From an uncultured Lachnospiraceae bacterium (GTDB taxonomy: Bacteria; Bacillota; Clostridia; Lachnospirales; Lachnospiraceae): DNA of 64,000 nt. A program made the translations under genes and the position numbers. The stretch covers positions 62,001-126,000 of the forward strand of contig CATKXR010000003.1 in assembly GCA_949840805.1 (NCBI GenBank), read 5' to 3'. Below are positions 1-64,000 of the stretch, one piece after another. The notes under the pieces were generated by a model. That model saw only the letters and a list, made by a program, of their open reading frames with translations. It did not search any database and was not told the DNA's origin. Each line of letters opens with the position of its first letter. Position 1 is the first letter of the stretch.

Positions 1-656
1 ATGAAATTCAGATTCCTGATGAAGCTGCCGGTGAGTCGGTATGGGTTACAAAATACGGGTTAAAATCATTTTCCCCTATTGCCAAAAACTATCCCTACAA
101 TGATTTTGACGATTTCGGTGTTTCCCGCAGCTATGGTTTTAAACGTCAGCACTTAGGCCATGATCTTTTAGGGCAGGTTGGAACTCCTGTGATTGCTGTC
201 GAATCCGGCTACGTCGAAGCAATCGGCTGGAACCAGTATGGAGGCTGGCGGCTGGGAATCCGCAGTTTTGACAAGAAACGCTACTACTATTATGCACATC
301 TGAGAAAAAATTATCCCTATCACAAAACTCTGCAGGAAGGCAGCTATGTCCAGGCAGGAGATGTGATCGGCTATCTGGGACGAACCGGCTACAGCCCCAC
401 GGAAAATACCAATAACATCGATCAGCCCCATCTCCATTTTGGCATACAGCTTATCTTTGATGAATCACAAAAGGACGGAAATAACGAAATATGGATCGAC
501 TGCTATGAACTCACCAGATTCCTTGCCATAAACCGTTCCGAAACTGTCAAAAACCAGGAAACCAAGGAATACTACCGCGTATATCAAATGAAAGACCCCG
601 CCGTTCCCGGCGGGGCCAAAAGTCAAACAATCGAAAATTCTGTCAGCACGGAGTAA
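1..656 (+). CDS. M23 family peptidase, 5'-truncated by window edge
   Basis: The open frame enters from the left edge (first full codon at base 3) and ends with TAA at 654-656. The C-terminal domain looks like a LytM/M23 zinc metallopeptidase. It has an RQHLGHD segment (HxGxD-type zinc motif), a central YYYYAHL segment, and the late QPHLHFG (HxH) motif that supplies the remaining zinc ligand and catalytic histidine. Such enzymes cut peptide cross-links in peptidoglycan, or act as LytM-like scaffolds outside the membrane. The N-terminus, and so any signal peptide, is not visible. The last ~40 residues after the catalytic core are poorly conserved-looking. The family assignment rests on the motif set. 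Confidence 0.85.
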   Translation, partial: EIQIPDEAAGESVWVTKYGLKSFSPIAKNYPYNDFDDFGVSRSYGFKRQHLGHDLLGQVGTPVIAVESGYVEAIGWNQYGGWRLGIRSFDKKRYYYYAHLRKNYPYHKTLQEGSYVQAGDVIGYLGRTGYSPTENTNNIDQPHLHFGIQLIFDESQKDGNNEIWIDCYELTRFLAINRSETVKNQETKEYYRVYQMKDPAVPGGAKSQTIENSVSTE

Positions 657-681
657 ATCCCTTCCGGCACAGTCCGGTAAA

Positions 682-1665
682 CTAGCGATACTTTAAACGG
701 CCGTCTTTATCCAGCAGATAACCGTCCGGGGTGGTGGTGTCTTTCAGCATTGCCCCGGATTCATCATCCAGATAATACTTTTCTCCGTTCCACTCAATCC
801 ATCCTGTCACCATATAGCCGTCTTCGTCAAAAAAATACCACTGTTTATTAATCCATTCCCAATCATTCTTTGTACAACTGTCATCCTCATGCCGATACCA
901 CCATTTTCCGTCCTCTTCTTTCCATTCCCCCTTGGCAGGCAGTCCCGGCACCGTACCGTTGCGGATTGCCTCAGCCATATCAGCCGTGATGGTGAGGACA
1001 TCCGATTCCATCCACTTGCCTTTGCTTTCCGTATTCTGCTTGTTGACTGCACGGACTTTCACCCGATAAGCTCCAGGCTTGCTCATCTGTTTTGTATAAT
1101 CATAAAAGACCTGGTCCGTGCTTTGGTAAACGGGGCCAACTCCCGTGTCGTCCCGGTAAAGACGCAGTTCATAGGTGCCGGCTCCCTGTACGGCATCCCA
1201 ACTGGCATAGCCTCCCTCTGTCAATACCACTTCCGTCTCAGCCCCCAGCATTTCCTTCATAGGAGGAAGCTTTACCTGCAGCTTTAAAGTTTCTTTGCTG
1301 TTCTGTGTGGCTGCTCTCACATAAGTGGCTCCGTTTAGCTTCACGGAACTGGCTTTCGACAGTGAAAAATAATAACCGTCATCCACATCTAAATAAATAA
1401 TAATCTCAGGGACATCTTCCTCCGTCCACTCAAAACCATCATTTACAATCTCATAATAATCGTAAGTATAATGTTTTCCACGGGTAGTAATCTCTATTTC
1501 TTCATCTCCGAACTTTTGTCCCAGCTCAATGTGTGCTTCCACCGCTATGTTTACGGAAGAAATCTTCTTTTTCTTGGTCTTAGCCGCAAAAGCAGGAACT
1601 GCCAATATCCCTGCCAATACGGCCGCAGACAAAAGCACGCCGCACACTCTTTTCCATTTCTTCAC
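682..1665 (-). CDS. secreted protein with C-terminal choline-binding-type wall repeats
   Basis: This 327-aa protein starts at GTG 1665 behind GAGAGG. It has a clear signal peptide: KKWKR, a hydrophobic run, then AVPAFAA cleavage around residue 28. The middle (about 60-235) looks like beta-sandwich or fibronectin-like modules. The C-terminus (about 255-327) has aromatic cell-wall-binding repeats such as KWWYRHEDDS, WYFFDEDGYMVTGW and KYYLDDESG, ending in a TTTPDGYLLDKDG unit. Such repeats attach proteins non-covalently to wall teichoic acid or similar polymers. No enzyme motif is seen, so it may be an adhesin or a structural surface protein. A related repeat architecture occurs in the protein at 50474-51799. 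Confidence 0.75.
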   Translation of the reverse strand: MKKWKRVCGVLLSAAVLAGILAVPAFAAKTKKKKISSVNIAVEAHIELGQKFGDEEIEITTRGKHYTYDYYEIVNDGFEWTEEDVPEIIIYLDVDDGYYFSLSKASSVKLNGATYVRAATQNSKETLKLQVKLPPMKEMLGAETEVVLTEGGYASWDAVQGAGTYELRLYRDDTGVGPVYQSTDQVFYDYTKQMSKPGAYRVKVRAVNKQNTESKGKWMESDVLTITADMAEAIRNGTVPGLPAKGEWKEEDGKWWYRHEDDSCTKNDWEWINKQWYFFDEDGYMVTGWIEWNGEKYYLDDESGAMLKDTTTPDGYLLDKDGRLKYR

Positions 1666-1702
1666 CTGTTACCTCTCCCCCTTCTGCCTTCACTTTAAGA
1701 CT

Positions 1703-1731
1703 ACTGTATTATATAAAATGTATTGTGTCAA
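1703..1731 (-). promoter_or_regulatory. sigma-A promoter of the wall-binding protein
   Basis: On the minus strand TTGACA (1726-1731) is followed after 17 bp by TACAGT (1703-1708), about 40 bp before the GTG start at 1665. The -35 is a perfect consensus match. Confidence 0.65.
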
Positions 1732-1885
1732 CCGACTTTCGTATATTGTAATTTTTCTCGTGAAAATTGTAAATATTACATATAAAAACCTGTGCGTCAA
1801 ATGATAGGTCAGTATACTCCACTGTTTTCACAAAAACACTCCGTCATTTGGCAAATAAACATTTTTGTGAATATAATGAATAGAA

Positions 1886-1934
1886 TTAAAAAATGCCCAA
1901 AATCCATCTCTTGTTTGTAATGAATTTCAGGCAT
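1886..1934 (-). terminator. rho-independent terminator after rny
   Basis: On the minus strand ATGCC (1930-1934) pairs with GGCAT (1893-1897), with further AAT/ATT and CAT/ATG pairs inside. A TTTTTTAATT tract follows. It lies 18-66 bp after the rny stop. The stem is imperfect, so confidence is moderate. Confidence 0.5.
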
Positions 1935-1951
1935 CCTTTTGTATTTAAAAA

Positions 1952-3529
1952 TCATTTGGCATAATCTGTCGCTCTGGACTCACGAATCACATTCACTTTA
2001 ATCTGTCCCGGATAATCCAGCTCATTTTCAATGCGCTTAGAAATCTCTCGTGCCATCAAAATCATATCATCATCGTTCACCTGTTCCGGGATTACCATAA
2101 TACGAACCTCCCGGCCGGCCTGAATCGCAAAAGATTTATCCACTCCCTTAAAGGAATTCGTTATATCTTCAAGCTGCTTCAATCTGTTTGTATATGTTTC
2201 CAGAGTTTCCCTTCTTGCACCAGGCCTTGCGGCTGATATGGTATCAGCAGCCTGGATAATACAGGCAATCAGGCTCTGCGGTTCCGCATCACCATGATGG
2301 GATTCCACGGAATTGACCACAACTGCTGACTCTTTGTATTTTCTGCACAAATCAGCGCCCAATTGCACGTGAGATCCTTCCATCTCATGGTCTATGGATT
2401 TACCTATATCATGTAACAAACCGGCTCGTTTTGCCATACGGACATCAACCCCAACCTCAGCGGCAAGCAAACCTGCCAGCTGGGCAACTTCGATGGAATG
2501 TTTCAGTGCATTCTGCCCATAACTGGTTCTGAATTTCATCTTTCCAAGAAGCTTAACCAATTCGGGATGAATCCCGTGAATGCCTACTTCAAGGGTAGCC
2601 GCCTCGCCATCCTCACGCATATTGGCTTCCACTTCTTTTTGCGCTTTTTCAACCATCTCTTCAATGCGGGCAGGATGTATCCGGCCGTCTACAATCAGAC
2701 GTTCCAGCGCAAGCCTCGCAACCTCACGCCGAATCGGGTCAAACCCGGACAGCACTACCGCCTCCGGAGTATCGTCGATAATCAGCTCTACTCCTGTCAT
2801 GGTTTCCAGTGTTCGGATGTTCCTCCCCTCACGACCGATAATCCGCCCTTTCATCTCGTCACTGGGAAGCTGAACCACAGAAACCGTCGTCTCTGCCACA
2901 TGATCAGCCGCGCATCTCTGAATGGCAGTAACAACATAATCCCTGGCCTTCTTGTCCGCTTCTTCTTTGGCCTTATTTTCCAAATCCTTCACCAAACGGG
3001 CCGTGTCATGTTTTACCTCTTCTTCGACAGATTTCAGCAGATATTCCTTTGCCTGCTCTGTAGTGAGGCCGGAAATCCGTTCCAGTTCCTCCATGCCCTT
3101 GTCATACAGGGTTTCTACTTCCGCACTCCGTCTGTTCAAAGCTTCTTCCCGGGCAACGATTCCTGCCTCCCGCTTTTCCATGTTCTCTGCTTTTTTGTCC
3201 AGATTTTCTTCTTTACTCAGTACACGTCTTTCATAACGCTGAAGCTCCGCTCGCCTTTCCTTTGTCTCTTTATCCAGCTCATTCTTAGTCTTTAAAGACT
3301 CTTCCTTTGCCTCCAGGAGAGCTTCTCGCTTCTTTGTCTCTGCCGTCTTTAGCGCTTCATCTATTATTTCCCTGGCTTTTTCCTCTGCGGTCCCGACCTT
3401 GCTCTCGTAAGTTTTAATCCGGTGGTTGATCGCAAGCTTCCAGATAATAAATGCCACAACTATCAGTACAATGATATATATAGCAAACATCCCCATCATC
3501 GCACCGACTGACATCGCTGTTCTTGACAC
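1952..3529 (-). CDS. rny: ribonuclease Y
   Basis: RNase Y is a membrane-anchored endoribonuclease that starts mRNA turnover in Firmicutes. The 525-aa product has an N-terminal membrane helix (about residues 10-30), a long charged coiled coil (about 35-200) and a KH domain with [17 protein letters not shown]. An HD domain with [10 protein letters not shown] carries the metal-binding His-Asp pair. The length matches the family (about 520). The start is GTG 3529, set by AAGGAGGTG just upstream. In many Firmicutes rny lies downstream of recA, as here, but here it has its own promoter. Confidence 0.97.
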
Positions 3530-3578
3530 AGGAGCACCTCCTTATTTAGTTTTCATTGTACAAAAATACAACATCTCA

Positions 3579-3607
3579 ATTTTAAACCGTTTTATGCACT
3601 ATGTCAA
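3579..3607 (-). promoter_or_regulatory. sigma-A promoter of rny
   Basis: Minus strand TTGACA (3602-3607), 17-bp spacer, TAAAAT (3579-3584). It lies about 50 bp before the rny GTG, so rny can be expressed independently of recA-recX. Confidence 0.75.
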
Positions 3608-3644
3608 GTATAATAACAGCTTTTCCCGTCACTGTGCCGGGCCA

Positions 3645-3672
3645 TGAACCGTAGCGGCAGAGCTACTGTTCA
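3645..3672 (-). terminator. hairpin after recX, possible terminator
   Basis: TGAAC and GTAGC pair with GCTAC and GTTCA around a six-base loop just after the recX stop. No clear U-tract follows on the minus strand, so termination would be weak or rho-assisted. Confidence 0.4.
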
Positions 3673-3680
3673 CGATATTG

Positions 3681-4175
3681 TCATTCTTCATACATCCATT
3701 CTGTGACGCTGCGGATTTTTTCATAGGAATATCCCTGCCGCCCCAGAGAAGCGGTCAGTCTGCGATATTGTCCTGGCTCCACCGGCTCTTCCGGCTTATA
3801 TCCCTTTTTCCTGAGCCATTCCACAATCTGAGCTTCCTCATCCACAGGCTGTTCTCTCAGCCCCGCATCAATCAGTTCTCTGTCCACTCCCTTTTGTTCC
3901 AGCTCCGCCCGTATCCTGCGGATGCTTTTGCGGGAGGAATATGTCCTGATATATCTCAGGACATATTCTCTGTCATCCACATAATGATATTCTTCTAAAA
4001 ATGCCAGCGTCTCTTCAATCTCTTCCCGCTGATACTTCCTTTCTTTTAACTTCCGCCTCATCTCCTGCGCGGTTTTATCAGACCTTTCCAGCAAAGAAAG
4101 CGCACAGTCCCTGACTGGCTTTGGCTTCTTTATCCGTCCTGCCGCCTTTTTATCCTCTGCCGTCCGGTCATCCAT
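3681..4175 (-). CDS. recX: regulatory protein RecX
   Basis: RecX binds RecA filaments and limits RecA recombinase and co-protease activity. The 164-aa protein shows the three-helix tandem repeats of the family: [19 protein letters not shown], then [19 protein letters not shown] with the typical Y-hydrophobic-DD-x-x-Y/F signature, then further repeats. The gene starts inside the last codons of recA (8-bp overlap), so translational coupling is likely. Expression should follow the LexA-controlled recA promoter. The length is usual for short RecX proteins. Confidence 0.92.
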
Positions 4176-5229
4176 TTTCTTCCTCTGTCTCCTTTGCCGG
4201 CTTATCCGGAGTCTCCGGTGTTGCCACCACGTCTCCCTGCAGCCCGTATTGTTCCCTGACCTTGCGCTCTATCTCCACGCACACCGACGGATTCTCTCTT
4301 AGATAGTTTTTCGTATTCTCCCTGCCCTGCCCGATCTTTGTCCCGCCATAAGCATACCAGGCGCCGCTCTTATCTACGATATTCTCCTTTACGGCCAGAT
4401 CCAGAATATCCGCTTCCCGGGAAATCCCCTGCCCGAACATAATATCAAACTCCGCCTCTCTAAATGGGGGCGCAATCTTGTTCTTTACGACTTTTACACA
4501 GACATGGTTGCCGATAACCTCTCCTCCCTGCTTCAGCGCCTCCTTCCTGCGTACATCCAAACGGACAGAGGCGTAAAACTTCAGCGCCCGGCCGCCTGTG
4601 GTCGTCTCCGGGTTTCCGAACATCACACCCACTTTTTCCCGAAGCTGGTTAATAAAGATCACGGAACAATTGGACTTGCTGATCACGCCTGTCAGTTTCC
4701 TTAATGCCTGGGACATCAGGCGTGCCTGCAGGCCTACATGGGAATCTCCCATCTCCCCATCGATCTCTGCCTTGGGTACAAGGGCTGCAACCGAGTCTAC
4801 GATCACGATATCAACCGCTCCGGAACGAACCATGGTTTCGGTAATCTCCAGAGCCTGTTCGCCGTTATCCGGCTGTGAAATATAAAGATTATCAATATCC
4901 ACGCCAATGTTCTTAGCATATACCGGATCCAGGGCATGCTCCGCGTCAATAAACCCGGCTATGCCGCCTCGCTTTTGAACTTCTGCCACCATATGAAGCG
5001 CCACCGTAGTCTTACCGCTGGATTCCGGCCCATAGATTTCAATCACCCTTCCCTTTGGCACGCCGCCGAGCCCCAGTGCGATATCCAGGCTCAGAGAACC
5101 GGTAGGCACCGTCTCCACATTCATGTTCTTGCCGGAGTCTCCTAACTTCATAATGGAACCCTTGCCATAAGATTTTTCTATCTGCGTAATGGCCGCATCC
5201 AATGCTTTCAGCTTATCATCCTTATTCAT
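4168..5229 (-). CDS. recA: recombinase RecA
   Basis: RecA is the DNA strand-exchange ATPase and SOS co-protease. The 353-aa product has Walker A (GPESSGKTT), Walker B ([13 protein letters not shown]), the L1/L2 DNA-binding loop region ([19 protein letters not shown]) and a variable acidic tail. The start ATG at 5229 follows GGAGGG directly and gives the family N-terminus [14 protein letters not shown]. An upstream extension of the same frame to 5298 runs through the promoter and LexA box and is rejected. recX overlaps the 3' end. Confidence 0.98.
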
Positions 5230-5243
5230 ATTTACCCTCCACA

Positions 5244-5257
5244 CGAACAAATGTTCT
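5244..5257 (-). promoter_or_regulatory. LexA (SOS) operator of recA
   Basis: The sequence CGAACAAATGTTCT contains the perfect palindrome GAAC-AAAT-GTTC (5245-5256) and fits the Gram-positive LexA/DinR consensus CGAACRNRYGTTYC. It lies between the -10 box and the recA ribosome site, where bound repressor would block transcription. Confidence 0.85.
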
Positions 5258-5269
5258 TTTTCTGTTCTT

Positions 5270-5298
5270 ATCATAGTATATTCTTCGGAAAATGTCAA
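5270..5298 (-). promoter_or_regulatory. recA promoter
   Basis: Minus strand TTGACA (5293-5298), 17-bp spacer, TATGAT (5270-5275). The LexA operator begins about 13 bp downstream, so this is a classic SOS-regulated promoter. Confidence 0.85.
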
Positions 5299-5497
5299 CT
5301 CATTTTCGGAAAGAAAGCTTTGTTTTTACTCTCTTTTACAACCGCATCACTCTCCTGTCTGCTTTTGGACAACCCGCATTCCTCTTAATAAGTCCCGGTA
5401 TAATGAAACTCTGGCGATATGCCGGACAAAAGGCGGAACAGCCTTTGAACCATGGTTTAACTATAACACAGATAACGGTCTGCTGTCAAATCTAAAA
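5299..5497. other. gene-free stretch before the structured element
   Basis: No coding frame with a ribosome site is seen. It contains a short hairpin (AAAGGC 5429-5434 with GCCTTT 5441-5446). A TATAAT at 5399-5404 on the plus strand has no convincing -35 box and could at best be a weak promoter for the structured element that follows. Confidence 0.4.
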
Positions 5498-5958
5498 ATA
5501 TACTTTTTCGTGCGGAGCTTGACGCTGTTTACAGTGATTCCGAAAGGTCCGCCTGGTTTGTTACCCGTACCCCGGAAAACGCGCTCTCGCTCCGTGAAGA
5601 ACGTAGCGGACGCTAAATTCGCCGGGAAAACCATCCCGGCTCATTAAGCGCCGACGTTCTTCGAGGGTTTCCCGGGGTACGGGTAACAGACCAGGCTACA
5701 TTATCGGCTGTTTTATGGGAGAAACGCCTTCCATTAAGCTGCCGGTAACGTAGCAGGAGAAGAGGGACAGAACGTTTGAAGGTCCTCTTTTCACGTCGGC
5801 ACTTAGGCTGTGTCTTTTACAGCCTTAGTACCGCTACGTGAAAAACGGAGTGAGAACGTGTCTGAAAACGTTCTGTCCCTCTTCTCCTGCGGACCCTTCG
5901 GAATAATCTTTAACTTAACAATATTGGCCTATGGATAGTGTTGCACGAAAAGGTATAC
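5498..5958. ncRNA. large structured element, candidate noncoding RNA (or palindromic repeat)
   Basis: There are no genes in this stretch, but five long-range helices nest perfectly. P0 is 5498-5513 with 5943-5958 (14 of 16). P1 is 5537-5550 with 5891-5904 (13 of 14). P2 is 5551-5580 with 5667-5696 (28 Watson-Crick, one G-U, one mismatch). P3 is 5705-5718 with 5731-5744 (12 of 14 counting one G-U). P4 is 5753-5777 with 5866-5890 (25 of 25). P1 abuts P2 and P4 with no spacer. The P2/P3 and P3/P4 linkers are both 8 nt, so P1-P4 form a closed four-way junction. Inside P2 are a 9-bp helix (5596-5604/5654-5662) and a 7-bp hairpin (5621-5627/5634-5640). The P4 arm has inner helices 5790-5796/5836-5842 and 5806-5811/5820-5825. 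It matches no RNA family I recognise; the strand is unknown. It could instead be a fold-back mobile repeat. Confidence 0.6.
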
Positions 5959-5997
5959 CCTTCCAGTCATGCATTAAAGAGCGCCCGGAAGGGTATA
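5954..5997. other. 11-bp inverted repeat before the glycosyltransferase promoter
   Basis: TATACCCTTCC (5954-5964) pairs perfectly with GGAAGGGTATA (5987-5997). No U-tract follows on either strand. Bases 5954-5958 are also part of helix P0 of the preceding element, so the two pairings compete. It could be an operator or an alternative RNA hairpin. Confidence 0.45.
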
Positions 5998-6003
5998 AAC
6001 AAT

Positions 6004-6033
6004 TTGACAAACACCAGAACTTGGTATTAAAAT
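6004..6033 (+). promoter_or_regulatory. promoter of the glycosyltransferase gene
   Basis: TTGACA (6004-6009), 18-bp spacer, TAAAAT (6028-6033). It lies about 43 bp before the ATG at 6076. Confidence 0.6.
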
Positions 6034-6075
6034 AAAACTGCTGAAAACAGTAATTATTCATGGAGGTTGTTTTTA

Positions 6076-7014
6076 ATGGACAAGATAGCAGTCCTTATTC
6101 CCTGTTATAATGAAGAACAAACAATAGGAAAAGTGATCCGGGATTGGAAAGAATATCTTCCTGACGCTGTTATCTATGTTTATGATAACAACTCAACCGA
6201 CAAAACCGCCGAACTGGCGCTGCAGGCCGGCGCCATTGTCCGCCATGAGAGCCGGCAGGGAAAAGGAAATGTCATACGGCGGATGTTTCGTGAGATTGAT
6301 TCCCATTGCTATATCATGGTAGACGGCGACGACACGTATTCGGCAAAACACGGCCCGCAGATGGCACAGATGGTTATCGAACAGCAGGCAGACATGGTTA
6401 TCGGAGACCGTCTGTCTTCGACCTATTTCCAGGCAAACAAAAGGCCCTTCCACAATACGGGGAATTCACTGGTACGCAGCGCCATCAACAAACTGTTCAA
6501 GACGGATATACAGGATATCATGACGGGATACCGTGCCTTAAGTTACCTCTTTGCAAAAAGCTTTCCGGTACTTTCCAAAGGTTTTGAAATCGAGACGGAA
6601 ATGACCATTCACGCCGTTGACAAAAATATGAACGTCCAGAACCTGGTCATCGATTATCAGGACAGGCCGGAGGGAAGCCAGTCCAAACTGAACACCTACT
6701 CTGACGGGATAAAAGTAATCGGCACCATTTTCCGACTGTTTAAGAATTATCGTCCCATGATGTTTTTCGGGACGTTGGCCGGTATTCTCCTGGCAGTGTC
6801 CATGTCCATGTTCATACCGATTTTACTGAAATTTTTTAAAACAGGATTGGTTCCCAACTTTCCCACCCTGATTGTCAGTGGATTTATCGCTATGTCCGCC
6901 ATTACTTCCTGGTTTACAGGCATGCTTTTAGAAACAATCGTGGAAAAGGACAGACAGGCTTTTGAATTTCGCCTTCATGTACTTGAAAGGATGAAAAACC
7001 AGGCGGAAACATAA
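6076..7014 (+). CDS. GT2 family glycosyltransferase, DPM1/polyprenyl-phosphate type
   Basis: The 312-aa protein likely transfers a sugar from a nucleotide donor to a lipid phosphate (undecaprenyl-phosphate) at the inner membrane face. It opens with the GT-A fold signature ALIPCYNEEQTIGKVI-like segment and has a DGDDTY (DxD metal/nucleotide) motif near residue 90. Two hydrophobic helices near residues 225-250 and 260-285 should anchor it in the membrane. The start ATG 6076 follows GGAGG by 9 bases; a TTG nine bases upstream sits directly against the ribosome site and is rejected. It is a single gene between two hairpins. The substrate cannot be told from the sequence. Confidence 0.85.
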   Translation: MDKIAVLIPCYNEEQTIGKVIRDWKEYLPDAVIYVYDNNSTDKTAELALQAGAIVRHESRQGKGNVIRRMFREIDSHCYIMVDGDDTYSAKHGPQMAQMVIEQQADMVIGDRLSSTYFQANKRPFHNTGNSLVRSAINKLFKTDIQDIMTGYRALSYLFAKSFPVLSKGFEIETEMTIHAVDKNMNVQNLVIDYQDRPEGSQSKLNTYSDGIKVIGTIFRLFKNYRPMMFFGTLAGILLAVSMSMFIPILLKFFKTGLVPNFPTLIVSGFIAMSAITSWFTGMLLETIVEKDRQAFEFRLHVLERMKNQAET

Positions 7015-7036
7015 AATCTGCCGGCACAACAGACAA

Positions 7037-7090
7037 TCCCGCAGGGATACCCGGCAGCCCGGACCACAATCTGCCGCATATCCTGCGGGA
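7037..7090. terminator. hairpin between convergent genes
   Basis: TCCCGCAGG (7037-7045) pairs with CCTGCGGGA (7082-7090), and CGGCAG (7052-7057) pairs with CTGCCG (7071-7076) inside. It sits between the converging glycosyltransferase and aroE genes. There is only a short T-run (GGATTTT) downstream on the plus strand. Confidence 0.5.
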
Positions 7091-7156
7091 ATCGTATCTG
7101 CCGGATTTTCACCCGTCCCCGTCACATCAGGCTGGAGTACCCTGCCTTTTTGCCGG

Positions 7157-8023
7157 TCAGTCTTTAAAATACTTCTCCATTACCTCATCTACCGGCATCT
7201 CATTTCCGGTAAACAGCTTAAATCCCTCTGCTCCCTGCCATACCAGCATTCCGATTCCGGGAACCACCTTACATCCCGCTTCTTTCGCCTCTCTGATCAT
7301 CCGTGTCTCACGAGGATTATAAACCACGTCCGTCACCACCATTTCTTTGCGGAACGCACTTTTATCTTCGATCAAAGTCTCCTCATCCATGGGTTTCATC
7401 CCCACGCAGGTTGCATTTGTAAAAATATCGCTGTCTGCAATCTCCTGATAGAATTTCTCCTTGTCAGCCAGATCGTACAGCTTCACGGTGCATTCCGGCA
7501 CATTGGCACGAATCTTTTCCACGGTTGCCTCTGCGTTGGAAAAGAAAGAATCCTTCACGGCAAAAATGGAGAGCGCGCGGATGCCTTCCAGGGCCGCGGT
7601 AATCTCAATTGCCGTGGCGGCCCCGCCGGAACCTGCAATCGTCATTTTCTTTCCGGTGATCTCCACGCCGTTCTCCCTGCAGTTGCGAACCCAGCCCTGG
7701 CCATCGGTGATATATCCTACCATCTTACCGTTCTCATTTACCACTGTGTTGACGGCGCCGATTAACTGCGCTGCCTTTGACAGCTCATCGCAGCAGGCCG
7801 CCGCTGCAGTCTTGCAGGGCATGGTCACATTAAAACCCCTTACATTCAAAAGGCGCAGGGCATCAAAGACCTCCTTTGTCTGCTCCTCCTTAATGTCAAA
7901 TGCCAGATAGGCAGCATCCACTCCCGTCTTCTTGCAGCTGTAATTCTGCATCGCCGGAGAGCCGGAATGCCCTACCGGACTTCCAATCAGACAAAGCAAT
8001 TGTGTATGTCCGCTGATTTCCAT
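7157..8023 (-). CDS. aroE: shikimate dehydrogenase (AroE family)
   Basis: It reduces 3-dehydroshikimate to shikimate with NADPH in the chorismate pathway. The 288-aa product has the substrate-site segment IGSPVGHSGSPAMQN, NVTMPCK with the catalytic lysine, GAVNTV, and a TDGQGWV motif near the expected NTDxxG position. A glycine-rich nucleotide site (AGSGGAATA) follows, then a C-terminal GMLVWQGAEGFKLFTG. The start ATG 8023 is chosen for GAGGAGG 9 bases upstream. No other aromatic-pathway gene is nearby, so it may be a second AroE-like copy with quinate or shikimate catabolic use. The exact substrate is an inference. Confidence 0.88.
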   Translation of the reverse strand: MEISGHTQLLCLIGSPVGHSGSPAMQNYSCKKTGVDAAYLAFDIKEEQTKEVFDALRLLNVRGFNVTMPCKTAAAACCDELSKAAQLIGAVNTVVNENGKMVGYITDGQGWVRNCRENGVEITGKKMTIAGSGGAATAIEITAALEGIRALSIFAVKDSFFSNAEATVEKIRANVPECTVKLYDLADKEKFYQEIADSDIFTNATCVGMKPMDEETLIEDKSAFRKEMVVTDVVYNPRETRMIREAKEAGCKVVPGIGMLVWQGAEGFKLFTGNEMPVDEVMEKYFKD

Positions 8024-8109
8024 GGTCGCGTCCTCCTCATTCATACGATAATCCATTCTCAAACTATACTCAAAACGTCATCTTTCCAACATTCCCCGTT
8101 TCCCGCCCA

Positions 8110-8568
8110 TCATCTGCAGATCCCCCGCTCATCCCCCTCCAAAACCAAAGTGAAAGGCCCGTCATTTACCAGTTCCACCTTCATATCCGCCCCGAATCTC
8201 CCGCATTCCACCTTCTTGGCATGCTCTCTGCACCGTTCCAGAAAATACTCATATAATTGATTTGCCTTCTCCGGCTGGCCTGCCTTTACAAAACTTGGGC
8301 GATTCCCCTTATGGCAATCCGCATACAAAGTAAACTGGCTGACCACTAAAATCCCTCCCCCCACATCCGCCAGAGAGAGATTCGTCTTCCCCTCTTCATC
8401 CTCGAAAATCCTCAGCTTACAGATCTTATCTGCCATCCGGTCTGCTGCTGCCTCCGTATCTGTCTCCGCCACTCCAAGCAAGACCAGAAATCCCTTCCCG
8501 ATCTCTCCCGTCACAGCTCCATCCACCCTTACGCAGGCGTGGGATACTCTCTGTAACACCACTCTCAC
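8110..8568 (-). CDS. dtd: D-aminoacyl-tRNA deacylase
   Basis: DTD removes D-amino acids (and glycine from tRNA-Ala) mischarged onto tRNA. The 152-aa length is typical. The diagnostic motifs are present: [17 protein letters not shown] at the N-terminus, [17 protein letters not shown] with the S-Q-F-T-L-Y catalytic strand, and [10 protein letters not shown] containing the invariant Gly-cis-Pro-like NxGPxT site. It is a cytoplasmic dimer in the family. It ends 87 bp upstream of aroE on the same strand and follows the GDPD gene by 16 bp, suggesting co-transcription. Confidence 0.96.
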
Positions 8569-8584
8569 AAACGATCTCCTCCCT

Positions 8585-10387
8585 TCACCGAAACACCATT
8601 CTCAAATACTCCACCAGCGTCTCCGTCCCCTCCTCCCGGTACACGATTTCCCTGGCCAGTACCGGATAATCCGTAATCAGGTTGTCCACCCCCAGCATTC
8701 TCAGCCTCTCCATCTCACTTTTAGAATTCACCGTCCATGCATGGACTCCCATCCCTCTCTCATGGGCCCTCTCCACCACCCTCCGGCTCACAAAACTGGC
8801 CCGTATACTGATAAAGTCCACAGTTTCCGCAAAATAGAGATCCCCAAAAGCCGCCGACAATATATACCCTGTTCTGATCTCCGGAGCAATTGTCTTTACC
8901 TGTTCCAAATATGCCAGGCTGGTAGAGGATACCACACACTGTTTTTCCATACCCTTATCCCGAATCTGTTCCACAACTTTCCCCACGATCCGGCTGTCCG
9001 GCCCTATATTTTTCACCTCGATATTCAGGTTGATCTTTCCTTTACAGAACTCCAGGACCTGGTCAAGCCGTGGGATCTTCTCACCGGCATACTCCGGTGA
9101 AAACCAACTGCCCACCTCCAGTTCCTGCAGCTCCTCCCATGTCATGGAAGCAATGGAACGGTTCACCCCTGCCACCCTTTTCAGCGTAGCGTCATGGCCC
9201 AGCACTACCACATTATCCCTTGTCATCTGGACATCCAGCTCCACATAATCCGCCAGCTCCTCCACGGCTGCCTTAACGGCCGCCATAGTATTTTCCGGCG
9301 TCATTTTCGAACTTCCGCGATGGGCAGTGATCTGAGTCTCAAAAAACATCCTGTCCGACAGGGCAAACCCGTGGTATACCATATCAAAAATACATAAAAG
9401 CGCCGCTGCCACGATCATTGACACTGCCACAGCCACCCGCTTTTTTACTGCAGAAACCCTGGGTAAATCCGTGCTGTAAGAAATTTTGTGACGGAATGCC
9501 TGGTCTCCCCGAGAGTAATATACCGCTGCCAGCGCCCCAAAATCCGCTATAATTAAAAAAATACCGCCCAAAAACAACAATACCCGCTCAATCCGCTCTG
9601 TCACCAGCAAAAGCACTGCCAGGGCAAGATTTTTCCGGGCATACAGCACCACCGACACGGCGGCAGAAAACACGGCCAGAAGATATACAGACACAACTGC
9701 CAGCGCCACTGTCAGGTTGCATCCGATCAGCAGCGCCAAAACCTGTCCTTTACATCCCTTCATCAGCCGTCTGCTGCTTTCGCAGGAAGACGAAAAAACC
9801 TGACGGCTTCCCATACAACCAAAACCGGCAAAAACCATTGGCAGAGAAGCAATCGCACACAAGACCAGAAAGCAGGCGGCCATCCACGGCACCCACCTGG
9901 TTTCTATCATCTCCTGAATCACAAAATTCAGCGGCCTCAGATGGGAAAGACATCTGCCGATCAGCAGCAGATTCACTAAAAGGTAATGAACTGCCAGCAC
10001 CAGGCAAAGCTTCCAGTTTTTTCTGCAAATCTCCTCTGCCGCCCCCTGCATGCCTCTCCAGAAAATACCAAAAGGGGCCAGCTTCTGTTGACAGGCCGAC
10101 CCCTGAAATGCAGCAACCAATGCAGCGCTCTCCAGCAATATCAGCAAAAGTCCGGCTGCACTGATTACTATAAGCGCCGGTATCGTCCACGGATGTACCA
10201 GGAAGTCTCCAAAGTTAGATGCCGTCAGATAGCTGTATCCTGCCATCGTAAGCGACCACTTTAAAATCCTGTTTGCCAGCCGCAGATATACCGGCAGCAA
10301 TATCCCCCGGTATAAAAGCTCAAACAAAAGAACATTTCCCAGATTCTGCCGAACCATGCGGCATGTTTCTTTTGTCAAAAGGCTCAT
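8585..10387 (-). CDS. membrane glycerophosphodiester phosphodiesterase
   Basis: The 600-aa protein has an N-terminal membrane part of about eight hydrophobic helices (residues ~15-340; the glycerophosphoryl diester phosphodiesterase membrane domain). An extracytoplasmic-type GDPD TIM barrel follows. The barrel carries [14 protein letters not shown] (the HRG catalytic motif), [20 protein letters not shown] (E, D and H of the active site) and LNIEVKN. The enzyme class hydrolyses glycerophosphodiesters or lipoteichoic-type polymers to glycerol-3-phosphate. Anchoring suggests action on membrane lipid or LTA headgroups. It lies in a tight minus-strand run with dtd (16 bp) and the (p)ppGpp synthetase gene (7 bp). 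Confidence 0.9.
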
Positions 10388-10394
10388 TGTAACC

Positions 10395-11057
10395 TCACTC
10401 TTTCTGCTCCTCCCCCAGAGATACGATCATCTGATTCAGCGAAAACATTTTATCATCCAGCATATCCACCACAGCAGCACATGCCTTCAGCTCTGCCTGC
10501 AGGCTCGCAGGGGCATTCCCCTCAAATTTATAATAAATCTTATGTTCCAGACTTGCCCAAAAATCCATTGCCACCGTTCGGATCTGAATCTCCACTTTGG
10601 TTTCTGCAGGTCCCTGGCTTAAATAAATGGGTATGGTCACTACCATATGGTAGCTTTTATACCCGTTGGGCTTTGGATTCCTGATATAATCCTTTACATG
10701 CAGAATCGTCACATCGCTTTGCCGCGCAATCATATCCGCAATCTGGTAAATGTCCTGAGTGTAGGAACAGATGATCCGGATCCCGGCAATGTCATTAAGC
10801 TTTTCCACCATATTCTGAATGGTAACGTCATGCCCTGCCCGCTTTAACTTTTTCACAATACTGTTGGGGGTCTTTAGACGTGACTTTATATGCTCAATTG
10901 GCGTATGCCCGTAAATGTGAACAAATTCACTGTTAAGGATTTCAATCTTGGTGTTAATTTCCTTCAGCGCGGAATCATACAAAAACATGATGGATTTCCA
11001 CTGGTCGATCTGGCTGCGGTTATTGGGGATCTTTGTTGCTTCTGTCCCGTTTCCCAT
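10395..11057 (-). CDS. small alarmone synthetase, RelQ/YjbM type
   Basis: The 220-aa protein has only the RelA/SpoT synthetase domain and makes (p)ppGpp (or pGpp) from ATP and GTP/GDP. Seen are LNDIAGIRIICSY, the G-loop PKPNGYKSYHMVV and VEIQIRTVAMDFWASLEHKI, which carries the catalytic-site E and Q. No HD hydrolase or TGS domain is present, which separates it from the long Rel enzymes. It sits 3 bp after the S1-domain gene and 7 bp before the GDPD gene. Such small synthetases often answer cell-wall stress, which fits a GDPD neighbour, but that link is an inference. Confidence 0.92.
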   Translation of the reverse strand: MGNGTEATKIPNNRSQIDQWKSIMFLYDSALKEINTKIEILNSEFVHIYGHTPIEHIKSRLKTPNSIVKKLKRAGHDVTIQNMVEKLNDIAGIRIICSYTQDIYQIADMIARQSDVTILHVKDYIRNPKPNGYKSYHMVVTIPIYLSQGPAETKVEIQIRTVAMDFWASLEHKIYYKFEGNAPASLQAELKACAAVVDMLDDKMFSLNQMIVSLGEEQKE

Positions 11058-11060
11058 ACA

Positions 11061-11906
11061 TTAAAGCTTAATATCCTTTAACAGGGAAGCAAGTCCTGTG
11101 GTGGCAGCTCCGGACTCTTTGTAGTTAAATACTTCTTCCTTTGTTTCCTCTCCCTGTTCTAAAGCTTTCATGCTCAGGCTGATGCGTCCGTCACCCACGC
11201 CGATGACCTTCACCTTCACCTTCTGCCCTTCTTTTAATACCACGCCCGGATTCTTAATGCGCTGGGTACTGATCTGAGACACATGCAAAAGCCCGGTAAC
11301 TCCGGTCTCCAGATCCACAAACGCGCCATAATCCTTGATGCTGTCCACAGTTCCTTCCAGCACGGCGCCGACTTTGACTGCGGCCATTCTGGCAGCCTTT
11401 TCCGCCGCTTCCTTTTCCTTCATAACCACTCTGGCGGAAAGCACCAGTTTCTTGCGCTCCGGCTCCACGGTGATCGGCACTACTTCCAGATATTTGCCCA
11501 CATAATCTTCCAGCTTTTCCACATACTTGGTGGAAATGTGGGACGCGGGAATGAATCCCTGGATCTCGTCAATATATGCTACGACACCGGACTTAACCAC
11601 TTCCTTTACTTTTACCTTGGTAACGGTCTTATCCTGCATCATCTCCAGAAGATTCGCCCACTTCTGCGCGTCCGGTCCCTCCTGCTCCTGATAATCATTG
11701 TGACGCTCGTCGAATTCCTTGTAGGAAGCCTCCAGCTCGCTGGCAAAATCTGCCATGGTCTCTGCTGGCTCCGTCTCTGCCTTAACCGGCTCTGCTGCAG
11801 GCTCCGCAGCATTTACTGCCTCTGCCTGTACGGCTTCCGGCACAACGGCTGCCGCCTCTGTGGGCTCCGCCGCATTTACTTCCGTGTTCTTTACTTCTTC
11901 GTTCAT
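11061..11906 (-). CDS. S1 RNA-binding domain protein (ribosomal S1 homologue)
   Basis: The 281-aa protein starts with an Ala/Glu/Val-rich low-complexity tail of about 55 residues, followed by two S1 (OB-fold) domains. The first includes SGVVAYIDEIQGFIPASHIS; the second includes VDSIKDYGAFVDLETGVTGL and GRISLSMKALE. Proteins of this type bind single-stranded mRNA near the ribosome in Firmicutes; full S1 has four to six repeats, so this is a short form. The acidic N-terminal extension is unusual and probably disordered. It is the first gene of the S1 - alarmone synthetase - GDPD - dtd run. Confidence 0.85.
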   Translation of the reverse strand: MNEEVKNTEVNAAEPTEAAAVVPEAVQAEAVNAAEPAAEPVKAETEPAETMADFASELEASYKEFDERHNDYQEQEGPDAQKWANLLEMMQDKTVTKVKVKEVVKSGVVAYIDEIQGFIPASHISTKYVEKLEDYVGKYLEVVPITVEPERKKLVLSARVVMKEKEAAEKAARMAAVKVGAVLEGTVDSIKDYGAFVDLETGVTGLLHVSQISTQRIKNPGVVLKEGQKVKVKVIGVGDGRISLSMKALEQGEETKEEVFNYKESGAATTGLASLLKDIKL

Positions 11907-12122
11907 CGTACAACACTCCTTTACTTCTGCCTCATTACCGGACTAAAGGAACTGGCGCTCCGGCTGCTACGAAGACTTTACCACATTTTCGCATATTTTT
12001 CTATAGTTTTCTTTGTAAAAATATGATATACTCGGTACGGTTTCTTTATAAATCCTGTTTTACTGCAAAAATTGGCAGATTTTTACAGGATACCATCACT
12101 TTTATTAATAGGATGAAACATT
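11907..12122. other. divergent intergenic region between S1-domain and PHP genes
   Basis: ATCCTGT (12052-12058) pairs with ACAGGAT (12085-12091) and CTGC (12063-12066) with GCAG (12075-12078), a nested hairpin in the PHP leader. A TATACT-like -10 near 12026 has a poor -35. No gene is seen. Confidence 0.4.
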
Positions 12123-12872
12123 ATGAATGATATTCTTGACCTGCATACCCACACCTTTGCCAGCGGGCATGCCTACAACACCCTTTATGAGATGGTGCAT
12201 TCCGCTTCTGAAAAAGGACTGAAGCTTTTGGGCGTCACAGAACACGCCCCCCGGATTCCCGGCGCCTGCCATCCCTTTTACTTTATTAATTTTAAGGTGG
12301 TCCCCCGGATTCTTTATAATGTCCGTCTTCTGATGGGCTGTGAGCTGAATATTGTCAGCTATGACGGAAGCATTGATCTGGAACCCCGCTACCAGAGAGA
12401 ACTGGACTTCGGGATAGCCAGTATCCATGAACCCTGTTACGACAGCGGCACAGTCTCCCAGAACACCGCCGCTTACCTGGGCGCCATGAAAAATCCTGTT
12501 GTACACATTATAGGCCACCCGGACGACGGGCGCTTTCCGGCGGATTATGAAACCCTGGTCTGCGCCGCAAAGGAACACCATGTACTTCTGGAGATTAACA
12601 ATAGCTCTCTTTCTCCTGGCTGCCACCGGAAAAATTCCCGGGAAAACATCCTGTCCATTCTGGAATACTGCCGCAGGTATCAGGTATCCGTTGTGGTAGA
12701 CAGCGATGCCCACTGTGAGGTTGATGTGGGAAACCATGGCCGCGCCTTCAGCATTCTGGAAGAAATTGATTTTCCGGAAGAATTGGTGGTCAACCATTCC
12801 CTGGAAAGAGCCGCCGCCTTTATTCCCGCCCTGCAAAAACACCTTGCCTCAGGAGGAGCCGGCAATGATTAA
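12123..12872 (+). CDS. PHP-domain phosphoesterase, YcdX-like
   Basis: The 249-aa protein is a PHP-fold metal-dependent hydrolase. It begins DLHTHTFASGHA (HxH metal motif with the nearby H), followed by GVTEHAP, an internal GCELNI, SIHEP and a late VVDSDAH motif, which together supply the trinuclear metal site. The YcdX group hydrolyses phosphate esters; the substrate here is unknown. The ATG at 12123 follows AGGATGAAAC. The stop overlaps the start of the LysR gene by 8 bp, so the two are translationally coupled, unusual for a LysR gene and a hint that they act together. Confidence 0.88.
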   Translation: MNDILDLHTHTFASGHAYNTLYEMVHSASEKGLKLLGVTEHAPRIPGACHPFYFINFKVVPRILYNVRLLMGCELNIVSYDGSIDLEPRYQRELDFGIASIHEPCYDSGTVSQNTAAYLGAMKNPVVHIIGHPDDGRFPADYETLVCAAKEHHVLLEINNSSLSPGCHRKNSRENILSILEYCRRYQVSVVVDSDAHCEVDVGNHGRAFSILEEIDFPEELVVNHSLERAAAFIPALQKHLASGGAGND

Positions 12873-13812
12873 TTTCCTCAACCTGGAGTATTTTCTTGTG
12901 GCTGCGGAGGAACTGAACTTTACAAAAGCCGCCAGACAGCTTTATATATCCCAACAGTCTTTAAGCAACCATATTTCCAACATGGAGAAGGAATTTGATG
13001 TAATCCTGTTTAACCGGACCAATCCCCTGACCCTGACCTATGCCGGACAAGCCCTTAAAAAACGTGCCAGACAGCTTCTTGACCTGAAAAACGAAACTTA
13101 CCGGGAACTGGCTGACATCAAGGACTTTACCATCGGGCGGCTGACTATCGGCGTCTCCCATACACGTGGACGGGTCATTCTTCCGGAGATCCTGCCCATA
13201 TACCAAAAACAGTTTCCCAGCATTGAGTTAAGCCTGTTAGAAGGCAATTCCTCCGAGCTGGACCAGGGCCTTCTTCACGGCGATGTGGACCTGATTATCG
13301 GAATGCTGCCTTTCCGGGTGGAAGATGTGGGAACCGTGCCGATCTGCGAAGAAGAAATTCTTCTGGCTGTCTCTGACGCGGTCTTAGAACGCACCTTTCC
13401 CGGCCGTGTGGAGGAGATAAAAACACGGCTTGCCGAGCATACCGATCTGACGCTTCTAAGCCGCTGCCCGTTTCTTATGATCAACCAGGGCAACCGCGTC
13501 CGCACTCTTGCGGACGAGATGTTTGCAGATGCCGGGATTACCCCTCAGATTATCCTGGAGACGGAAAATATTGAGACCGTGCTGGCTTTGGCTGTCAAAG
13601 GAATGGGGATCACATTTTACCCCAAAATGTTTATGGCCAGCCATGATGACGTCAACGCTTTTAAAAATAAAGTACGGCAGCATACGTCCCTTAACTTCTA
13701 TTCCCTGGATTCCCCCAAAGCCCACGGAACTCTGGGCATCGGCTTCCACAAAGGCCATTATATGTCCCAGGCGGCAAGAGAATTTATACGCATCGCAAAA
13801 AAAGTCCTGTAA
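12865..13812 (+). CDS. LysR family transcriptional regulator
   Basis: The 315-aa protein has the winged helix-turn-helix of LysR proteins at residues ~1-60 (YFLVAAEELNFTKAARQLYI then SQQSLSNHISNMEKE). A periplasmic-binding-like co-inducer domain (about 90-300) follows. The ATG at 12865 is set by AGGAGGAG five bases upstream. An in-frame upstream extension to 12706 lies inside the PHP gene and is rejected. The effector is unknown. LysR regulators usually stand divergent to their target, but this one is downstream of and overlapping the PHP gene. Confidence 0.93.
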   Translation: MINFLNLEYFLVAAEELNFTKAARQLYISQQSLSNHISNMEKEFDVILFNRTNPLTLTYAGQALKKRARQLLDLKNETYRELADIKDFTIGRLTIGVSHTRGRVILPEILPIYQKQFPSIELSLLEGNSSELDQGLLHGDVDLIIGMLPFRVEDVGTVPICEEEILLAVSDAVLERTFPGRVEEIKTRLAEHTDLTLLSRCPFLMINQGNRVRTLADEMFADAGITPQIILETENIETVLALAVKGMGITFYPKMFMASHDDVNAFKNKVRQHTSLNFYSLDSPKAHGTLGIGFHKGHYMSQAAREFIRIAKKVL

Positions 13813-13813
13813 T

Positions 13814-13892
13814 AAATCCGGCAGAACCCATTACCAGTGCAGCACTGCTTATATTTCGGCAATGCTGCATAAGAATGTGTTCTGCCGGATTT
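13814..13892. terminator. bidirectional terminator between LysR and DHHW genes
   Basis: AATCCGGCAGAAC (from 13815) pairs with GTTCTGCCGGATT (to 13891), with an inner GCAGCA/TGCTGC helix (13839-13844/13863-13868). T-rich sequence follows on the plus strand (TTTTCATCCTTTTTC). The genes on both sides converge on it. Confidence 0.75.
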
Positions 13893-13904
13893 TCATCCTT
13901 TTTC

Positions 13905-15386
13905 TTATTTATTCAAAATATCTCGTATCTGCTGGGACGGCCTTTTACTAAGCACGTCTGCGTTATTGAGGAACAACACATCCTGTACCTGGTTCTCCTT
14001 TACGAAATCTACCAGATTATCTCCATAATAGCGGTAATCCACCACATAAACCTTCTGATAATGATCTACCAAAAATGGAACAAATGCATTTCCATAAGAT
14101 TCTTTGATGATCACACAGGAGGAACCGTCCGTAATTTCAGGATTATTGATCCAGGAAAACGGGTTATCCCCTCCGATAAAGCAACTGTACTTAACTCCCG
14201 GCGCGTATTCACTCACATCATTAATAATATTCCACTTTTTTTCCCCGACGTCCTTGTCGATAAACCTTATCAGGTTCGTTCCCTGAGGCATATATGCCGT
14301 AATGGTATCCGGATTATTTTTCAGCGCTTCCGCCTGGCCGCTGAAGGCATACAGGCTTCCTACAAAATGGTCAAATACTTTTGTCTCATATTCATCCAGT
14401 TCTTTCGGCTTAAATCCCTTTGCCTTGGCAAACTCCCTGTAGGCATAATAAGCTCCCAGAGCCGTCCAGTGGTGGTCTGTATTGAAATAAATATACTCCG
14501 AATTGTGTTTCTTTAAAGTATCATATACCGGAACCTTTTTTACGCTGTCATTGATCTGGCTGTATACATAGTCAAACACCTTATTCTGAGGAGAACTTTT
14601 TAAAGACTCCTGTATCTTTTCGTCCAGGCACACGCTGACAGCCGTTGGAACCAGCATATCATATACCTGCGCGATTCCCTGAAGCTTCTGGGCGGCTTCA
14701 TTGATCGCAAGGGCGTACAGGTCTGCCCCTTCCCGGTTGAAAAAATAAAGCTCAAAGCCTTTTCCATCGGCAATATAAACCGTTCCCGCCACTTCCGGTT
14801 CCGTATGGATCGTAGCATCAGGAAACCGTCCCTGCCCCACCTGGGCCGCCATCTGGGCGGCTTCTGCCGCGGCATCTGTGATATCTTCCCTATTCTCCCC
14901 ATCAACAGCCCGGTCTGTTTCCCGTGCCTTATGTCCGTCAGAAGAATCCGCATACCTCTCTTCCCCTGTTCCTTCTTCCTGCTCCTCTGTCACAGGTTCC
15001 GGGGCCGAAGGAGGAGAACCTGCATCCGGTATCTCGTCTGCCTCGGTGATCGCTCCGTAAAGCTGCCGGCCCTTGACCCCGTAAAACTCTTTTACCTTGG
15101 AATTGGCGGAAAGAAGCGCCTCCCGGAAAGGAAACGTATCTGCGTACCACAATGCAATCTGGTTGAAATATTCGCCGTTTAAAAAGCTGTCGATCTGAAA
15201 CGAAGGAAACTTTTCCAGCTCCCTTTTCTCCACATCGGACACCTTTGGCCTTAAAGGCATGGACAAACCCAATATAAACAAGGCCAAAAGCCCAAAGGCA
15301 AACAAATATAATGTAACCGTATCACGACGCTTCAATATCTTCCGTATCCGCAATTTCATATGATGTTTTCTCATATTCTTATTCAA
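13905..15386 (-). CDS. DHHW family protein, partner of membrane O-acyltransferase
   Basis: The 493-aa protein has a single N-terminal membrane helix (about residues 26-45) and an extracytoplasmic AlgX/AlgJ-like SGNH-fold domain. The NTDHHWTALGAYYAYREFA segment is the family-naming DHHW motif with catalytic His. A C-terminal CVIIKESYGNAFVPFL segment probably supplies the serine. Proteins of this family complete O-acetylation of an exported polymer together with an MBOAT protein, whose gene is 8 bp upstream. A low-complexity acidic, Ala/Glu-rich insert (residues ~120-190) interrupts the domain. The acceptor polymer is unknown. Confidence 0.85.
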   Translation of the reverse strand: MNKNMRKHHMKLRIRKILKRRDTVTLYLFAFGLLALFILGLSMPLRPKVSDVEKRELEKFPSFQIDSFLNGEYFNQIALWYADTFPFREALLSANSKVKEFYGVKGRQLYGAITEADEIPDAGSPPSAPEPVTEEQEEGTGEERYADSSDGHKARETDRAVDGENREDITDAAAEAAQMAAQVGQGRFPDATIHTEPEVAGTVYIADGKGFELYFFNREGADLYALAINEAAQKLQGIAQVYDMLVPTAVSVCLDEKIQESLKSSPQNKVFDYVYSQINDSVKKVPVYDTLKKHNSEYIYFNTDHHWTALGAYYAYREFAKAKGFKPKELDEYETKVFDHFVGSLYAFSGQAEALKNNPDTITAYMPQGTNLIRFIDKDVGEKKWNIINDVSEYAPGVKYSCFIGGDNPFSWINNPEITDGSSCVIIKESYGNAFVPFLVDHYQKVYVVDYRYYGDNLVDFVKENQVQDVLFLNNADVLSKRPSQQIRDILNK

Positions 15387-15394
15387 CCCTTTTT

Positions 15395-16831
15395 CTAAAA
15401 CTGAAAATATAAAAACGGATTATAGCTGTTTCCCACCAATGCCAGAACCGAAAGCCCCCACAAAAGCACCATCAACACAACCTGTCCCACATACACCGGG
15501 TATGCCAGGCGGCTGCGGCTGGAGTACCACCCAAGCAGCCATTCTTTTCCTGCTTTAAAAATCGGTGTGCTGGCCAAAACGGCAAAAATCATGAAAAACA
15601 TGTTATTCTTCAGAATCAGCTCCGTATGGATGTCCATAAGCCCGTTTCCGTTGCCTCCAAACATCCCCTTCAGGATTACCGCAATATTTCCCATATTTTC
15701 CGAACGGAAGAGAATCCACCCGAAAAAAACAACAATCAAAGCATAAAAATGGCCGAATACTGACGGAATCTTCTCCAACAGTTTCCCTAAAAATCCCTTT
15801 TCTATTACAAGAAATACAAAGAAATACAATCCCCACAATACATAATTCCAGCTTGCCCCATGCCAGAAGCCTGTAAGCAGCCAGACTACAAAAAGATTCC
15901 TCATATTCTTAAGCTTACTGCATCGGCTCCCCCCCAACGGTATGTATATATAATCCCTGAAAAAGCTGCTGAGGGTTATATGCCATCTTTTCCAGAAGTC
16001 CTTGATGGACACTGCCATATAAGGATAGTTAAAATTTTCTTCATAGTGCAGGCCAATCATCTCCCCCATTCCAATGGCCATATCGGAATACGCGGAAAAA
16101 TCAAGATAGATCTGCATCATATACATCAGCATGCCAACCCATAGCCCTGCTGCCGGAATCCCGGAAAGTTCCGCAGCCGTCGCCGGAAGAAGGGAATCCG
16201 CAATAGACGCGCAGCTATTTGCAAGAACAGCCTTTTTCGCAAGCCCGGTAAAAAAACGGCGTATCCCCCTACCGATCATGGGAAGCCTGACGGAACGCTC
16301 CTCCAGCTCGTTTGCCACATGTTCATACCGGACAATCGGCCCTGCAATACACTGATGAAACAGCCCTGCATAGAGCAGAAGCATCCAGTATTTCCGCTGT
16401 GCGGCCACTTCCCCTCTGTACACATCCACCACATAGGAAAGAAGCTGAAAGGTATAAAAAGAAATGCCGATAGGCAGTACAATCTGGGGAACGGCAGCCG
16501 GCACATGCACCACTGCCTGGACATTGGTGAGAAAAAAGGTCAGGTATTTAAAAATACCAAGAACTGCCGCAAGTCCCACACATCCCGCCGTCAGCCATTG
16601 CTTTCTTTTCCTTTTGCTTTTTCTGTATCTGTCTATCCTGAGAGCCGAATACCAGGCAATCCACACCATCCCCATGAGAAGAAAAAGATACTTTGGTCCC
16701 CCCCAGGAATAAAAGATAAGGGAAAAAATAAGCATCTCTATATTTTTAGCCTTTAAACCGGGCATCAGACAGTAAAAAAACAGGTTTAACGGCAAAAAAA
16801 ACAATATAAAAAACAGGCTGGAAAAAACCAT
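15395..16831 (-). CDS. MBOAT family membrane O-acyltransferase
   Basis: The 478-aa polytopic protein (about ten to twelve hydrophobic segments) moves acyl groups across the membrane for modification of a surface polymer, as AlgI, DltB and PatA do. It shows FWKRWHITLSSFFRDYIYIP and TGFWHGASWNYVLWG, the latter with the invariant MBOAT histidine. The start ATG 16831 follows GGAGG by 9 bases and gives the family N-terminus MVFSSLFFILFFLP; a 25-residue upstream extension has no ribosome site. It forms a two-gene unit with the DHHW protein. Confidence 0.92.
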   Translation of the reverse strand: MVFSSLFFILFFLPLNLFFYCLMPGLKAKNIEMLIFSLIFYSWGGPKYLFLLMGMVWIAWYSALRIDRYRKSKRKRKQWLTAGCVGLAAVLGIFKYLTFFLTNVQAVVHVPAAVPQIVLPIGISFYTFQLLSYVVDVYRGEVAAQRKYWMLLLYAGLFHQCIAGPIVRYEHVANELEERSVRLPMIGRGIRRFFTGLAKKAVLANSCASIADSLLPATAAELSGIPAAGLWVGMLMYMMQIYLDFSAYSDMAIGMGEMIGLHYEENFNYPYMAVSIKDFWKRWHITLSSFFRDYIYIPLGGSRCSKLKNMRNLFVVWLLTGFWHGASWNYVLWGLYFFVFLVIEKGFLGKLLEKIPSVFGHFYALIVVFFGWILFRSENMGNIAVILKGMFGGNGNGLMDIHTELILKNNMFFMIFAVLASTPIFKAGKEWLLGWYSSRSRLAYPVYVGQVVLMVLLWGLSVLALVGNSYNPFLYFQF

Positions 16832-17028
16832 GGATCCTATCCTCCGTTCATCAATTGTCCTTTTCTGGTCAATCGTCTTTCGATACAGAAGCATCAGACA
16901 GTTCAAATTTTCTTTAAAACTGCTGCAAACGCCTTCCCATTTCCGACTACTTCATTATACACAGATACCACTGTTATTTCCAAGTACTTTTTTAAGAAAA
17001 TGCCATATTTTTTTCTCTTCCTTTTTTC

Positions 17029-17057
17029 TTGACTTTTTTTGTCTGCTATGCTACTTT
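17029..17057 (+). promoter_or_regulatory. promoter of the AGCS symporter leader
   Basis: TTGACT (17029-17034), 17-bp spacer, TACTTT (17052-17057) preceded by TGC (extended -10 like). Transcription would begin about 170 bp before the start codon. The rest of 16832-17232 holds no gene. Confidence 0.5.
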
Positions 17058-17097
17058 ATTAAAGTGCATGGATGTATAATTGGTCATTTGCAATGGG

Positions 17098-17129
17098 GCA
17101 GGTGGAACATCAGGTTCCCCCTGCTTTTT
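17098..17129 (+). terminator. terminator hairpin inside the AGCS leader
   Basis: GCAGG-t-GGAAC (17098-17108) pairs with GTTCC-c-CCTGC (17114-17124), followed by TTTTT (17125-17129). It lies between the promoter and the gene, so it can act as an attenuator. Confidence 0.65.
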
Positions 17130-17232
17130 GTTCGGCCGGTATCAAATCCTTACTGCCGGGCGTTTTCCCCATTCCATACCCGCGTCTATGCCGAATCCCC
17201 TTCCGCCGGGGAGGGACAACAGGAGGAAAAGT

Positions 17233-18723
17233 ATGATTGAGATAATCACAAATGTCAATGGTATTGTCAACAATTTTGTCTGGGGCATCCCCATGCTGGT
17301 TCTTTTGATCGGCACCGGAATCCTCATGACCGCCCTGACAAAGGTATTTCAGATCTCCCATTTCGGATATTGGATGAAACATACCTTAGGGAGCATTTTC
17401 ACGGACAAGCACATCACGAAACACACAAAGAAAGAGGATCAGTCCATCACCCAGTTCCAATCCCTGTGTACGGCTCTTGCCGCCACCATCGGAACCGGCA
17501 ATATTGTAGGGGTATCTTCCGCATTGCTGTTCGGAGGCCCCGGTTCCATCTTCTGGATGTGGGTCGTGGCTTTCTTTGGGATGATGACGAATTACTCTGA
17601 AAATGTTCTGGGCATATACTACCGCCAGAAAAACGATAAAGGCGAATGGTCAGGCGGCGCCATGTATTACCTGCGGGACGGCCTTGGCTCGAAGAAAGGC
17701 ATGAAACAAGCCGGAGCCATTCTGGCAGTGCTGTTCTCCGTATTCTGCCTGCTGGCGTCTTTCGGCATCGGTAACATGAGCCAGATCAACTCGATTGCAG
17801 GCAATATGAAGGCCGCGTTTATGATCCCTAATATCGTCACCGGCATCGTGCTTATGGTTCTGGCCGGGCTGGTCGTATTAGGCGGCATCAAGCGCATCGC
17901 CTCCGTAACGGAAAAGCTTGTCCCCTTTATGGCGATCTTCTATATTGCCGGCGCGCTTATCCTGTGTATTGCAAATGCCGGCCAGCTCCTTCCTGCATTT
18001 GCTGCCATCTTTAAAGGCGCCTTTGCCATGAAAGCCGTTGGCGGAGGGATTGTGGGCGCCGGTGTTAAGATGGCTCTTACCTGGGGTATGAAACGGGGCG
18101 TCTTCTCAAATGAAGCCGGCCTTGGATCCTCTGTCATGGTCCATTCCAGCTCTAACGTGCGCGAACCTGTCCGCCAGGGAATGTGGGGAATCTTCGAAGT
18201 ATTTGCCGACACCATTGTAGTCTGTACGTTGACTGCCCTGACCGTCCTGACCTCTGGCCTTGTGGATCTGGAAACAGGCGCGGTAATCAGTGAAGCGGAG
18301 GGTTCCGCCCTGGTGGGAGAGGCATTTGCCAAAGTCTTCGGACCTGTAGGCCCGGCGTTTATTGCTATCGCTATTCTTCTGTTTGCTTTCTCTACCGTAC
18401 TGGGCTGGAGCCACTACGGTTCCAAAGCTTTTGAGTATCTGTTCGGGGCCAATGCTATTATCATCTACCGCATAATCTTTATTCTGTTCATTTTGTGCGG
18501 GGCTACCATGCGCCTGGAGCTGGCCTGGGATCTGTCAGACACCTTCAACGGGCTGATGGCAATCCCCAACTTAATCGGTGTGTTGGCACTGTCACCGGTT
18601 GTCTGCAGGATTACGAAAAACTATGTGGACCGCCGTATCCGCGGGCTGGATAAAGAACCCATGCTGTCTGCTTTCCCGATGATCCAGAAAATGCAGGCAC
18701 AAGGGCTGGATGAAAGCGATTAA
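17233..18723 (+). CDS. alanine/glycine:cation symporter (AGCS family)
   Basis: The 496-aa polytopic protein imports alanine or glycine with Na+ or H+. The N-terminus (VWGIPMLVLLIGTGILMT) and the ATIGTGNIVGVSSALLFGGPG segment are typical AGCS signatures; so are KRGVFSNEAGLGSSVMVHSS and the late GWSHYGSKAFEYLFG. The start ATG 17233 follows AGGAGG by 6 bases. An in-frame extension to 17080 runs through the leader terminator and is rejected. It is a single gene with a roughly 170-nt leader that carries a terminator, which suggests attenuation control. Confidence 0.95.
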   Translation: MIEIITNVNGIVNNFVWGIPMLVLLIGTGILMTALTKVFQISHFGYWMKHTLGSIFTDKHITKHTKKEDQSITQFQSLCTALAATIGTGNIVGVSSALLFGGPGSIFWMWVVAFFGMMTNYSENVLGIYYRQKNDKGEWSGGAMYYLRDGLGSKKGMKQAGAILAVLFSVFCLLASFGIGNMSQINSIAGNMKAAFMIPNIVTGIVLMVLAGLVVLGGIKRIASVTEKLVPFMAIFYIAGALILCIANAGQLLPAFAAIFKGAFAMKAVGGGIVGAGVKMALTWGMKRGVFSNEAGLGSSVMVHSSSNVREPVRQGMWGIFEVFADTIVVCTLTALTVLTSGLVDLETGAVISEAEGSALVGEAFAKVFGPVGPAFIAIAILLFAFSTVLGWSHYGSKAFEYLFGANAIIIYRIIFILFILCGATMRLELAWDLSDTFNGLMAIPNLIGVLALSPVVCRITKNYVDRRIRGLDKEPMLSAFPMIQKMQAQGLDESD

Positions 18724-18739
18724 ACTAAAACACAAAACA

Positions 18740-18796
18740 ATGCTGCCTGTACTTCCAACCGGTCATCACCTCACCCGTTGAAAGCACAAGCAGCAT
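18740..18796. terminator. bidirectional terminator-like hairpin
   Basis: ATGCTGC (18740-18746) pairs with GCAGCAT (18790-18796), with TGT/ACA and CAAC/GTTG pairs inside. It separates the converging AGCS symporter and Xaa-Pro peptidase genes. Confidence 0.6.
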
Positions 18797-18799
18797 CTT

Positions 18800-19876
18800 C
18801 TACTCAATAATCTCCAAATCCTTAGAATCCCGGTTAAGGCTCACCGCCCCATCCTTCGTCACCAGCATCAGATCCTCAATCCTTACCCCCAGCTCACCTG
18901 GCAGATAGATTCCCGGCTCACAGGAGAAGATCATGCCTTCCTCCACCACGTCCGTATTGACTGCCGACACATCCCCGGCATCATGAACCTCGATGCCGAT
19001 GCAATGACCCAGACGGTGGGTAAAATAAGGGCCATACCCTGCCTCTGTGATAATATCCCTCGCCACCTTGTCAATATCACAGAACCTCATTCCCGGCTTC
19101 ATCACAGCCTGGGCCGCCAGATTAGCCTTCTTAACGGTCTCGTAGACCTCCCGGCCTTTATCGCTGACGCTCCTATAGAAAAACGTCCGTGTCATATCCG
19201 AACAATATCCGTTCTTCTTACAGCCCACGTCAAAGAGTACGCAGTCCCCCTCCTTCAGTACCGTACCGTCCGGCTTATGATGCCCGATCGCCGCGTTTGA
19301 CCCAAAACTGACAAGCGGCCCAAAAGAAGGTCCTTCCGTTCCCAATTCCTTGTAGATAGCGTTCATCCCTGCTGCAATCTCCAATTCCGTGACACCTTCT
19401 CTGATCAGTCCGCGGAACCTGGCCATAGCTGCGTCATTTAGCTGAGATGCCAGGATCATCTTCTCCTTCTCATCCTCATCCTTGATCCGGCGGGCTTTAT
19501 CCACACACTCGGAAGCATTCTTATATCCGCTGCCTGCCCTCAGCTCCATGAGTTCCAGCAAGAATCTGGCCGCCATTTTTTTATCGATTCCCAACGGCTT
19601 ATCATGATCTGTATATCCGGAAATGATCTCACAGCCCGGGTCTGTATCGGAAAACCACACCTTCTCAATCCCGATATCCCCGTCCACTGTGAACAACTTA
19701 TTAACAAACAGTTTGTGATCCCCGCTCTTATTCAGGTATAAAGCCAGAAGACGTTCATTTGGCAGAATCCATCTCCCCGTCAGATAATACACAGACGGCG
19801 GATCACTGACAATCATCTGCTCCAGGCCCTTTTCCTCCATATTTTTCAGCACTCTTGCTACTCTGTCTTCAAACAT
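18800..19876 (-). CDS. Xaa-Pro aminopeptidase/dipeptidase (M24)
   Basis: The 358-aa cytoplasmic enzyme has a creatinase-like N-domain and a pita-bread M24 catalytic domain. The metal ligands are visible in LFDVGCKKNGYCSDMTRTFF (two Asp), HRLGHCIGIEVHD (His), SCEPGIY (Glu) and VRIEDLM (Glu). It releases the N-terminal residue from, or splits, X-Pro peptides. It is the last gene of the six-gene minus-strand run, 17 bp after the AbgT transporter, which suggests it degrades an imported peptide or acyl-amino acid. Confidence 0.93.
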   Translation of the reverse strand: MFEDRVARVLKNMEEKGLEQMIVSDPPSVYYLTGRWILPNERLLALYLNKSGDHKLFVNKLFTVDGDIGIEKVWFSDTDPGCEIISGYTDHDKPLGIDKKMAARFLLELMELRAGSGYKNASECVDKARRIKDEDEKEKMILASQLNDAAMARFRGLIREGVTELEIAAGMNAIYKELGTEGPSFGPLVSFGSNAAIGHHKPDGTVLKEGDCVLFDVGCKKNGYCSDMTRTFFYRSVSDKGREVYETVKKANLAAQAVMKPGMRFCDIDKVARDIITEAGYGPYFTHRLGHCIGIEVHDAGDVSAVNTDVVEEGMIFSCEPGIYLPGELGVRIEDLMLVTKDGAVSLNRDSKDLEIIE

Positions 19877-19893
19877 TCCTCATCCTCCTTGTA

Positions 19894-21468
19894 TCATCCG
19901 ATTGTATAGAAAACCGGAGCGCCCGGCCCAAGCGGAAGGTTCAAAATCATCCAGACGGCCAGCATAGCGGCCCAGCTAACCAAAAATGCCATGGAGTAAG
20001 GCAGCATGGAAGAAACCAAAGTTCCCCATCCCGTATCCTTATCATACTTCTTCATAACCGTCAATATGTAAGGAATCCAGGCAATAACCGGCGCGATAAT
20101 ATTTGTCGTACTGTCACCGATCCGGTAAGCCACCTGGGTCAGCTCCGGGGACAGGCCCATCTTCATGAACATAGGCACAAACACCGGCGCAAAAATCGCA
20201 TACTTGGCGGAAGCCGATGCCATAAACAGATTGACAAACCCGGCTACCAGGATAAAGCACATCATCAGGCCTACAGAATTAATATTCAAACTCTGCAGAA
20301 GCTCCGCGCCCTTAAAGGACAGGATCCTTCCGATATTGGTCTTGCTGAAATAATTCGTAAACTGTGCCGCCACAAAAGCCATGGCAATAAATCCGGAAAT
20401 CGAAGCGATGGACTTATTAAAAGAAGCCACCACATCCTTATCGCTCTTGAAGCTGCCGCAAAGCTTGCCATATACAAAAGAAGGAATAAAGAACAACAGC
20501 GTAAACAGTGGAATAATCGCGTTCATCAGAGTAGAACCTTCAATCAGGCTTCCCGTATCCGGATTTCTCATAAAAGAATTCTTCGGGATACAGCAGATCA
20601 CATAAACTGCCACAATAGCCACAAACACCCAGTTCGCTACCCGGAGAGCCTTCTCCTCCTTATCCGTCAGCTCATTGGAAACTTCCACCAGAGTACCGTC
20701 CCCGTTCTCCTTATACGGCCCCAGCCTGGGAATCACCACCAGTTCGGTGATCAGAGTACCCACGACCGTAATCAAAATCGTTGAGGCAATCATAAAGAAC
20801 CAGTTGGACAACGGAGTTACATTGTAAGCCGGGTCCAATGTCTGGGCGGCCGCCGTAGAAAAACCGGACAGAGTCGCGTCTGCAGAACCAATCAGCAGGT
20901 TTGCGGAAAAGCCTCCGGACACTCCGGCAAAGCCTGCCGCCACGCCGGCCAGAGGATGTTTCTTATAAGCCTTAAAAATCATGGCGGCCAGCGGAATAAA
21001 CACCACATACCCTGCGTTTTCCGCCACATTGGTCATGACTCCGATAAACACTACCATAGGCGTGACAAGCTGCGCCGGCGTGATCTTCACTACTTTATGT
21101 ATCAGACCGTTTAACCAGCCGGAACTTTCTGCCACTCCGATTCCCAGCATAATCACCACCGTAAATCCAAGAGGGGCATAGCTGGTAAAGTTAGTCACTG
21201 CAGAGGTCAGCATGTACTGCAGTCCCGAGATGCTGAACAGGCTTACTACGGTAACAGTGGTTTCCTCCACCGCGCCGCTTCCGGAATTGTACATTTCACC
21301 AGTAGCGCTCCAGCCCATGGCTGCCCCGATTCCGGAAAGCACTACTACAAACACTGCCAGATAAAAGAAAATCGTAAGAGGGGTCGGCAGTTTATTCCCT
21401 GCCACCTCAATCATATCGAGGAAGCGAAGAATAAAGGAACGCTTTGTTGTCTGACTCTTATCTTTCAT
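19894..21468 (-). CDS. AbgT family transporter
   Basis: The 524-aa polytopic protein matches the AbgT (p-aminobenzoyl-glutamate/dipeptide) transporter family. A short cytoplasmic N-terminus precedes FLDMIEVAGNKLPTPLTIFF, the characteristic family opening. The later SGGFSANLLIGSADATLSG and the C-terminal APVIAWIPYILTVMKKYDK segments with about a dozen helices are also seen. Some members take up amidated amino acids, others act as efflux antiporters. Placement between an M24 peptidase and a Na+/H+ antiporter favours ion-driven uptake of a peptide-like substrate; this is an inference. Confidence 0.93.
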   Translation of the reverse strand: MKDKSQTTKRSFILRFLDMIEVAGNKLPTPLTIFFYLAVFVVVLSGIGAAMGWSATGEMYNSGSGAVEETTVTVVSLFSISGLQYMLTSAVTNFTSYAPLGFTVVIMLGIGVAESSGWLNGLIHKVVKITPAQLVTPMVVFIGVMTNVAENAGYVVFIPLAAMIFKAYKKHPLAGVAAGFAGVSGGFSANLLIGSADATLSGFSTAAAQTLDPAYNVTPLSNWFFMIASTILITVVGTLITELVVIPRLGPYKENGDGTLVEVSNELTDKEEKALRVANWVFVAIVAVYVICCIPKNSFMRNPDTGSLIEGSTLMNAIIPLFTLLFFIPSFVYGKLCGSFKSDKDVVASFNKSIASISGFIAMAFVAAQFTNYFSKTNIGRILSFKGAELLQSLNINSVGLMMCFILVAGFVNLFMASASAKYAIFAPVFVPMFMKMGLSPELTQVAYRIGDSTTNIIAPVIAWIPYILTVMKKYDKDTGWGTLVSSMLPYSMAFLVSWAAMLAVWMILNLPLGPGAPVFYTIG

Positions 21469-21507
21469 GGCTTATGTTCTCCTTTTTATGTTTTTCGGTA
21501 ATTTGAA

Positions 21508-22848
21508 TCAGGTCTTTGCCTTCTTTTCCTCTTTCCCTTTCATTAAGCCGAACTGAATGGTAACGAAAGCGGCTATTGCCAGGGCAAAGGTATAAAACGA
21601 ATAAGGAACAATCTCATTAAACTCACAGCCAAGATTGGCCTGCGTCATCAAAATGGCATTGGCGTGGGGTACAAAGGTAACTCCCAGGCAACCGCCAATA
21701 TCAATCAGACTGGCCATTCTCTTAGGCGCAATCTTATATTTGTCACCTAACTCCTTCACAATGGGAACTGTAATCATAATCCCCAGGGTACAGTTTGCAA
21801 TCAGTCCCGAAACGATCAGGGGAAGCAGCATCACAATATATTCGCAGCTCTTCTCACCCTTCACAGGCTTCGTCAGCTTCTCCACCATCCAGTCAAGGCC
21901 TCCATAGTATCTTACCAGGCCTACCAATCCGGAGATCATCATGGCAAAAGCCACAAACCAGAACATATTTTCCATCCCTGCTGAAATTCCGTTGATCCAG
22001 ATAATAAAAGTACTGCCGGTCACAAGACCGAAGATGCCGGTCAGGGCCATGCCGATAGCAAGAACCAAAATCACATCCATTCCGATAATTGCCAGAATCA
22101 AAACGGCAAAATAGGGAATAATAGTCAACAGATTATAACTTCCTGCCTCTGCCGAAGATACACCGGCCGCATTTCCCGCGCCTGCAATGTAAAATGCCAC
22201 AAGGGCCACCGCCGCTGCCGGAAGGGCAATGCGGAAATTCATACGGAATTTGTCCTTCATCTCCGCACCTACGCCCTGAGTCGCGCCAATCGTAGTATCT
22301 GATATCATAGAAAGATTATCACCGAAATAAGCGCCGCTGATGGCCGCCGCGCCGGCCAGCCCCAGACTTAAACCGGTGCCTTCGCACATGGCAGCCGTCA
22401 CGGGCAGGATCGCCGCCAGGGTGCCGATCGAAGTCCCGATACAAATAGACATTACGGCACACAAGATAAAAATACCGGGAATTACGAAATTCGCCGGAAT
22501 CAGGGATACGGCCAGATTCGCCATGGACGCCTTGCCGCCGACCGCGTCAGCCGCGCCGGCAAAACCTCCTGCCAGTAATATAATCAGGCATAGCTGCATG
22601 GCGCCGGCACGTCCTGCGCTGGCATAATAGATCTCTGCCTTTTTAGTGATGGTTTCTTCCCTGTCAAAAAAGATAAGCCCGATCAGCAATCCCACTAAAA
22701 GAGGGGCATACCGCACCATTACCGTAAAAGGCTTCTCGGTCCCCAAAACCGCATAAAAGAGACCGCTTCCAATATATAACCCTAAAAATATCAACAATGG
22801 CAGGAGCCCCAATCCACCATAATTTTTTTTGCTTCTCTCGTCAAACAT
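21508..22848 (-). CDS. Na+/H+ antiporter, NhaC family
   Basis: The 446-aa membrane protein has about eleven hydrophobic helices. AAAISGAYFGDNLSMISDTT is the hallmark NhaC segment; the GTSIGTLAAILPVTAAM segment and the C-terminal DIGGCLGVTFVPHANAIL also fit. Family members exchange Na+ with H+, or malate/lactate. Here it could regenerate the ion gradient used by the neighbouring AbgT and DAACS-type transporters. The gap to AbgT is 39 bp and to the reductase gene upstream 89 bp. Confidence 0.9.
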   Translation of the reverse strand: MFDERSKKNYGGLGLLPLLIFLGLYIGSGLFYAVLGTEKPFTVMVRYAPLLVGLLIGLIFFDREETITKKAEIYYASAGRAGAMQLCLIILLAGGFAGAADAVGGKASMANLAVSLIPANFVIPGIFILCAVMSICIGTSIGTLAAILPVTAAMCEGTGLSLGLAGAAAISGAYFGDNLSMISDTTIGATQGVGAEMKDKFRMNFRIALPAAAVALVAFYIAGAGNAAGVSSAEAGSYNLLTIIPYFAVLILAIIGMDVILVLAIGMALTGIFGLVTGSTFIIWINGISAGMENMFWFVAFAMMISGLVGLVRYYGGLDWMVEKLTKPVKGEKSCEYIVMLLPLIVSGLIANCTLGIMITVPIVKELGDKYKIAPKRMASLIDIGGCLGVTFVPHANAILMTQANLGCEFNEIVPYSFYTFALAIAAFVTIQFGLMKGKEEKKAKT

Positions 22849-22937
22849 ATTCTATCTCCCTTGTATATTTGCCCATTTTTCACGGCGGTTCAAGCGTCTT
22901 CACAATCCCCGCTTTTCTATGGATTTCCTCCTGCGTT

Positions 22938-24293
22938 TTATTTTGCTGTATTCGAAGCAATCAGCGCCGCATCCCACACGCCTGAAAACGGCGGCGAGTA
23001 ACATAAATCCATAAATCCCATCTCATCCACAGTCAATCCTGCATAAATGGCAATAGCATAATAATTGGCACGAGGCACTACAATCCCTTGTCCCCAAGTC
23101 TCGGCGCCCAGGAGCACTCTCGTTTTTGCGTCATAGATCAGCTTAATATTCAGCTTCTCCTTTCCATAGTAAGAAGCATAGCTGTTGCCGGTAATGGTAT
23201 TGACTTTAAAATCCATTCCGCCGGCCATGGCCTCCTTCTCTGACAGGCCAACCTTTGCCGCGTCCATGCCAAACAGCCTCAGCGCCGAACTTCCAATAAG
23301 CTTAAAAGGCTTTGGATCCGCCCCGCCTAATATATCTCCGATAATCCGTCCCTGTTTATTGGCATTCGTCCCCAAAGGCGCGTATTGGTACTGCCCCGTA
23401 ATCGCCGATTTCATAATGCTGCAGTCCCCTGCCGCATACACATCCTCCACACTGGTCTCCATCCGTTCATTGACACAGATTGCGCCGTTTCTTGCCTTCT
23501 CCACATTTTGGATAAAATCTGTAGCCGGCGCAATACCCGCGCTGTTGATCAGCATGTCCGCAGGAATCTCTTCCACGGCTGTCCGGCCGTCTTCTCCCTT
23601 TTTCTCGACCCTGGCAGCCTTTATTCTCCCGTTCTCCGAGATCAGCTCCGTGACCATAGTCCCCGTCCGTACCACCACGCCGTTTTGAGTAAGCTCTGTC
23701 TCCAACGCCTGGCTGACTTCCTCGTCAAATGCAGGCAGAATGTGGCCTGCCAGCTCTACCACCGTCACTTCTTTTCCGTAATGGCGGCATGCCTCGGCTA
23801 CCTCCAGCCCGATAAATCCGGCTCCCACAATCACCACATGTTTTGTTTCTTCTTTGAGAAGAGCCGTCTTTACCTTGGTTCCGTCCGACACATTGCGGAT
23901 CTCGTACAAATTCTCATACTTTTTATCAAAGGGCGGGAAATGCCTTACCCCTGCGCCGCTCCCGATAATCAGCTTGTCATATTGGTCTGTAAATTCTTCA
24001 CCGTTCTTTAAGTTCTTTACCGTCACAGTCTTCTTATCCGTATCCACTGCAGTCACTTCATGCCAGGTTTTCACCGGAATCCCGCTTTTGGCAAACTCCT
24101 CCGCCGTCCGGGCAATCAGCTCACTTCCCTGGCGGATATGGTCGGAAATATAAAAGGGAATCCCGCAGGCTCCATAAGATACTTCCTCTCCCTTTTCATA
24201 TACCACGATCTCCACCTGATCCTTCTGGAGCCGTTTCAGCTTGGATGCAGCCGACATTCCTGCTGCCACGCCTCCGATAATTACAACCTTCAC
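22938..24293 (-). CDS. CoA-disulfide reductase / NADH oxidase family flavoprotein
   Basis: The 451-aa protein is a two-dinucleotide-binding flavoprotein with KVVIIGGVAAGMSAASKLKR (FAD site) at the N-terminus. EVSYGACGIPFYI carries the single active-site cysteine of the CoADR/Nox/Npr group, and HVVIVGAGFIGLEVAEACRH is the NADH site. VYAAGDCS is the second FAD motif. Members reduce CoA-disulfide, polysulfide or oxygen. There is no C-terminal rhodanese domain. The start overlaps the end of the symporter gene by 4 bp (ATGA). Next to a cysteine desulfidase-like gene a (poly)sulfide or disulfide role is attractive but unproved. Confidence 0.9.
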   Translation of the reverse strand: MKVVIIGGVAAGMSAASKLKRLQKDQVEIVVYEKGEEVSYGACGIPFYISDHIRQGSELIARTAEEFAKSGIPVKTWHEVTAVDTDKKTVTVKNLKNGEEFTDQYDKLIIGSGAGVRHFPPFDKKYENLYEIRNVSDGTKVKTALLKEETKHVVIVGAGFIGLEVAEACRHYGKEVTVVELAGHILPAFDEEVSQALETELTQNGVVVRTGTMVTELISENGRIKAARVEKKGEDGRTAVEEIPADMLINSAGIAPATDFIQNVEKARNGAICVNERMETSVEDVYAAGDCSIMKSAITGQYQYAPLGTNANKQGRIIGDILGGADPKPFKLIGSSALRLFGMDAAKVGLSEKEAMAGGMDFKVNTITGNSYASYYGKEKLNIKLIYDAKTRVLLGAETWGQGIVVPRANYYAIAIYAGLTVDEMGFMDLCYSPPFSGVWDAALIASNTAK

Positions 24294-25669
24294 TTTCTCA
24301 CCATCCTTTCTACAAATATAGCGTTAGCCATACAGCCTGTTACATTAATAAGGGTTCTTGGCACATCTGCAATGGGATCTATGGCAATCATGGCGCCCAG
24401 TCCGGGTACGGCTTCCTGCATACCGATTCCCAGCACTGCCGCAAACTCTGCCATGGTGGCCGTTCCCGGAAGATCGGTAATTCCATAAGACATAAGCGCA
24501 ATCACTACTGCCAGAATGAGCACGGTTCCCGGTGTCAGAGTCACCCTGCAGGCTTCTAAAGCAAACACCGTGGCCATGGCAGGGAACAGGGCGCCGCAGC
24601 CCTGCATACCCGAAGAAATCGCATATGCCGACACAACGTCCGTAACCTCCCGGTTCAGCCCTAATCCCACTGCCAGCGCTTCTTGCGCCTCTGGCAGGCA
24701 TGCGGAACCGGAGCGGGTCTTAAGTGCTTTCTTCATAGCCACATTTCCGGCCCTGAAAAATGCCGCAGGGCTCACGCCGCCCAGTGTACTTAACACTAAC
24801 TGCACCACAAGCATCAGCACGGCAGCCACACAAAGAGCCAATAGCATCTTCAGCAAAGCCCAAACCACCGCAGCTCCATGCCGGGCCGTCAGATACGCCA
24901 TAATGGCGGCAGCCCCCATCGGCTTGTATGCAATCACCGTCTTACACACGCTGGTCCCCACGGAAAACGCCCCGTCCACCAGATCAAACACCGGCTTCAC
25001 CGTATCCATATACTTGCCGGACATCCTCCGGGCGGCAATTCCCACATAAATGCCAAAGACAAACAATCCCACCACATTGGCGCGGATCAGATCCCATCCA
25101 AGCCCGGAAGGAATCAGGCCGTATGCCAGGTCTATTATTCCTTCCCCATTCACCATACTCCACTGGAATGTCCCTGCTTCCGCTCCCGGTATCGCCCCCA
25201 CCTGGAAAGCAATCCCCACACACGCGGCAATCAAGGCGCTGACTGCCATCATACCGGTATTTACCCGCTTTTTCCAGCGGGTAAGGGATGACACCTGCTT
25301 CTCGGCAGGAGTATGGATCACCAGCCGGATGGAAGCAAGAAACACCATAGGCAGAACCAGGCACACAAACAGCGACAAATACCCATGGACCACCAGCCGA
25401 AACCAAAATGACAAATCATCCGCAGCCGTCATCTGAAGAGAAGGATTGGCAGAAAGTTCCGCCTTTCCGATAAACCAGACAGCCAGGCCAAACAAGGTTC
25501 CTGCCCCTGTCCCCATCAAAACACGGGCCGCAAAACTGAATTTCTTTTTCGGAAGGCGGGACAGCATGGCTAACATGATAAAAAATGCCGCAACCCCGAG
25601 CAGACGAAGCCCCTGGCCTTCACTAATACCAAGAAATCTTAGAATATCGTTACCGCTAAATGCTGTCAA
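24290..25669 (-). CDS. dicarboxylate/amino acid:cation symporter-like (DAACS)
   Basis: The 459-aa polytopic protein resembles the glutamate/aspartate:sodium symporter and SstT superfamily: VLMGTGAGTLFGL near residue 50, a long multi-helix core, ALKTRSGSACLPEAQEAL in the serine-rich hairpin region, and a late DLPGTATMAEFAAVLGIG transport-domain segment. The start is probably TTG 25669, five bases after AAGAGGTGA; an upstream extension to ATG 25714 has no ribosome site. L-cystine and serine carriers belong to this superfamily, which would fit the CyuA-like gene just upstream, but specificity is not shown. Confidence 0.85.
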   Translation of the reverse strand: MTAFSGNDILRFLGISEGQGLRLLGVAAFFIMLAMLSRLPKKKFSFAARVLMGTGAGTLFGLAVWFIGKAELSANPSLQMTAADDLSFWFRLVVHGYLSLFVCLVLPMVFLASIRLVIHTPAEKQVSSLTRWKKRVNTGMMAVSALIAACVGIAFQVGAIPGAEAGTFQWSMVNGEGIIDLAYGLIPSGLGWDLIRANVVGLFVFGIYVGIAARRMSGKYMDTVKPVFDLVDGAFSVGTSVCKTVIAYKPMGAAAIMAYLTARHGAAVVWALLKMLLALCVAAVLMLVVQLVLSTLGGVSPAAFFRAGNVAMKKALKTRSGSACLPEAQEALAVGLGLNREVTDVVSAYAISSGMQGCGALFPAMATVFALEACRVTLTPGTVLILAVVIALMSYGITDLPGTATMAEFAAVLGIGMQEAVPGLGAMIAIDPIADVPRTLINVTGCMANAIFVERMVRK

Positions 25670-25750
25670 TTGATCACCTCTTTCATAAACATTCCAATAT
25701 TCTCTGCATTCCACTGTGTCTGTAAATATTCAGATAGGAATCCTGTCTTC

Positions 25751-27028
25751 TCAGCAGTCAGTCATTATCTGGATTATCTCCTTGTCTGTCTCCTTCATGC
25801 CTTCTTTGCTCAGACGTCCGATATTCCGTATGGTATTCTCGACTCCCTTGGATATGATCCCATCCCCGCCTTTAAACTGCTGGCCGTTAATGTACATCTG
25901 GTATCCCAAAATCCCTGCATCCACGGCCGCCGCAATCTTACCCGCGCAGGAAGGCTTTGCCCCGTCACAGATAATCCCGGAAACAATGGCAAGGGCGTTG
26001 ACCAATGTGTGGGCTATGGTCTTATAGTCCCCGCCAAGCAGATAGGCAATTCCGCAGCCTGCACCGCACCCTGCGCTGATTGCGCCGCAATAGGCGGATA
26101 AACGTCCGATCCCTGTCTTTTGGTGTATCGTCATCAGATTGGAAAGCACCAGGGCCCGATACATCTCTTCCTCGGAAGCCTTCAGCTCTTTCGCATACTC
26201 GATCACCGGCAGGGAAGCCGTCATTCCCTGATTGCCGCTTCCTGAATTGATGATCACCGGCATCTCACAGCCGCTCATACGGGCGTCTGATCCGGCTGCC
26301 GCCACGGCCCTTGCCCGGACCCGGATATCATCCCCATAAGCCTTCAAAAGGACACTCCCTATATTGGCCCCCCAGTCATGTTCCAGCCCTTCCCTGGAAA
26401 TGGCGCTGTTGTACTCGATCTGCCGTCCGATCATCTCACGGACATCCTCCAGGTCGACTGTCTTGGCAAAATCATAGATATCCTTCACATTCAAAAGGCT
26501 GCGGTCCGCCATCTGCGCCTCATCGGTCGCCATGACGCCGACCTCATACAGCTTTTCTCCGTCCTTCTCGATCAGAACGATATTCGTATGATAATTGGCG
26601 ATCCGCACCTTGGCATAAGAATCCCCGCCATATAAAGTGACGATCATATCCAGAATCTCATCTGTCTCAAGGGGCTTTACCTGAATCTGTGCCTTTTCCA
26701 TATACTCCTTGATTCGGACTTTCTGCTCCTCTGTCACCCCGGCGATAACCTCCAGCACACGTCCGGCATCTCCTGCCACCACACCGGCGGCGGCGGCAGC
26801 TTCAATCCCTTTGAGGCCGCCCGTGTTGGGAACGATTACGCTTTTGACGTTCTTCACAATATTCCCGCTGGCCTCCACCACACAGCGCTCCGGCAAAACC
26901 CCCAGCACTTCCCTTGCCTTTGCCGCGCAATACGCCAGTGCAATAGGTTCCGTACATCCCATGGCGGGAACCAGTTCCTCTTTCAGGATCTGCACATACG
27001 TCTGATACTGAATACTTGTACGTTCCAT
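25751..27028 (-). CDS. cyuA: L-cysteine desulfidase / serine dehydratase alpha-like (UPF0597)
   Basis: The 425-aa protein belongs to the YhaM/CyuA group, oxygen-sensitive [4Fe-4S] enzymes that break cysteine (or serine) to pyruvate, ammonia and sulfide. Seen are PAMGCTEPIALAYCAAKA near residue 20 with the first Cys, SGSGNQGMTASLPVIEYA around 250-270, and YCGAISAGCGAGCGIAYLLG with clustered cysteines. The start ATG 27028 follows AGGAGG. It is the first gene of the operon, right behind a strong promoter. Serine or another beta-substituted amino acid remains a possible substrate. Confidence 0.85.
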   Translation of the reverse strand: MERTSIQYQTYVQILKEELVPAMGCTEPIALAYCAAKAREVLGVLPERCVVEASGNIVKNVKSVIVPNTGGLKGIEAAAAAGVVAGDAGRVLEVIAGVTEEQKVRIKEYMEKAQIQVKPLETDEILDMIVTLYGGDSYAKVRIANYHTNIVLIEKDGEKLYEVGVMATDEAQMADRSLLNVKDIYDFAKTVDLEDVREMIGRQIEYNSAISREGLEHDWGANIGSVLLKAYGDDIRVRARAVAAAGSDARMSGCEMPVIINSGSGNQGMTASLPVIEYAKELKASEEEMYRALVLSNLMTIHQKTGIGRLSAYCGAISAGCGAGCGIAYLLGGDYKTIAHTLVNALAIVSGIICDGAKPSCAGKIAAAVDAGILGYQMYINGQQFKGGDGIISKGVENTIRNIGRLSKEGMKETDKEIIQIMTDC

Positions 27029-27090
27029 ACCTTTCCTCCTATGCAATTCATTTTTTGTTTATGGGGAATTTATCGATTCTTTATAAATAA

Positions 27091-27119
27091 ACTATAGTAC
27101 CTTGCGATCTTTTTGTCAA
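27091..27119 (-). promoter_or_regulatory. promoter of the cyuA-to-peptidase operon
   Basis: Minus strand TTGACA (27114-27119), 17-bp spacer, TATAGT (27091-27096). It lies about 63 bp before the cyuA ATG. No comparable promoter was noted in the short gaps downstream as far as 18800. Confidence 0.75.
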
Positions 27120-27228
27120 TCATTATGATAATTTTTTTTTATAATAATAAGAATTATAAAATTTCTAACAATCACATATTAATAACATTGGCTCAGACTC
27201 CCCCTGATTCTCCTGACTCCCGCGACAA

Positions 27229-27257
27229 ATACACCAGTCAAATCATGACTGGTGTAT
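27229..27257. terminator. 12-bp perfect hairpin upstream of the cyuA operon
   Basis: ATACACCAGTCA (27229-27240) and TGACTGGTGTAT (27246-27257) form a perfect stem with the loop AATCA. It follows the remnant at 27287-27511 on the minus strand, so it may be that gene's old terminator, but no U-tract is present. It could also be a regulator site. Confidence 0.5.
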
Positions 27258-27286
27258 CATCCATAATAGCGTTTTTTCAAATCTCC

Positions 27287-27511
27287 CTATTGGGAAGCCC
27301 ACCCGGTCTCCGCGCCGCCAAGGAGGTATTTCTGCCGGTTTTCCGGGGTGTTTTCCACAAAGTTAAGCTGGGGATACGGCTTTGCGTAAGTTCCATAAAG
27401 GGCTTCAAATTCTGCTCTCTCACCGTTAAAATCCTCTGCTCCCCAGCTATATCCTCCCTCCTGGATCAGGCTGCCGTCCAACCCTTGCCTGCTGACGTTA
27501 TGTAAAGAAAC
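27287..27511 (-). pseudogene. gene remnant of unknown family
   Basis: An open stretch of about 75 codons on the minus strand ends with a proper stop at 27287 but begins right after an in-frame TAG with no ATG and no ribosome site. Its residues (SLHNVSRQGLDGSLIQEGGY, then ENTPENRQKYLLGGAETGWA) look like the C-terminus of a globular soluble protein. I do not recognise the family. It is most likely the tail of a gene whose 5' part was lost. AT-rich sequence lacking other features lies upstream to about 27690. Confidence 0.4.
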
Positions 27512-27690
27512 CTAGAAAGAATTTTATTAAATTTACCAAAAACAACAATCAAAAAAGCATCAAACTATATGTTCAATGCTTAAATTAATAAAATAATTAT
27601 ATTATTTTTTTATTTCTCTTAGCGTAAACACACTATCACAAAACAGGTTTTTCCATAATCATTCCCCACTTTCCAATAATACAGACGAAC

Positions 27691-27867
27691 TTAATTGCGC
27701 TTTGCCCTAAGCATTTCTATCTGTTCTTCCGCATTCGTCCTTGGCGTATTATAATAAAGCAGTTTTTCCTCCGTTGTCATATGCTTTGTCACTTCATAAT
27801 TGCGCTCTCGAATCTTGTGGATATCCTCAACCGTAAAATCTGGGCTAATTTCCAATATATATGCCAT
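27691..27867 (-). CDS. small protein downstream of PIN toxin, likely antitoxin
   Basis: This 58-aa protein starts at ATG 27867, which overlaps the stop of the PIN-domain remnant by one base (TAATG), the coupling typical of toxin-antitoxin pairs. It is charged and predicted largely helical (SPDFTVEDIHKIRERN, then TTEEKLLYYNTPRTNAEEQI, ending EMLRAKRN). It has no cysteine or membrane segment. The frame is complete and shows no damage, although the upstream partner is broken. The antitoxin role is inferred from position and size. Confidence 0.65.
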   Translation of the reverse strand: MAYILEISPDFTVEDIHKIRERNYEVTKHMTTEEKLLYYNTPRTNAEEQIEMLRAKRN

Positions 27868-28275
27868 TATTCCCCACCTCCCAATAATACAGACGGATTC
27901 ATAATATCAATATCCTTATAGCTTTCAAGGTGTATGATTGCCCTGATCCCCTTAATAGTCCTTATATTTACAATATGCTTAAAATTCCATGATATGATGC
28001 AGTCACACCCATGCACAACAGCAGTTGCTATATGCTGACAATCATCAATGCTTTTCTTTGTTAGTATCCCCATATCTATAATCTGATTTGCAACTTTAAG
28101 AACTTCATCTGTAATTTCCAACTTTGTATATGAAATCCTGCTCAAATATTCATATAATACTGTTCTTTTTGGCTCGCGACATTCACCCACTTCATCAAGC
28201 GTTACCTGCGACAAACAAATATCATACTTCCCATCTTCAAACTGTGTCCAAATACACCTTTAATTTCCTATCCAT
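27867..28275 (-). pseudogene. PIN-domain ribonuclease (VapC-like toxin), deleted and frameshifted
   Basis: From ATG 28275 (behind AGGGAG) the frame reads MDRKLKVYLDTV and hits TGA. The PIN core resumes in another frame as FEDGKYDICLSQVTLDEVGE and continues with KKSIDDCQHIATAVVHGCDC (the late acidic residues DD and the H-I-A-A-A helix) and ISWNFKHI to the stop at 27867. The normal 30-40 residues between the first Asp strand and GKYDI are missing, so an internal deletion shifted the frame. PIN proteins cut RNA with a cluster of acidic residues; the product here should be inactive. Confidence 0.75.
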
Positions 28276-28419
28276 AGCATCACACTCCCTGTACAGCCAT
28301 TTTAGCACAAAATTCTCCTTATAACAATCCACAACCATACATTTGCTAAAATCAGGATATTCCCTGTTACTGTCCATGCCCCGGTTGATCCCCACGCCGC
28401 CCGGATCCACTGCCCCCCC

Positions 28420-29085
28420 CTACAGTTTCTTCTGTATCTTCGCCAGATATCGATACACGCTGGCCTCCGAACAGTACAAATACTCCGCCACCTGGCTTAC
28501 CGCTCCTTTAATCTGGAACAGCCCCGCCTGGTTTAATCCCTCTACGATCCGGATCCGGTCCTCCTGGGTCAGCCGTTCCCGCACCAGCTCCTCACTGGAT
28601 CCTACCACCTGTACCACCGCTTTGCTCATCATATCCCTGGCCACATCAGCAGAAAAATTCTCCACCGGTTCTTCACAGGCTATGCCATCCGTATCCAGGC
28701 CATGCATAAAACTCATCCCGCTTAAAGTACGGATACCGTCCATGAGCTGCTCATAAGGCGCCATATCAATGTTAATGCAGATCTGCCCTACCAGCTTTCC
28801 ATTCTCCCTGATAAAAAAAGTTGAAGAACGCAGATTCTTATTAGGAGCGGCCTTTCCCACATAATTTGCGACAAAATCCTTTTCCTTCCACTCCTCGTTA
28901 GCCAAAACTGACAGCGTAAAATCCGTAATGGGCGCACCCACTGTCCTGCCGCTGACATGCCCGTTGGCAATCGCTATAATATCATGATTGGGCTTCCTGC
29001 AGTCCCGCAGCACTACCTCCCCATGCTCCCCCAATACCTGTCCCAGAAAGTCCACCAACTTTTTATAGTAATCCAGTATATCCAA
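28420..29085 (-). CDS. YheO/DauR-type transcriptional regulator (PAS-like plus HTH)
   Basis: The ~221-aa protein has an N-terminal YheO-like PAS sensor domain (GEHGEVVLRDCRKPNHDIIA, RSSTFFIRENGKLVGQIC). A C-terminal helix-turn-helix follows (SQVAEYLYCSEASVYRYLAK). Proteins of this group regulate amino-acid degradation genes, for example DauR for D-arginine. The start is taken as TTG 29085 behind GGGAGAGG, because the in-frame extension to 29154 has no ribosome site. Being close to the cyuA operon, it is a candidate regulator of it, but this is only positional. Confidence 0.8.
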   Translation of the reverse strand: MDILDYYKKLVDFLGQVLGEHGEVVLRDCRKPNHDIIAIANGHVSGRTVGAPITDFTLSVLANEEWKEKDFVANYVGKAAPNKNLRSSTFFIRENGKLVGQICINIDMAPYEQLMDGIRTLSGMSFMHGLDTDGIACEEPVENFSADVARDMMSKAVVQVVGSSEELVRERLTQEDRIRIVEGLNQAGLFQIKGAVSQVAEYLYCSEASVYRYLAKIQKKL

Positions 29086-29267
29086 AATTCCTCTCCCTTT
29101 TGTGCCAAAAAACCCACGAAGTCCAGCCTTCTCTAAACGGCTGCCAGAATCCACTGCCTTCTTCCTATATGCATAATGGCTGATCTGGAACCATTTCCGC
29201 CTTTACCATTACAATTATAACAAGCTTTCCCTGTATACACAACCAGACTTTTGGCATTTTAAATGAT

Positions 29268-29828
29268 TTATGCAAACCACAAGTCTTCCTTGGTAGTCGA
29301 GATGGCATCCGCCCCGGCCGCAAATGCCGCCATAATATCCTTCTTATCCGAAATCAGCCCTCCGGCAATAACCGGAATATCCGTATACCCCCGAATCTCT
29401 TTCAGAACCTTTGGGATCACCCCCGGCATCACCTCCACCAGGTCCGGATGGAAGGTATCGATCTGCTTCTTCATGGTATTCACAGCCATGGAATCGATTA
29501 TAAATGTCCTCTGGACACCATAAATTCCCAATTCCTGCGCCCTCTTCACAAGCATCGGCTTAGTGCTGATAATGCCGTCCGCGCTGGTGGCCTGCCTGAT
29601 AAAATCCACTGCCACCTCCTTGGCGCTCAGTCCGGCCGTCAGATCCACATGGACAATCGCCACCTTTCCATGATCTTGAATCTGACGGACAATTCCTCCG
29701 ATATTACAGATATTCCCGTACAGGACAAATACCACCTGGCACTCTGACTCAAAACACCGCTTCAGTCCTTTATCATCCTTCACCGCGGCAATCACTGGCG
29801 AAGCCTCTAACAATTCTATCGCTTTCAT
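29268..29828 (-). CDS. glpP: glycerol-3-phosphate-responsive antiterminator GlpP
   Basis: GlpP binds glycerol-3-phosphate and then lets RNA polymerase read through terminators ahead of glp genes. The 186-aa protein shows the family features: an N-terminal SPVIAAVKDD, VVFVLYGNICNIGGIVRQIQ, VHVDLTAGLSAKEVAVDFI, DGIISTKPMLVKRAQELG, VEVMPGVIPKVLKEI and IAGGLISDKKDI, a TIM-barrel-like pattern. ATG 29828 suits the ribosome site AGAGGA; a start 9 bases upstream abuts it. A matching target lies in the glpK leader at 35827-35868. Confidence 0.94.
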   Translation of the reverse strand: MKAIELLEASPVIAAVKDDKGLKRCFESECQVVFVLYGNICNIGGIVRQIQDHGKVAIVHVDLTAGLSAKEVAVDFIRQATSADGIISTKPMLVKRAQELGIYGVQRTFIIDSMAVNTMKKQIDTFHPDLVEVMPGVIPKVLKEIRGYTDIPVIAGGLISDKKDIMAAFAAGADAISTTKEDLWFA

Positions 29829-29911
29829 CCCCAACATTCCTCTCCTGGCCCTGTTTTCCGCAACCGTTCAGGCCGTTAAACGGTTATGGCTTCTCAATCC
29901 GGCATAAATCC

Positions 29912-29940
29912 ATTATAAAGCCAACTTTTTTAAAACACAA
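29912..29940 (-). promoter_or_regulatory. glpP promoter
   Basis: Minus strand TTGTGT (29935-29940), 17-bp spacer, TATAAT (29912-29917), about 85 bp before the glpP start. Confidence 0.6.
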
Positions 29941-29968
29941 GAACCGGCTGCAGCCATCGCAAAAAAAG

Positions 29969-29997
29969 TTGTATTTGTATCAAACTTGCGATACAAT
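29969..29997 (+). promoter_or_regulatory. promoter and overlapping palindrome for the secreted DnaJ-zinc-finger protein
   Basis: TTGTAT (29969-29974), 17-bp spacer, TACAAT (29992-29997). The spacer and -10 are covered by the inverted repeat TTGTATC (29975-29981) / GATACAA (29990-29996), a good operator candidate. The leader that follows (to 30121) has a possible GCCGC/GCGGC helix but no riboswitch I recognise. Confidence 0.55.
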
Positions 29998-30121
29998 GTC
30001 ATCAAGAGACGATTCGGGTATTCAAAGAGCCGCCTAAAGGAGGTGGGCCATACCGCGGCAGGCAAAATCAGCAACAGACAACAAAAAACAATTAAAAAAA
30101 TGAAAGGAGCATGGTCCAAAG

Positions 30122-30979
30122 GTGAAAAAAAGAAAAAAACTCTTACTTCAAAAATCAATGGGTGTACTGCTTGCTTTTTCCGTCATAGTATCTTTGGCAT
30201 TGCCGCTTAGGGCATCTGCCGCGGCGGATAATACAAATATGTTTGTGGGTAAGATAAACGGCGAGGATGTAGTCGGGTATCTGGATACAACATATGTGTA
30301 TTATCTCAGCGGTAAAGATTATAATGCCAGCTTTGTAACTTTCGATGAAAATGGCACGCCGAAATATGAGCTTTATATCCGGATTAATAAGGACGTCCCG
30401 ACAGGAACTTACAGTGATTCCGGAAAATACGACAAAGATAAGGTTTATATTGCCGTTTATCCGGAGTTTAATAAATCAACCAATAAATTCGGCGGTTCCT
30501 ACACATTCCGGAATTCCGAAAAAGGCTGGACAGTGGGGCTTAACAGCGCGGAATATTCGGATAACGGTGTTTTTGAAGGGACTCTGGAAGGAACCTGTAT
30601 GCCGGACAAGTATAATTCTTCACCCACATATTCCGAGGTGACGGTATCCGGCTCTTTCCATTTTAAAATGCAGACGATCCACCCGACAATGGAAGCCTAC
30701 AGGACAGGACATCCGGAATATAATGAAGCGCACAAAGTCAGCTTTGTCCAAAGCCTTGGAACCCCGCCGTCCGGCTCCGGCCAGACAGGAAACGGTTCTT
30801 CCGGAAGCAATCTGTCTGTTGACCATACCTGCCGTACCTGTGGCGGAACAGGCTCGTGTACAAAATGTTATGGTTCAGGAGCAATCGTCAATTCTTATAA
30901 CAACAAGGTACAAACCTGTGTCAGATGCTCGGGTTCAGGTAAATGCGCCGTGTGTTCCGGTACAGGAGCGGTATATTAA
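30122..30979 (+). CDS. secreted protein with C-terminal DnaJ-type cysteine repeats
   Basis: The 285-aa protein starts at GTG 30122. It has a signal peptide (KKRKKLLLQK, hydrophobic core, LRASAA cleavage near residue 34). A ~180-residue beta-rich domain with no family I recognise (VGKINGEDVVGYLDTTYVYY at its start, FEGTLEGTCMP later) and a Gly/Ser linker follow. The last 50 residues hold four CxxCxGxG-like units (CRTCGGTGSCTKC, then CVRCSGSGKCAVC), the zinc-finger pattern of DnaJ. Such fingers are normally cytoplasmic, so an exported one is unusual. Role unknown. Confidence 0.75.
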   Translation: MKKRKKLLLQKSMGVLLAFSVIVSLALPLRASAAADNTNMFVGKINGEDVVGYLDTTYVYYLSGKDYNASFVTFDENGTPKYELYIRINKDVPTGTYSDSGKYDKDKVYIAVYPEFNKSTNKFGGSYTFRNSEKGWTVGLNSAEYSDNGVFEGTLEGTCMPDKYNSSPTYSEVTVSGSFHFKMQTIHPTMEAYRTGHPEYNEAHKVSFVQSLGTPPSGSGQTGNGSSGSNLSVDHTCRTCGGTGSCTKCYGSGAIVNSYNNKVQTCVRCSGSGKCAVCSGTGAVY

Positions 30980-31028
30980 AACTTTTGTATCACCGCCATT
31001 TATCCGGAGGCAATCGGGACTCCACACC

Positions 31029-31078
31029 GGTACAACGTTGCATGATCAATCTTAAAACAGATCATGCAACGCTGTACC
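31029..31078. other. 19-bp inverted repeat between convergent genes
   Basis: Bases 31029-31047 pair with 31060-31078 (18 of 19) around a 12-base loop. The inner arm GTTGCATGATC is perfect. No U-tract follows on either strand, so it is not a standard terminator, though it lies where a bidirectional one would be expected. Confidence 0.55.
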
Positions 31079-31134
31079 ATCCCAATATATCTGCGGTTCT
31101 CCTTCAGCCAATCGATATTACCGCTCTGCCTTCT

Positions 31135-31497
31135 TTATGCCCTCTCAACATTTTTTGTAGCCACAACCGGTATCCCTGTGCCGGCACAGTTTTCAATCAC
31201 CACGTCTCCGATTGCAACTGGGGCATCTACAGATGCGTTCCGGATTTCTGCCATAATCTCAAAAATCTTACCCTTGGGGATATCCTCCTTCGTCTTTACG
31301 GACACCATCTCCAGCTCGCCGCCGTTGACATGTACGCTGGATGTCACAATCCGTGTAGGGCTCAATACCTCCTTGTGGGCATAGTCCTCTCCCCTCTTAC
31401 AGGTATTTCCGCTCACTTCCACCTTTTCCCCGTCTATGCGGACGGTCAGCGGACAGCCTAAGGGGCATCCGATACAGATTAATTCTCTTGTCTCCAT
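31135..31497 (-). CDS. DUF1667 protein, third component of a glycerol-3-phosphate dehydrogenase-like complex
   Basis: The 120-aa protein opens LICIGCPLGCPLTVRIDG and has a further cysteine in SGNTCKRGEDYA, giving a four-cysteine set (CxxCxxxC plus C) likely to bind iron-sulfur or zinc. This is the DUF1667 pattern. Its gene starts one base after the FAD oxidoreductase gene ends. In Clostridia and Thermotogae these proteins are encoded beside two flavoproteins related to GlpA/GlpB, and probably serve as the electron-transfer subunit; that role is inferred from context. Confidence 0.85.
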   Translation of the reverse strand: METRELICIGCPLGCPLTVRIDGEKVEVSGNTCKRGEDYAHKEVLSPTRIVTSSVHVNGGELEMVSVKTKEDIPKGKIFEIMAEIRNASVDAPVAIGDVVIENCAGTGIPVVATKNVERA

Positions 31498-31498
31498 A

Positions 31499-32764
31499 TT
31501 ATTCCACCTCCGTACAAATCACGATGTTCTTCAGATCCGGATACTCCCCAAAACTGTCTTTTTTTAATATCACCTGCTCCATCTCCCCTGGCGCGAGAAC
31601 CTTTTTCTTCTTTTTGGAAACCTGGACTCCATCGTAATATACCGTGATATAGCGGTCTTTATACACATCCGCCACCCGGAAACGCACTGTCACCTTGTCC
31701 TGCATATGGTTCACATCCAGGGTCTGAGGCACTGTGTAGCGGACTCCGTTTTCTGCCTTCAGTTCTACCACATGGCAGTTTTCCTTTTCCTTGCCTGCCT
31801 GGACATAAGCCGCCGCATTGGTTCCCGCCAAAGCAGCCTCCTCTGACACATAATCCACCAGGTCATGGACATGGAGCACATTTCCGCAGGCAAACACGCC
31901 CTCGGCACTGGTCTCTAACTGGTCGTTGACCTCAGGCCCCGAGGTAATCCGGCTCATATTGACGCCAATACCACGGCTCAACTCATTCTCCGGGATCAGG
32001 CCTACTGACAGCAGCAAGGTATCGCAGGTGTAATGCTCTTCCGTTCCCGGGATCGGTTTCCGGTCCGGGCCTACCTGTGCGATCGTAATGCCGCTTACCC
32101 GTTCCTTTCCTTCGATATTTACTACCGTATGGCTCAATTTCAGTGGAATTCCATAATCGTCCAGGCACTGGACAATATTCCGCTTCAGGCCGCCTGAGTA
32201 TGGCATAAGCTCTGCCACAACCTTTACTTTTGCTCCCTCTAAGGTCATTCTCCTGGCCATGATCAGCCCGATATCGCCGGAACCCAGGATCACAACCTCT
32301 TTCCCTACACTAAAGCCCTCTATGTTCATCAGACGCTGGGCCGTCCCCGCAGAATAGATTCCCGCAGGACGGTATCCCGGAATGTTCAAGGCTCCTCTGG
32401 GACGCTCTCTGCAGCCCATGGCAAGGATAACAGCCCCGGCCTTTATCGTAGCCAGGCCGTCTTCCCGGTTGATAACCGTGACTTCTTTTTCCTTATTGAT
32501 ATCAATCACCATGGTATTCAGCTTGTAAGGAATCTTTTCCTCTTTCACCATTTCCATATAACGGGCCGCATACTCCGGCCCGGTCAGCTCCTCCTTGAAA
32601 GTATGAAGGCCGAAACCGTTATGGATACACTGATTTAATATGCCGCCCAGGCAGCCGTCCCGCTCCAGGATCAGAATGTCCTGAATGCCTGCCTTTCTTG
32701 CCGCCACTGCCGCCGCAAGCCCTGCCGGGCCTCCGCCTATTATTACAATATCATGCTTTTCCAT
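31499..32764 (-). CDS. NAD(P)/FAD-dependent oxidoreductase of the glp operon
   Basis: The 421-aa flavoprotein has an N-terminal FAD site (DIVIIGGGPAGLAAAVAARK), GCLGGILNQCIHNGFG with two possible redox-active or ligand cysteines, and a second Rossmann motif (EVVILGSGDIGLIMARRMTL). GVFACGNVLHVHDLVD is the ATG/GD-type FAD motif. It lies 12 bp after the GlpA-like gene and directly before DUF1667. By analogy with three-part glycerol-3-phosphate dehydrogenases it would pass electrons from the GlpA-like subunit to NAD+ or an acceptor; this is an inference. Confidence 0.88.
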   Translation of the reverse strand: MEKHDIVIIGGGPAGLAAAVAARKAGIQDILILERDGCLGGILNQCIHNGFGLHTFKEELTGPEYAARYMEMVKEEKIPYKLNTMVIDINKEKEVTVINREDGLATIKAGAVILAMGCRERPRGALNIPGYRPAGIYSAGTAQRLMNIEGFSVGKEVVILGSGDIGLIMARRMTLEGAKVKVVAELMPYSGGLKRNIVQCLDDYGIPLKLSHTVVNIEGKERVSGITIAQVGPDRKPIPGTEEHYTCDTLLLSVGLIPENELSRGIGVNMSRITSGPEVNDQLETSAEGVFACGNVLHVHDLVDYVSEEAALAGTNAAAYVQAGKEKENCHVVELKAENGVRYTVPQTLDVNHMQDKVTVRFRVADVYKDRYITVYYDGVQVSKKKKKVLAPGEMEQVILKKDSFGEYPDLKNIVICTEVE

Positions 32765-32776
32765 CTGCCTGCCCTC

Positions 32777-34213
32777 CTATTTGTGACCGGTCAACATATT
32801 GGAACCGGGTGCATTTTTACAAATATCCTCCATCTTCATGCCACGCTCCCTGGCAAGGATCTCCATGGTCTTAGGGGTGCAGAAACCTGCCTGGCACCGT
32901 CCCATGCCCTGCCGTACCCGGCGTTTGATCCCGTCTAAGGATACGGCTCCTAATGTCCGGTTGACCGCGTCCATGATCTCTCCCTCACTGACTCCTTCGC
33001 AGCGGCAGATAATGGTTCCATACTCGGGATGCTCTTTTATAAGGGCCGCCCGCTCCTCTCTTCCCATCTTCTCGGGACGGACAAAGCCCTTGCGCTTCCC
33101 GTTCCAGTCCGCCTTTTTCTTTGCCCCTGCTTTCTTTGCCACCTCTTCTGCCAGGTAAACGCCGATAGCCGGCGCGCTGGTCAGGCCAGGAGACTCGATC
33201 CCGGCCGCATCGAAAAATCCCGGTGCATCCTCAGCCTCCCCTACGATGAAATCATCTCCCTCCTCATGGGCACGCAGTCCTGAGAAGGAGGTGATCACCT
33301 GGCGGAAGGGAACATTCTTTACACTGACGCTCCCCTTTTCCATGATCTCTGCCAGTTCCTCTGCCGTGGTGGCCGTAGCCTCCTTATCTTCTATATCCTT
33401 CGCCGTAGGCCCGGTCAGAAGATTGCCATGAATCGTCGGCGTCACCAGGATTCCCTTGCCCAGCTTGCCCGGAAGCTGGAAAATCGTATGTCTGACATGA
33501 TTTCCCGCCTCCTTATCCAACAGGCAGTAATCACCCTTGCGAGGGATAATATGCAGTTTCCTTTCACTGACCATATTGTGGAGCTCGTCTGCATAAACGC
33601 CGGCAGCATTGACCACATACGCGGCATGGATCACGCCGTCCGTGGTTTCCAGGCTGTAACCGTTCTCTGTCTTTATAATTTTCCTCACCTGCTGATGGAA
33701 GATGAATTCCACCCCGTTATCACAGGCATTCTCTGCCAGGGCAATCGTGAGTCCAAACGGGCATACTATGCCGCCTGTGGGGGCATAAAGCGCTGCCACC
33801 ACCTGATCGCTGACATTAGGCTCCATTTCTCTGGCCTCGTCCCCGGTAATGATCTTAAGTTCCGGCACTCCGTTCTTCACGCCCTTATCATACAATTCCT
33901 GCAGCGCCGGTTTATCCTCCTCGGCAAAGCAGAGAATCAGAGAACCGTTTCTGTCAAACTCAAAATCCAAATCCTCCGAAAGCTGTCCCATCATGCGGTT
34001 TCCCTCTACATTAAACCTGGCTTTCGCCGACCCTGGCACTGCGTCATGGCCCGCATGTACAATGGCGCTGTTGGCCTTTGACGTGCCGGAACACACATCC
34101 TCCTCCCGTTCCACAAGCGCTGTACGCAGGTCATAACGAGAAAGTTCTCTCGCCACTGCACATCCGGTCACTCCGCCGCCGATGATCACTACATCGAAAT
34201 TCCATTCCTTCAT
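32777..34213 (-). CDS. GlpA-like glycerol-3-phosphate dehydrogenase with BFD [2Fe-2S] domain
   Basis: The 478-aa protein has a DAO-type FAD domain (FDVVIIGGGVTGCAVARELS; the SGTSKANSAIVHAGHD signature of GlpA/GlpD-related enzymes). A C-terminal bacterioferritin-associated ferredoxin-like domain holds four cysteines (IICRCEGVSEGEI, then GRCQAGFC). It should oxidise glycerol-3-phosphate to dihydroxyacetone phosphate. The start ATG 34213 follows GGAGG by 7 bases. It lies between glpK (24 bp) and the FAD oxidoreductase, forming one catabolic operon. L-2-hydroxyglutarate oxidase is a related family, but the context favours glycerol. Confidence 0.9.
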   Translation of the reverse strand: MKEWNFDVVIIGGGVTGCAVARELSRYDLRTALVEREEDVCSGTSKANSAIVHAGHDAVPGSAKARFNVEGNRMMGQLSEDLDFEFDRNGSLILCFAEEDKPALQELYDKGVKNGVPELKIITGDEAREMEPNVSDQVVAALYAPTGGIVCPFGLTIALAENACDNGVEFIFHQQVRKIIKTENGYSLETTDGVIHAAYVVNAAGVYADELHNMVSERKLHIIPRKGDYCLLDKEAGNHVRHTIFQLPGKLGKGILVTPTIHGNLLTGPTAKDIEDKEATATTAEELAEIMEKGSVSVKNVPFRQVITSFSGLRAHEEGDDFIVGEAEDAPGFFDAAGIESPGLTSAPAIGVYLAEEVAKKAGAKKKADWNGKRKGFVRPEKMGREERAALIKEHPEYGTIICRCEGVSEGEIMDAVNRTLGAVSLDGIKRRVRQGMGRCQAGFCTPKTMEILARERGMKMEDICKNAPGSNMLTGHK

Positions 34214-34237
34214 CTTTCTTCCTCCAATATACATTCC

Positions 34238-35868
<1,631 letters not shown>

Positions 35869-35905
35869 TCTGTCATCTCTTAGGCAATATTTTAATTGTG
35901 TAAAC

Positions 35906-35935
35906 AGTGTACCACAGACTCATGGAAACTGTCAA
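35906..35935 (-). promoter_or_regulatory. glpK operon promoter
   Basis: Minus strand TTGACA (35930-35935), 18-bp spacer, TACACT (35906-35911). It overlaps no clear cre box, though GTGTAAACAGTG nearby is loosely palindromic. Confidence 0.65.
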
Positions 35936-35967
35936 GAAAAAAATATCGTTTCTGCCGGGGCTTGCTA

Positions 35968-36264
35968 CTACTGGGGCTTCTCCACCTGCACAATCGCCGC
36001 CTTCTGCATGGGAATCCGGCAATGCCGGTCGCTGCCGAACTCTACAATCACCGTATCGTCCGTCATGTCAATGATCACCCCGTAGAATCCGCTGCTGGTC
36101 AATACCGTATCTCCGATCGCCACACTGGCCATCAGTTCCTCGTGCTTTTTCTTTTCCTTCTGCTGAGGGCGGATCGCCATAAAATACATCAGCACGATAA
36201 AAAAGATAATGTAACCGACCAAAAGGGAAATCGGCATCCCGCCGCTTTGTGTTGCTGCTAACAT
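35968..36264 (-). CDS. yajC: preprotein translocase subunit YajC
   Basis: The 98-aa protein has one N-terminal membrane helix (VGYIIFFIVLMYFMAIRPQQ) followed by a small cytoplasmic beta domain (VAIGDTVLTSSGFYGVI), exactly the YajC pattern. It associates with SecDF in the Sec holotranslocon. It lies after tgt and secDF on the same strand, the widespread bacterial tgt-yajC-secDF neighbourhood, although here yajC is upstream in transcription order. Confidence 0.95.
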   Translation of the reverse strand: MLAATQSGGMPISLLVGYIIFFIVLMYFMAIRPQQKEKKKHEELMASVAIGDTVLTSSGFYGVIIDMTDDTVIVEFGSDRHCRIPMQKAAIVQVEKPQ

Positions 36265-36326
36265 ACATTTCCTCCTTACAGACCCTCCCGCCGCCTCGCC
36301 GGGAACCCGGATCTTCTTTCTTTTAT

Positions 36327-37460
36327 TTAATACTGTGACTCCATTCCACGAAGCTTTTTTGCTTTATAGTCCGCATAACGGTGTTCTTCGATTGCGTCGC
36401 GAATCTCTTTCATCATTGTATTATAAAAATACAAATTGTGCAAGACACATAATCGCATTCCCAGCATTTCTTTCGCTTTAAACAGATGACGTATATACGC
36501 CCGACTGTAGGAACGGCAGGCCGGACACTGGCATCCTTCCTCAATGGGGCGAGAATCCAGCTCATATTTCTGATTCATCAGATTCAGCTTGCCCTGATTG
36601 GTATACACATGGCTGTGGCGCCCGTTGCGGGAGGGATAGACGCAATCAAAAAAATCCACTCCCCGGTCCACTGCCTCTAAAATATTGGCAGGCGTACCCA
36701 CCCCCATCAGATAAGTGGGCTTATTCTGAGGAAGATGAGGCACTGTCACATCCAGAATCCGGTACATCTCCTCATGGCTCTCCCCCACTGCCAGGCCGCC
36801 AACGGCATATCCGTCCAGTTCCATCTCCGCAATGGTTTTTGCATGGTCAATACGGATGGATTCCACCACGCCTCCCTGGTTGATTCCAAATAAAAGCTGT
36901 TCCCGGTTGATGGTGTCCGGCAGGGAATTAAGCCGCGCCATCTCCTGTTTGCATCGCTTCAGCCACCGGGTCGTCCGGTCTACGGAATTTTTAATATACC
37001 CGTACTCTGCATGGCTGGGCGGACACTCGTCAAAAGCCATGGCAATCGTGGAACCCAAATTGGACTGAATCTGCATGCTTTCTTCCGGCCCCATGAAAAT
37101 CTTTCTTCCGTCAATGTGGGAATTAAAATATACCCCTTCTTCCTTGATCTTGCGCAGCCCTGCCAGGGAAAACACCTGGAATCCGCCGGAATCCGTAAGA
37201 ATTGGCCGATCCCAGTTCATAAACCGGTGAAGCCCGCCGAACTGACGGATCAGCTTATCCCCGGTACGCACATGGAGATGATACGTATTGGAAAGCTCTA
37301 CCTGGGTGCCGATCTGACGCAGGTCGTCTGTAGATACTGCGCCCTTGATAGCCGCCACGGTTCCCACATTCATAAAAACCGGCGTCTGAACCGTGCCATG
37401 CACCGTCCGCAGCTCAGCCCGTTTTGCCCGCCCGTCTGTTGTAATCAGCTGATATCTCAT
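36327..37460 (-). CDS. tgt: tRNA-guanine transglycosylase
   Basis: TGT exchanges G34 of GUN-anticodon tRNAs for preQ1 in queuosine synthesis. The 377-aa enzyme has ILTDSGGFQVFSL (substrate pocket and active Asp) and FDECPPSHAEY. FFDCVYPSRNGRH contains the nucleophile Asp. A zinc site CQCPACRSYSRAYIRHL plus LCVLHN has three Cys and one His. The length and all key residues are normal. It stands between yajC and secDF; only 32 bp separate it from secDF. Confidence 0.98.
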   Translation of the reverse strand: MRYQLITTDGRAKRAELRTVHGTVQTPVFMNVGTVAAIKGAVSTDDLRQIGTQVELSNTYHLHVRTGDKLIRQFGGLHRFMNWDRPILTDSGGFQVFSLAGLRKIKEEGVYFNSHIDGRKIFMGPEESMQIQSNLGSTIAMAFDECPPSHAEYGYIKNSVDRTTRWLKRCKQEMARLNSLPDTINREQLLFGINQGGVVESIRIDHAKTIAEMELDGYAVGGLAVGESHEEMYRILDVTVPHLPQNKPTYLMGVGTPANILEAVDRGVDFFDCVYPSRNGRHSHVYTNQGKLNLMNQKYELDSRPIEEGCQCPACRSYSRAYIRHLFKAKEMLGMRLCVLHNLYFYNTMMKEIRDAIEEHRYADYKAKKLRGMESQY

Positions 37461-37492
37461 CTGCTCTCCTTATTACGGCAGCCCTCTTATCT

Positions 37493-39631
37493 TTACTCTG
37501 CCTTTTTTTCTGCGTCCTTCTTTCCTTTTGCAACCGTCATCACATACCACAACGCGCCCGTCACACATACGGAAGAATAAGTGCCGCAGACAATACCGGT
37601 CATCAGGGGAAGGGCAAACTCCCGGATAGACGACACGCCCAGAATAAACAATACAAATACCATAATAAACGTAGTCAGGGATGTGTTGATACTCCGGGTA
37701 AAGGTCTGGGTAATGCTCCGGTCAACGATCTCATCCAGCTTGTCCTTCGGGGCCTTTCCTGCCAGGTTCTCCCGGATACGGTCAAAAATAACGATCGTCG
37801 CGTTGATGGAATATCCCACAATCGTCAGCATGCAGGCGATAAAGGTAGAACCTACTGACCATTTTGCAACTGCATAGAAAGTCAGTACCACCAGCACGTC
37901 ATGCACCAGGGCCAATATTGCGCTGGTGGCAAACCGGATGTCTTTAAACCTGAACCAGATATAGAGAAGCATCAAGACCGTTGCGATCACCACCGCCACA
38001 ACCGCGTCCTGCTTCATCTCTTTGCTGACTGCCGCAGAAATGCTCTCTGCCGTGATCTTTTCCGCTTCTACGCCAAAATTTTCCACCATGGCGTCTGACA
38101 AGGCCTGCCGCTGATCCACACTCAAAGTTTTTGTCTTGATGATCACCTCATTGGTGCCTTCCACCTTCTGCGTCTGCACATCCGCGTCTCCGGTGATCTC
38201 AGATACGACCGGAACGACCCGGCTGGAAATATCTTCCAGGGAGAGATTTTCATTAAACATTACATTGGTAGAAGTACCGCCGGTAAAATCCATTCCGTAA
38301 TTAAGCGCCTTCCCTGTCTGGCCGTTATTCAGCAGCATGGCCCCCCATCCTGCCACAATCATCACAATGGAAATGGCAAAGCACAGCTTTTTCTTTTGAA
38401 GAAAATGAACCAGCCTGCCCTCCTTTTTCACACCATAAAACTTCGGATTCTCAATCCCTAAGCTAAACAGCCCATACAGGGCAAACCGGGTCACAAAAAG
38501 CGCCGTAAACATGGACAATATGATACCGATGGCCAGCGTTGTGGCAAATCCCTTCACCGTGCCGGAACCGCGGAAATAAAGCACCGCCGCCGCAATCAGT
38601 GTAGTCACGTTTCCATCCACAATAGCGGACAACGCCTTGCTGAAGCCGGTCTTGATGGCGGATTTTACCACCTTTCCATGGCCCAGCTCCTCCTTGATAC
38701 GGGTAAAGATGATGACGTTGGCATCCACCGCCATACCCACCGACAGGATGATACCTGCAATACCCGGCAAAGTGAGAGTCACCTCAAAGGCAGCCAAAAG
38801 AATTAAGATCAGCCCAACGTACAGCGCCAGCGCCAGCACTGCTGCCACTCCCGGAACCAGATAAACGGCTATCATAAATACGGCCACCAGACCGAATCCA
38901 ACAGCGCCTGCCTTTAAGCTGGTGGAAATGGCTTCCTGTCCCAGCTTCGCCCCTACCACATTGGAGCGCAGTTCTTCCAGCTCCAGGGACAAAGAACCGA
39001 TCCGGATGGTGGATGCCAGGTTATTGGCTTCCTCATATCCGTCCATTCCATCGATCTGGCACTGACCTCCTGTGATTGCCTCCCGGACTATCGGGCTGGA
39101 CTTGATCTCCCCATCGTAGATGATGGAAATCCGCTTTCCCACATTTTTTGTAGTGGCATCGGCAAAGCTTGTGGTTCCCTCCGGCGTGAAGGTCAGGCTG
39201 ACTACATAAGAACGGATCCCGTTCTGCTCGGTCTGTCCCACTTTGGCCGTGGCAACCTGGTCGCCTGTCAGAATGACCTGCCCGGCTTCATCAACAAATA
39301 TCAGGGAGCCTGGCTTTCCCAAATCCTGCAAAATCGCGTTGGCATCGGAAACACCGGGAATATCAATGTTGATCCGGTTGGCCCCCTCCCGGTAAACCTC
39401 TGCTTCCGTGCTGTAGTTCTGCACCCTCTGCTGCAGTTTGTATACCGTATCCGCCATATCTTCATCGGACGGGTTTGCCTCCACTGCCTGGTAAGTAATG
39501 CTGACGCCGCCTGCCAGGTCCAGTCCCAGCTTGATATTATCCATCGTATCATAGCCCAGGAATCCGAATAATCCCACTGCAAACAGCAGAATCAACAGGC
39601 ATAAGAGTCCTTTTACCTTACTGTTATTCAT
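37493..39631 (-). CDS. secDF: SecD-SecF fusion protein translocase
   Basis: The 712-aa protein fuses SecD and SecF, as in Bacillus. The SecD half has an N-terminal helix, the extracytoplasmic P1 domain (LGLDLAGGVSITYQAV) and a six-helix core (GIILSVGMAVDANVIIFTRI). The SecF half begins around residue 405 (NYGMDFTGGTSTNVMF), with TIVGYSINATIVIFDRIREN and a closing membrane bundle. It uses the proton or sodium gradient to pull exported proteins. The start ATG 39631 follows AAGGAG; an upstream extension to 39682 overlaps scfB. Confidence 0.97.
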   Translation of the reverse strand: MNNSKVKGLLCLLILLFAVGLFGFLGYDTMDNIKLGLDLAGGVSITYQAVEANPSDEDMADTVYKLQQRVQNYSTEAEVYREGANRINIDIPGVSDANAILQDLGKPGSLIFVDEAGQVILTGDQVATAKVGQTEQNGIRSYVVSLTFTPEGTTSFADATTKNVGKRISIIYDGEIKSSPIVREAITGGQCQIDGMDGYEEANNLASTIRIGSLSLELEELRSNVVGAKLGQEAISTSLKAGAVGFGLVAVFMIAVYLVPGVAAVLALALYVGLILILLAAFEVTLTLPGIAGIILSVGMAVDANVIIFTRIKEELGHGKVVKSAIKTGFSKALSAIVDGNVTTLIAAAVLYFRGSGTVKGFATTLAIGIILSMFTALFVTRFALYGLFSLGIENPKFYGVKKEGRLVHFLQKKKLCFAISIVMIVAGWGAMLLNNGQTGKALNYGMDFTGGTSTNVMFNENLSLEDISSRVVPVVSEITGDADVQTQKVEGTNEVIIKTKTLSVDQRQALSDAMVENFGVEAEKITAESISAAVSKEMKQDAVVAVVIATVLMLLYIWFRFKDIRFATSAILALVHDVLVVLTFYAVAKWSVGSTFIACMLTIVGYSINATIVIFDRIRENLAGKAPKDKLDEIVDRSITQTFTRSINTSLTTFIMVFVLFILGVSSIREFALPLMTGIVCGTYSSVCVTGALWYVMTVAKGKKDAEKKAE

Positions 39632-39656
39632 TTTCTTTTTCTCCTTACTTCTGTAA

Positions 39657-41096
39657 CTAATTTGCATGTGTCCCACTCTCATCAGCCAGAGCCGCCTGGA
39701 TCATAATCGAACATTCGATCCGCTTCTTCTGCATCTCACAGCCAATATCGTAGGCATCCGTGATCCGTCCGTGAAAATTGTAGGAATTGGCAGCACATCC
39801 GCCGCTGCAGTAAAACCGCGCGAAACATTCCCTGCATTTCTCCTTTGCATAGACATTACAGAGCTTGAATTCATCCCGGATATCCGTCCGGATGATTCCC
39901 TGCTCCACATTTCCCATACAAAATTCTTCCTTCCCCACAAACTGGTGGCACGGATATAAATCTCCCCAGGGCGTCACCGCCAGATACTCGGTGCCTGAGC
40001 CGCAGCCGGAAAGCCGCTTTGCCACACAAGGCCCCTGGCTTAAATCTATATTGAAATGGAAAAAATGAAATCCTTTTCCCTCTTTCTTCCTTTTAATATA
40101 CTCCAAAGCCAGCTTATCATACTCCTCCATGATCCGGGGCAGATCTTCTTCTCTGATTGCATAAGGATCTTCAGGCGGCGCAACCACAGGCTCCATGGAC
40201 ATCTGCTCAAAGCCCAGGTCGGCAAAATGCTTTACATCCTCAGAGAAATCCAGGTTATGCCTGGTAAAAGTTCCCCTTATATAATAATCTTTTCCCTGAC
40301 GTATTCTGGCAAACTTTTGGAATTTAGGAACAATAATATCATAGCTGCTGCCCTTTTGGTTGCGGGTGGGACGCATAAAATCATTGACCTCCCTGCGGCC
40401 GTCTAAGCTCAGGACCACATTGCTCATCTCCCGGTTGCAGAATTCCATGATCTCATCGTTTAATAAGATCCCATTTGTCGTCAGAGTAAAACGAAAACGC
40501 TTCCCGTGATCCTTTTCCCGGGAACGCCCATACTCTACCAGACGCCGGACTACCTCCCAGTTCATCAAAGGCTCCCCGCCGAAAAAATCCACTTCCAGAT
40601 TCCTCCGGTTTCCGGAATTGGCGATCAAAAAGTCCAGCGCCTTTTTTCCCACTTCAAAACTCATGAGGGCACGCCTGCCGTGGTACTCCCCCTCTTCGGC
40701 AAAACAATACCTGCAGCCCAGATTGCAGTCATGGGCAATATGAAGGCACAATGCCTTTACTACGGTTTTTCGTTTTTTAAAGTCTGTCACATACTCCTGG
40801 TACATATCCTTGGTAAAAAGCTCTCCTTCATCGATCAGTATCTGGATCTCGTCAAGGGCTTCCTTTGCCTCGTCTGCAGAATATGGGGCAATTCCTTCTG
40901 CCTTCCTGCCCTCCGTAAGCTTTTCCTCCACCTGTGTGTACAGTTTCTCCGGCAGTTTCTCCGGGTTCTCAAGCTCCCCGACAGGCTCCTTCAGCAAAGC
41001 GACCGCGTCATATACCACATCATCCACCACATGTACGGAACCGCTGGCAATATCCATAACAATATTGTAGCCGTTATTTTTAAATTGATGAATCAC
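39657..41096 (-). CDS. scfB: SCIFF peptide maturase, radical SAM/SPASM
   Basis: ScfB forms thioether bridges in the SCIFF ranthipeptide. The 479-aa enzyme has an N-terminal peptide-recognition (RRE-like) region. The radical-SAM motif is HDCNLGCRYCFAEEGEY (CxxxCxxC), followed by DFFGGEPLMNW. A C-terminal SPASM domain carries cysteines in SGCGSGTEYLAVTPWGDLYP, YAKEKCRECFARFYCSGGC. It lies 171 bp after scfA and just before secDF, the usual Clostridia locus. Confidence 0.97.
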   Translation of the reverse strand: MIHQFKNNGYNIVMDIASGSVHVVDDVVYDAVALLKEPVGELENPEKLPEKLYTQVEEKLTEGRKAEGIAPYSADEAKEALDEIQILIDEGELFTKDMYQEYVTDFKKRKTVVKALCLHIAHDCNLGCRYCFAEEGEYHGRRALMSFEVGKKALDFLIANSGNRRNLEVDFFGGEPLMNWEVVRRLVEYGRSREKDHGKRFRFTLTTNGILLNDEIMEFCNREMSNVVLSLDGRREVNDFMRPTRNQKGSSYDIIVPKFQKFARIRQGKDYYIRGTFTRHNLDFSEDVKHFADLGFEQMSMEPVVAPPEDPYAIREEDLPRIMEEYDKLALEYIKRKKEGKGFHFFHFNIDLSQGPCVAKRLSGCGSGTEYLAVTPWGDLYPCHQFVGKEEFCMGNVEQGIIRTDIRDEFKLCNVYAKEKCRECFARFYCSGGCAANSYNFHGRITDAYDIGCEMQKKRIECSIMIQAALADESGTHAN

Positions 41097-41179
41097 AGGT
41101 TCTCTCCTTTATCCTCCGAAAACAGTCAGAGCCTGGACCGCCTGCAGTGACAGGACTTTTCAAAATCCCTGCTCATGAC

Positions 41180-41212
41180 GAAAAACCCCTACAATCTTTG
41201 AACTATAGGGGT
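41180..41212 (-). terminator. attenuator between scfA and scfB
   Basis: On the minus strand ACCCCTA (41206-41212) pairs with TAGGGGT (41185-41191), followed by a TTTTT tract. It would end most transcripts after the peptide gene and allow limited read-through to the maturase. Confidence 0.7.
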
Positions 41213-41267
41213 CTTTTTCTTCTTTCCATATATTCGTCCAATGACGGATATCCTCATTGCAGGGCAA

Positions 41268-41414
41268 TCACCGGTTAGCATTCTCACAACTCTGGTTGCC
41301 TACTGTACAGGAAGTCTTGCACGCGGACTGACAGGAAGTCTGGCACTCTCCGCAGCCGCCCTTCTTCATGGACTCTTTTAAAGTTTTGTTATTTAAAGTT
41401 TTTACGTGTTTCAT
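41268..41414 (-). CDS. scfA: SCIFF ranthipeptide precursor
   Basis: The 48-aa peptide carries the six-cysteines-in-forty-five pattern: a leader MKHVKTLNNKTLKESMKK and a core CGECQTSCQSACKTSC followed by CENANR. Thioether links from cysteines to threonines (core T at QTSC, KTSC) are made by ScfB. SCIFF is nearly universal in Clostridia and has been linked to quorum-type signalling. The ATG 41414 follows AGGAGGAAAC; a 26-residue upstream extension of the frame is rejected because it covers the promoter leader. Confidence 0.97.
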   Translation of the reverse strand: MKHVKTLNNKTLKESMKKGGCGECQTSCQSACKTSCTVGNQSCENANR

Positions 41415-41492
41415 TACAATGGTTTCCTCCTGATAGATTATTGTCGCGAAGCGGACGCGCAAAGCCCGCGCATCCCCTTGCCAAGTGTTCAC

Positions 41493-41521
41493 ATTATATC
41501 ATGCTTCCCTGATTCCCGCAA
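41493..41521 (-). promoter_or_regulatory. scfA promoter
   Basis: Minus strand TTGCGG (41516-41521), 17-bp spacer, TATAAT (41493-41498), overlapping the last codons of cca. The leader to 41414 is GC-rich and has a short GCGC hairpin. Confidence 0.6.
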
Positions 41522-42713
41522 GATTTTGTTTGGGAAAATATCGGGAGGCTTCCGCCAAAAGAACCTCTTTCCTGTTTTTTTCAGGTTCCGCTAATACCAG
41601 TTCTAAAAGCGCCGCCAAAAGCTTCCCCATCTCTTTTCCCGGCCGGATTCCCACAGAAACCAAGTCCTGCCCGTTCACTGCCAGATGTTTTAAGTCCAGG
41701 CAATCGCCTCTTTCCCGGATCTCTCCGGTCAGTCTGCCAATTTCCCCGTCATACCCATTCAGTTTAGCCAACGCATCCCAGACGTCAGGAAGCATTCTGC
41801 TCATAGCGCGGCGGACCTCTCCTGCCTCTGGTTTTATCTCTTTATCCGCCCAGGCGGCCAGGACCTTTACCCGGCTGACCGTATCATTATCAAGCTTTAA
41901 GTCTTTCAGCACCTGTACAGCCATATCAGGGCCGGACAAGCGCAAAAAAGCGCCCCATCGTACAAACTTTTCTGCAGGCAGCCCCGAAGGAAAAGAAACA
42001 TTCTGCCAGGGGATCTGAGCAAACGCAGGAGAAATGTAGCGGCTGATTCCCGTCTCGTATACTTCCTTTATCCGCTCCGGATGGCGGGATTTCAAAAGCT
42101 TAGTCAGCTCCGCCTGAATCCGTTCCTTGCTCACTTTAGCAATATTCGGCGCTATCCGGGAGATTGCCTGATAAGTATTTTCTTCAATGGAAAAATCAAG
42201 CTGGGCGCCAAACCGGATTGCCCGCAATATGCGCAGGGCATCTTCCCCAAATCGCTCCATAGGATTGCCGACGCAGCGGATAACCCGTTTTTTCAGGTCT
42301 TCCGCGCCGCCGAAAGCATCTACAATTCCTGTTTTATGGCTGTATGCCATGGCGTTGACCGTAAAATCACGACGTTTTAAATCCTCCAGAAGTTCCGACG
42401 TAAACGCCACCTCTTTCGGATGGCGGCCGTCCTCATATACTCCGTCGATCCGGTAGGTAGTCACTTCGTATCCTGTCCCGTCTGACATGACCGTGACGGT
42501 TCCATGCAAAATTCCCGTATCGATGGTCCGCCGAAACAAGGCTTTCACCTGTTCCGGACGGGCCGATGTCGTAATATCCCAATCTTCCGGCTTCCGTCCT
42601 AAAAGGGTATCCCGGACACAGCCGCCCACTGCATAGGCCTCAAAGCCGCCCTCATTCAAATTTTGAATAATCCGTTCCACCTGCGGCGGTAGGGATATGT
42701 TCTGCTCTTTCAT
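41499..42713 (-). CDS. cca: CCA tRNA nucleotidyltransferase
   Basis: The enzyme adds or repairs the 3' CCA of tRNAs with CTP and ATP. The 404-aa protein has the class II head domain: AYAVGGCVRDTLLGRKPEDWD with GGxVRD and DxD, RRDFTVNAMAY, and the neck RILRAIRFGAQLDFSIE. An all-helical tail follows. There is no HD domain, so it is the Gram-positive short type. scfA is transcribed from a promoter inside its 3' end. Confidence 0.95.
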   Translation of the reverse strand: MKEQNISLPPQVERIIQNLNEGGFEAYAVGGCVRDTLLGRKPEDWDITTSARPEQVKALFRRTIDTGILHGTVTVMSDGTGYEVTTYRIDGVYEDGRHPKEVAFTSELLEDLKRRDFTVNAMAYSHKTGIVDAFGGAEDLKKRVIRCVGNPMERFGEDALRILRAIRFGAQLDFSIEENTYQAISRIAPNIAKVSKERIQAELTKLLKSRHPERIKEVYETGISRYISPAFAQIPWQNVSFPSGLPAEKFVRWGAFLRLSGPDMAVQVLKDLKLDNDTVSRVKVLAAWADKEIKPEAGEVRRAMSRMLPDVWDALAKLNGYDGEIGRLTGEIRERGDCLDLKHLAVNGQDLVSVGIRPGKEMGKLLAALLELVLAEPEKNRKEVLLAEASRYFPKQNLAGIREA

Positions 42714-42790
42714 ATGCTTTCTTGTCTTTCCGGCTTATCTTTCTTAACAAAATGGCCGAAACCGTTTACGGTTATACGAAACAGGTACAG

Positions 42791-44224
42791 TTAATAGGCT
42801 TTGCCCCAATATACCATCTTCACGGCAGGTTTTCCGCAACATACGCAGGTATCGGAAACCTGCTCCTGGACAAAGGGCATGCACCGTGACGTAGCGCCTG
42901 TCAGTTCCTTAATCTTGTCTTCACATTCCCGGCTTCCGCACCACATGGCCTTCACAAAACCAGGCTTTTCCTCAATGGTCTTTTTAAATATGTCAAAATC
43001 CGCAGCCGTATAGGTGTGGGCATCCCGATGGGTTCTGGCACGCTCCAGCATTTCCCGCTGAATCTGCTCCAGCAATTGTCCGACTTTTTCTTGTATTTCG
43101 TCCAAAGATACCACCAGCTTTTCATGGGTATCCCGGCGCACCAATACCGCCTGGTTCTGTGCCATGTCCTTTGGCCCGATCTCCACGCGCACCGGAATCC
43201 CGCGCATCTCTGACTCACTGAACTTCCATCCCGGGCTCTTATCGGAATCATCCACCTTAACCCGGAACCCGGACAGGACCTCCTTGATCTCAAATGCCTT
43301 GTCAAGGACACCTTCCTTTTTCTGCTGGATCGGTACAATCATCACCTGGACAGGCGCAATCCGAGGCGGCAGGACCAGGCCGCTGTCATCTCCGTGGACC
43401 ATAATAATAGCGCCGATAATCCGCGTAGACATTCCCCAGGAGGTCTGATGCACATACTGAAGGGAATTGTCTTTGGCCGCATACTGAATATCAAATGCCC
43501 TGGCAAATCCGTCCCCGAAGTTATGGCTGGTGCCAGACTGAAGCGCCTTTCCGTCATGCATCAAAGCTTCAATGGTATAAGTGGCCTCTGCCCCGGCGAA
43601 TTTTTCTTTATCCGTCTTCTGCCCTCTTATGACCGGAATAGCCAGAACCTCCTCGCAGAAATCCGCATATACATTCAGCATCTGCTCTGTGCGCTCCTGG
43701 GCCTCTTCTGCCGTAGCATGGGCCGTGTGACCTTCCTGCCACAAAAATTCCCTTGAACGAAGGAACGGACGGGTGGTTTTCTCCCAACGGACCACGGAAC
43801 ACCACTGGTTATACACCTTTGGCAGATCCCGGTAAGAATGGACATCCCTTGCATAGAAATCGCAGAATAAAGTCTCTGAGGTAGGCCGTACACACATCCT
43901 CTCCTGAAGCTCTTCCAGACCGCCGTGAGTCACCCAGGCCACCTCCGGGGCAAACCCCTCCACATGGTCCTTTTCCTTCTGCAAAAGCCCCTCCGGTATA
44001 AACAGAGGCATGTACACATTTTCCACCCCTGTCTCTTTAAACCGCCTGTCCAGCTCTTTCTGGATATTCTCCCACAGCGCGTATCCCGCCGGCTTGATGA
44101 CCATACATCCCTTGACGCTGGCATAGTCGCATAGCTCCGCCTTCTTCACCACATCTGTATACCACTGGGCAAAATCCTCCTCCATAGACGTGATGGCTTC
44201 CACTAATTTCTTTTCGCTCGCCAT
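42791..44224 (-). CDS. proS: prolyl-tRNA synthetase, eukaryote/archaeal-like short form
   Basis: ProRS charges tRNA-Pro. The 477-aa protein is the short type without the bacterial editing insert. It has [20 protein letters not shown] (class II motif 2 region), [20 protein letters not shown] and the C-terminal extension [19 protein letters not shown] with a zinc-type CVCCGKP. The ending ...VYWGKAY is typical (Tyr C-terminus). The start [18 protein letters not shown] agrees with AAGGAGG upstream. It is a single gene between cca and the lyase gene. Confidence 0.97.
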
Positions 44225-44272
44225 AATCTTCCTCCTTCATCTTTGCTGCCTATCCCACATTATTCCAAATCC

Positions 44273-45478
44273 TTATACAAATACATATTCCTTTAACCGC
44301 CTGAAAGCTTCCTTCACCCGTGAAAGAGGAAGCGCCAGGTTCATCCTTATGGAATCAGGGCCATGGAACATCCTGCCGTCCTGCCATGCCACCCCCACAT
44401 CCCATCCTGCCTTTTCCAGCTCGTCAATGGTCTTTCCATGTTCACGAAGCCACTGGCTGCAGTCTAAAAACACCATATACGTTCCTTCCGGCTTTGCCAC
44501 CCGGACTCCCGGAAAATGTTCCCGGATAAACCCGCAGGCGTATTCCGTATTTTCTGTAATCACCTGGCAAAGCTCGTCCACCCATATATGGCCTTCCTCC
44601 CCGTATGCCCCCACCAGCGCGTGCATGCTGAGCACATTCATGGAATTATAGTGGGACTTGCTGCTTTGGGCTTCCACCCGCTCCCGAAGATAACGGTTAT
44701 AAATAATGTGGTAAGAGCCGATCAGGCCTGCCAGATTAAAGGTCTTTGACGGCGCGTACAAAGCCACCGTCCGGTTCCTGGCATCCTCGCTGACCATCTG
44801 CAGGGGAATATGGTGATTCCCCTTTAAAATAATATCTGACCAGATCTCGTCTGAGATCACTACGCAGTCATTATCCCGGTAAATCTCCAAAGCCTTTTCC
44901 AGCTCCCACCGCTCCCACACACGGCCGCAAGGATTGTAGGGATTGCAGAACACGGCTACATGGATCTTATTTTCCTTAATCCTGGCATCCATATCTTCAT
45001 AGTCCATCCTCCAGACTCCTGCCTCGTCAAACTTCAGCGGACTATGGACAATCCTTCTGCCGCAGTTTGATATGCTCCCCGTAAATCCGATATAAGTAGG
45101 GCTGTGAAGCAGAACCGGATCTCCCGGCGCGGAAAATGCCTCCAGCACGGACACCACACCGCCCAGCACCCCGTTCTCATACCCGATGCATTCTTTTGTC
45201 AGTCCAGTTACCCCATTGCGTTTCTGCTGCCATTGTATGATCGAATCAAAATAGGCGTCACTGGGATTAAAATATCCGAAAGCCGGATGCTCCACTCTCT
45301 TTATGATCGCATCCTGAATGGCAGGAAGAACCGGAAAATTCATATCCGCCACCCACATAGGGATAGCTTCATACCCTTCTTTTGGCCTCTCCGGCGCAGA
45401 GCCGCCGCCTCCTAACCCGTCTACTGCCAGGGCATCCTTTCCGCGGCGGTCAAGAACCGAAGTGAAATCATATTTCAT
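44273..45478 (-). CDS. MalY/PatB-type PLP enzyme (cystathionine beta-lyase/aminotransferase)
   Basis: The 401-aa fold-type I PLP protein has the MalY/PatB pattern: IPMWVADMNFPVLPAIQDAI, GVLGGVVSVLEAFSAPGDPV, VAVFCNPYNPCGRVW, VISDEIWSDIIL (Asp and Tyr site) and ALYAPSKTFNLAGLIGSY with the PLP lysine. Such enzymes cleave cystathionine or related C-S compounds, and MalY also modulates transcription in E. coli. The start ATG 45478 follows GAGGAGG. It lies 11 bp after the beta-galactosidase small subunit, so the two may be co-transcribed. The reaction is uncertain. Confidence 0.88.
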   Translation of the reverse strand: MKYDFTSVLDRRGKDALAVDGLGGGGSAPERPKEGYEAIPMWVADMNFPVLPAIQDAIIKRVEHPAFGYFNPSDAYFDSIIQWQQKRNGVTGLTKECIGYENGVLGGVVSVLEAFSAPGDPVLLHSPTYIGFTGSISNCGRRIVHSPLKFDEAGVWRMDYEDMDARIKENKIHVAVFCNPYNPCGRVWERWELEKALEIYRDNDCVVISDEIWSDIILKGNHHIPLQMVSEDARNRTVALYAPSKTFNLAGLIGSYHIIYNRYLRERVEAQSSKSHYNSMNVLSMHALVGAYGEEGHIWVDELCQVITENTEYACGFIREHFPGVRVAKPEGTYMVFLDCSQWLREHGKTIDELEKAGWDVGVAWQDGRMFHGPDSIRMNLALPLSRVKEAFRRLKEYVFV

Positions 45479-45489
45479 ATTCAGCCTCC

Positions 45490-48521
<3,032 letters not shown>

Positions 48522-48615
48522 GCTTATGATTCTTTCTAAAATAAAAAATATAGTGCCGCGCATTTATGGAAAATCAACAAAACTCCGCATTTTTCTCCAA
48601 AACCCGCAAAAGCTC

Positions 48616-48643
48616 TTGCATATTTTTCTCTTTTGTATATAAT
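48616..48643 (+). promoter_or_regulatory. ispE-GntR promoter with GTATAC-type repeats
   Basis: TTGCAT (48616-48621), 16-bp spacer, TATAAT (48638-48643). The next 40 bp hold several TATAC/GTATA half-sites (CTGTATACTG, ATTATACAATATACAATGT), which resemble GntR/FCD operators and might be bound by the protein at 49676. Confidence 0.55.
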
Positions 48644-48709
48644 ATACTGTATACTGTTTTTATTATACAATATACAATGTACATTCAGTTACAAAGGAGT
48701 AATTTTACC

Positions 48710-49633
48710 ATGATTAAGCATTTAAGCTTAAAAGCCTACGGAAAGATCAATCTTGGCCTGGATGTCCTGCGCAAGCGGGACGATGGCTACCATGAAGTCC
48801 GCATGATCATGCAGACCATCGGCATTTTTGACCGGATTGACCTGATCCGCAAAGACGAGCCAGGCATCCGGATTGAAACCAACCTTTTCTATCTGCCCAC
48901 CAATGAGAACAATCTGGTATACAAAGCGGCCAGGATGCTGATGGACGAATTTTCCATTCCCGGCGGCGTCTCTGTCCACCTGCGCAAATTCATCCCCGTA
49001 TCTGCCGGCCTGGCAGGGGGCAGCAGCGATGCCGCCGCCGTATTGTTCGGGATCAACAAAATGTTCCACTTAGAGCTGACCACCCGCCAGCTCATGGAAC
49101 GAGGAGTTAAGATCGGCGCCGACGTGCCTTACTGTATCCTGCGGGGTACCGCGCTTTCAGAAGGGATCGGGGAGATTCTCACCCCTCTGCCTCCTGTCCC
49201 CCAATGCCAGGTATTGATCGCCAAGCCCGGAATCAATGTATCTACCCGTTTTGTATACACCAATTTAGACGCAAACCGGTTAAAACCGGAACAGCATCCG
49301 GATATAGACAAGATCCTGGCCGGTATCCACAATCAGGATCTGCATCAGATTGCCGCCAATCTGGGTAATGTACTGGAGACCGTCACCATCCGGGAATACC
49401 CTGTCATTCAGTCCATTAAAGACGTCATGCTGGAATACGGCGCCATCGGTTCTCTGATGAGCGGAAGCGGCCCTACCGTATTCGGCCTCTTTACCGATCC
49501 TGCATCAGCGGAACGCGCCTTTGAGGAACTTCGGTCCGGCTCTTCCTCCAAGCTTGCCAAGCAGGTTTACCTGACTAACTTTTACAACACTCAGAACCAG
49601 TTGGAATCCGGACAGATTTCTTCCCCTTGTTAA
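48710..49633 (+). CDS. ispE: 4-diphosphocytidyl-2-C-methyl-D-erythritol kinase
   Basis: IspE phosphorylates CDP-ME in the MEP isoprenoid pathway. The 307-aa GHMP kinase has AYGKINLGLDVLRKRDDGYH at the N-terminus. IPVSAGLAGGSSDAAAVLFG is the ATP-binding glycine motif, and GSLMSGSGPTVFGLF is the third GHMP motif. The start ATG 48710 follows AAAGGAG. A 48-residue upstream extension runs through the promoter and is rejected. It is slightly longer than the typical 285-295. It precedes a GntR gene by 42 bp. Confidence 0.96.
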   Translation: MIKHLSLKAYGKINLGLDVLRKRDDGYHEVRMIMQTIGIFDRIDLIRKDEPGIRIETNLFYLPTNENNLVYKAARMLMDEFSIPGGVSVHLRKFIPVSAGLAGGSSDAAAVLFGINKMFHLELTTRQLMERGVKIGADVPYCILRGTALSEGIGEILTPLPPVPQCQVLIAKPGINVSTRFVYTNLDANRLKPEQHPDIDKILAGIHNQDLHQIAANLGNVLETVTIREYPVIQSIKDVMLEYGAIGSLMSGSGPTVFGLFTDPASAERAFEELRSGSSSKLAKQVYLTNFYNTQNQLESGQISSPC

Positions 49634-49675
49634 TCCCGCCATGCAGGCACATCTATTATGGAAAGGAGATTTTTC

Positions 49676-50350
49676 ATGACTAATGAACTGAAAGTAAATA
49701 TGAACGAATATCTGCCCCTGCGGGACGTGGTCTTTAACACACTCCGCCAGGCCATCTTAAAAGGCGAACTGGAACCAGGGGAACGTCTGATGGAGATCCA
49801 GCTCGCCGACCGTTTGGGAGTCAGCCGCACACCGATCCGGGAAGCCATCCGTAAGCTGGAACTGGAAGGCCTGGTTCTCATGATCCCGAGAAAGGGCGCG
49901 GAGGTTGCCAGGATTTCCGAAAAAAGCCTGCGGGAAGTCCTGGAAGTAAGACGTTCCCTGGAAGAACTTGCCACGGAGCTTGCCTGCCAGCGGATGGCGG
50001 AAGAGGCGTTTTTTCAGTTAGAACAGGCGCAGGAGGCTTTTCGCAAAGCCATCCGGGAAGGCGATTTAATGACGATCGCCGAGACGGACGAACATTACCA
50101 CGATGTGATCTATCACGGAACCGGCAACTCCCGCCTGGTACAGATCCTGAACAACCTTCAGGAGCAGATGTACCGCTACCGCCTGGAATATATCAAGGAT
50201 ACTGCCAAACACCAGATCCTCCTGGTAGAGCACGACCATATCCTTAAGGCCTTAAAGGAACGCCGGGTGGCGGAAGCGAAAGCTGCCATACGGGAACACA
50301 TCGATAACCAGGAGATCACGGTTTCGAAAAATATTAAGGAGCAGCAATAA
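49676..50350 (+). CDS. GntR family regulator, FCD (FadR) type
   Basis: The 224-aa protein has a GntR winged helix at residues ~10-75 (DVVFNTLRQAILKGELEPGE, then ADRLGVSRTPIREAIRKLEL). A helical FCD effector domain follows with VRRSLEELATELACQRMA and metal-site histidines in DEHYHDVIYHGTGNSRL, and a late HDHILKALKERRVAEA. The ATG 49676 follows AAAGGAG. FCD proteins sense small acids or sugars; the ligand is unknown. It shares a promoter with ispE, a combination often seen in Lachnospiraceae. Confidence 0.93.
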   Translation: MTNELKVNMNEYLPLRDVVFNTLRQAILKGELEPGERLMEIQLADRLGVSRTPIREAIRKLELEGLVLMIPRKGAEVARISEKSLREVLEVRRSLEELATELACQRMAEEAFFQLEQAQEAFRKAIREGDLMTIAETDEHYHDVIYHGTGNSRLVQILNNLQEQMYRYRLEYIKDTAKHQILLVEHDHILKALKERRVAEAKAAIREHIDNQEITVSKNIKEQQ

Positions 50351-50360
50351 GGCTGCTCCT
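50337..50360 (+). terminator. hairpin overlapping the GntR stop codon
   Basis: AGGAGCAGC (50337-50345) pairs with GCTGCTCCT (50352-50360) around AATAAG. The stop TAA is in the loop. Only a short T-run (GATTTA) follows. Confidence 0.6.
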
Positions 50361-50473
50361 GATTTACCCTCAAAATTGATGCTTACTTATTTCATTCCCA
50401 CCTTTTCCACATGACTGCTTCTGTTTTTTGCTTTACCTATCTACTTTCCGAGAGCACTCAGTTCATTTCTATT

Positions 50474-51799
50474 TTATATTAATTCATCCATTCTGACAAA
50501 ACTGAGCTGATACGGAAAACGGTTATTTGGGTTGACTTTAAAAACAGCATGAAATGATAATCCTTTTACAATTGAATCATATTTATTATCCATCGAAAAT
50601 CTTCCTGTTACATTTAATCTCATACCATCAAATGAAAAAGCCAAGTCCTCTACATATCCTGTTACCACCCCATCTACATTTCCCATCCCGTGATATTGAG
50701 AAGTAATCCTATCCCCGGAAACCTCCAAATGCGGCTCATCCCATCCAGTAAAATATATCTCCTCCCCAGATTTAAACTCCGGATTCACGCCATAAATATT
50801 CTCTATTAATTCATTTACCTTATCCTTATCATAAAAAGAATTTATGTTAAAATAAGGTTCCGCTGGAATTGCTGGATTTTCCGGCGTTATCAAATTTCTA
50901 TTATAATACGAAAAATAGAGATAATCCCATGCTGCTTCCCGCACGTGTTGTTTCGTAAACGTAGAATTCCATATTTCATTATCTACCTGTCTGACATTCG
51001 TTTCATAAACATCTGTAACAAAACAAACCCGTTCCATTTCTCTTGCCAAAATTGATTCAATCGCGCTTTGTTGTTCAGCAGTAACCACGCCAATTGTATT
51101 GATTACCTCTGCACCGTCATTTCCTACATATCGTCCATCTGGTGTTACAATATTGACAAACATAGCGCCATCATTCCCAAAATAATAAGATTTTCCATCA
51201 ATCGTCTTCCAACTGCCGGAAACCATAATTCCATTTTCATAATAATACCATTTCCCGTCCTGACTCACCCAGCCATTTTGAACAACAGCTTCTGCACTGC
51301 TTTCAGTTATCTTAGCCCCTGTCCCGTCAACCATTGACCCATCAGGAGTTGTCGTTGCTGTATACATTGCTCCATAAGGCACATTGCTGTTTAACGAATA
51401 CAGCCACTTTTCCTGTTCACTGCTGAAATAATAATTTCCCCTATTCCTCACCGGCTGGAAAAAATATTCTTTCCCATCAATGTTCTGCCAGCCAACCACC
51501 ATCCTGCCATCCGATGGATTCAGATAGTACCAATATCCATCTTCATCATCATGATGCCAGCCTGTCTTCATTGTTTTATCCGATTTATTAAAATAATACC
51601 AATTCTCATCCCAATTCATAAACCATCCGGAATATCTTTCTCCCTGCGAATCTGTCAGGTAATTCACCCCTCCCACATTTACAATCATTCCGTTTGGCAA
51701 TGCCTGTGCTGCCCCAAAAGCAAAACTGCTTCCGGCTAATACCATCGTTGCTGACAAACAAGTTGCTGTCAAATTTTTTCTTAATCTTTGGTTTCTCAT
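50474..51799 (-). CDS. secreted cell-wall-binding repeat protein
   Basis: The 441-aa protein has a signal peptide (MRNQRLRKNL, hydrophobic core, SSFAFGAAQA). Choline-binding-type repeats fill residues ~40-220 (GWFMNWDENWYYFNKSD, GWHHDDEDGYWYYLNPSDG, GWVSQDGKWYYYENG, KSYYFGNDGAM). These include two TPDG units (TTTPDGSMVDGTGA, VTPDGRYVGNDGAE). The C-terminal 200 residues (after EQQSAIESILAREMER) are an unrecognised extracellular domain. The start follows AAGGAGGAAC. The codon usage is more AT-rich than its neighbours, suggesting accessory origin. Confidence 0.78.
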   Translation of the reverse strand: MRNQRLRKNLTATCLSATMVLAGSSFAFGAAQALPNGMIVNVGGVNYLTDSQGERYSGWFMNWDENWYYFNKSDKTMKTGWHHDDEDGYWYYLNPSDGRMVVGWQNIDGKEYFFQPVRNRGNYYFSSEQEKWLYSLNSNVPYGAMYTATTTPDGSMVDGTGAKITESSAEAVVQNGWVSQDGKWYYYENGIMVSGSWKTIDGKSYYFGNDGAMFVNIVTPDGRYVGNDGAEVINTIGVVTAEQQSAIESILAREMERVCFVTDVYETNVRQVDNEIWNSTFTKQHVREAAWDYLYFSYYNRNLITPENPAIPAEPYFNINSFYDKDKVNELIENIYGVNPEFKSGEEIYFTGWDEPHLEVSGDRITSQYHGMGNVDGVVTGYVEDLAFSFDGMRLNVTGRFSMDNKYDSIVKGLSFHAVFKVNPNNRFPYQLSFVRMDELI

Positions 51800-51918
51800 A
51801 AAATTGTTCCTCCTTGATAAAATTTCTATTGTTAATGGATTTGCAAAAAGTATAGATTTTGCAACTTTCCAGAAACCACAAAAGCTCTGGCAACAGACAT
51901 ATTATTTTTGAGAAAACT

Positions 51919-52136
51919 CTATAAAGTTGCCATCTTTCCCCCAGTTCCCGACCTCGCCTGGCTTCCCGCTTTTACCTTGGGCATCGTCCCGGCTTTTACT
52001 GTGGAGGATGCTGTTTTAGAGACGGGGGATTCCACGTGCTTCTCCCCTCCTGGAACTTTTCCCCTTATCTCTGTTCTACACACAGGGCAGAACCTTGCCC
52101 TTTTTTTACCTTCCCTCCACATTTTGAACAAAACAT
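51919..52136 (-). pseudogene. zinc-ribbon protein, frame broken at an A7 run
   Basis: From ATG 52136, behind AGGAG, the frame reads MFCSKCGGKVKKG and then runs out of frame. A -1 shift at the A7 run (52101-52107) restores FCPVCRTEIRGKVPGGEKHV and a Ser/Lys/Gly-rich tail to the stop at 51919. The restored product (about 70 residues) has the normal CxxC-10-14-CxxC zinc-ribbon spacing (10 residues between the pairs). Either one base was inserted in a homopolymer or a programmed -1 frameshift is used. Without the shift a 23-residue peptide is made. Confidence 0.55.
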
Positions 52137-52252
52137 AACTTTTTCTCCTAATATTGTAGTTTGTTTTACTGTTTTTCTTCCAATCCCTAAAATCAGATTC
52201 CAGTCGGCCTGCCCATGTCCATTGAAGGCACTGTTCCCCATATCACTAAAAA

Positions 52253-52426
52253 TCAAGCCACGCTAATTCTTTTATTTTCACCTTCTCTGTTCCTGTACCT
52301 CTTGTCAACCTGTTTTCTCCCCACAGGCCTTTTCAGTTCCGCATCACAATAAGTGCAGAAATCCCCATTATCTTCCATTTTTGAACTACATATTGGACAA
52401 AATAAAATTATCCCCTTTATTTTTCT
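52253..52426 (-). pseudogene. second zinc-ribbon remnant
   Basis: A minus-strand open stretch that begins right after a TAA, without ATG or ribosome site, reads GIILFCPICSSKMEDNGDF then CTYCDAELKRPVGRKQVDK and ends at 52253. The CPIC and CTYC pairs form a zinc ribbon like the one 120 bp downstream. It is probably the tail of a lost gene, or part of a small decayed zinc-ribbon cluster. Confidence 0.5.
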
Positions 52427-52592
52427 TTATTGCAAAACCATAAAGCCTGCATTTGATAATCTATATTATAAGAAATTTTCTATATCGAGCCGCTTTCTAA
52501 ATGTCTCCATTAGAACAGACGGACAAAATAAATATAAAAAGTGATGGTTTATAAACATTAGCAGGAAGTCTTTTCCCTGAAAATAAAAAAAC

Positions 52593-52619
52593 ACTCCTGT
52601 CTGAAACCAAGACAGGAGT
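52593..52619. terminator. bidirectional rho-independent terminator
   Basis: ACTCCTGTCT (52593-52602) and AGACAGGAGT (52610-52619) form a perfect 10-bp stem with a 7-base loop. There is an A-run upstream (AAATAAAAAAA) and ATAATTTTT downstream, so it works on both strands. Flanking 52427-52592 and 52620-52830 show no gene. Confidence 0.75.
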
Positions 52620-52830
52620 ATAATTTTTGAAGTTTATAATTATCTACAATTTTACAGAATTTATGCCGTATAATTACTTCCTATAATATAGATTATACAA
52701 ACAAAATATCCCTTAACTATCTTAACTTTTATGAAACACTCTCAAATATCAATAATTGACGGATTCATTTTACCATAAATCATCCTGCTTATCAAGCGTT
52801 ATATTTACGCACTCAGGGCAAATGCCAGCA

Positions 52831-52939
52831 AGGCCAGCAGTTCCTTTTCATCTTCAGATATGCGACATCACAATACTCATCTTCCCTTCTAGCCTGGCAT
52901 CCCCATAACCGGCAGGAAGGATTAGGCAGTTTCCTTTTT
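52831..52939 (-). repeat. 109-bp copy of the manA 3' end (repeat copy A)
   Basis: This sequence matches 55657-55765 at 105 of 109 positions in the same orientation. It encodes the last ~27 codons of manA (KKGNCLILPAGYGDARLEGK, stop TGA) and 23 bp beyond. It stops exactly where the IS66 end begins (52940). Confidence 0.85.
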
Positions 52940-53006
52940 GTAAGCGATGAATAACCCACCGTCATCCATCGCTATAAAAAATTCATCGACAAAATAGAGG
53001 GCATGA

Positions 53007-53279
53007 TCAGACTGGTATCTGCCCCCGGTTTTCGGGCGTCTCGATTTCCGTATTCATTACTCCGCAACAGCGCTCCTTTATGAATTCACTCCATGGCATC
53101 ATTGCTTCCACGCCTGCGGGCTTATGTTTGTAGTCCGGCATATATAGCAAGATTCCATAGGATTTCGCACAACGTTCCGCGCGGTTGTTCGAAATCTCAC
53201 ATCTGCCGTCTAACAGATAGTTTTCCAGCAGTTCCTGGTGGTTATTCGCGTAATTCACTGCTTTCTCAAGCTTGCTCAT
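53007..53279 (-). pseudogene. IS66 transposase (TnpC) C-terminal remnant
   Basis: The 90-codon frame reads SKLEKAVNYANNHQELLENY, then DGRCEISNNRAERCAKSYG (the IS66 C-terminal E-I-S-N-N-x-A-E-R signature with the last catalytic Glu). A compressed tail, PAGVEAMMPWSEFIKERC, follows. About 400 N-terminal codons are missing, and a shorter gap occurs after AERCAKSY. The 5' end is fused out of frame onto tnpB. Confidence 0.8.
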
Positions 53280-53457
53280 GATGCAATGCTTTCAGCCGGT
53301 CGGATTTCCTGCCACAGAAAAGATAAAGTGCATTTGCATAGGGGTCCATCAGGTAGGTATTCCGGATGATTGCCATAAGTCCATCGATGGAGAGGCGCAT
53401 ATCGGTACGGCCTGTGATCAGATAGAACTTTGATATTCCGGAAAGATCGCCTAACAT
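53266..53457 (-). pseudogene. IS66 Orf2 (TnpB), 3'-truncated
   Basis: It reads MLGDLSGISKFYLITGRTDM, then RLSIDGLMAIIRNTYLMDPY, ending LYLFCGRKSDRLKALHHEQA. This is the first ~60 of about 115 residues of the IS66 accessory protein. The deletion junction with tnpC lies at about 53280. Confidence 0.8.
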
Positions 53458-53817
53458 GATCCCAGCAGGACTTGGAACAGATTTGAGATGACTTCCATAT
53501 GAATCCCATGGAAGTTCAGACAGATGGCAAGCCCTGTCCTCGTCTGTGAGGGGAGAGGACGTTGTGGATCCGTCTGGGAAAAGCCCTTCCGGAATGTCCA
53601 GACAGACAACCTCCTGCTTTTCCCGGCATAGATCTGTGGCTGGTTTTTGGGGGATTGGATATCCCTTCTGCCGCAGCTACCGTATATGGTAATAAAGCGC
53701 CTTGGCCGTTATGCCGTGCTGCTCACACCAGACTTTGACTTTTAGTTGGCTTCTCCTGCATTCTATGATCAGATCGAACCATTCCTGATCTGTATGTTTG
53801 ATACGTTTTTAAGCCAT
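53458..53817 (-). pseudogene. IS66 Orf1 (TnpA) with stop codons
   Basis: From ATG 53817 the frame reads M-A-stop-KRIKHTDQEWFDLI, then CRRSQLKVKVWCEQHGITAK and ALYYHIR-stop-LRQKGYP. This is the IS66 TnpA helix-turn-helix protein with a TAA at codon 3 and a later TAG. It stays in frame into tnpB. The region 53818-53982 is the element's left end, without a gene. Confidence 0.75.
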
Positions 53818-54078
53818 TGTCAGCTCACTCCTTCCTACTGTATGAATGGAGCATATGTGCACAGGGCAGATGAACGGCTTTGAAATGCCATGCTCTGGAT
53901 GCAAGATTTCGAGAATCAATGTAGAGGTATCTCCATTTATATAAAGTATTACACAGATTTGAAGAGATGTAAAACCGTCATATTATTCATCGCTTATGTT
54001 TTTACATCAATTACATTATTTATTATGGCTTGCTGATTTTCTGTTGTCAAAATGTTGCCGCTTTTACAATAACATATT

Positions 54079-54441
54079 TTATTTTGAACAAACTGCATCA
54101 TTCCTTGAAAGAAGATATACACAATATTGATTCATGCTTATTCCTTCTCTTTTTGAATGCTCAGCTAATAATCGATGCAAACTGCGAGGTATTCTTAATT
54201 TAAATTGACCAGAATAATCTTCCAGGCTGTCTGGTTCATTAATCTCAACGCCCTCTTCAAGTGCAGCTTCAATCCACGCCCTCTTAGCATCCACTGCATT
54301 TGCTACCGCATGTTCCACTGTTTCCCCACAAGTAATACACCCCGGAAGATCAGGATAAGAAATCACATATCCCCCTTCATCCTTATCTTCCACAATCTCC
54401 ATCCGATAAGATAATGCCATATATTCATTCAGCGTTTTCAT
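54079..54441 (-). CDS. hicB: HicB family antitoxin
   Basis: HicB neutralises the HicA mRNA interferase and represses the operon. The 120-aa protein has the partial RNase-H-like HicB fold (YVISYPDLPGCITCGETVEH, AVDAKRAWIEAALEEGVEIN). A C-terminal ribbon-helix-helix follows (FKLRIPRSLHRLLAEHSKRE, then GISMNQYCVYLLSR) for DNA binding. Its start overlaps the hicA end by 17 bp. Both genes look intact, unlike their surroundings. Confidence 0.93.
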   Translation of the reverse strand: MKTLNEYMALSYRMEIVEDKDEGGYVISYPDLPGCITCGETVEHAVANAVDAKRAWIEAALEEGVEINEPDSLEDYSGQFKLRIPRSLHRLLAEHSKREGISMNQYCVYLLSRNDAVCSK

Positions 54442-54682
54442 CGCTTCTCACCTCACTTTCTACAATCCGTTTCACCATCTCAACATAAACCTTTTTAATC
54501 GGTTCATGTTTTGGTATCGTAATTGGCTTACATCCCGTTTTTCTAAATGTGCAATGACTGCTTCCGCTTCTGGGGGCATTCAACTCATACCCATAGCTTT
54601 CTAACACCTTGCGCAATTCATCGAACCGGATATCTTTCGACAATAAACAAATTCGTGTTAGTAGTTTATCCCACTTTGACAT
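54425..54682 (-). CDS. hicA: HicA family mRNA interferase toxin
   Basis: HicA is a small dsRBD-like ribonuclease that cuts mRNA. The 85-aa protein has RFDELRKVLESYGYELNAPR, then GSSHCTFRKTG with the catalytic histidine, and PITIPKHEPIKKVYVEMVKR. The toxin gene comes first, as usual for hicAB, and is read from its own strong promoter (54703-54731). The start follows AGGAGG. A 20-residue N-terminal extension relative to minimal HicA is present. Confidence 0.92.
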   Translation of the reverse strand: MSKWDKLLTRICLLSKDIRFDELRKVLESYGYELNAPRSGSSHCTFRKTGCKPITIPKHEPIKKVYVEMVKRIVESEVRSDENAE

Positions 54683-54702
54683 CTTGAATACCTCCTGTTC
54701 TT

Positions 54703-54731
54703 ATTATATGTGGTGTCGTATTCGGTGTCAA
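54703..54731 (-). promoter_or_regulatory. hicAB promoter with direct repeat
   Basis: Minus strand TTGACA (54726-54731), 17-bp spacer, TATAAT (54703-54708): both boxes match the consensus perfectly. GACACC occurs twice, 6 bp apart, from the -35 into the spacer, a possible HicB operator. Confidence 0.8.
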
Positions 54732-55008
54732 TATTTTATGGCAACAAAAATGTTTATAAATAGGTCAACCTAAAATAACATGAAATATAGCAAGCAATCC
54801 TATAGACTGCCTGCTATATAAAATAATCCTTACACTCTTGTATCACTCGAACTCTTCTCACATGGCTGTCATTCAGCTTCCCAATCCATGATTTTTAGTC
54901 TTTCTATTCGCTAAATCCGCTGAAATACAGAGCCATTTTTCTGGTTCTGCGCCTTTTTATTACCAAAGTATTACCAGAGTTTCCCCAATTTTTTCACTTT
55001 ATCATAAC
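54732..55008. other. gene-free stretch with a possible integrase-tail-like remnant
   Basis: No intact gene. On the minus strand a short open stretch around 54905-54995 reads NWGNSGNTLVIKRRRTRKMA. A short direct repeat GGTAATA-ctttg-GTAATA is present. It might be the end of a lost gene, but I cannot place it in a family. Confidence 0.25.
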
Positions 55009-55655
55009 CTAAAACTTCGCCTTCAAAAGCATCTGGTCATTCTCAGATATATCCATTGCCGCCATTGCCTGTTCGGCTGTCCACTTCATAGACTTCATAA
55101 GGTTTTTAATAGCACTAAACAGAGTTTCTATCCTTGTTTCTTCCGCCCTTTCCTCTGCCCTCTTTTCCGCTAAATCTTCAAACACCTGACACATAATCTC
55201 CCGGCCTCCTTCCGTCTCCTAAAATATTTCACCTGTTTCGCCAGTTCTGGATAAAACATATCAACAGAACTCAGACATCTAAAGTCATGCGCCAGCTTTC
55301 CTATTGGATCATTGTCATCCTTATAACTGCCATTCAAAATATATAATATGGGAACCATCTCCAAAGTATACACCTGTCTCCTGTATTACCCTATCGACAT
55401 GGTATAGGGAAAGCCCTGCACCCATGACATCCTTAGCAGTGATAAATATTACATAGGAATCATGGATTTCCTTAAACTCCTGCCCTGCTTTCAGCATTTT
55501 TGTATCAATCATGCTGGCGTAGAAATGAAACCTTGCCCGATGAACATCTGCGCCTGATGATGCACGCTGAACTTCAATGTCATAAATTTTTCCGTCCCCG
55601 TCTACCGCATAAATATCTATGGTAAGAGAAACGTCAGAAGGCAGGATCAATAATT
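55009..55655 (-). pseudogene. Rpn family PD-(D/E)XK nuclease (recombination-promoting), decayed
   Basis: Three frames together give the Rpn/PDDEXK transposase-like nuclease: DIYAVDGDGKIYDIEVQRAS (D and ExQ of the nuclease core), ARFHFYASMIDTKMLKAGQEF, YVIFITAKDVMGAGLSLYHV. Then, after a shift near 55340, NGSYKDDNDPIGKLAHDFRC follows. After a second shift near 55210 comes MCQVFEDLAEKRAEERAEET and KAKF. The N-terminal part, including the start, is missing where the sequence meets the manA 3' end. Rpn proteins cut DNA and promote RecA-independent recombination. This copy should be inactive. Confidence 0.75.
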
Positions 55656-55656
55656 G

Positions 55657-55765
55657 AGGCCAGCAGTTCCTTTTCCCTTTCAGATATGCGACATTACAAT
55701 ACTCATCTTCCCTTCTAGCCTGGCATCCCCATAACCGGCAGGAAGGATTAGGCAGTTTCCTTTTT
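55657..55765 (-). repeat. manA 3' end (repeat copy B)
   Basis: This is the manA-resident copy of the 109-bp direct repeat (105 of 109 identical to 52831-52939). It covers the last codons of manA, the stop at 55680 and 23 bp beyond, up to the point where the Rpn remnant begins. Confidence 0.85.
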
Positions 55766-56624
55766 TTACCTGGCACCCGTCTATTGTTCCCTCCCCACCG
55801 ATCACATTAACAATCAAAAACGGCCACTCCTGCTCAAGCTCCAAAGTTCCCTGGATATCATATTTTTCAACCGTATAAAAGTCGCAGGACACCAGAAAGG
55901 TCTTATCATATCCTGCCTCATGGGACACTGCCTTCTCTCCTGCTGCTTCCTCATAAGGACACCTTACCACATCCATAGCCTGCTTCTGGTGAAGCTCCCT
56001 GGGCTTTCCCCCGGGCATACGGCCGTAATCATACATTCGGTAAGTAATGGCAGAGTTTTGCTGAATCTCTATTAGCAGCGTCCCCTTCCGGATCGCGTGG
56101 ACTGTTCCCGACGGAATCTGGAAAAAATCTCCTGAATGGATGGGACGCACCATCAAAAAATCATCCCATCGATTCTCATCCATCAACTGCTTCATTTCCT
56201 CCTTTGTCTTTGCGCGATGGCCGACAATAATGTCCGCGCCCTCCTCACAGTCCAGGATATACCAGCACTCCGTCTTTCCCCTCGCTCCGTTTTCGTGTGT
56301 CTTTGCATAAGCGTCATCCGGATGTACCTGGATGCTCAGATCTTCCTTTGCATCAATAAATTTCACCAATAAGGGAAATTCCTCCCCATCGACATTTCCA
56401 AACAGCTCCCGATGGTTTTCCCAAAGCCAGGATAAGGTCTTCCCTGCAAACCTGCCTTCAGATACCAGGCAGTCTCCCTGGGGATGGGCGCTGACCACCC
56501 AGGCTTCCCCGGTATCGTCTCCCGGTATCTCGTACCCGAAATAATCCCTCATCTTGTTCCCGCCCCACACCATCTCTTTGAAAACCGGCTCCAGCCTTAT
56601 CATCTCTTTTTTCGTTTCCTTCAT
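55680..56624 (-). CDS. manA: mannose-6-phosphate isomerase, class I
   Basis: ManA interconverts mannose-6-phosphate and fructose-6-phosphate. The 314-aa cupin enzyme has RLEPVFKEMVWGGNKMRDYF and LSIQVHPDDAYAKTHE (zinc His and Glu). GKTECWYILDCEEGADII and GDFFQIPSGTVHAI supply the rest of the zinc site. The length fits the Firmicutes short type. It follows the ROK kinase gene by 14 bp; together they would feed hexoses into glycolysis. Its last ~27 codons are duplicated at 52831-52939. Confidence 0.96.
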   Translation of the reverse strand: MKETKKEMIRLEPVFKEMVWGGNKMRDYFGYEIPGDDTGEAWVVSAHPQGDCLVSEGRFAGKTLSWLWENHRELFGNVDGEEFPLLVKFIDAKEDLSIQVHPDDAYAKTHENGARGKTECWYILDCEEGADIIVGHRAKTKEEMKQLMDENRWDDFLMVRPIHSGDFFQIPSGTVHAIRKGTLLIEIQQNSAITYRMYDYGRMPGGKPRELHQKQAMDVVRCPYEEAAGEKAVSHEAGYDKTFLVSCDFYTVEKYDIQGTLELEQEWPFLIVNVIGGEGTIDGCQVKKGNCLILPAGYGDARLEGKMSIVMSHI

Positions 56625-56638
56625 CTTCTCCTTCTCCT

Positions 56639-57517
56639 TTATCCTTTTTCTTCCAAAGCATTCATCCCCAGCTTGAGCGCTCCCAGAATCCCCTGGTCGT
56701 CATTCAGCGAAGGAGCGACAATATAAGAATCCATATCCTCCAGCTCCTTTGTCTGCAGATACCCGCCGAGCATCTCCCTGACCTTTTCCCGTACCATGGG
56801 ATATAACTGCTGTTGGTGCATGACGCCGCCTCCCAAAATAATCTTCTGAGGAGACAAAATCAGAATATAGTTGGCAATCGCATAGGCCAGATAATAAGCC
56901 TCCAGCTCCCATACCTCCTGCCGTCCTGCCAGAGCCTCACCCTTCGCCTGCCAGCGTTCCTCGACAGCCGGCCCTGCTGCCAGGCCTTCCAGGCAATGGC
57001 CGTGGCTGGGACATTTACCTTTATAAGAATCATCCTTCCTTGCCGGAATCAGCATATGCCCTGCCTCCGGATGCTGCATTCCATGAACAAGCTTTCCCCC
57101 TGCCATTATGCCTACCCCTACTCCGGTGCCAACTGTCATATATAAAGCTGTATCCAGCCCCTTCGCACAGCCCCAGGTACTCTCTCCCAGCATGGAACCA
57201 TTTACATCCGTATCAAATCCTATCGGAATTTTCAGATTTTCACGAAAACACCCACAGATGTCATATCCTCTCCATGCCAGCTTTGATGTCATCAATATAT
57301 GTCCGTAGGTCTTTGATTTCGGATCCAGATCCACAGGCCCGAAACAGCCCACTCCCAGAGCATTAATCTCATTATCCTGAAAATACTGAAGCAGTTTTGG
57401 CATTGTAATTTCCGGCGTCTCCGTCGGAATGGAGATCCTTTCCAATATCCTGCCATTTTCTGTTCCCACTGCACAGACCATTTTTGTGCCGCCTGCCTCT
57501 AATGCGCCGAATCTCAT
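56639..57517 (-). CDS. ROK family sugar kinase, fructokinase-like
   Basis: The 292-aa protein is a ROK kinase with FGALEAGGTKMVCAVG (phosphate loop), GVGCFGPVDLDPKS and FDTDVNGSMLGESTWG. MTVGTGVGVGIMAGGKLVHG, HPEAGHML and CPSHGHCLEGLAAGPAVEER supply the zinc-binding His and Cys residues. The EAGGTKMVCAVG opening and genomic link to manA fit the fructokinase (GmuE/ScrK-like) branch. It probably phosphorylates fructose or mannose. It has GGAGG at its start. A terminator separates it from the PTS genes upstream, so it needs another, weaker promoter or read-through. Confidence 0.9.
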   Translation of the reverse strand: MRFGALEAGGTKMVCAVGTENGRILERISIPTETPEITMPKLLQYFQDNEINALGVGCFGPVDLDPKSKTYGHILMTSKLAWRGYDICGCFRENLKIPIGFDTDVNGSMLGESTWGCAKGLDTALYMTVGTGVGVGIMAGGKLVHGMQHPEAGHMLIPARKDDSYKGKCPSHGHCLEGLAAGPAVEERWQAKGEALAGRQEVWELEAYYLAYAIANYILILSPQKIILGGGVMHQQQLYPMVREKVREMLGGYLQTKELEDMDSYIVAPSLNDDQGILGALKLGMNALEEKG

Positions 57518-57581
57518 ATTTCCTCCATTCTGCCTGCTTTACAGCATATCATACTCTGTAAATGCAAACAAGTATCCTGAG

Positions 57582-57643
57582 AAAAAAACTGCCTCATCCG
57601 CCCCATGCTGTCAGACAGTGACGGCATGATTGCGTTTGGGCAG
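57582..57643 (-). terminator. terminator after the PTS IIA gene
   Basis: On the minus strand CTGCC pairs with GGCAG (57639-57643/57589-57593), with inner CATGC/GCATG and GTCA/TGAC helices, followed by TTTTTTT (57582-57588). It ends the PTS operon before the ROK-manA pair. Confidence 0.75.
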
Positions 57644-57704
57644 CCCCTTTCCTTTTATTTAAAAGTTACTAAAGTTCCCCTGTATCTCAAAATCTCAGGA
57701 TGAT

Positions 57705-58025
57705 TTACTTGTCTTCAATCTTCTGATAAAGCTCAATCAATTCCCTTGCCAGAACCTTTGCCAGCTCCGTGCTGGCCATCTGGTCTTCTGCATGCATTAA
57801 AATCAGGGCAAATTCCACCTTATCTCCGGACGCTTCCTTCTGGAGCAGGGAACCATGGACCTCATGGGCCTGGGCATAAAAATCATCCCCCTCCTGCATC
57901 ATTTTCTCTGCTTCTGCATAATCCCCGGCTTTTGCCTTCTGCAGAGCCTCAATATAACAGGACTTGGCGCTTCCGCTGTTGGAGATCATCTGTACACAGG
58001 TTATTGCAAAATCCTCGCTGATCAT
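57705..58025 (-). CDS. PTS lactose/cellobiose-type IIA component
   Basis: The 106-aa helical protein passes phosphate from HPr to IIB. Residues include SEDFAITCVQMISNSGSAKS, GDYAEAEKMMQEGDDFYAQA and LILMHAEDQMASTELAK with the phosphorylated histidine in the conserved HAEDQ(L/M)M-like motif. The start ATG 58025 overlaps the end of IIB by 4 bp (ATGA). Together with IIB, IIC and GH1 it forms a beta-glucoside uptake system. Confidence 0.95.
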   Translation of the reverse strand: MISEDFAITCVQMISNSGSAKSCYIEALQKAKAGDYAEAEKMMQEGDDFYAQAHEVHGSLLQKEASGDKVEFALILMHAEDQMASTELAKVLARELIELYQKIEDK

Positions 58026-58324
58026 ACACCCATCACCTCCAATGCATGCTCCAGGACTTTCTTGCCATTCATCATCCCATAGTCTTTCATATCAATAGCT
58101 TCCACAGGAGTATCGCCCGCGATCTTCTTCACATTAGCCAGTTCATAACGGATCTGCGGCCCAAGAAGCACAATGTCCACCGTCTCAATCTCTTTCTTTG
58201 CCTCCGACAGGGACTTTGCCTCGATCTCTACCTCTGCATTTTTCTCCTCGGCGGCCTTTTTCATCTTGGCCACCAGCATACTTGTCGACATCCCCGCATT
58301 ACAAACCAACAGAATCTTTTTCAT
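58022..58324 (-). CDS. PTS lactose/cellobiose-type IIB component
   Basis: The 100-aa protein has KKILLVCNAGMSTSMLVAKM, where the cysteine accepts phosphate from IIA and passes it to the sugar bound to IIC. LLGPQIRYELANVKKI follows as in CelA proteins. The start ATG 58324 follows AAGGAG; an upstream extension to 58414 (into the lysine-rich IIC tail region) is rejected. It lies 52 bp after the IIC gene. Confidence 0.95.
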   Translation of the reverse strand: MKKILLVCNAGMSTSMLVAKMKKAAEEKNAEVEIEAKSLSEAKKEIETVDIVLLGPQIRYELANVKKIAGDTPVEAIDMKDYGMMNGKKVLEHALEVMGV

Positions 58325-58376
58325 GTTCTTCTTCTCCTTTTCTTTTCCTTTTCTACTTCGTTTTTTCGCTGCCTTT

Positions 58377-59675
58377 TTATTCTGACGCCATGGTTTTTTC
58401 CATGACAATATCATTCATCTTAACAAACGGAATGTACAGTAAAATCCCCAATACCAGTATTACCAACTGGACGATAACTGCCCGGAAGTCTCCGCCTGTA
58501 GCCAGATACCCGCTTAAGAGCGGCGGTGTCGTCCACGGAATATATACCACACATTCATTCATGAAATGCATTGTGGTTGCCGCGTATCCGATGATGATCC
58601 CGATTGCCGGAGTCAGCACAAAAGGAATGAGCATACACACGTTATACACGATAGAATATCCGAATATTACCGGCTCATTGATGTTGAAAAGCCCTGGCAC
58701 GAAGGCCATCTGGGACACGCTCCTTGTCGCCTTGTTCCGGCTTACCAGCAAGGTTGCAATCAGCAGGCAGATTGTGGAACCGGACCCTCCCATCATACCA
58801 AATGCCGGGACAAATGCCACGTTGATAATGTTGGGAATGGCCTCCCCTGCCGCAAACGCCGCCATATTCTGGGTCATATTTACAATCAGCAGCGGTTCCA
58901 GGATAGAACTGTAAATAACGGACTGATGGATTCCCAGAATCCAGAGGAAGTTGCCCAGGCTGTACAAAAGCACACATCCCAGCAGGCCGGTAGTGGCCGT
59001 GCGCAGAGGCTCCTGGATCAGCATCGTGATAATATGTACCAAATCTGTGTGGAACAGATTATTCAAAAGCGCGCTGATCAGTGCAAATCCGGACAATATC
59101 AAAATAAAGGGAATCAGCACATTAAAAGATTTTCCCACTGCCGGAGGAATACTGTCCCCCAGATTAATTTTAAGCTTTTTAATATTGCTGACCCAGATAA
59201 ACACCTCCGTAGCTGCCAGTCCGATAATAACACCGGCAAACATAGCGCCTGTACCGATATTGCCAAAGCTTAAGGCACCCTGCGCCATCACTTCTTCGCT
59301 TCCGCCTATGGGAGTAATCCCAATTACATTCGGCATCATCATCACCAGTGCAGACAGGGAAACCACTGCCGCTGCCAGAGGATTCTCGTATCCTTTATTC
59401 TGAGACAACATATAACCGATCACCGGCGCCACCAAAAGCGAACTGATATTCAAGGTGCCGTTGACGATCAGTGTTCCCCAATACTGGGCCCCTGTCAGGG
59501 TATCTCCCGACAAAATCCATTGAAACACCGTATTATTGATCAGTACCGCAAGCCCGGCCAGAATATATAACGGCATGATCGTTGCAAACGCATCCCTCAA
59601 AGACCTTAAATGAATCTCATTTCCCAGCTTTGAGGCAAACATGGTAAATTTTTCCACAAATTTGGAATCACCCAT
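58377..59675 (-). CDS. PTS cellobiose/beta-glucoside IIC permease
   Basis: The 432-aa membrane protein has about ten helices and typical EIIC-Lac/Cel segments: FVEKFTMFASKLGNEIHLRS at the N-terminus, LGIHQSVIYSSILEPLLIVN, MMGGSGSTICLLIATLLVSR and GLFNINEPVIFGYSIVYN with the conserved N-E-P sugar site. It imports a beta-glucoside such as cellobiose while phosphorylating it. It lies 89 bp after the GH1 gene in the same operon. Confidence 0.95.
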   Translation of the reverse strand: MGDSKFVEKFTMFASKLGNEIHLRSLRDAFATIMPLYILAGLAVLINNTVFQWILSGDTLTGAQYWGTLIVNGTLNISSLLVAPVIGYMLSQNKGYENPLAAAVVSLSALVMMMPNVIGITPIGGSEEVMAQGALSFGNIGTGAMFAGVIIGLAATEVFIWVSNIKKLKINLGDSIPPAVGKSFNVLIPFILILSGFALISALLNNLFHTDLVHIITMLIQEPLRTATTGLLGCVLLYSLGNFLWILGIHQSVIYSSILEPLLIVNMTQNMAAFAAGEAIPNIINVAFVPAFGMMGGSGSTICLLIATLLVSRNKATRSVSQMAFVPGLFNINEPVIFGYSIVYNVCMLIPFVLTPAIGIIIGYAATTMHFMNECVVYIPWTTPPLLSGYLATGGDFRAVIVQLVILVLGILLYIPFVKMNDIVMEKTMASE

Positions 59676-59764
59676 TTTTCTTTCCTCCTACTACAATTAT
59701 GTACTGCTTCCTAGCTGCCATTTTCTCTGCGGCAATTCGGACTTCGTTTGAACAGCCTTCATTT

Positions 59765-61159
59765 TTATTGTTCCCGTTCCCTGATCACCTCCTGAAGCCA
59801 TCCGGCAGATTTCTTAAGCCTTCGCTGATAGTTTCCTGCCAGATCCACCTCAACCATGCCATACCGGTTTTTAAAAGCATTGTTCCAGGACCAGTTATCA
59901 ATCAATCCCCAATAGTGGTAGCCCATACATCTGGCACCGTCCTGGATCGATTTCAGAATCCATTCCAAGTGCTCTTTTACAAATTCAATCCGATAATCAT
60001 CCTGAATCTGTCCGTCCTTGCCGCGGAAACGGTCTTCATGTTCCACGCCCATGCCATTTTCCGAGATAAAGAACTTAAGATCTGGATATTCCTCCTTCAT
60101 CTTCATTCCAAAATCATAGATCCCCTTGGGATAAATCTCCCATCCCCGGTAAATATTCATCTTAGCATCCGGCCACACATAAGGATCCGCATATTTAGGA
60201 TAGCCATTTTCATCAAACTTTTCTTTTGGCGCCTGGACACGGGAAGGATGATAATAATTAAAGCCAAGCCAGTCTACCTTTCCCATTTTCAAAATCTGCT
60301 CGTCTCCAGGCCTCATATCCGGAAGGAGGCCGTTTTCCTCCAATGTCTTTAGAATATCTTGGGGAAGCTTCCCTTCCGCTACCAGGTCCAGCCACCACCG
60401 GTTCTTTACCCCATCCTCCATGCGAAGCGCTTCCAGATCTTCGGGGCTTGGATTTTCCTTCGTGTAAGGCGGTGCAAAACAATTGATCAGGCCGATCTTT
60501 GCATCCGGCAAAAGGTATCCCTCTTCCTTGGCCTTTCTGAATTCCCGCACTGCCAGGCTATGGGCGAGGGACAGATGATACTGCACCGTCATGCCTCTTT
60601 TGGCGTCCCGGACAAACGGATACCAAAGGCCGTCCCGATATCTCTGGTCTGGTTCCACAATCGGTTCATTAAAGGTAAACCAGTAGGTAATCTCCTTGCC
60701 AAACTCCCTGAAAGCCGTCCTTGCGTACACGGCATAAGCCTCCACGACCTCCCGGTTCTCCCATCCGCCCCTTTGAAACAGATAAGAAGGCATATCGAAA
60801 TGATACAGATTCATAAACAGCTCAATCTTCTGTTCCCTGGCGCAGGCACATACCTTATGATAAAAATCCGCCCCCTTGGGATTCAGCTTCTGATTCTGGT
60901 CCATCAGCCTGCTCCACTGTATGGAGGTCCTGAAAGAATCCAGTCCCAGGCTTTTTAAAAGCTTAATATCTTCTTCATATTTTTCATAAAAATTATTTCC
61001 CACATAGCTTCCGACCTTATTATAAAAATCGGAAATCGACAAATCCGACCAGGTATCCCAGATATTCTCCAGCTTTCCCCCGGTCCGGTAAGCTCCTTCT
61101 GTCTGTGGCCCCGACATAGCCGCCCCCATAAAAAAATCCTTCGGCAATCGAATTTCCAT
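59765..61159 (-). CDS. GH1 6-phospho-beta-glucosidase
   Basis: The 464-aa enzyme splits phosphorylated beta-glucosides delivered by the PTS. It has MGAAMSGPQTEGAYRTGG at the N-terminus and YWFTFNEPIVEPDQRYRDGL with the acid/base Glu. KFFISENGMGVEHEDRF has the nucleophile Glu, and MGYHYWGLIDNWSWNNAFKN is the typical late motif. A phosphate-binding pocket is expected from context. The start follows GAGGAGGAG. It is the first gene after the promoter at 61218-61245. Confidence 0.95.
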   Translation of the reverse strand: MEIRLPKDFFMGAAMSGPQTEGAYRTGGKLENIWDTWSDLSISDFYNKVGSYVGNNFYEKYEEDIKLLKSLGLDSFRTSIQWSRLMDQNQKLNPKGADFYHKVCACAREQKIELFMNLYHFDMPSYLFQRGGWENREVVEAYAVYARTAFREFGKEITYWFTFNEPIVEPDQRYRDGLWYPFVRDAKRGMTVQYHLSLAHSLAVREFRKAKEEGYLLPDAKIGLINCFAPPYTKENPSPEDLEALRMEDGVKNRWWLDLVAEGKLPQDILKTLEENGLLPDMRPGDEQILKMGKVDWLGFNYYHPSRVQAPKEKFDENGYPKYADPYVWPDAKMNIYRGWEIYPKGIYDFGMKMKEEYPDLKFFISENGMGVEHEDRFRGKDGQIQDDYRIEFVKEHLEWILKSIQDGARCMGYHYWGLIDNWSWNNAFKNRYGMVEVDLAGNYQRRLKKSAGWLQEVIREREQ

Positions 61160-61200
61160 TCCTTCTCCTCCTCATTATATGTTATGCTTTAAAATTTAAT

Positions 61201-61210
61201 TGTTATAACA
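61201..61210. promoter_or_regulatory. candidate GntR operator of the beta-glucoside operon
   Basis: The 10-bp palindrome TGTTATAACA lies just after the -10 box. A similar half-site, TTGTTATATCA, is at 62179-62189 ahead of the GntR gene. Both are likely targets of the adjacent UTRA-type GntR protein. Confidence 0.55.
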
Positions 61211-61217
61211 TATTTTT

Positions 61218-61245
61218 ATTATATTATATTTTCATGTTTTGTCAA
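61218..61245 (-). promoter_or_regulatory. beta-glucoside operon promoter
   Basis: Minus strand TTGACA (61240-61245), 16-bp spacer, TATAAT (61218-61223). A perfect -35/-10 pair about 60 bp before the GH1 start. Confidence 0.75.
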
Positions 61246-61315
61246 GAGTATTTTGAAGATTTTTATTAAATTTTTTACAAAGGGCTGAACAGTTTCAATG
61301 ATACTGTTGTGAAAA

Positions 61316-61358
61316 TAGAAAAAAGCTGCAAAACTGTTTATCCAAACAGTCTTGCAGC
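61316..61358 (-). terminator. terminator of the GntR/UTRA gene
   Basis: On the minus strand GCTGCAAGACTGTTT (61344-61358) pairs with AAACAGTTTTGCAGC (61325-61339) with one G-U pair. A TTTTTT tract follows. It separates the regulator from the operon promoter. Confidence 0.85.
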
Positions 61359-61420
61359 CTTCAGACCATAACCATCCTGTCTTCTTCCGTCATCCGTTCC
61401 AATGCCAAAACCATTGTCTT

Positions 61421-62140
61421 TCATCTCACACTGACCGTCCTCAATACAAAACGGTCCGCCCTATGGCGCGATTTTGAATATTCAAATATTCTTCCGTCGT
61501 CTAAATACGCCGTCTGTTCCACCTCAAACAATGGCATCTCCTTATCCCCTATTGCCAGCCATTCCTTTTCTTCTTGGGTAGGCATGTCGGCACGGGCTGT
61601 CCGATGGGCGCTTTTGATCTTTAGTTTCAGCTTATGCTCTATATATTCATAGATGGAATTTTCTACCACTTCCGCCGTGATACCTGTTATAAAATCAGTG
61701 GGCATGTAAGTATATTCCACCACATATGGCTCCCCGTCCACAAATCGTGTCCTGCAGATATAGCAGACAAAGGCCGTCTCTGCCACTTTCAGCTTCTCCG
61801 CCACAGACTTTGGCGCCTGCAAAAGAGAAAACTGATGTACCTTAGATTCCACTTTCCTTCCCTGCATATCCTTGGTGAATCCTCCGAACTGCAGGGATCT
61901 TGCAAAACCTTCGGAATCGGAGCTTTCCCCGGCCGTCATTTTTACATAGGTTCCTGCCCCGCGCCGCCTTGTGATCAGGCCTCTGTATACCAGCAGGTCA
62001 AGCGCTTCCCGGATAGTAATCCGGGAAGCGTCATACTGCCTGCAAAGTTCCATCTCCTGGGGAAGCTTTTCATCTGCTTCGTATTCCCCTGACCAGATCT
62101 TGTTTTGGATATCTTCAGCTATACTTTCATATTTAAACAT
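61421..62140 (-). CDS. GntR family regulator with UTRA domain
   Basis: The 239-aa protein has an N-terminal GntR winged helix (FKYESIAEDIQNKIWSGEYE, then QYDASRITIREALDLLVYRG) and a chorismate-lyase-like UTRA effector domain (about 90-235) that senses a sugar phosphate. It is upstream of the GH1-PTS operon on the same strand and has its own terminator. It is probably the repressor of the beta-glucoside genes, released by the incoming phospho-sugar. Confidence 0.93.
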   Translation of the reverse strand: MFKYESIAEDIQNKIWSGEYEADEKLPQEMELCRQYDASRITIREALDLLVYRGLITRRRGAGTYVKMTAGESSDSEGFARSLQFGGFTKDMQGRKVESKVHQFSLLQAPKSVAEKLKVAETAFVCYICRTRFVDGEPYVVEYTYMPTDFITGITAEVVENSIYEYIEHKLKLKIKSAHRTARADMPTQEEKEWLAIGDKEMPLFEVEQTAYLDDGRIFEYSKSRHRADRFVLRTVSVR

Positions 62141-62224
62141 ATTTTTTGCCTTTCCTGTTGTTATGGATATTCCCTATATTGTTATATCATTTTACAACCG
62201 GAAAGTCAAATCAACACTGACTTA

Positions 62225-63676
62225 TCAATGACGATGCATCGCCACCTCGTCAGCTCCCAGATTTTTCAGGTTCTCATGAACCTCCCTCTTATCAGCCTGC
62301 CCGATCAAAAGGTCTCTGGCTTTTTTGGATTCCATCTCTGTCCTGTGCTTACTGGGGCCGCCTACACATCCGCCCACGCAGACCATGCCTTCCACAAAAT
62401 CAGCCGGCAGCTTGCCCACCTTCATGAGCAGCAAGGCCTTCTTGCACTCGGCCGCACCATTACACTGCATCACATTAGGCTTAATATCTTCATTCATTTC
62501 CTTAAAGCACTGAACCACTGCCGCGGTTACGCCGCCGGAATTGCCGAACCGCTTGCCGAATACAGAGCTGTCCTGGTATGTATTCTCCTCTGGTTCCAGC
62601 TCCACGCCCTTTGCCCTCATCATGGCGCGGATCTCTCCAAAGGTCATGGCATAATCGGCGTTTCCCGTAATATTCAGATCCAGGGTCTCGCTCTTCTTGG
62701 CAATACAAGGCCCGATAAATACGGTAATCGTCTCCGGATCACGCTCCTTTAACATCCGGGATACCCCGCACATCGGAGAAACCGTAGTGGACATATTGTC
62801 AAGAAGGGTCGGAAAATGCTGTTTAATCATATTCACAAAAGCCGGACAGCAGGAAGTGGTCATCTTTTTCCCTTCCTTGTAGGCTTCCGCCCACTCTGCC
62901 GCCTCTGCCGCCGCGGTCAGGTCCCCGCCTAAGCCCACTTCTACCATATCGGCAAAACCGATCTTTTTAAGGGCCGTCTTCCAGCTTGCCATGGTAATAT
63001 CCGGCCCGAACTGGCCTTCTGTGGCAGGCGCTACCATTGCCACCACCCGCTTTCCGGCGTTAATCAGCCGGATCACATCCACCATAAAGGTCTTGGTTCC
63101 GATCGCTCCAAAGGGGCAGCTATGGATGCAGGCACCGCACTGGATACATTTTTTCTCATCGATCACACAGATTCCATACTCGTCATACGTGATCGCGTCT
63201 ACAGGACATACTTTCTTACAGGGCCGCTCCAAATGGGCAATGGCGCTGTAGGGACATGCCTGGGCGCACTTGCCGCATTCCTTACATTTATTAGGGTCAA
63301 TGTGGGCGCGGCTGTCCCCGATGGTAATGGCGCCGAAATTACAGGAATTCTGGCATGCCTTGCCCATACAGTTCCGGCAGTTGTCAGTAACCACATAAGA
63401 CGCGATAGGACATTCCTCACAGGCCGCATTGATGACCTGTACCACATTCAGGGAATCTTTGCCAGTCGGGCATTTTCCCTCTGCCAGACGGATCCTCTGC
63501 TTTATGATTTCTCTCTCTTTGTAGATGCAGCAGCGGAACTGAGCCTGCGGGCCGGGGAACATTTTGTAGGGAAGCTCCTCTCTCTCCTCTTCCAGAGTTC
63601 CCTCCCATGCCAGCTTCGCCACTTCACGAAGCAGGTCGTGCTTGATTTTTAAAATTGTCGCATCATTCGTTACCAC
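62225..63676 (-). CDS. monomeric [FeFe]-hydrogenase with ferredoxin domains
   Basis: The 483-aa enzyme makes or uses H2 with ferredoxin-type partners. The N-terminal half has an extra cysteine-rich segment (CRNCMGKACQNSC) and 4Fe-4S motifs (CKECGKCAQACPYSAI, CKKVCPVDA, CIQCGACIHSCPFGAIG). The H-cluster motifs are TSCCPAFVNMI, FIGPCIAKKSE and MVCVGGCVGGPSKHRT. The L1 motif has Ala-Phe instead of Gly-Trp, typical of the group B branch in gut Clostridia. The start is GTG 63676 behind GGAGG. The HydEFG maturases are not in the window. Confidence 0.93.
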   Translation of the reverse strand: MVTNDATILKIKHDLLREVAKLAWEGTLEEEREELPYKMFPGPQAQFRCCIYKEREIIKQRIRLAEGKCPTGKDSLNVVQVINAACEECPIASYVVTDNCRNCMGKACQNSCNFGAITIGDSRAHIDPNKCKECGKCAQACPYSAIAHLERPCKKVCPVDAITYDEYGICVIDEKKCIQCGACIHSCPFGAIGTKTFMVDVIRLINAGKRVVAMVAPATEGQFGPDITMASWKTALKKIGFADMVEVGLGGDLTAAAEAAEWAEAYKEGKKMTTSCCPAFVNMIKQHFPTLLDNMSTTVSPMCGVSRMLKERDPETITVFIGPCIAKKSETLDLNITGNADYAMTFGEIRAMMRAKGVELEPEENTYQDSSVFGKRFGNSGGVTAAVVQCFKEMNEDIKPNVMQCNGAAECKKALLLMKVGKLPADFVEGMVCVGGCVGGPSKHRTEMESKKARDLLIGQADKREVHENLKNLGADEVAMHRH

Positions 63677-63713
63677 GAGCTTTTAACCTCCTTATTCTTG
63701 CAGAAAATAAATC

Positions 63714-64000
63714 TTAATAATATGTGACCGTAACGGGCTTTCCCATCTCCTCCACCGCATGCTTTAACTGTTCCACCAGGTTCTGCCGGATTCCCAGGTC
63801 AAAAGGCAGGCCGGGATTCTGATAGGCGCTGTTGATTGCTTTTCCCACATACATGTGAAGCTCCGTGCAGTCCTCGATCAGCATCTTGGCCACCATGGAC
63901 GCCCCGTTAGGCTTATCCAGTTCCAGGAAAAAATCTTCCGATACGGTCTCTTTCTTCGTGTACCGTTTCAGCAATTGGATCACCCGGTTCAACGTCAGCA
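63714..64000 (-). CDS. unrecognised protein, 5'-truncated by window edge
   Basis: The frame is open to the right edge (codons upstream of 63992 read LTLNR, so the true start is beyond 64000) and ends at 63714, 38 bp before the hydrogenase GTG. The visible ~95 residues are soluble and helical: VIQLLKRYTKKETVSEDFFL, ASMVAKMLIEDCTELHMYVG, DLGIRQNLVEQLKHAVEEMG. There is no cysteine cluster. I do not recognise the family; its position suggests co-transcription with the hydrogenase. Confidence 0.5.
   Translation of the reverse strand, partial: LTLNRVIQLLKRYTKKETVSEDFFLELDKPNGASMVAKMLIEDCTELHMYVGKAINSAYQNPGLPFDLGIRQNLVEQLKHAVEEMGKPVTVTYY

What the first reader, a model, noticed from the sequence alone, without database searches (positions are those of the whole stretch)
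5498..5958. 461-bp nested four-way-junction element, candidate undescribed structured RNA
Seen directly: five long helices nest without conflict. P2 and P4 are 30-position and 25-bp arms; the 25-bp arm is perfect, the 30-position arm has one mismatch and one G-U. P3 is a 14-position hairpin. P1 and P0 close the whole. P1 touches P2 and P4 with no spacer, and both linkers beside P3 are 8 nt. No reading frame explains it. The G-U pairs and internal loops argue for RNA rather than a simple DNA palindrome. It does not carry the recognisable signatures of tmRNA, RNase P RNA, 6S or SRP RNA. Inference: a large regulatory RNA, or a fold-back mobile repeat.
Basis: partly seen in the sequence, partly recalled or inferred. 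Interest (0 to 1): 0.75.

Follow-up and report, generated by a model that had tools for sequence, protein, structure and literature searches.

The report
Lachnospiraceae mobile giant-hairpin DNA repeat
The 461-base folded element is one of dozens of copies in this bacterium of a short, gene-free, apparently jumping DNA repeat built from long hairpins; it looks like a structured RNA, but the way its pairing is kept points to DNA, and the same hairpin unit recurs in many relatives.

Summary
The fold is real (MFE -259 kcal/mol, z -18.9, 0 of 100 shuffles as stable) and matches no Rfam family. It is not a single-copy RNA gene. The host genome holds about 49 copies or fragments, and five congeners examined lack it at the same recA-upstream place. 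P2 and P4 are two inverted copies of one unit: long variable arms, a mini-hairpin, a conserved asymmetric tip. P0, P1 and P3 come mainly from the inverted flanks and are less well kept (68-85% Watson-Crick cells against 97-98% in the arms). A covariance model finds the unit in 87 of 200 sampled genomes of the family, and only in that family in a class sample (7 of 291). In one subfamily arms differ 29% per site yet stay 97.6% Watson-Crick, against 2% in the tip. Across 135 units arm G-T and A-C oppositions are equal (124 vs 135), as for a DNA palindrome. In the host genome alone G-U exceeds A-C (67 vs 40). Best reading: non-autonomous palindromic mobile DNA, MITE/REPIN-like, mobiliser unknown; Y1 transposases show no association.

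The parts
5499..5957 (.). Complete element: two inverted hairpin units between inverted termini TATACYTTNTCGTGC...GCACGANAAGGTATA; no gene
   Evidence: Longest copies align over query 2-459 to 2-461; termini; fold
5499..5513 (+). Left terminal inverted repeat (P0, 5' side)
   Evidence: 15 nt, 93% complementary to 5943-5957; recurs at copy ends
5943..5957 (-). Right terminal inverted repeat (P0, 3' side)
5537..5550 (+). P1 left side, ATTCCGAAAGGTCC: outer flank of unit 1 (holds the GTCC foot motif)
   Evidence: fold; 19 single-sided against 2 compensated events across copies
5891..5904 (-). P1 right side: the same outer flank, of unit 2, in inverted orientation
5551..5696 (+). Hairpin unit 1 (P2): arms 5551-5580/5667-5696, mini-hairpin, conserved tip CGTAGCGG...CCGACG
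   Evidence: model R1 hit 5570-5679 +, 64.1 bits, E 2.3e-14
5697..5752 (.). P3 region: apposed 3' flanks of the two units (CTAC...GTAG), an imperfect hairpin; 14% from consensus among copies
   Evidence: fold; divergence and uncompensated changes
5753..5890 (-). Hairpin unit 2 (P4), inverted relative to unit 1: arms 5753-5777/5866-5890, tip on the - strand
   Evidence: model R1 hit 5771-5870 -, 88.6 bits, E 9.8e-21
5952..5998 (.). Abutting short hairpin TATACCCTTCC...GGAAGGGTATA sharing the TATAC junction; looks like a shortened relative of the 72-bp unit beside other copies (inference)
   Evidence: sequence, fold; 72-bp unit

Best explanation
A non-autonomous mobile DNA repeat (MITE/REPIN-like) made of two inverted copies of a hairpin unit found in my genome samples only in the window's family, which I take as Lachnospiraceae from record titles. 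Each unit has three parts: long arms whose sequence is free but whose complementarity is kept; a mini-hairpin (CG[C/T]TYTC[G/A]CT) on one side only; and a conserved bulged tip (CGYAGCGGTRC(N)TAAG...CTAAGTRCCGRCG) with a small variable hairpin. SHOWN: multicopy dispersal, presence/absence at corresponding places in relatives, modular units across the family, and DNA-type rather than RNA-type pairing in the arms family-wide. INFERRED: the tip and mini-hairpin are what an enzyme acting in trans recognises, most likely on extruded or single-stranded DNA; the arms are needed only as a stem; they are kept perfect because one arm is re-copied from the other (template switching or fold-back synthesis, during replication or during the jump). 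The mobilising enzyme is not identified.
For: About 49 copies or fragments in the host genome, 14 of them covering at least 450 of 461 positions, and 81 units by covariance model. Inverted termini recur. No unit in the recA-upstream loci of the 5 congeners I scanned, of 23 that matched, and none between the corresponding genes for copy L010 in two congeners (alignment). Four copies on different contigs carry the same roughly 155-bp second palindrome in the P4 loop, so the composite itself spread. P2-type and P4-type hairpins occur apart in relatives. The unit is in 87 of 200 family genomes and in 14 of 24 genomes of the genus, with 81, 64, 51 and 41 units in four and 1-10 in ten. Arms: 124 G-T vs 135 A-C over 135 distinct units, G-U share 0.479, 95% bootstrap 0.405-0.548. 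Column pair 39-95 has CG 34, TA 24, no other. One subfamily, 18 distinct arm pairs: 404 of 414 base pairs Watson-Crick; over copy pairs 913 compensated double vs 108 single differences; tip 0.020 and arm 0.292 per site.
Against: In the host genome's own copies single-sided events favour G-U over A-C on the + strand (67 vs 40, P = 0.012; P4 arm and tip alone 14 vs 3), which an RNA would also give; unpaired sites lean the same way more weakly (27 vs 21). In the tip alignment all 28 model pairs give G-U 74 vs A-C 39; without position 45-91, where the search pattern fixed T, 43 vs 39. No target-site duplication could be established for the element itself. No autonomous partner or consistently linked gene was found in what I inspected. 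Y1 transposases show no association (47 of 87 vs 69 of 113, P = 0.39; 22 of 42 genomes with at least 10 units have no match). Own-genome arms show single as well as compensated events (P2 arm 12 vs 8, P4 arm 9 vs 3), so instant re-copying is clear only in the subfamily.
Confidence: 0.78

Rival explanations
1. A structured non-coding RNA of about 400 nt, encoded by a gene that has been duplicated many times.
For: Very stable fold on the + strand; conserved asymmetric tip, bulge and terminal-loop sequence; T-G wobble at tip position 45-91 in 31 of 58 units (the search pattern fixed T there); G-U over A-C 67 vs 40 in the host genome's copies.
Against: Family-wide arms show no G-U excess (124 vs 135); freely varying pairs 39-95 and 16-21 show no G-U; P0, P1 and P3 are less well kept than the arms; units sit in both orientations relative to neighbouring genes (45 same, 34 opposite in tandem contexts); no Rfam match. 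In the host genome the skew in P4 (14 vs 3) is on the strand opposite to its unit, while P2's is slight (13 vs 10).
Confidence: 0.1
2. A REPIN in the strict sense: mobilised by a RAYT/TnpA-REP Y1 transposase that reads a GTAG foot and a hairpin in single-stranded DNA.
For: Two units in inverted orientation with CTAC/GTAG feet facing inwards (sequence); GTCCG/CTAC feet recur in several lineages, judged by eye; Y1 genes are present in 116 of 200 family genomes.
Against: No association with Y1 presence (P = 0.39) and 22 of 42 genomes with at least 10 units have no Y1 match. The 12 Y1 loci fetched (L102-L113, of the longer list) hold no recognisable tip, and the readable ORFs look to me like ordinary IS200-type genes. 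Units are far longer than the 20-40 bp of REPs (PMC3733652, abstract).
Confidence: 0.12
3. A MITE of a DDE-type insertion sequence that recognises only the outer TIR (TATACCTTNTCGTGC); the hairpin units are passengers.
For: 15-nt TIR at both ends; smaller 72-bp units share the left terminus and abut copies; the secondary palindrome in the P4 loop has its own TIRs and a repeated CTTAG at its edges.
Against: The outer ends differ between lineages while the unit tip is conserved (by eye), so the tip rather than the TIR is the constant part; a search for the TIR showed no autonomous element among the places listed and followed up; no consistent target duplication seen.
Confidence: 0.3
4. A host-functional DNA site (for example for nucleoid, terminator or replication functions) spread by rare duplication.
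For: Often within 150 bp of a gene's 3' end (77 of 115 such sides, against 52 of 113 5' sides); inside the panB-panC-panD cluster in L171 (genes named by eye); a corresponding unit upstream of a fabF-like gene in three loci.
Against: Patchy presence (0 to 81 units within one genus) and absence at the places examined in relatives are unlike an essential site; divergent (17) is as common as convergent (18) context.
Confidence: 0.07

Closest known systems
REPIN / REP-BIME elements with RAYT (TnpA-REP)
   Same: Non-autonomous, intergenic, many copies, imperfect hairpins, inverted doublets, GTAG-like foot next to the hairpin base
   Different: The two units here are 146 and 138 bp rather than 20-40 bp; arms vary freely in sequence; no association with Y1 genes; in my samples limited to one family of Clostridia
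MITEs and other small mobile sequences (ERIC/RU-type repeats)
   Same: Short, gene-free, terminal inverted repeats, dispersed
   Different: The part conserved between lineages is an internal asymmetric tip, not the TIR; arms co-vary; no autonomous relative found in what was inspected
Foldback / quasipalindromic DNA kept perfect by template switching (PMC8794818, abstract and opening text)
   Same: Arms change on both sides at once and stay paired
   Different: Here it is a dispersed element family with a sequence-conserved tip
Integron attC sites (single-stranded folded recombination sites)
   Same: Variable stem, conserved structural and extrahelical features on one strand (recalled)
   Different: Most units examined lie singly or in pairs among host genes (short tandem runs in G157); attC boxes and integron integrase not tested
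Large ornate bacterial ncRNAs (OLE, GOLLD, ROOL, HEARO; recalled)
   Same: Size and elaborate fold
   Different: No Rfam match; multicopy with inverted ends; DNA-type covariation in the arms

Membership tests
Structured non-coding RNA | Match to a described RNA family | tested here: not met
   0 Rfam matches in the window at gathering scores; five miRNA-family matches far below gathering scores at E up to 5
Structured non-coding RNA | Covariation with wobble (G-U) tolerated over A-C on the RNA strand | tested here: inconclusive
   Not met in arms of 135 distinct units (124 vs 135) nor in columns 39-95; tip pairs 74 vs 39, or 43 vs 39 without position 45-91; 67 vs 40 in the host genome's copies
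Structured non-coding RNA | A discrete transcript | not testable with these tools
   No expression data
REPIN/RAYT | Inverted doublet of palindromes with GTAG-type foot | tested here: met
   Two inverted units, model R1 hits + and -; CTAC...GTAG facing inwards in the sequence. In other genomes single units are common
REPIN/RAYT | 20-40 bp palindromes | tested here: not met
   Hairpin units here are 146 and 138 bp; size of REPs from PMC3733652 abstract
REPIN/RAYT | Associated Y1 (RAYT) transposase | tested here: not met
   47 of 87 unit-bearing vs 69 of 113 unit-free genomes have a Y1 match, P = 0.39; no tip next to the 12 Y1 loci fetched. Incomplete genomes soften this
MITE | Terminal inverted repeats, no gene, many dispersed copies | tested here: met
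MITE | Target-site duplication | tested here: inconclusive
   No consistent duplication seen at flanks; corresponding unoccupied places too diverged to read
MITE | Autonomous element with the same ends | tested here: inconclusive
   Pattern search gave 267 places at up to 3 mismatches, fewer than the reversed-pattern control (334), about 100 of them listed; the one inverted pair inspected at transposon-like distance encloses host-like genes
Integron attC | R/L boxes, cassette array, IntI | not tested
   Considered by recall only

The most novel reading that the evidence does not exclude
A self-templating hairpin mobile element. Only the tip is inherited as sequence; the arms are regenerated from each other at each round (fold-back copying of one arm), so stem sequence turns over fast while perfect pairing is inherited. 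It would be a bacterial mobile element class that propagates a shape plus a small recognition tip, and would yield strong RNA-like covariation without any RNA.
Probability: 0.25. Interest if true: 0.8.

Novelty: new variant of a known kind. Interest (0 to 1): 0.5.

Why it matters
It would be a widespread repeat family, undescribed in the searches named below, in a major group of gut and rumen bacteria (unit found in 87 of 199 genera sampled; up to 81 units in a genome). It also breaks assemblies: more than ten contig ends of the host genome lie in copies. It gives a clean case in which strong folding energy and abundant compensatory change need not mean RNA; the G-T versus A-C count separates DNA palindromes from RNA helices and could be applied to other candidate structured RNAs. 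If the arms are re-copied during mobility, the family makes that mechanism testable in cultured hosts such as Eisenbergiella tayi or Lachnospiraceae bacterium GAM79 (names from record titles).

Tried and rejected
Rejected: known RNA family; phage or plasmid origin, since distant BLASTN of 5450-6050 found nothing in 50,697 phage and 72,556 plasmid records, though the tip pattern occurs in 5 IMG/VR contigs; an autonomous transposon at C42, whose enclosed genes look like an agr-type cluster judged by eye; a linked helper gene, since recurrent neighbours among 854 ORFs of the fetched loci looked like common host families at mixed distances (by eye); units bracketing a mobile gene in L171 and L191, which enclose pan genes and pilin-like genes instead (by eye); Y1 transposase as mobiliser.

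Led nowhere: reading a target duplication from flanks; the pattern was mis-specified (0 matches, not used); (recA in viral contigs) gave only recA relatives and was not used. The inner-hairpin count (A-C 36, G-U 6) counted conserved loop ends as pairs; a recount on the four outer pairs of 58 hairpins of 15-19 nt gave WC 193, transversion 38, G-U 1, A-C 0. The tRNA control (16 tRNAs, G-U 23, A-C 0) is weak, because the drawing program may not bracket mismatches. The named-genome and viral scans used a P4-type tip pattern, so P2-type units outside the host are few by design (3) and the family statistics rest on P4-type units. Rows dropped: of 147 P4 units found in the named-genome and viral loci 138 had enough flank and 124 an arm score of 14 or more; one search dropped arm scores under 13 and repeats of the same arm; one search dropped identical arm pairs, leaving 18. 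One search used only pairs that are Watson-Crick in the consensus.

Not found in print: library searches (tip strings); I read their listings and saw no paper describing this repeat. Searches were on template switching and single-stranded DNA motifs. Read further: abstract and part 1 of the Results of PMC3733652, abstracts of PMC3116915 and PMC8266576, abstract and opening text of PMC8794818, passages of PMC2864571. Most subscription papers are not held.

Full report
OBSERVATION. The stretch 5498-5958 folds at -259 kcal/mol against a shuffle mean of -140.1 (s.d. 6.29), z -18.9, 0 of 100 shuffles as stable. So the anatomy is real and far beyond chance. It lies upstream of recA (4168-5235, - strand) and of a family-2 glycosyltransferase (6076-7014, + strand). 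No Rfam family matches.

MULTICOPY AND MOBILE. A search of the host's own genome (5.0 Mb, 152 contigs) gave matches at about 40 places (128 match rows, many of them the hairpins matching their own reverse complement), with the full unit spanning about query 2-459. Mapping them and a few more found through the termini gave 49 copies or fragments, the window's included, 14 of which cover at least 450 of 461 positions; a copy split over two contigs may be counted twice. The ends are inverted repeats, TATACCTTNTCGTGC...GCACGANAAGGTATA. The recA-upstream region of five congeners (L279-L283, of 23 that matched) was aligned with the window: BLAST matches reach the insertion point or nearly so in two (L279, L280) and stop earlier in the other three, where the alignment still shows a conserved block close to it; none of the five loci holds a unit. 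The L010 copy's corresponding intergenic region in two congeners also lacks one (alignment). Four copies on different contigs (one of them at a contig end) carry the same roughly 155-bp second palindrome in the P4 loop, edged by repeated CTTAG; the composite therefore spread after that insertion. Tandem copies occur (L020).

MODULAR UNIT. In relatives the P2 and P4 hairpins occur apart. Aligning 58 diverse P4-type units defines the unit: arm, GRC, mini-hairpin CG[C/T]TYTC[G/A]CT on the 5' side only, a variable stem, CGYAGCGGTRC(N)TAAG, a small variable hairpin, CTAAGTRCCGRCG, the second half of the stem, and the second arm. Arms align over 34 bp on average and up to 81 bp. Several lineages have GTCCG before and CTAC after the hairpin (by eye). 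The covariance model R1 recognises both hairpins of the window, 5570-5679 + and 5771-5870 -. So the window element is two units, inverted. P3 is the meeting of their 3' flanks and P1/P0 the meeting of their 5' flanks.

DISTRIBUTION. R1 at E up to 1e-5 matches 87 of 200 genomes of the family, drawn from 199 genera, and 14 of 24 genomes of the genus, with counts 81, 64, 51, 41 and otherwise 1-10. In a sample of 291 genomes of the class at E up to 1e-6 with stricter filters, 7 match, all in the same family. A few titles name other groups (Mogibacterium, Muribaculaceae, Selenomonadaceae, Gastranaerophilales MAGs), which may be binning errors (not tested). That the window's family is Lachnospiraceae is inferred from these titles. 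The patchiness and local bursts fit a mobile element.

RNA OR DNA. If a helix is selected as RNA, single-sided changes to G-U survive better than those to A-C on the transcribed strand; if it is a DNA palindrome the two are equal. Aligning arms by Watson-Crick matches only, 135 distinct units outside the host genome gave 4109 WC, 124 G-T, 135 A-C, 281 transversion mismatches; the G-U share is 0.479 (95% bootstrap 0.405-0.548). An earlier, wider count over 129 units gave 135 vs 164. Column pair 39-95 of the tip is CG 34, TA 24 and nothing else; 16-21 is CG 46, TA 11, CA 1. In one subfamily (18 distinct arm pairs, from two genome handles and matching named records) 404 of 414 arm base pairs are WC (1 G-T, 5 A-C, 4 transversion), and over all copy pairs 913 arm columns differ by a WC-to-WC double change against 108 single changes and 60 other doubles; the tip differs at 0.020 per site and the arms at 0.292. 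These are pairwise counts over related copies, not independent events.

RESULTS AGAINST. In the host genome's own copies, distinct single-sided events number 67 G-U and 40 A-C (binomial P = 0.012). P4 arm and tip contribute 14 vs 3, P2 arm and tip 13 vs 10, P0+P1+P3 33 vs 23. Unpaired sites lean the same way (27 vs 21), so part of this may be mutation bias, but a transcribed strand in this host cannot be excluded. In the tip alignment the 28 model pairs hold 1406 WC, 74 G-U, 39 A-C and 104 transversion cells; 31 of the G-U are at position 45-91, where the search pattern fixed T and allowed A or G opposite, and without it the count is 43 vs 39. Compensated events in the host genome are 23 in all: P2 arm 8, P4 arm 3, P0 3, P3 3, P1 2, P2 tip 2, P4 tip 1, other 1, against 12, 9, 18, 45, 19, 18, 11 and 9 single-sided ones. 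Watson-Crick cells are 97% and 98% in the P2 and P4 arms, 85% in P0, 80% in P1 and 68% in P3 (from the counts). Divergence from consensus is 5.1% (P2 arm), 2.9% (P4 arm), 2.4% and 2.1% (tips), 14.0% (P3) and 12.1% (flanks), so the units are conserved and the linking helices much less.

MECHANISM. Most likely a trans-acting enzyme recognises the tip and mini-hairpin, which are the parts fixed in sequence across lineages and are asymmetric, while arms serve as a stem. Perfect arms with fast-changing sequence imply that one arm is copied from the other. Template switching has been proposed to create and keep such hairpins (PMC8794818, abstract and opening text). Whether this happens in ordinary replication or in the transposition step is open. 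Y1 transposases, the natural guess from REPINs (PMC3116915 and PMC8266576, abstracts), do not fit: present in 47 of 87 unit-bearing and 69 of 113 unit-free genomes (P = 0.39), without a match in 22 of 42 genomes with at least 10 units, and with no tip beside the 12 Y1 loci fetched. Absence of a gene in incomplete genomes is soft evidence. Recurrent neighbouring ORFs looked like ordinary host genes.

CONTEXT. Of 114 units (named-genome and viral loci) with an ORF of at least 110 aa on both sides, 79 lie between tandem genes, 18 between convergent and 17 between divergent ones; 77 of 115 gene 3' sides and 52 of 113 gene 5' sides are within 150 bp.

VERDICT. Observation confirmed; the RNA reading is not supported, though not excluded for this host; the fold-back mobile repeat reading is supported. 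It is a new variant of a known kind (small palindromic mobile DNA), notable for breadth within its family and for RNA-like covariation of apparent DNA origin.

Noticed in passing
L029, L030, L032, L034 (P4 loop, between query positions 326 and 331): The same roughly 155-bp second palindromic element with TIRs GAACTGTCTCGAAATCACTTACCAT and a giant near-perfect hairpin, edged by repeated CTTAG; it also carries an AGTCCGC motif near its base and may be a second family of similar design.
   Followed up: partly
L012, L013, L066-L068, L073-L076, L078 and others: A 72-bp unit TATACCTTNTCGTGCGGAGCYTGACGGAGCACG...GGAAGGGTATA abuts many copies and shares the TATAC junction.
   Followed up: partly
window 5420-5460: A block conserved upstream of recA in the host and the five congeners aligned (CTGGCGATATGCCGGAYAAAAGGCGGAACNGCCTTTGAA), two small hairpins by eye, no Rfam match; next to a CGAACAAATGTTCT site that I recall as the Gram-positive LexA box.
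   Followed up: no
L171 3932-5118: Units sit both between panB and panC and between panC and panD (genes named by eye).
   Followed up: no
   Followed up: no
L240, L241, L242 (genome G157): Head-to-tail tandem units with 164-, 187- and 137-bp spacing.
   Followed up: no
L231-L235 (IMG/VR contigs): The tip pattern occurs in five putative viral contigs; whether these are real phage or host flank was not checked.
   Followed up: no
L160, L167, L205: A corresponding unit upstream of a fabF-like gene in three loci, one with a shortened left arm.
   Followed up: partly
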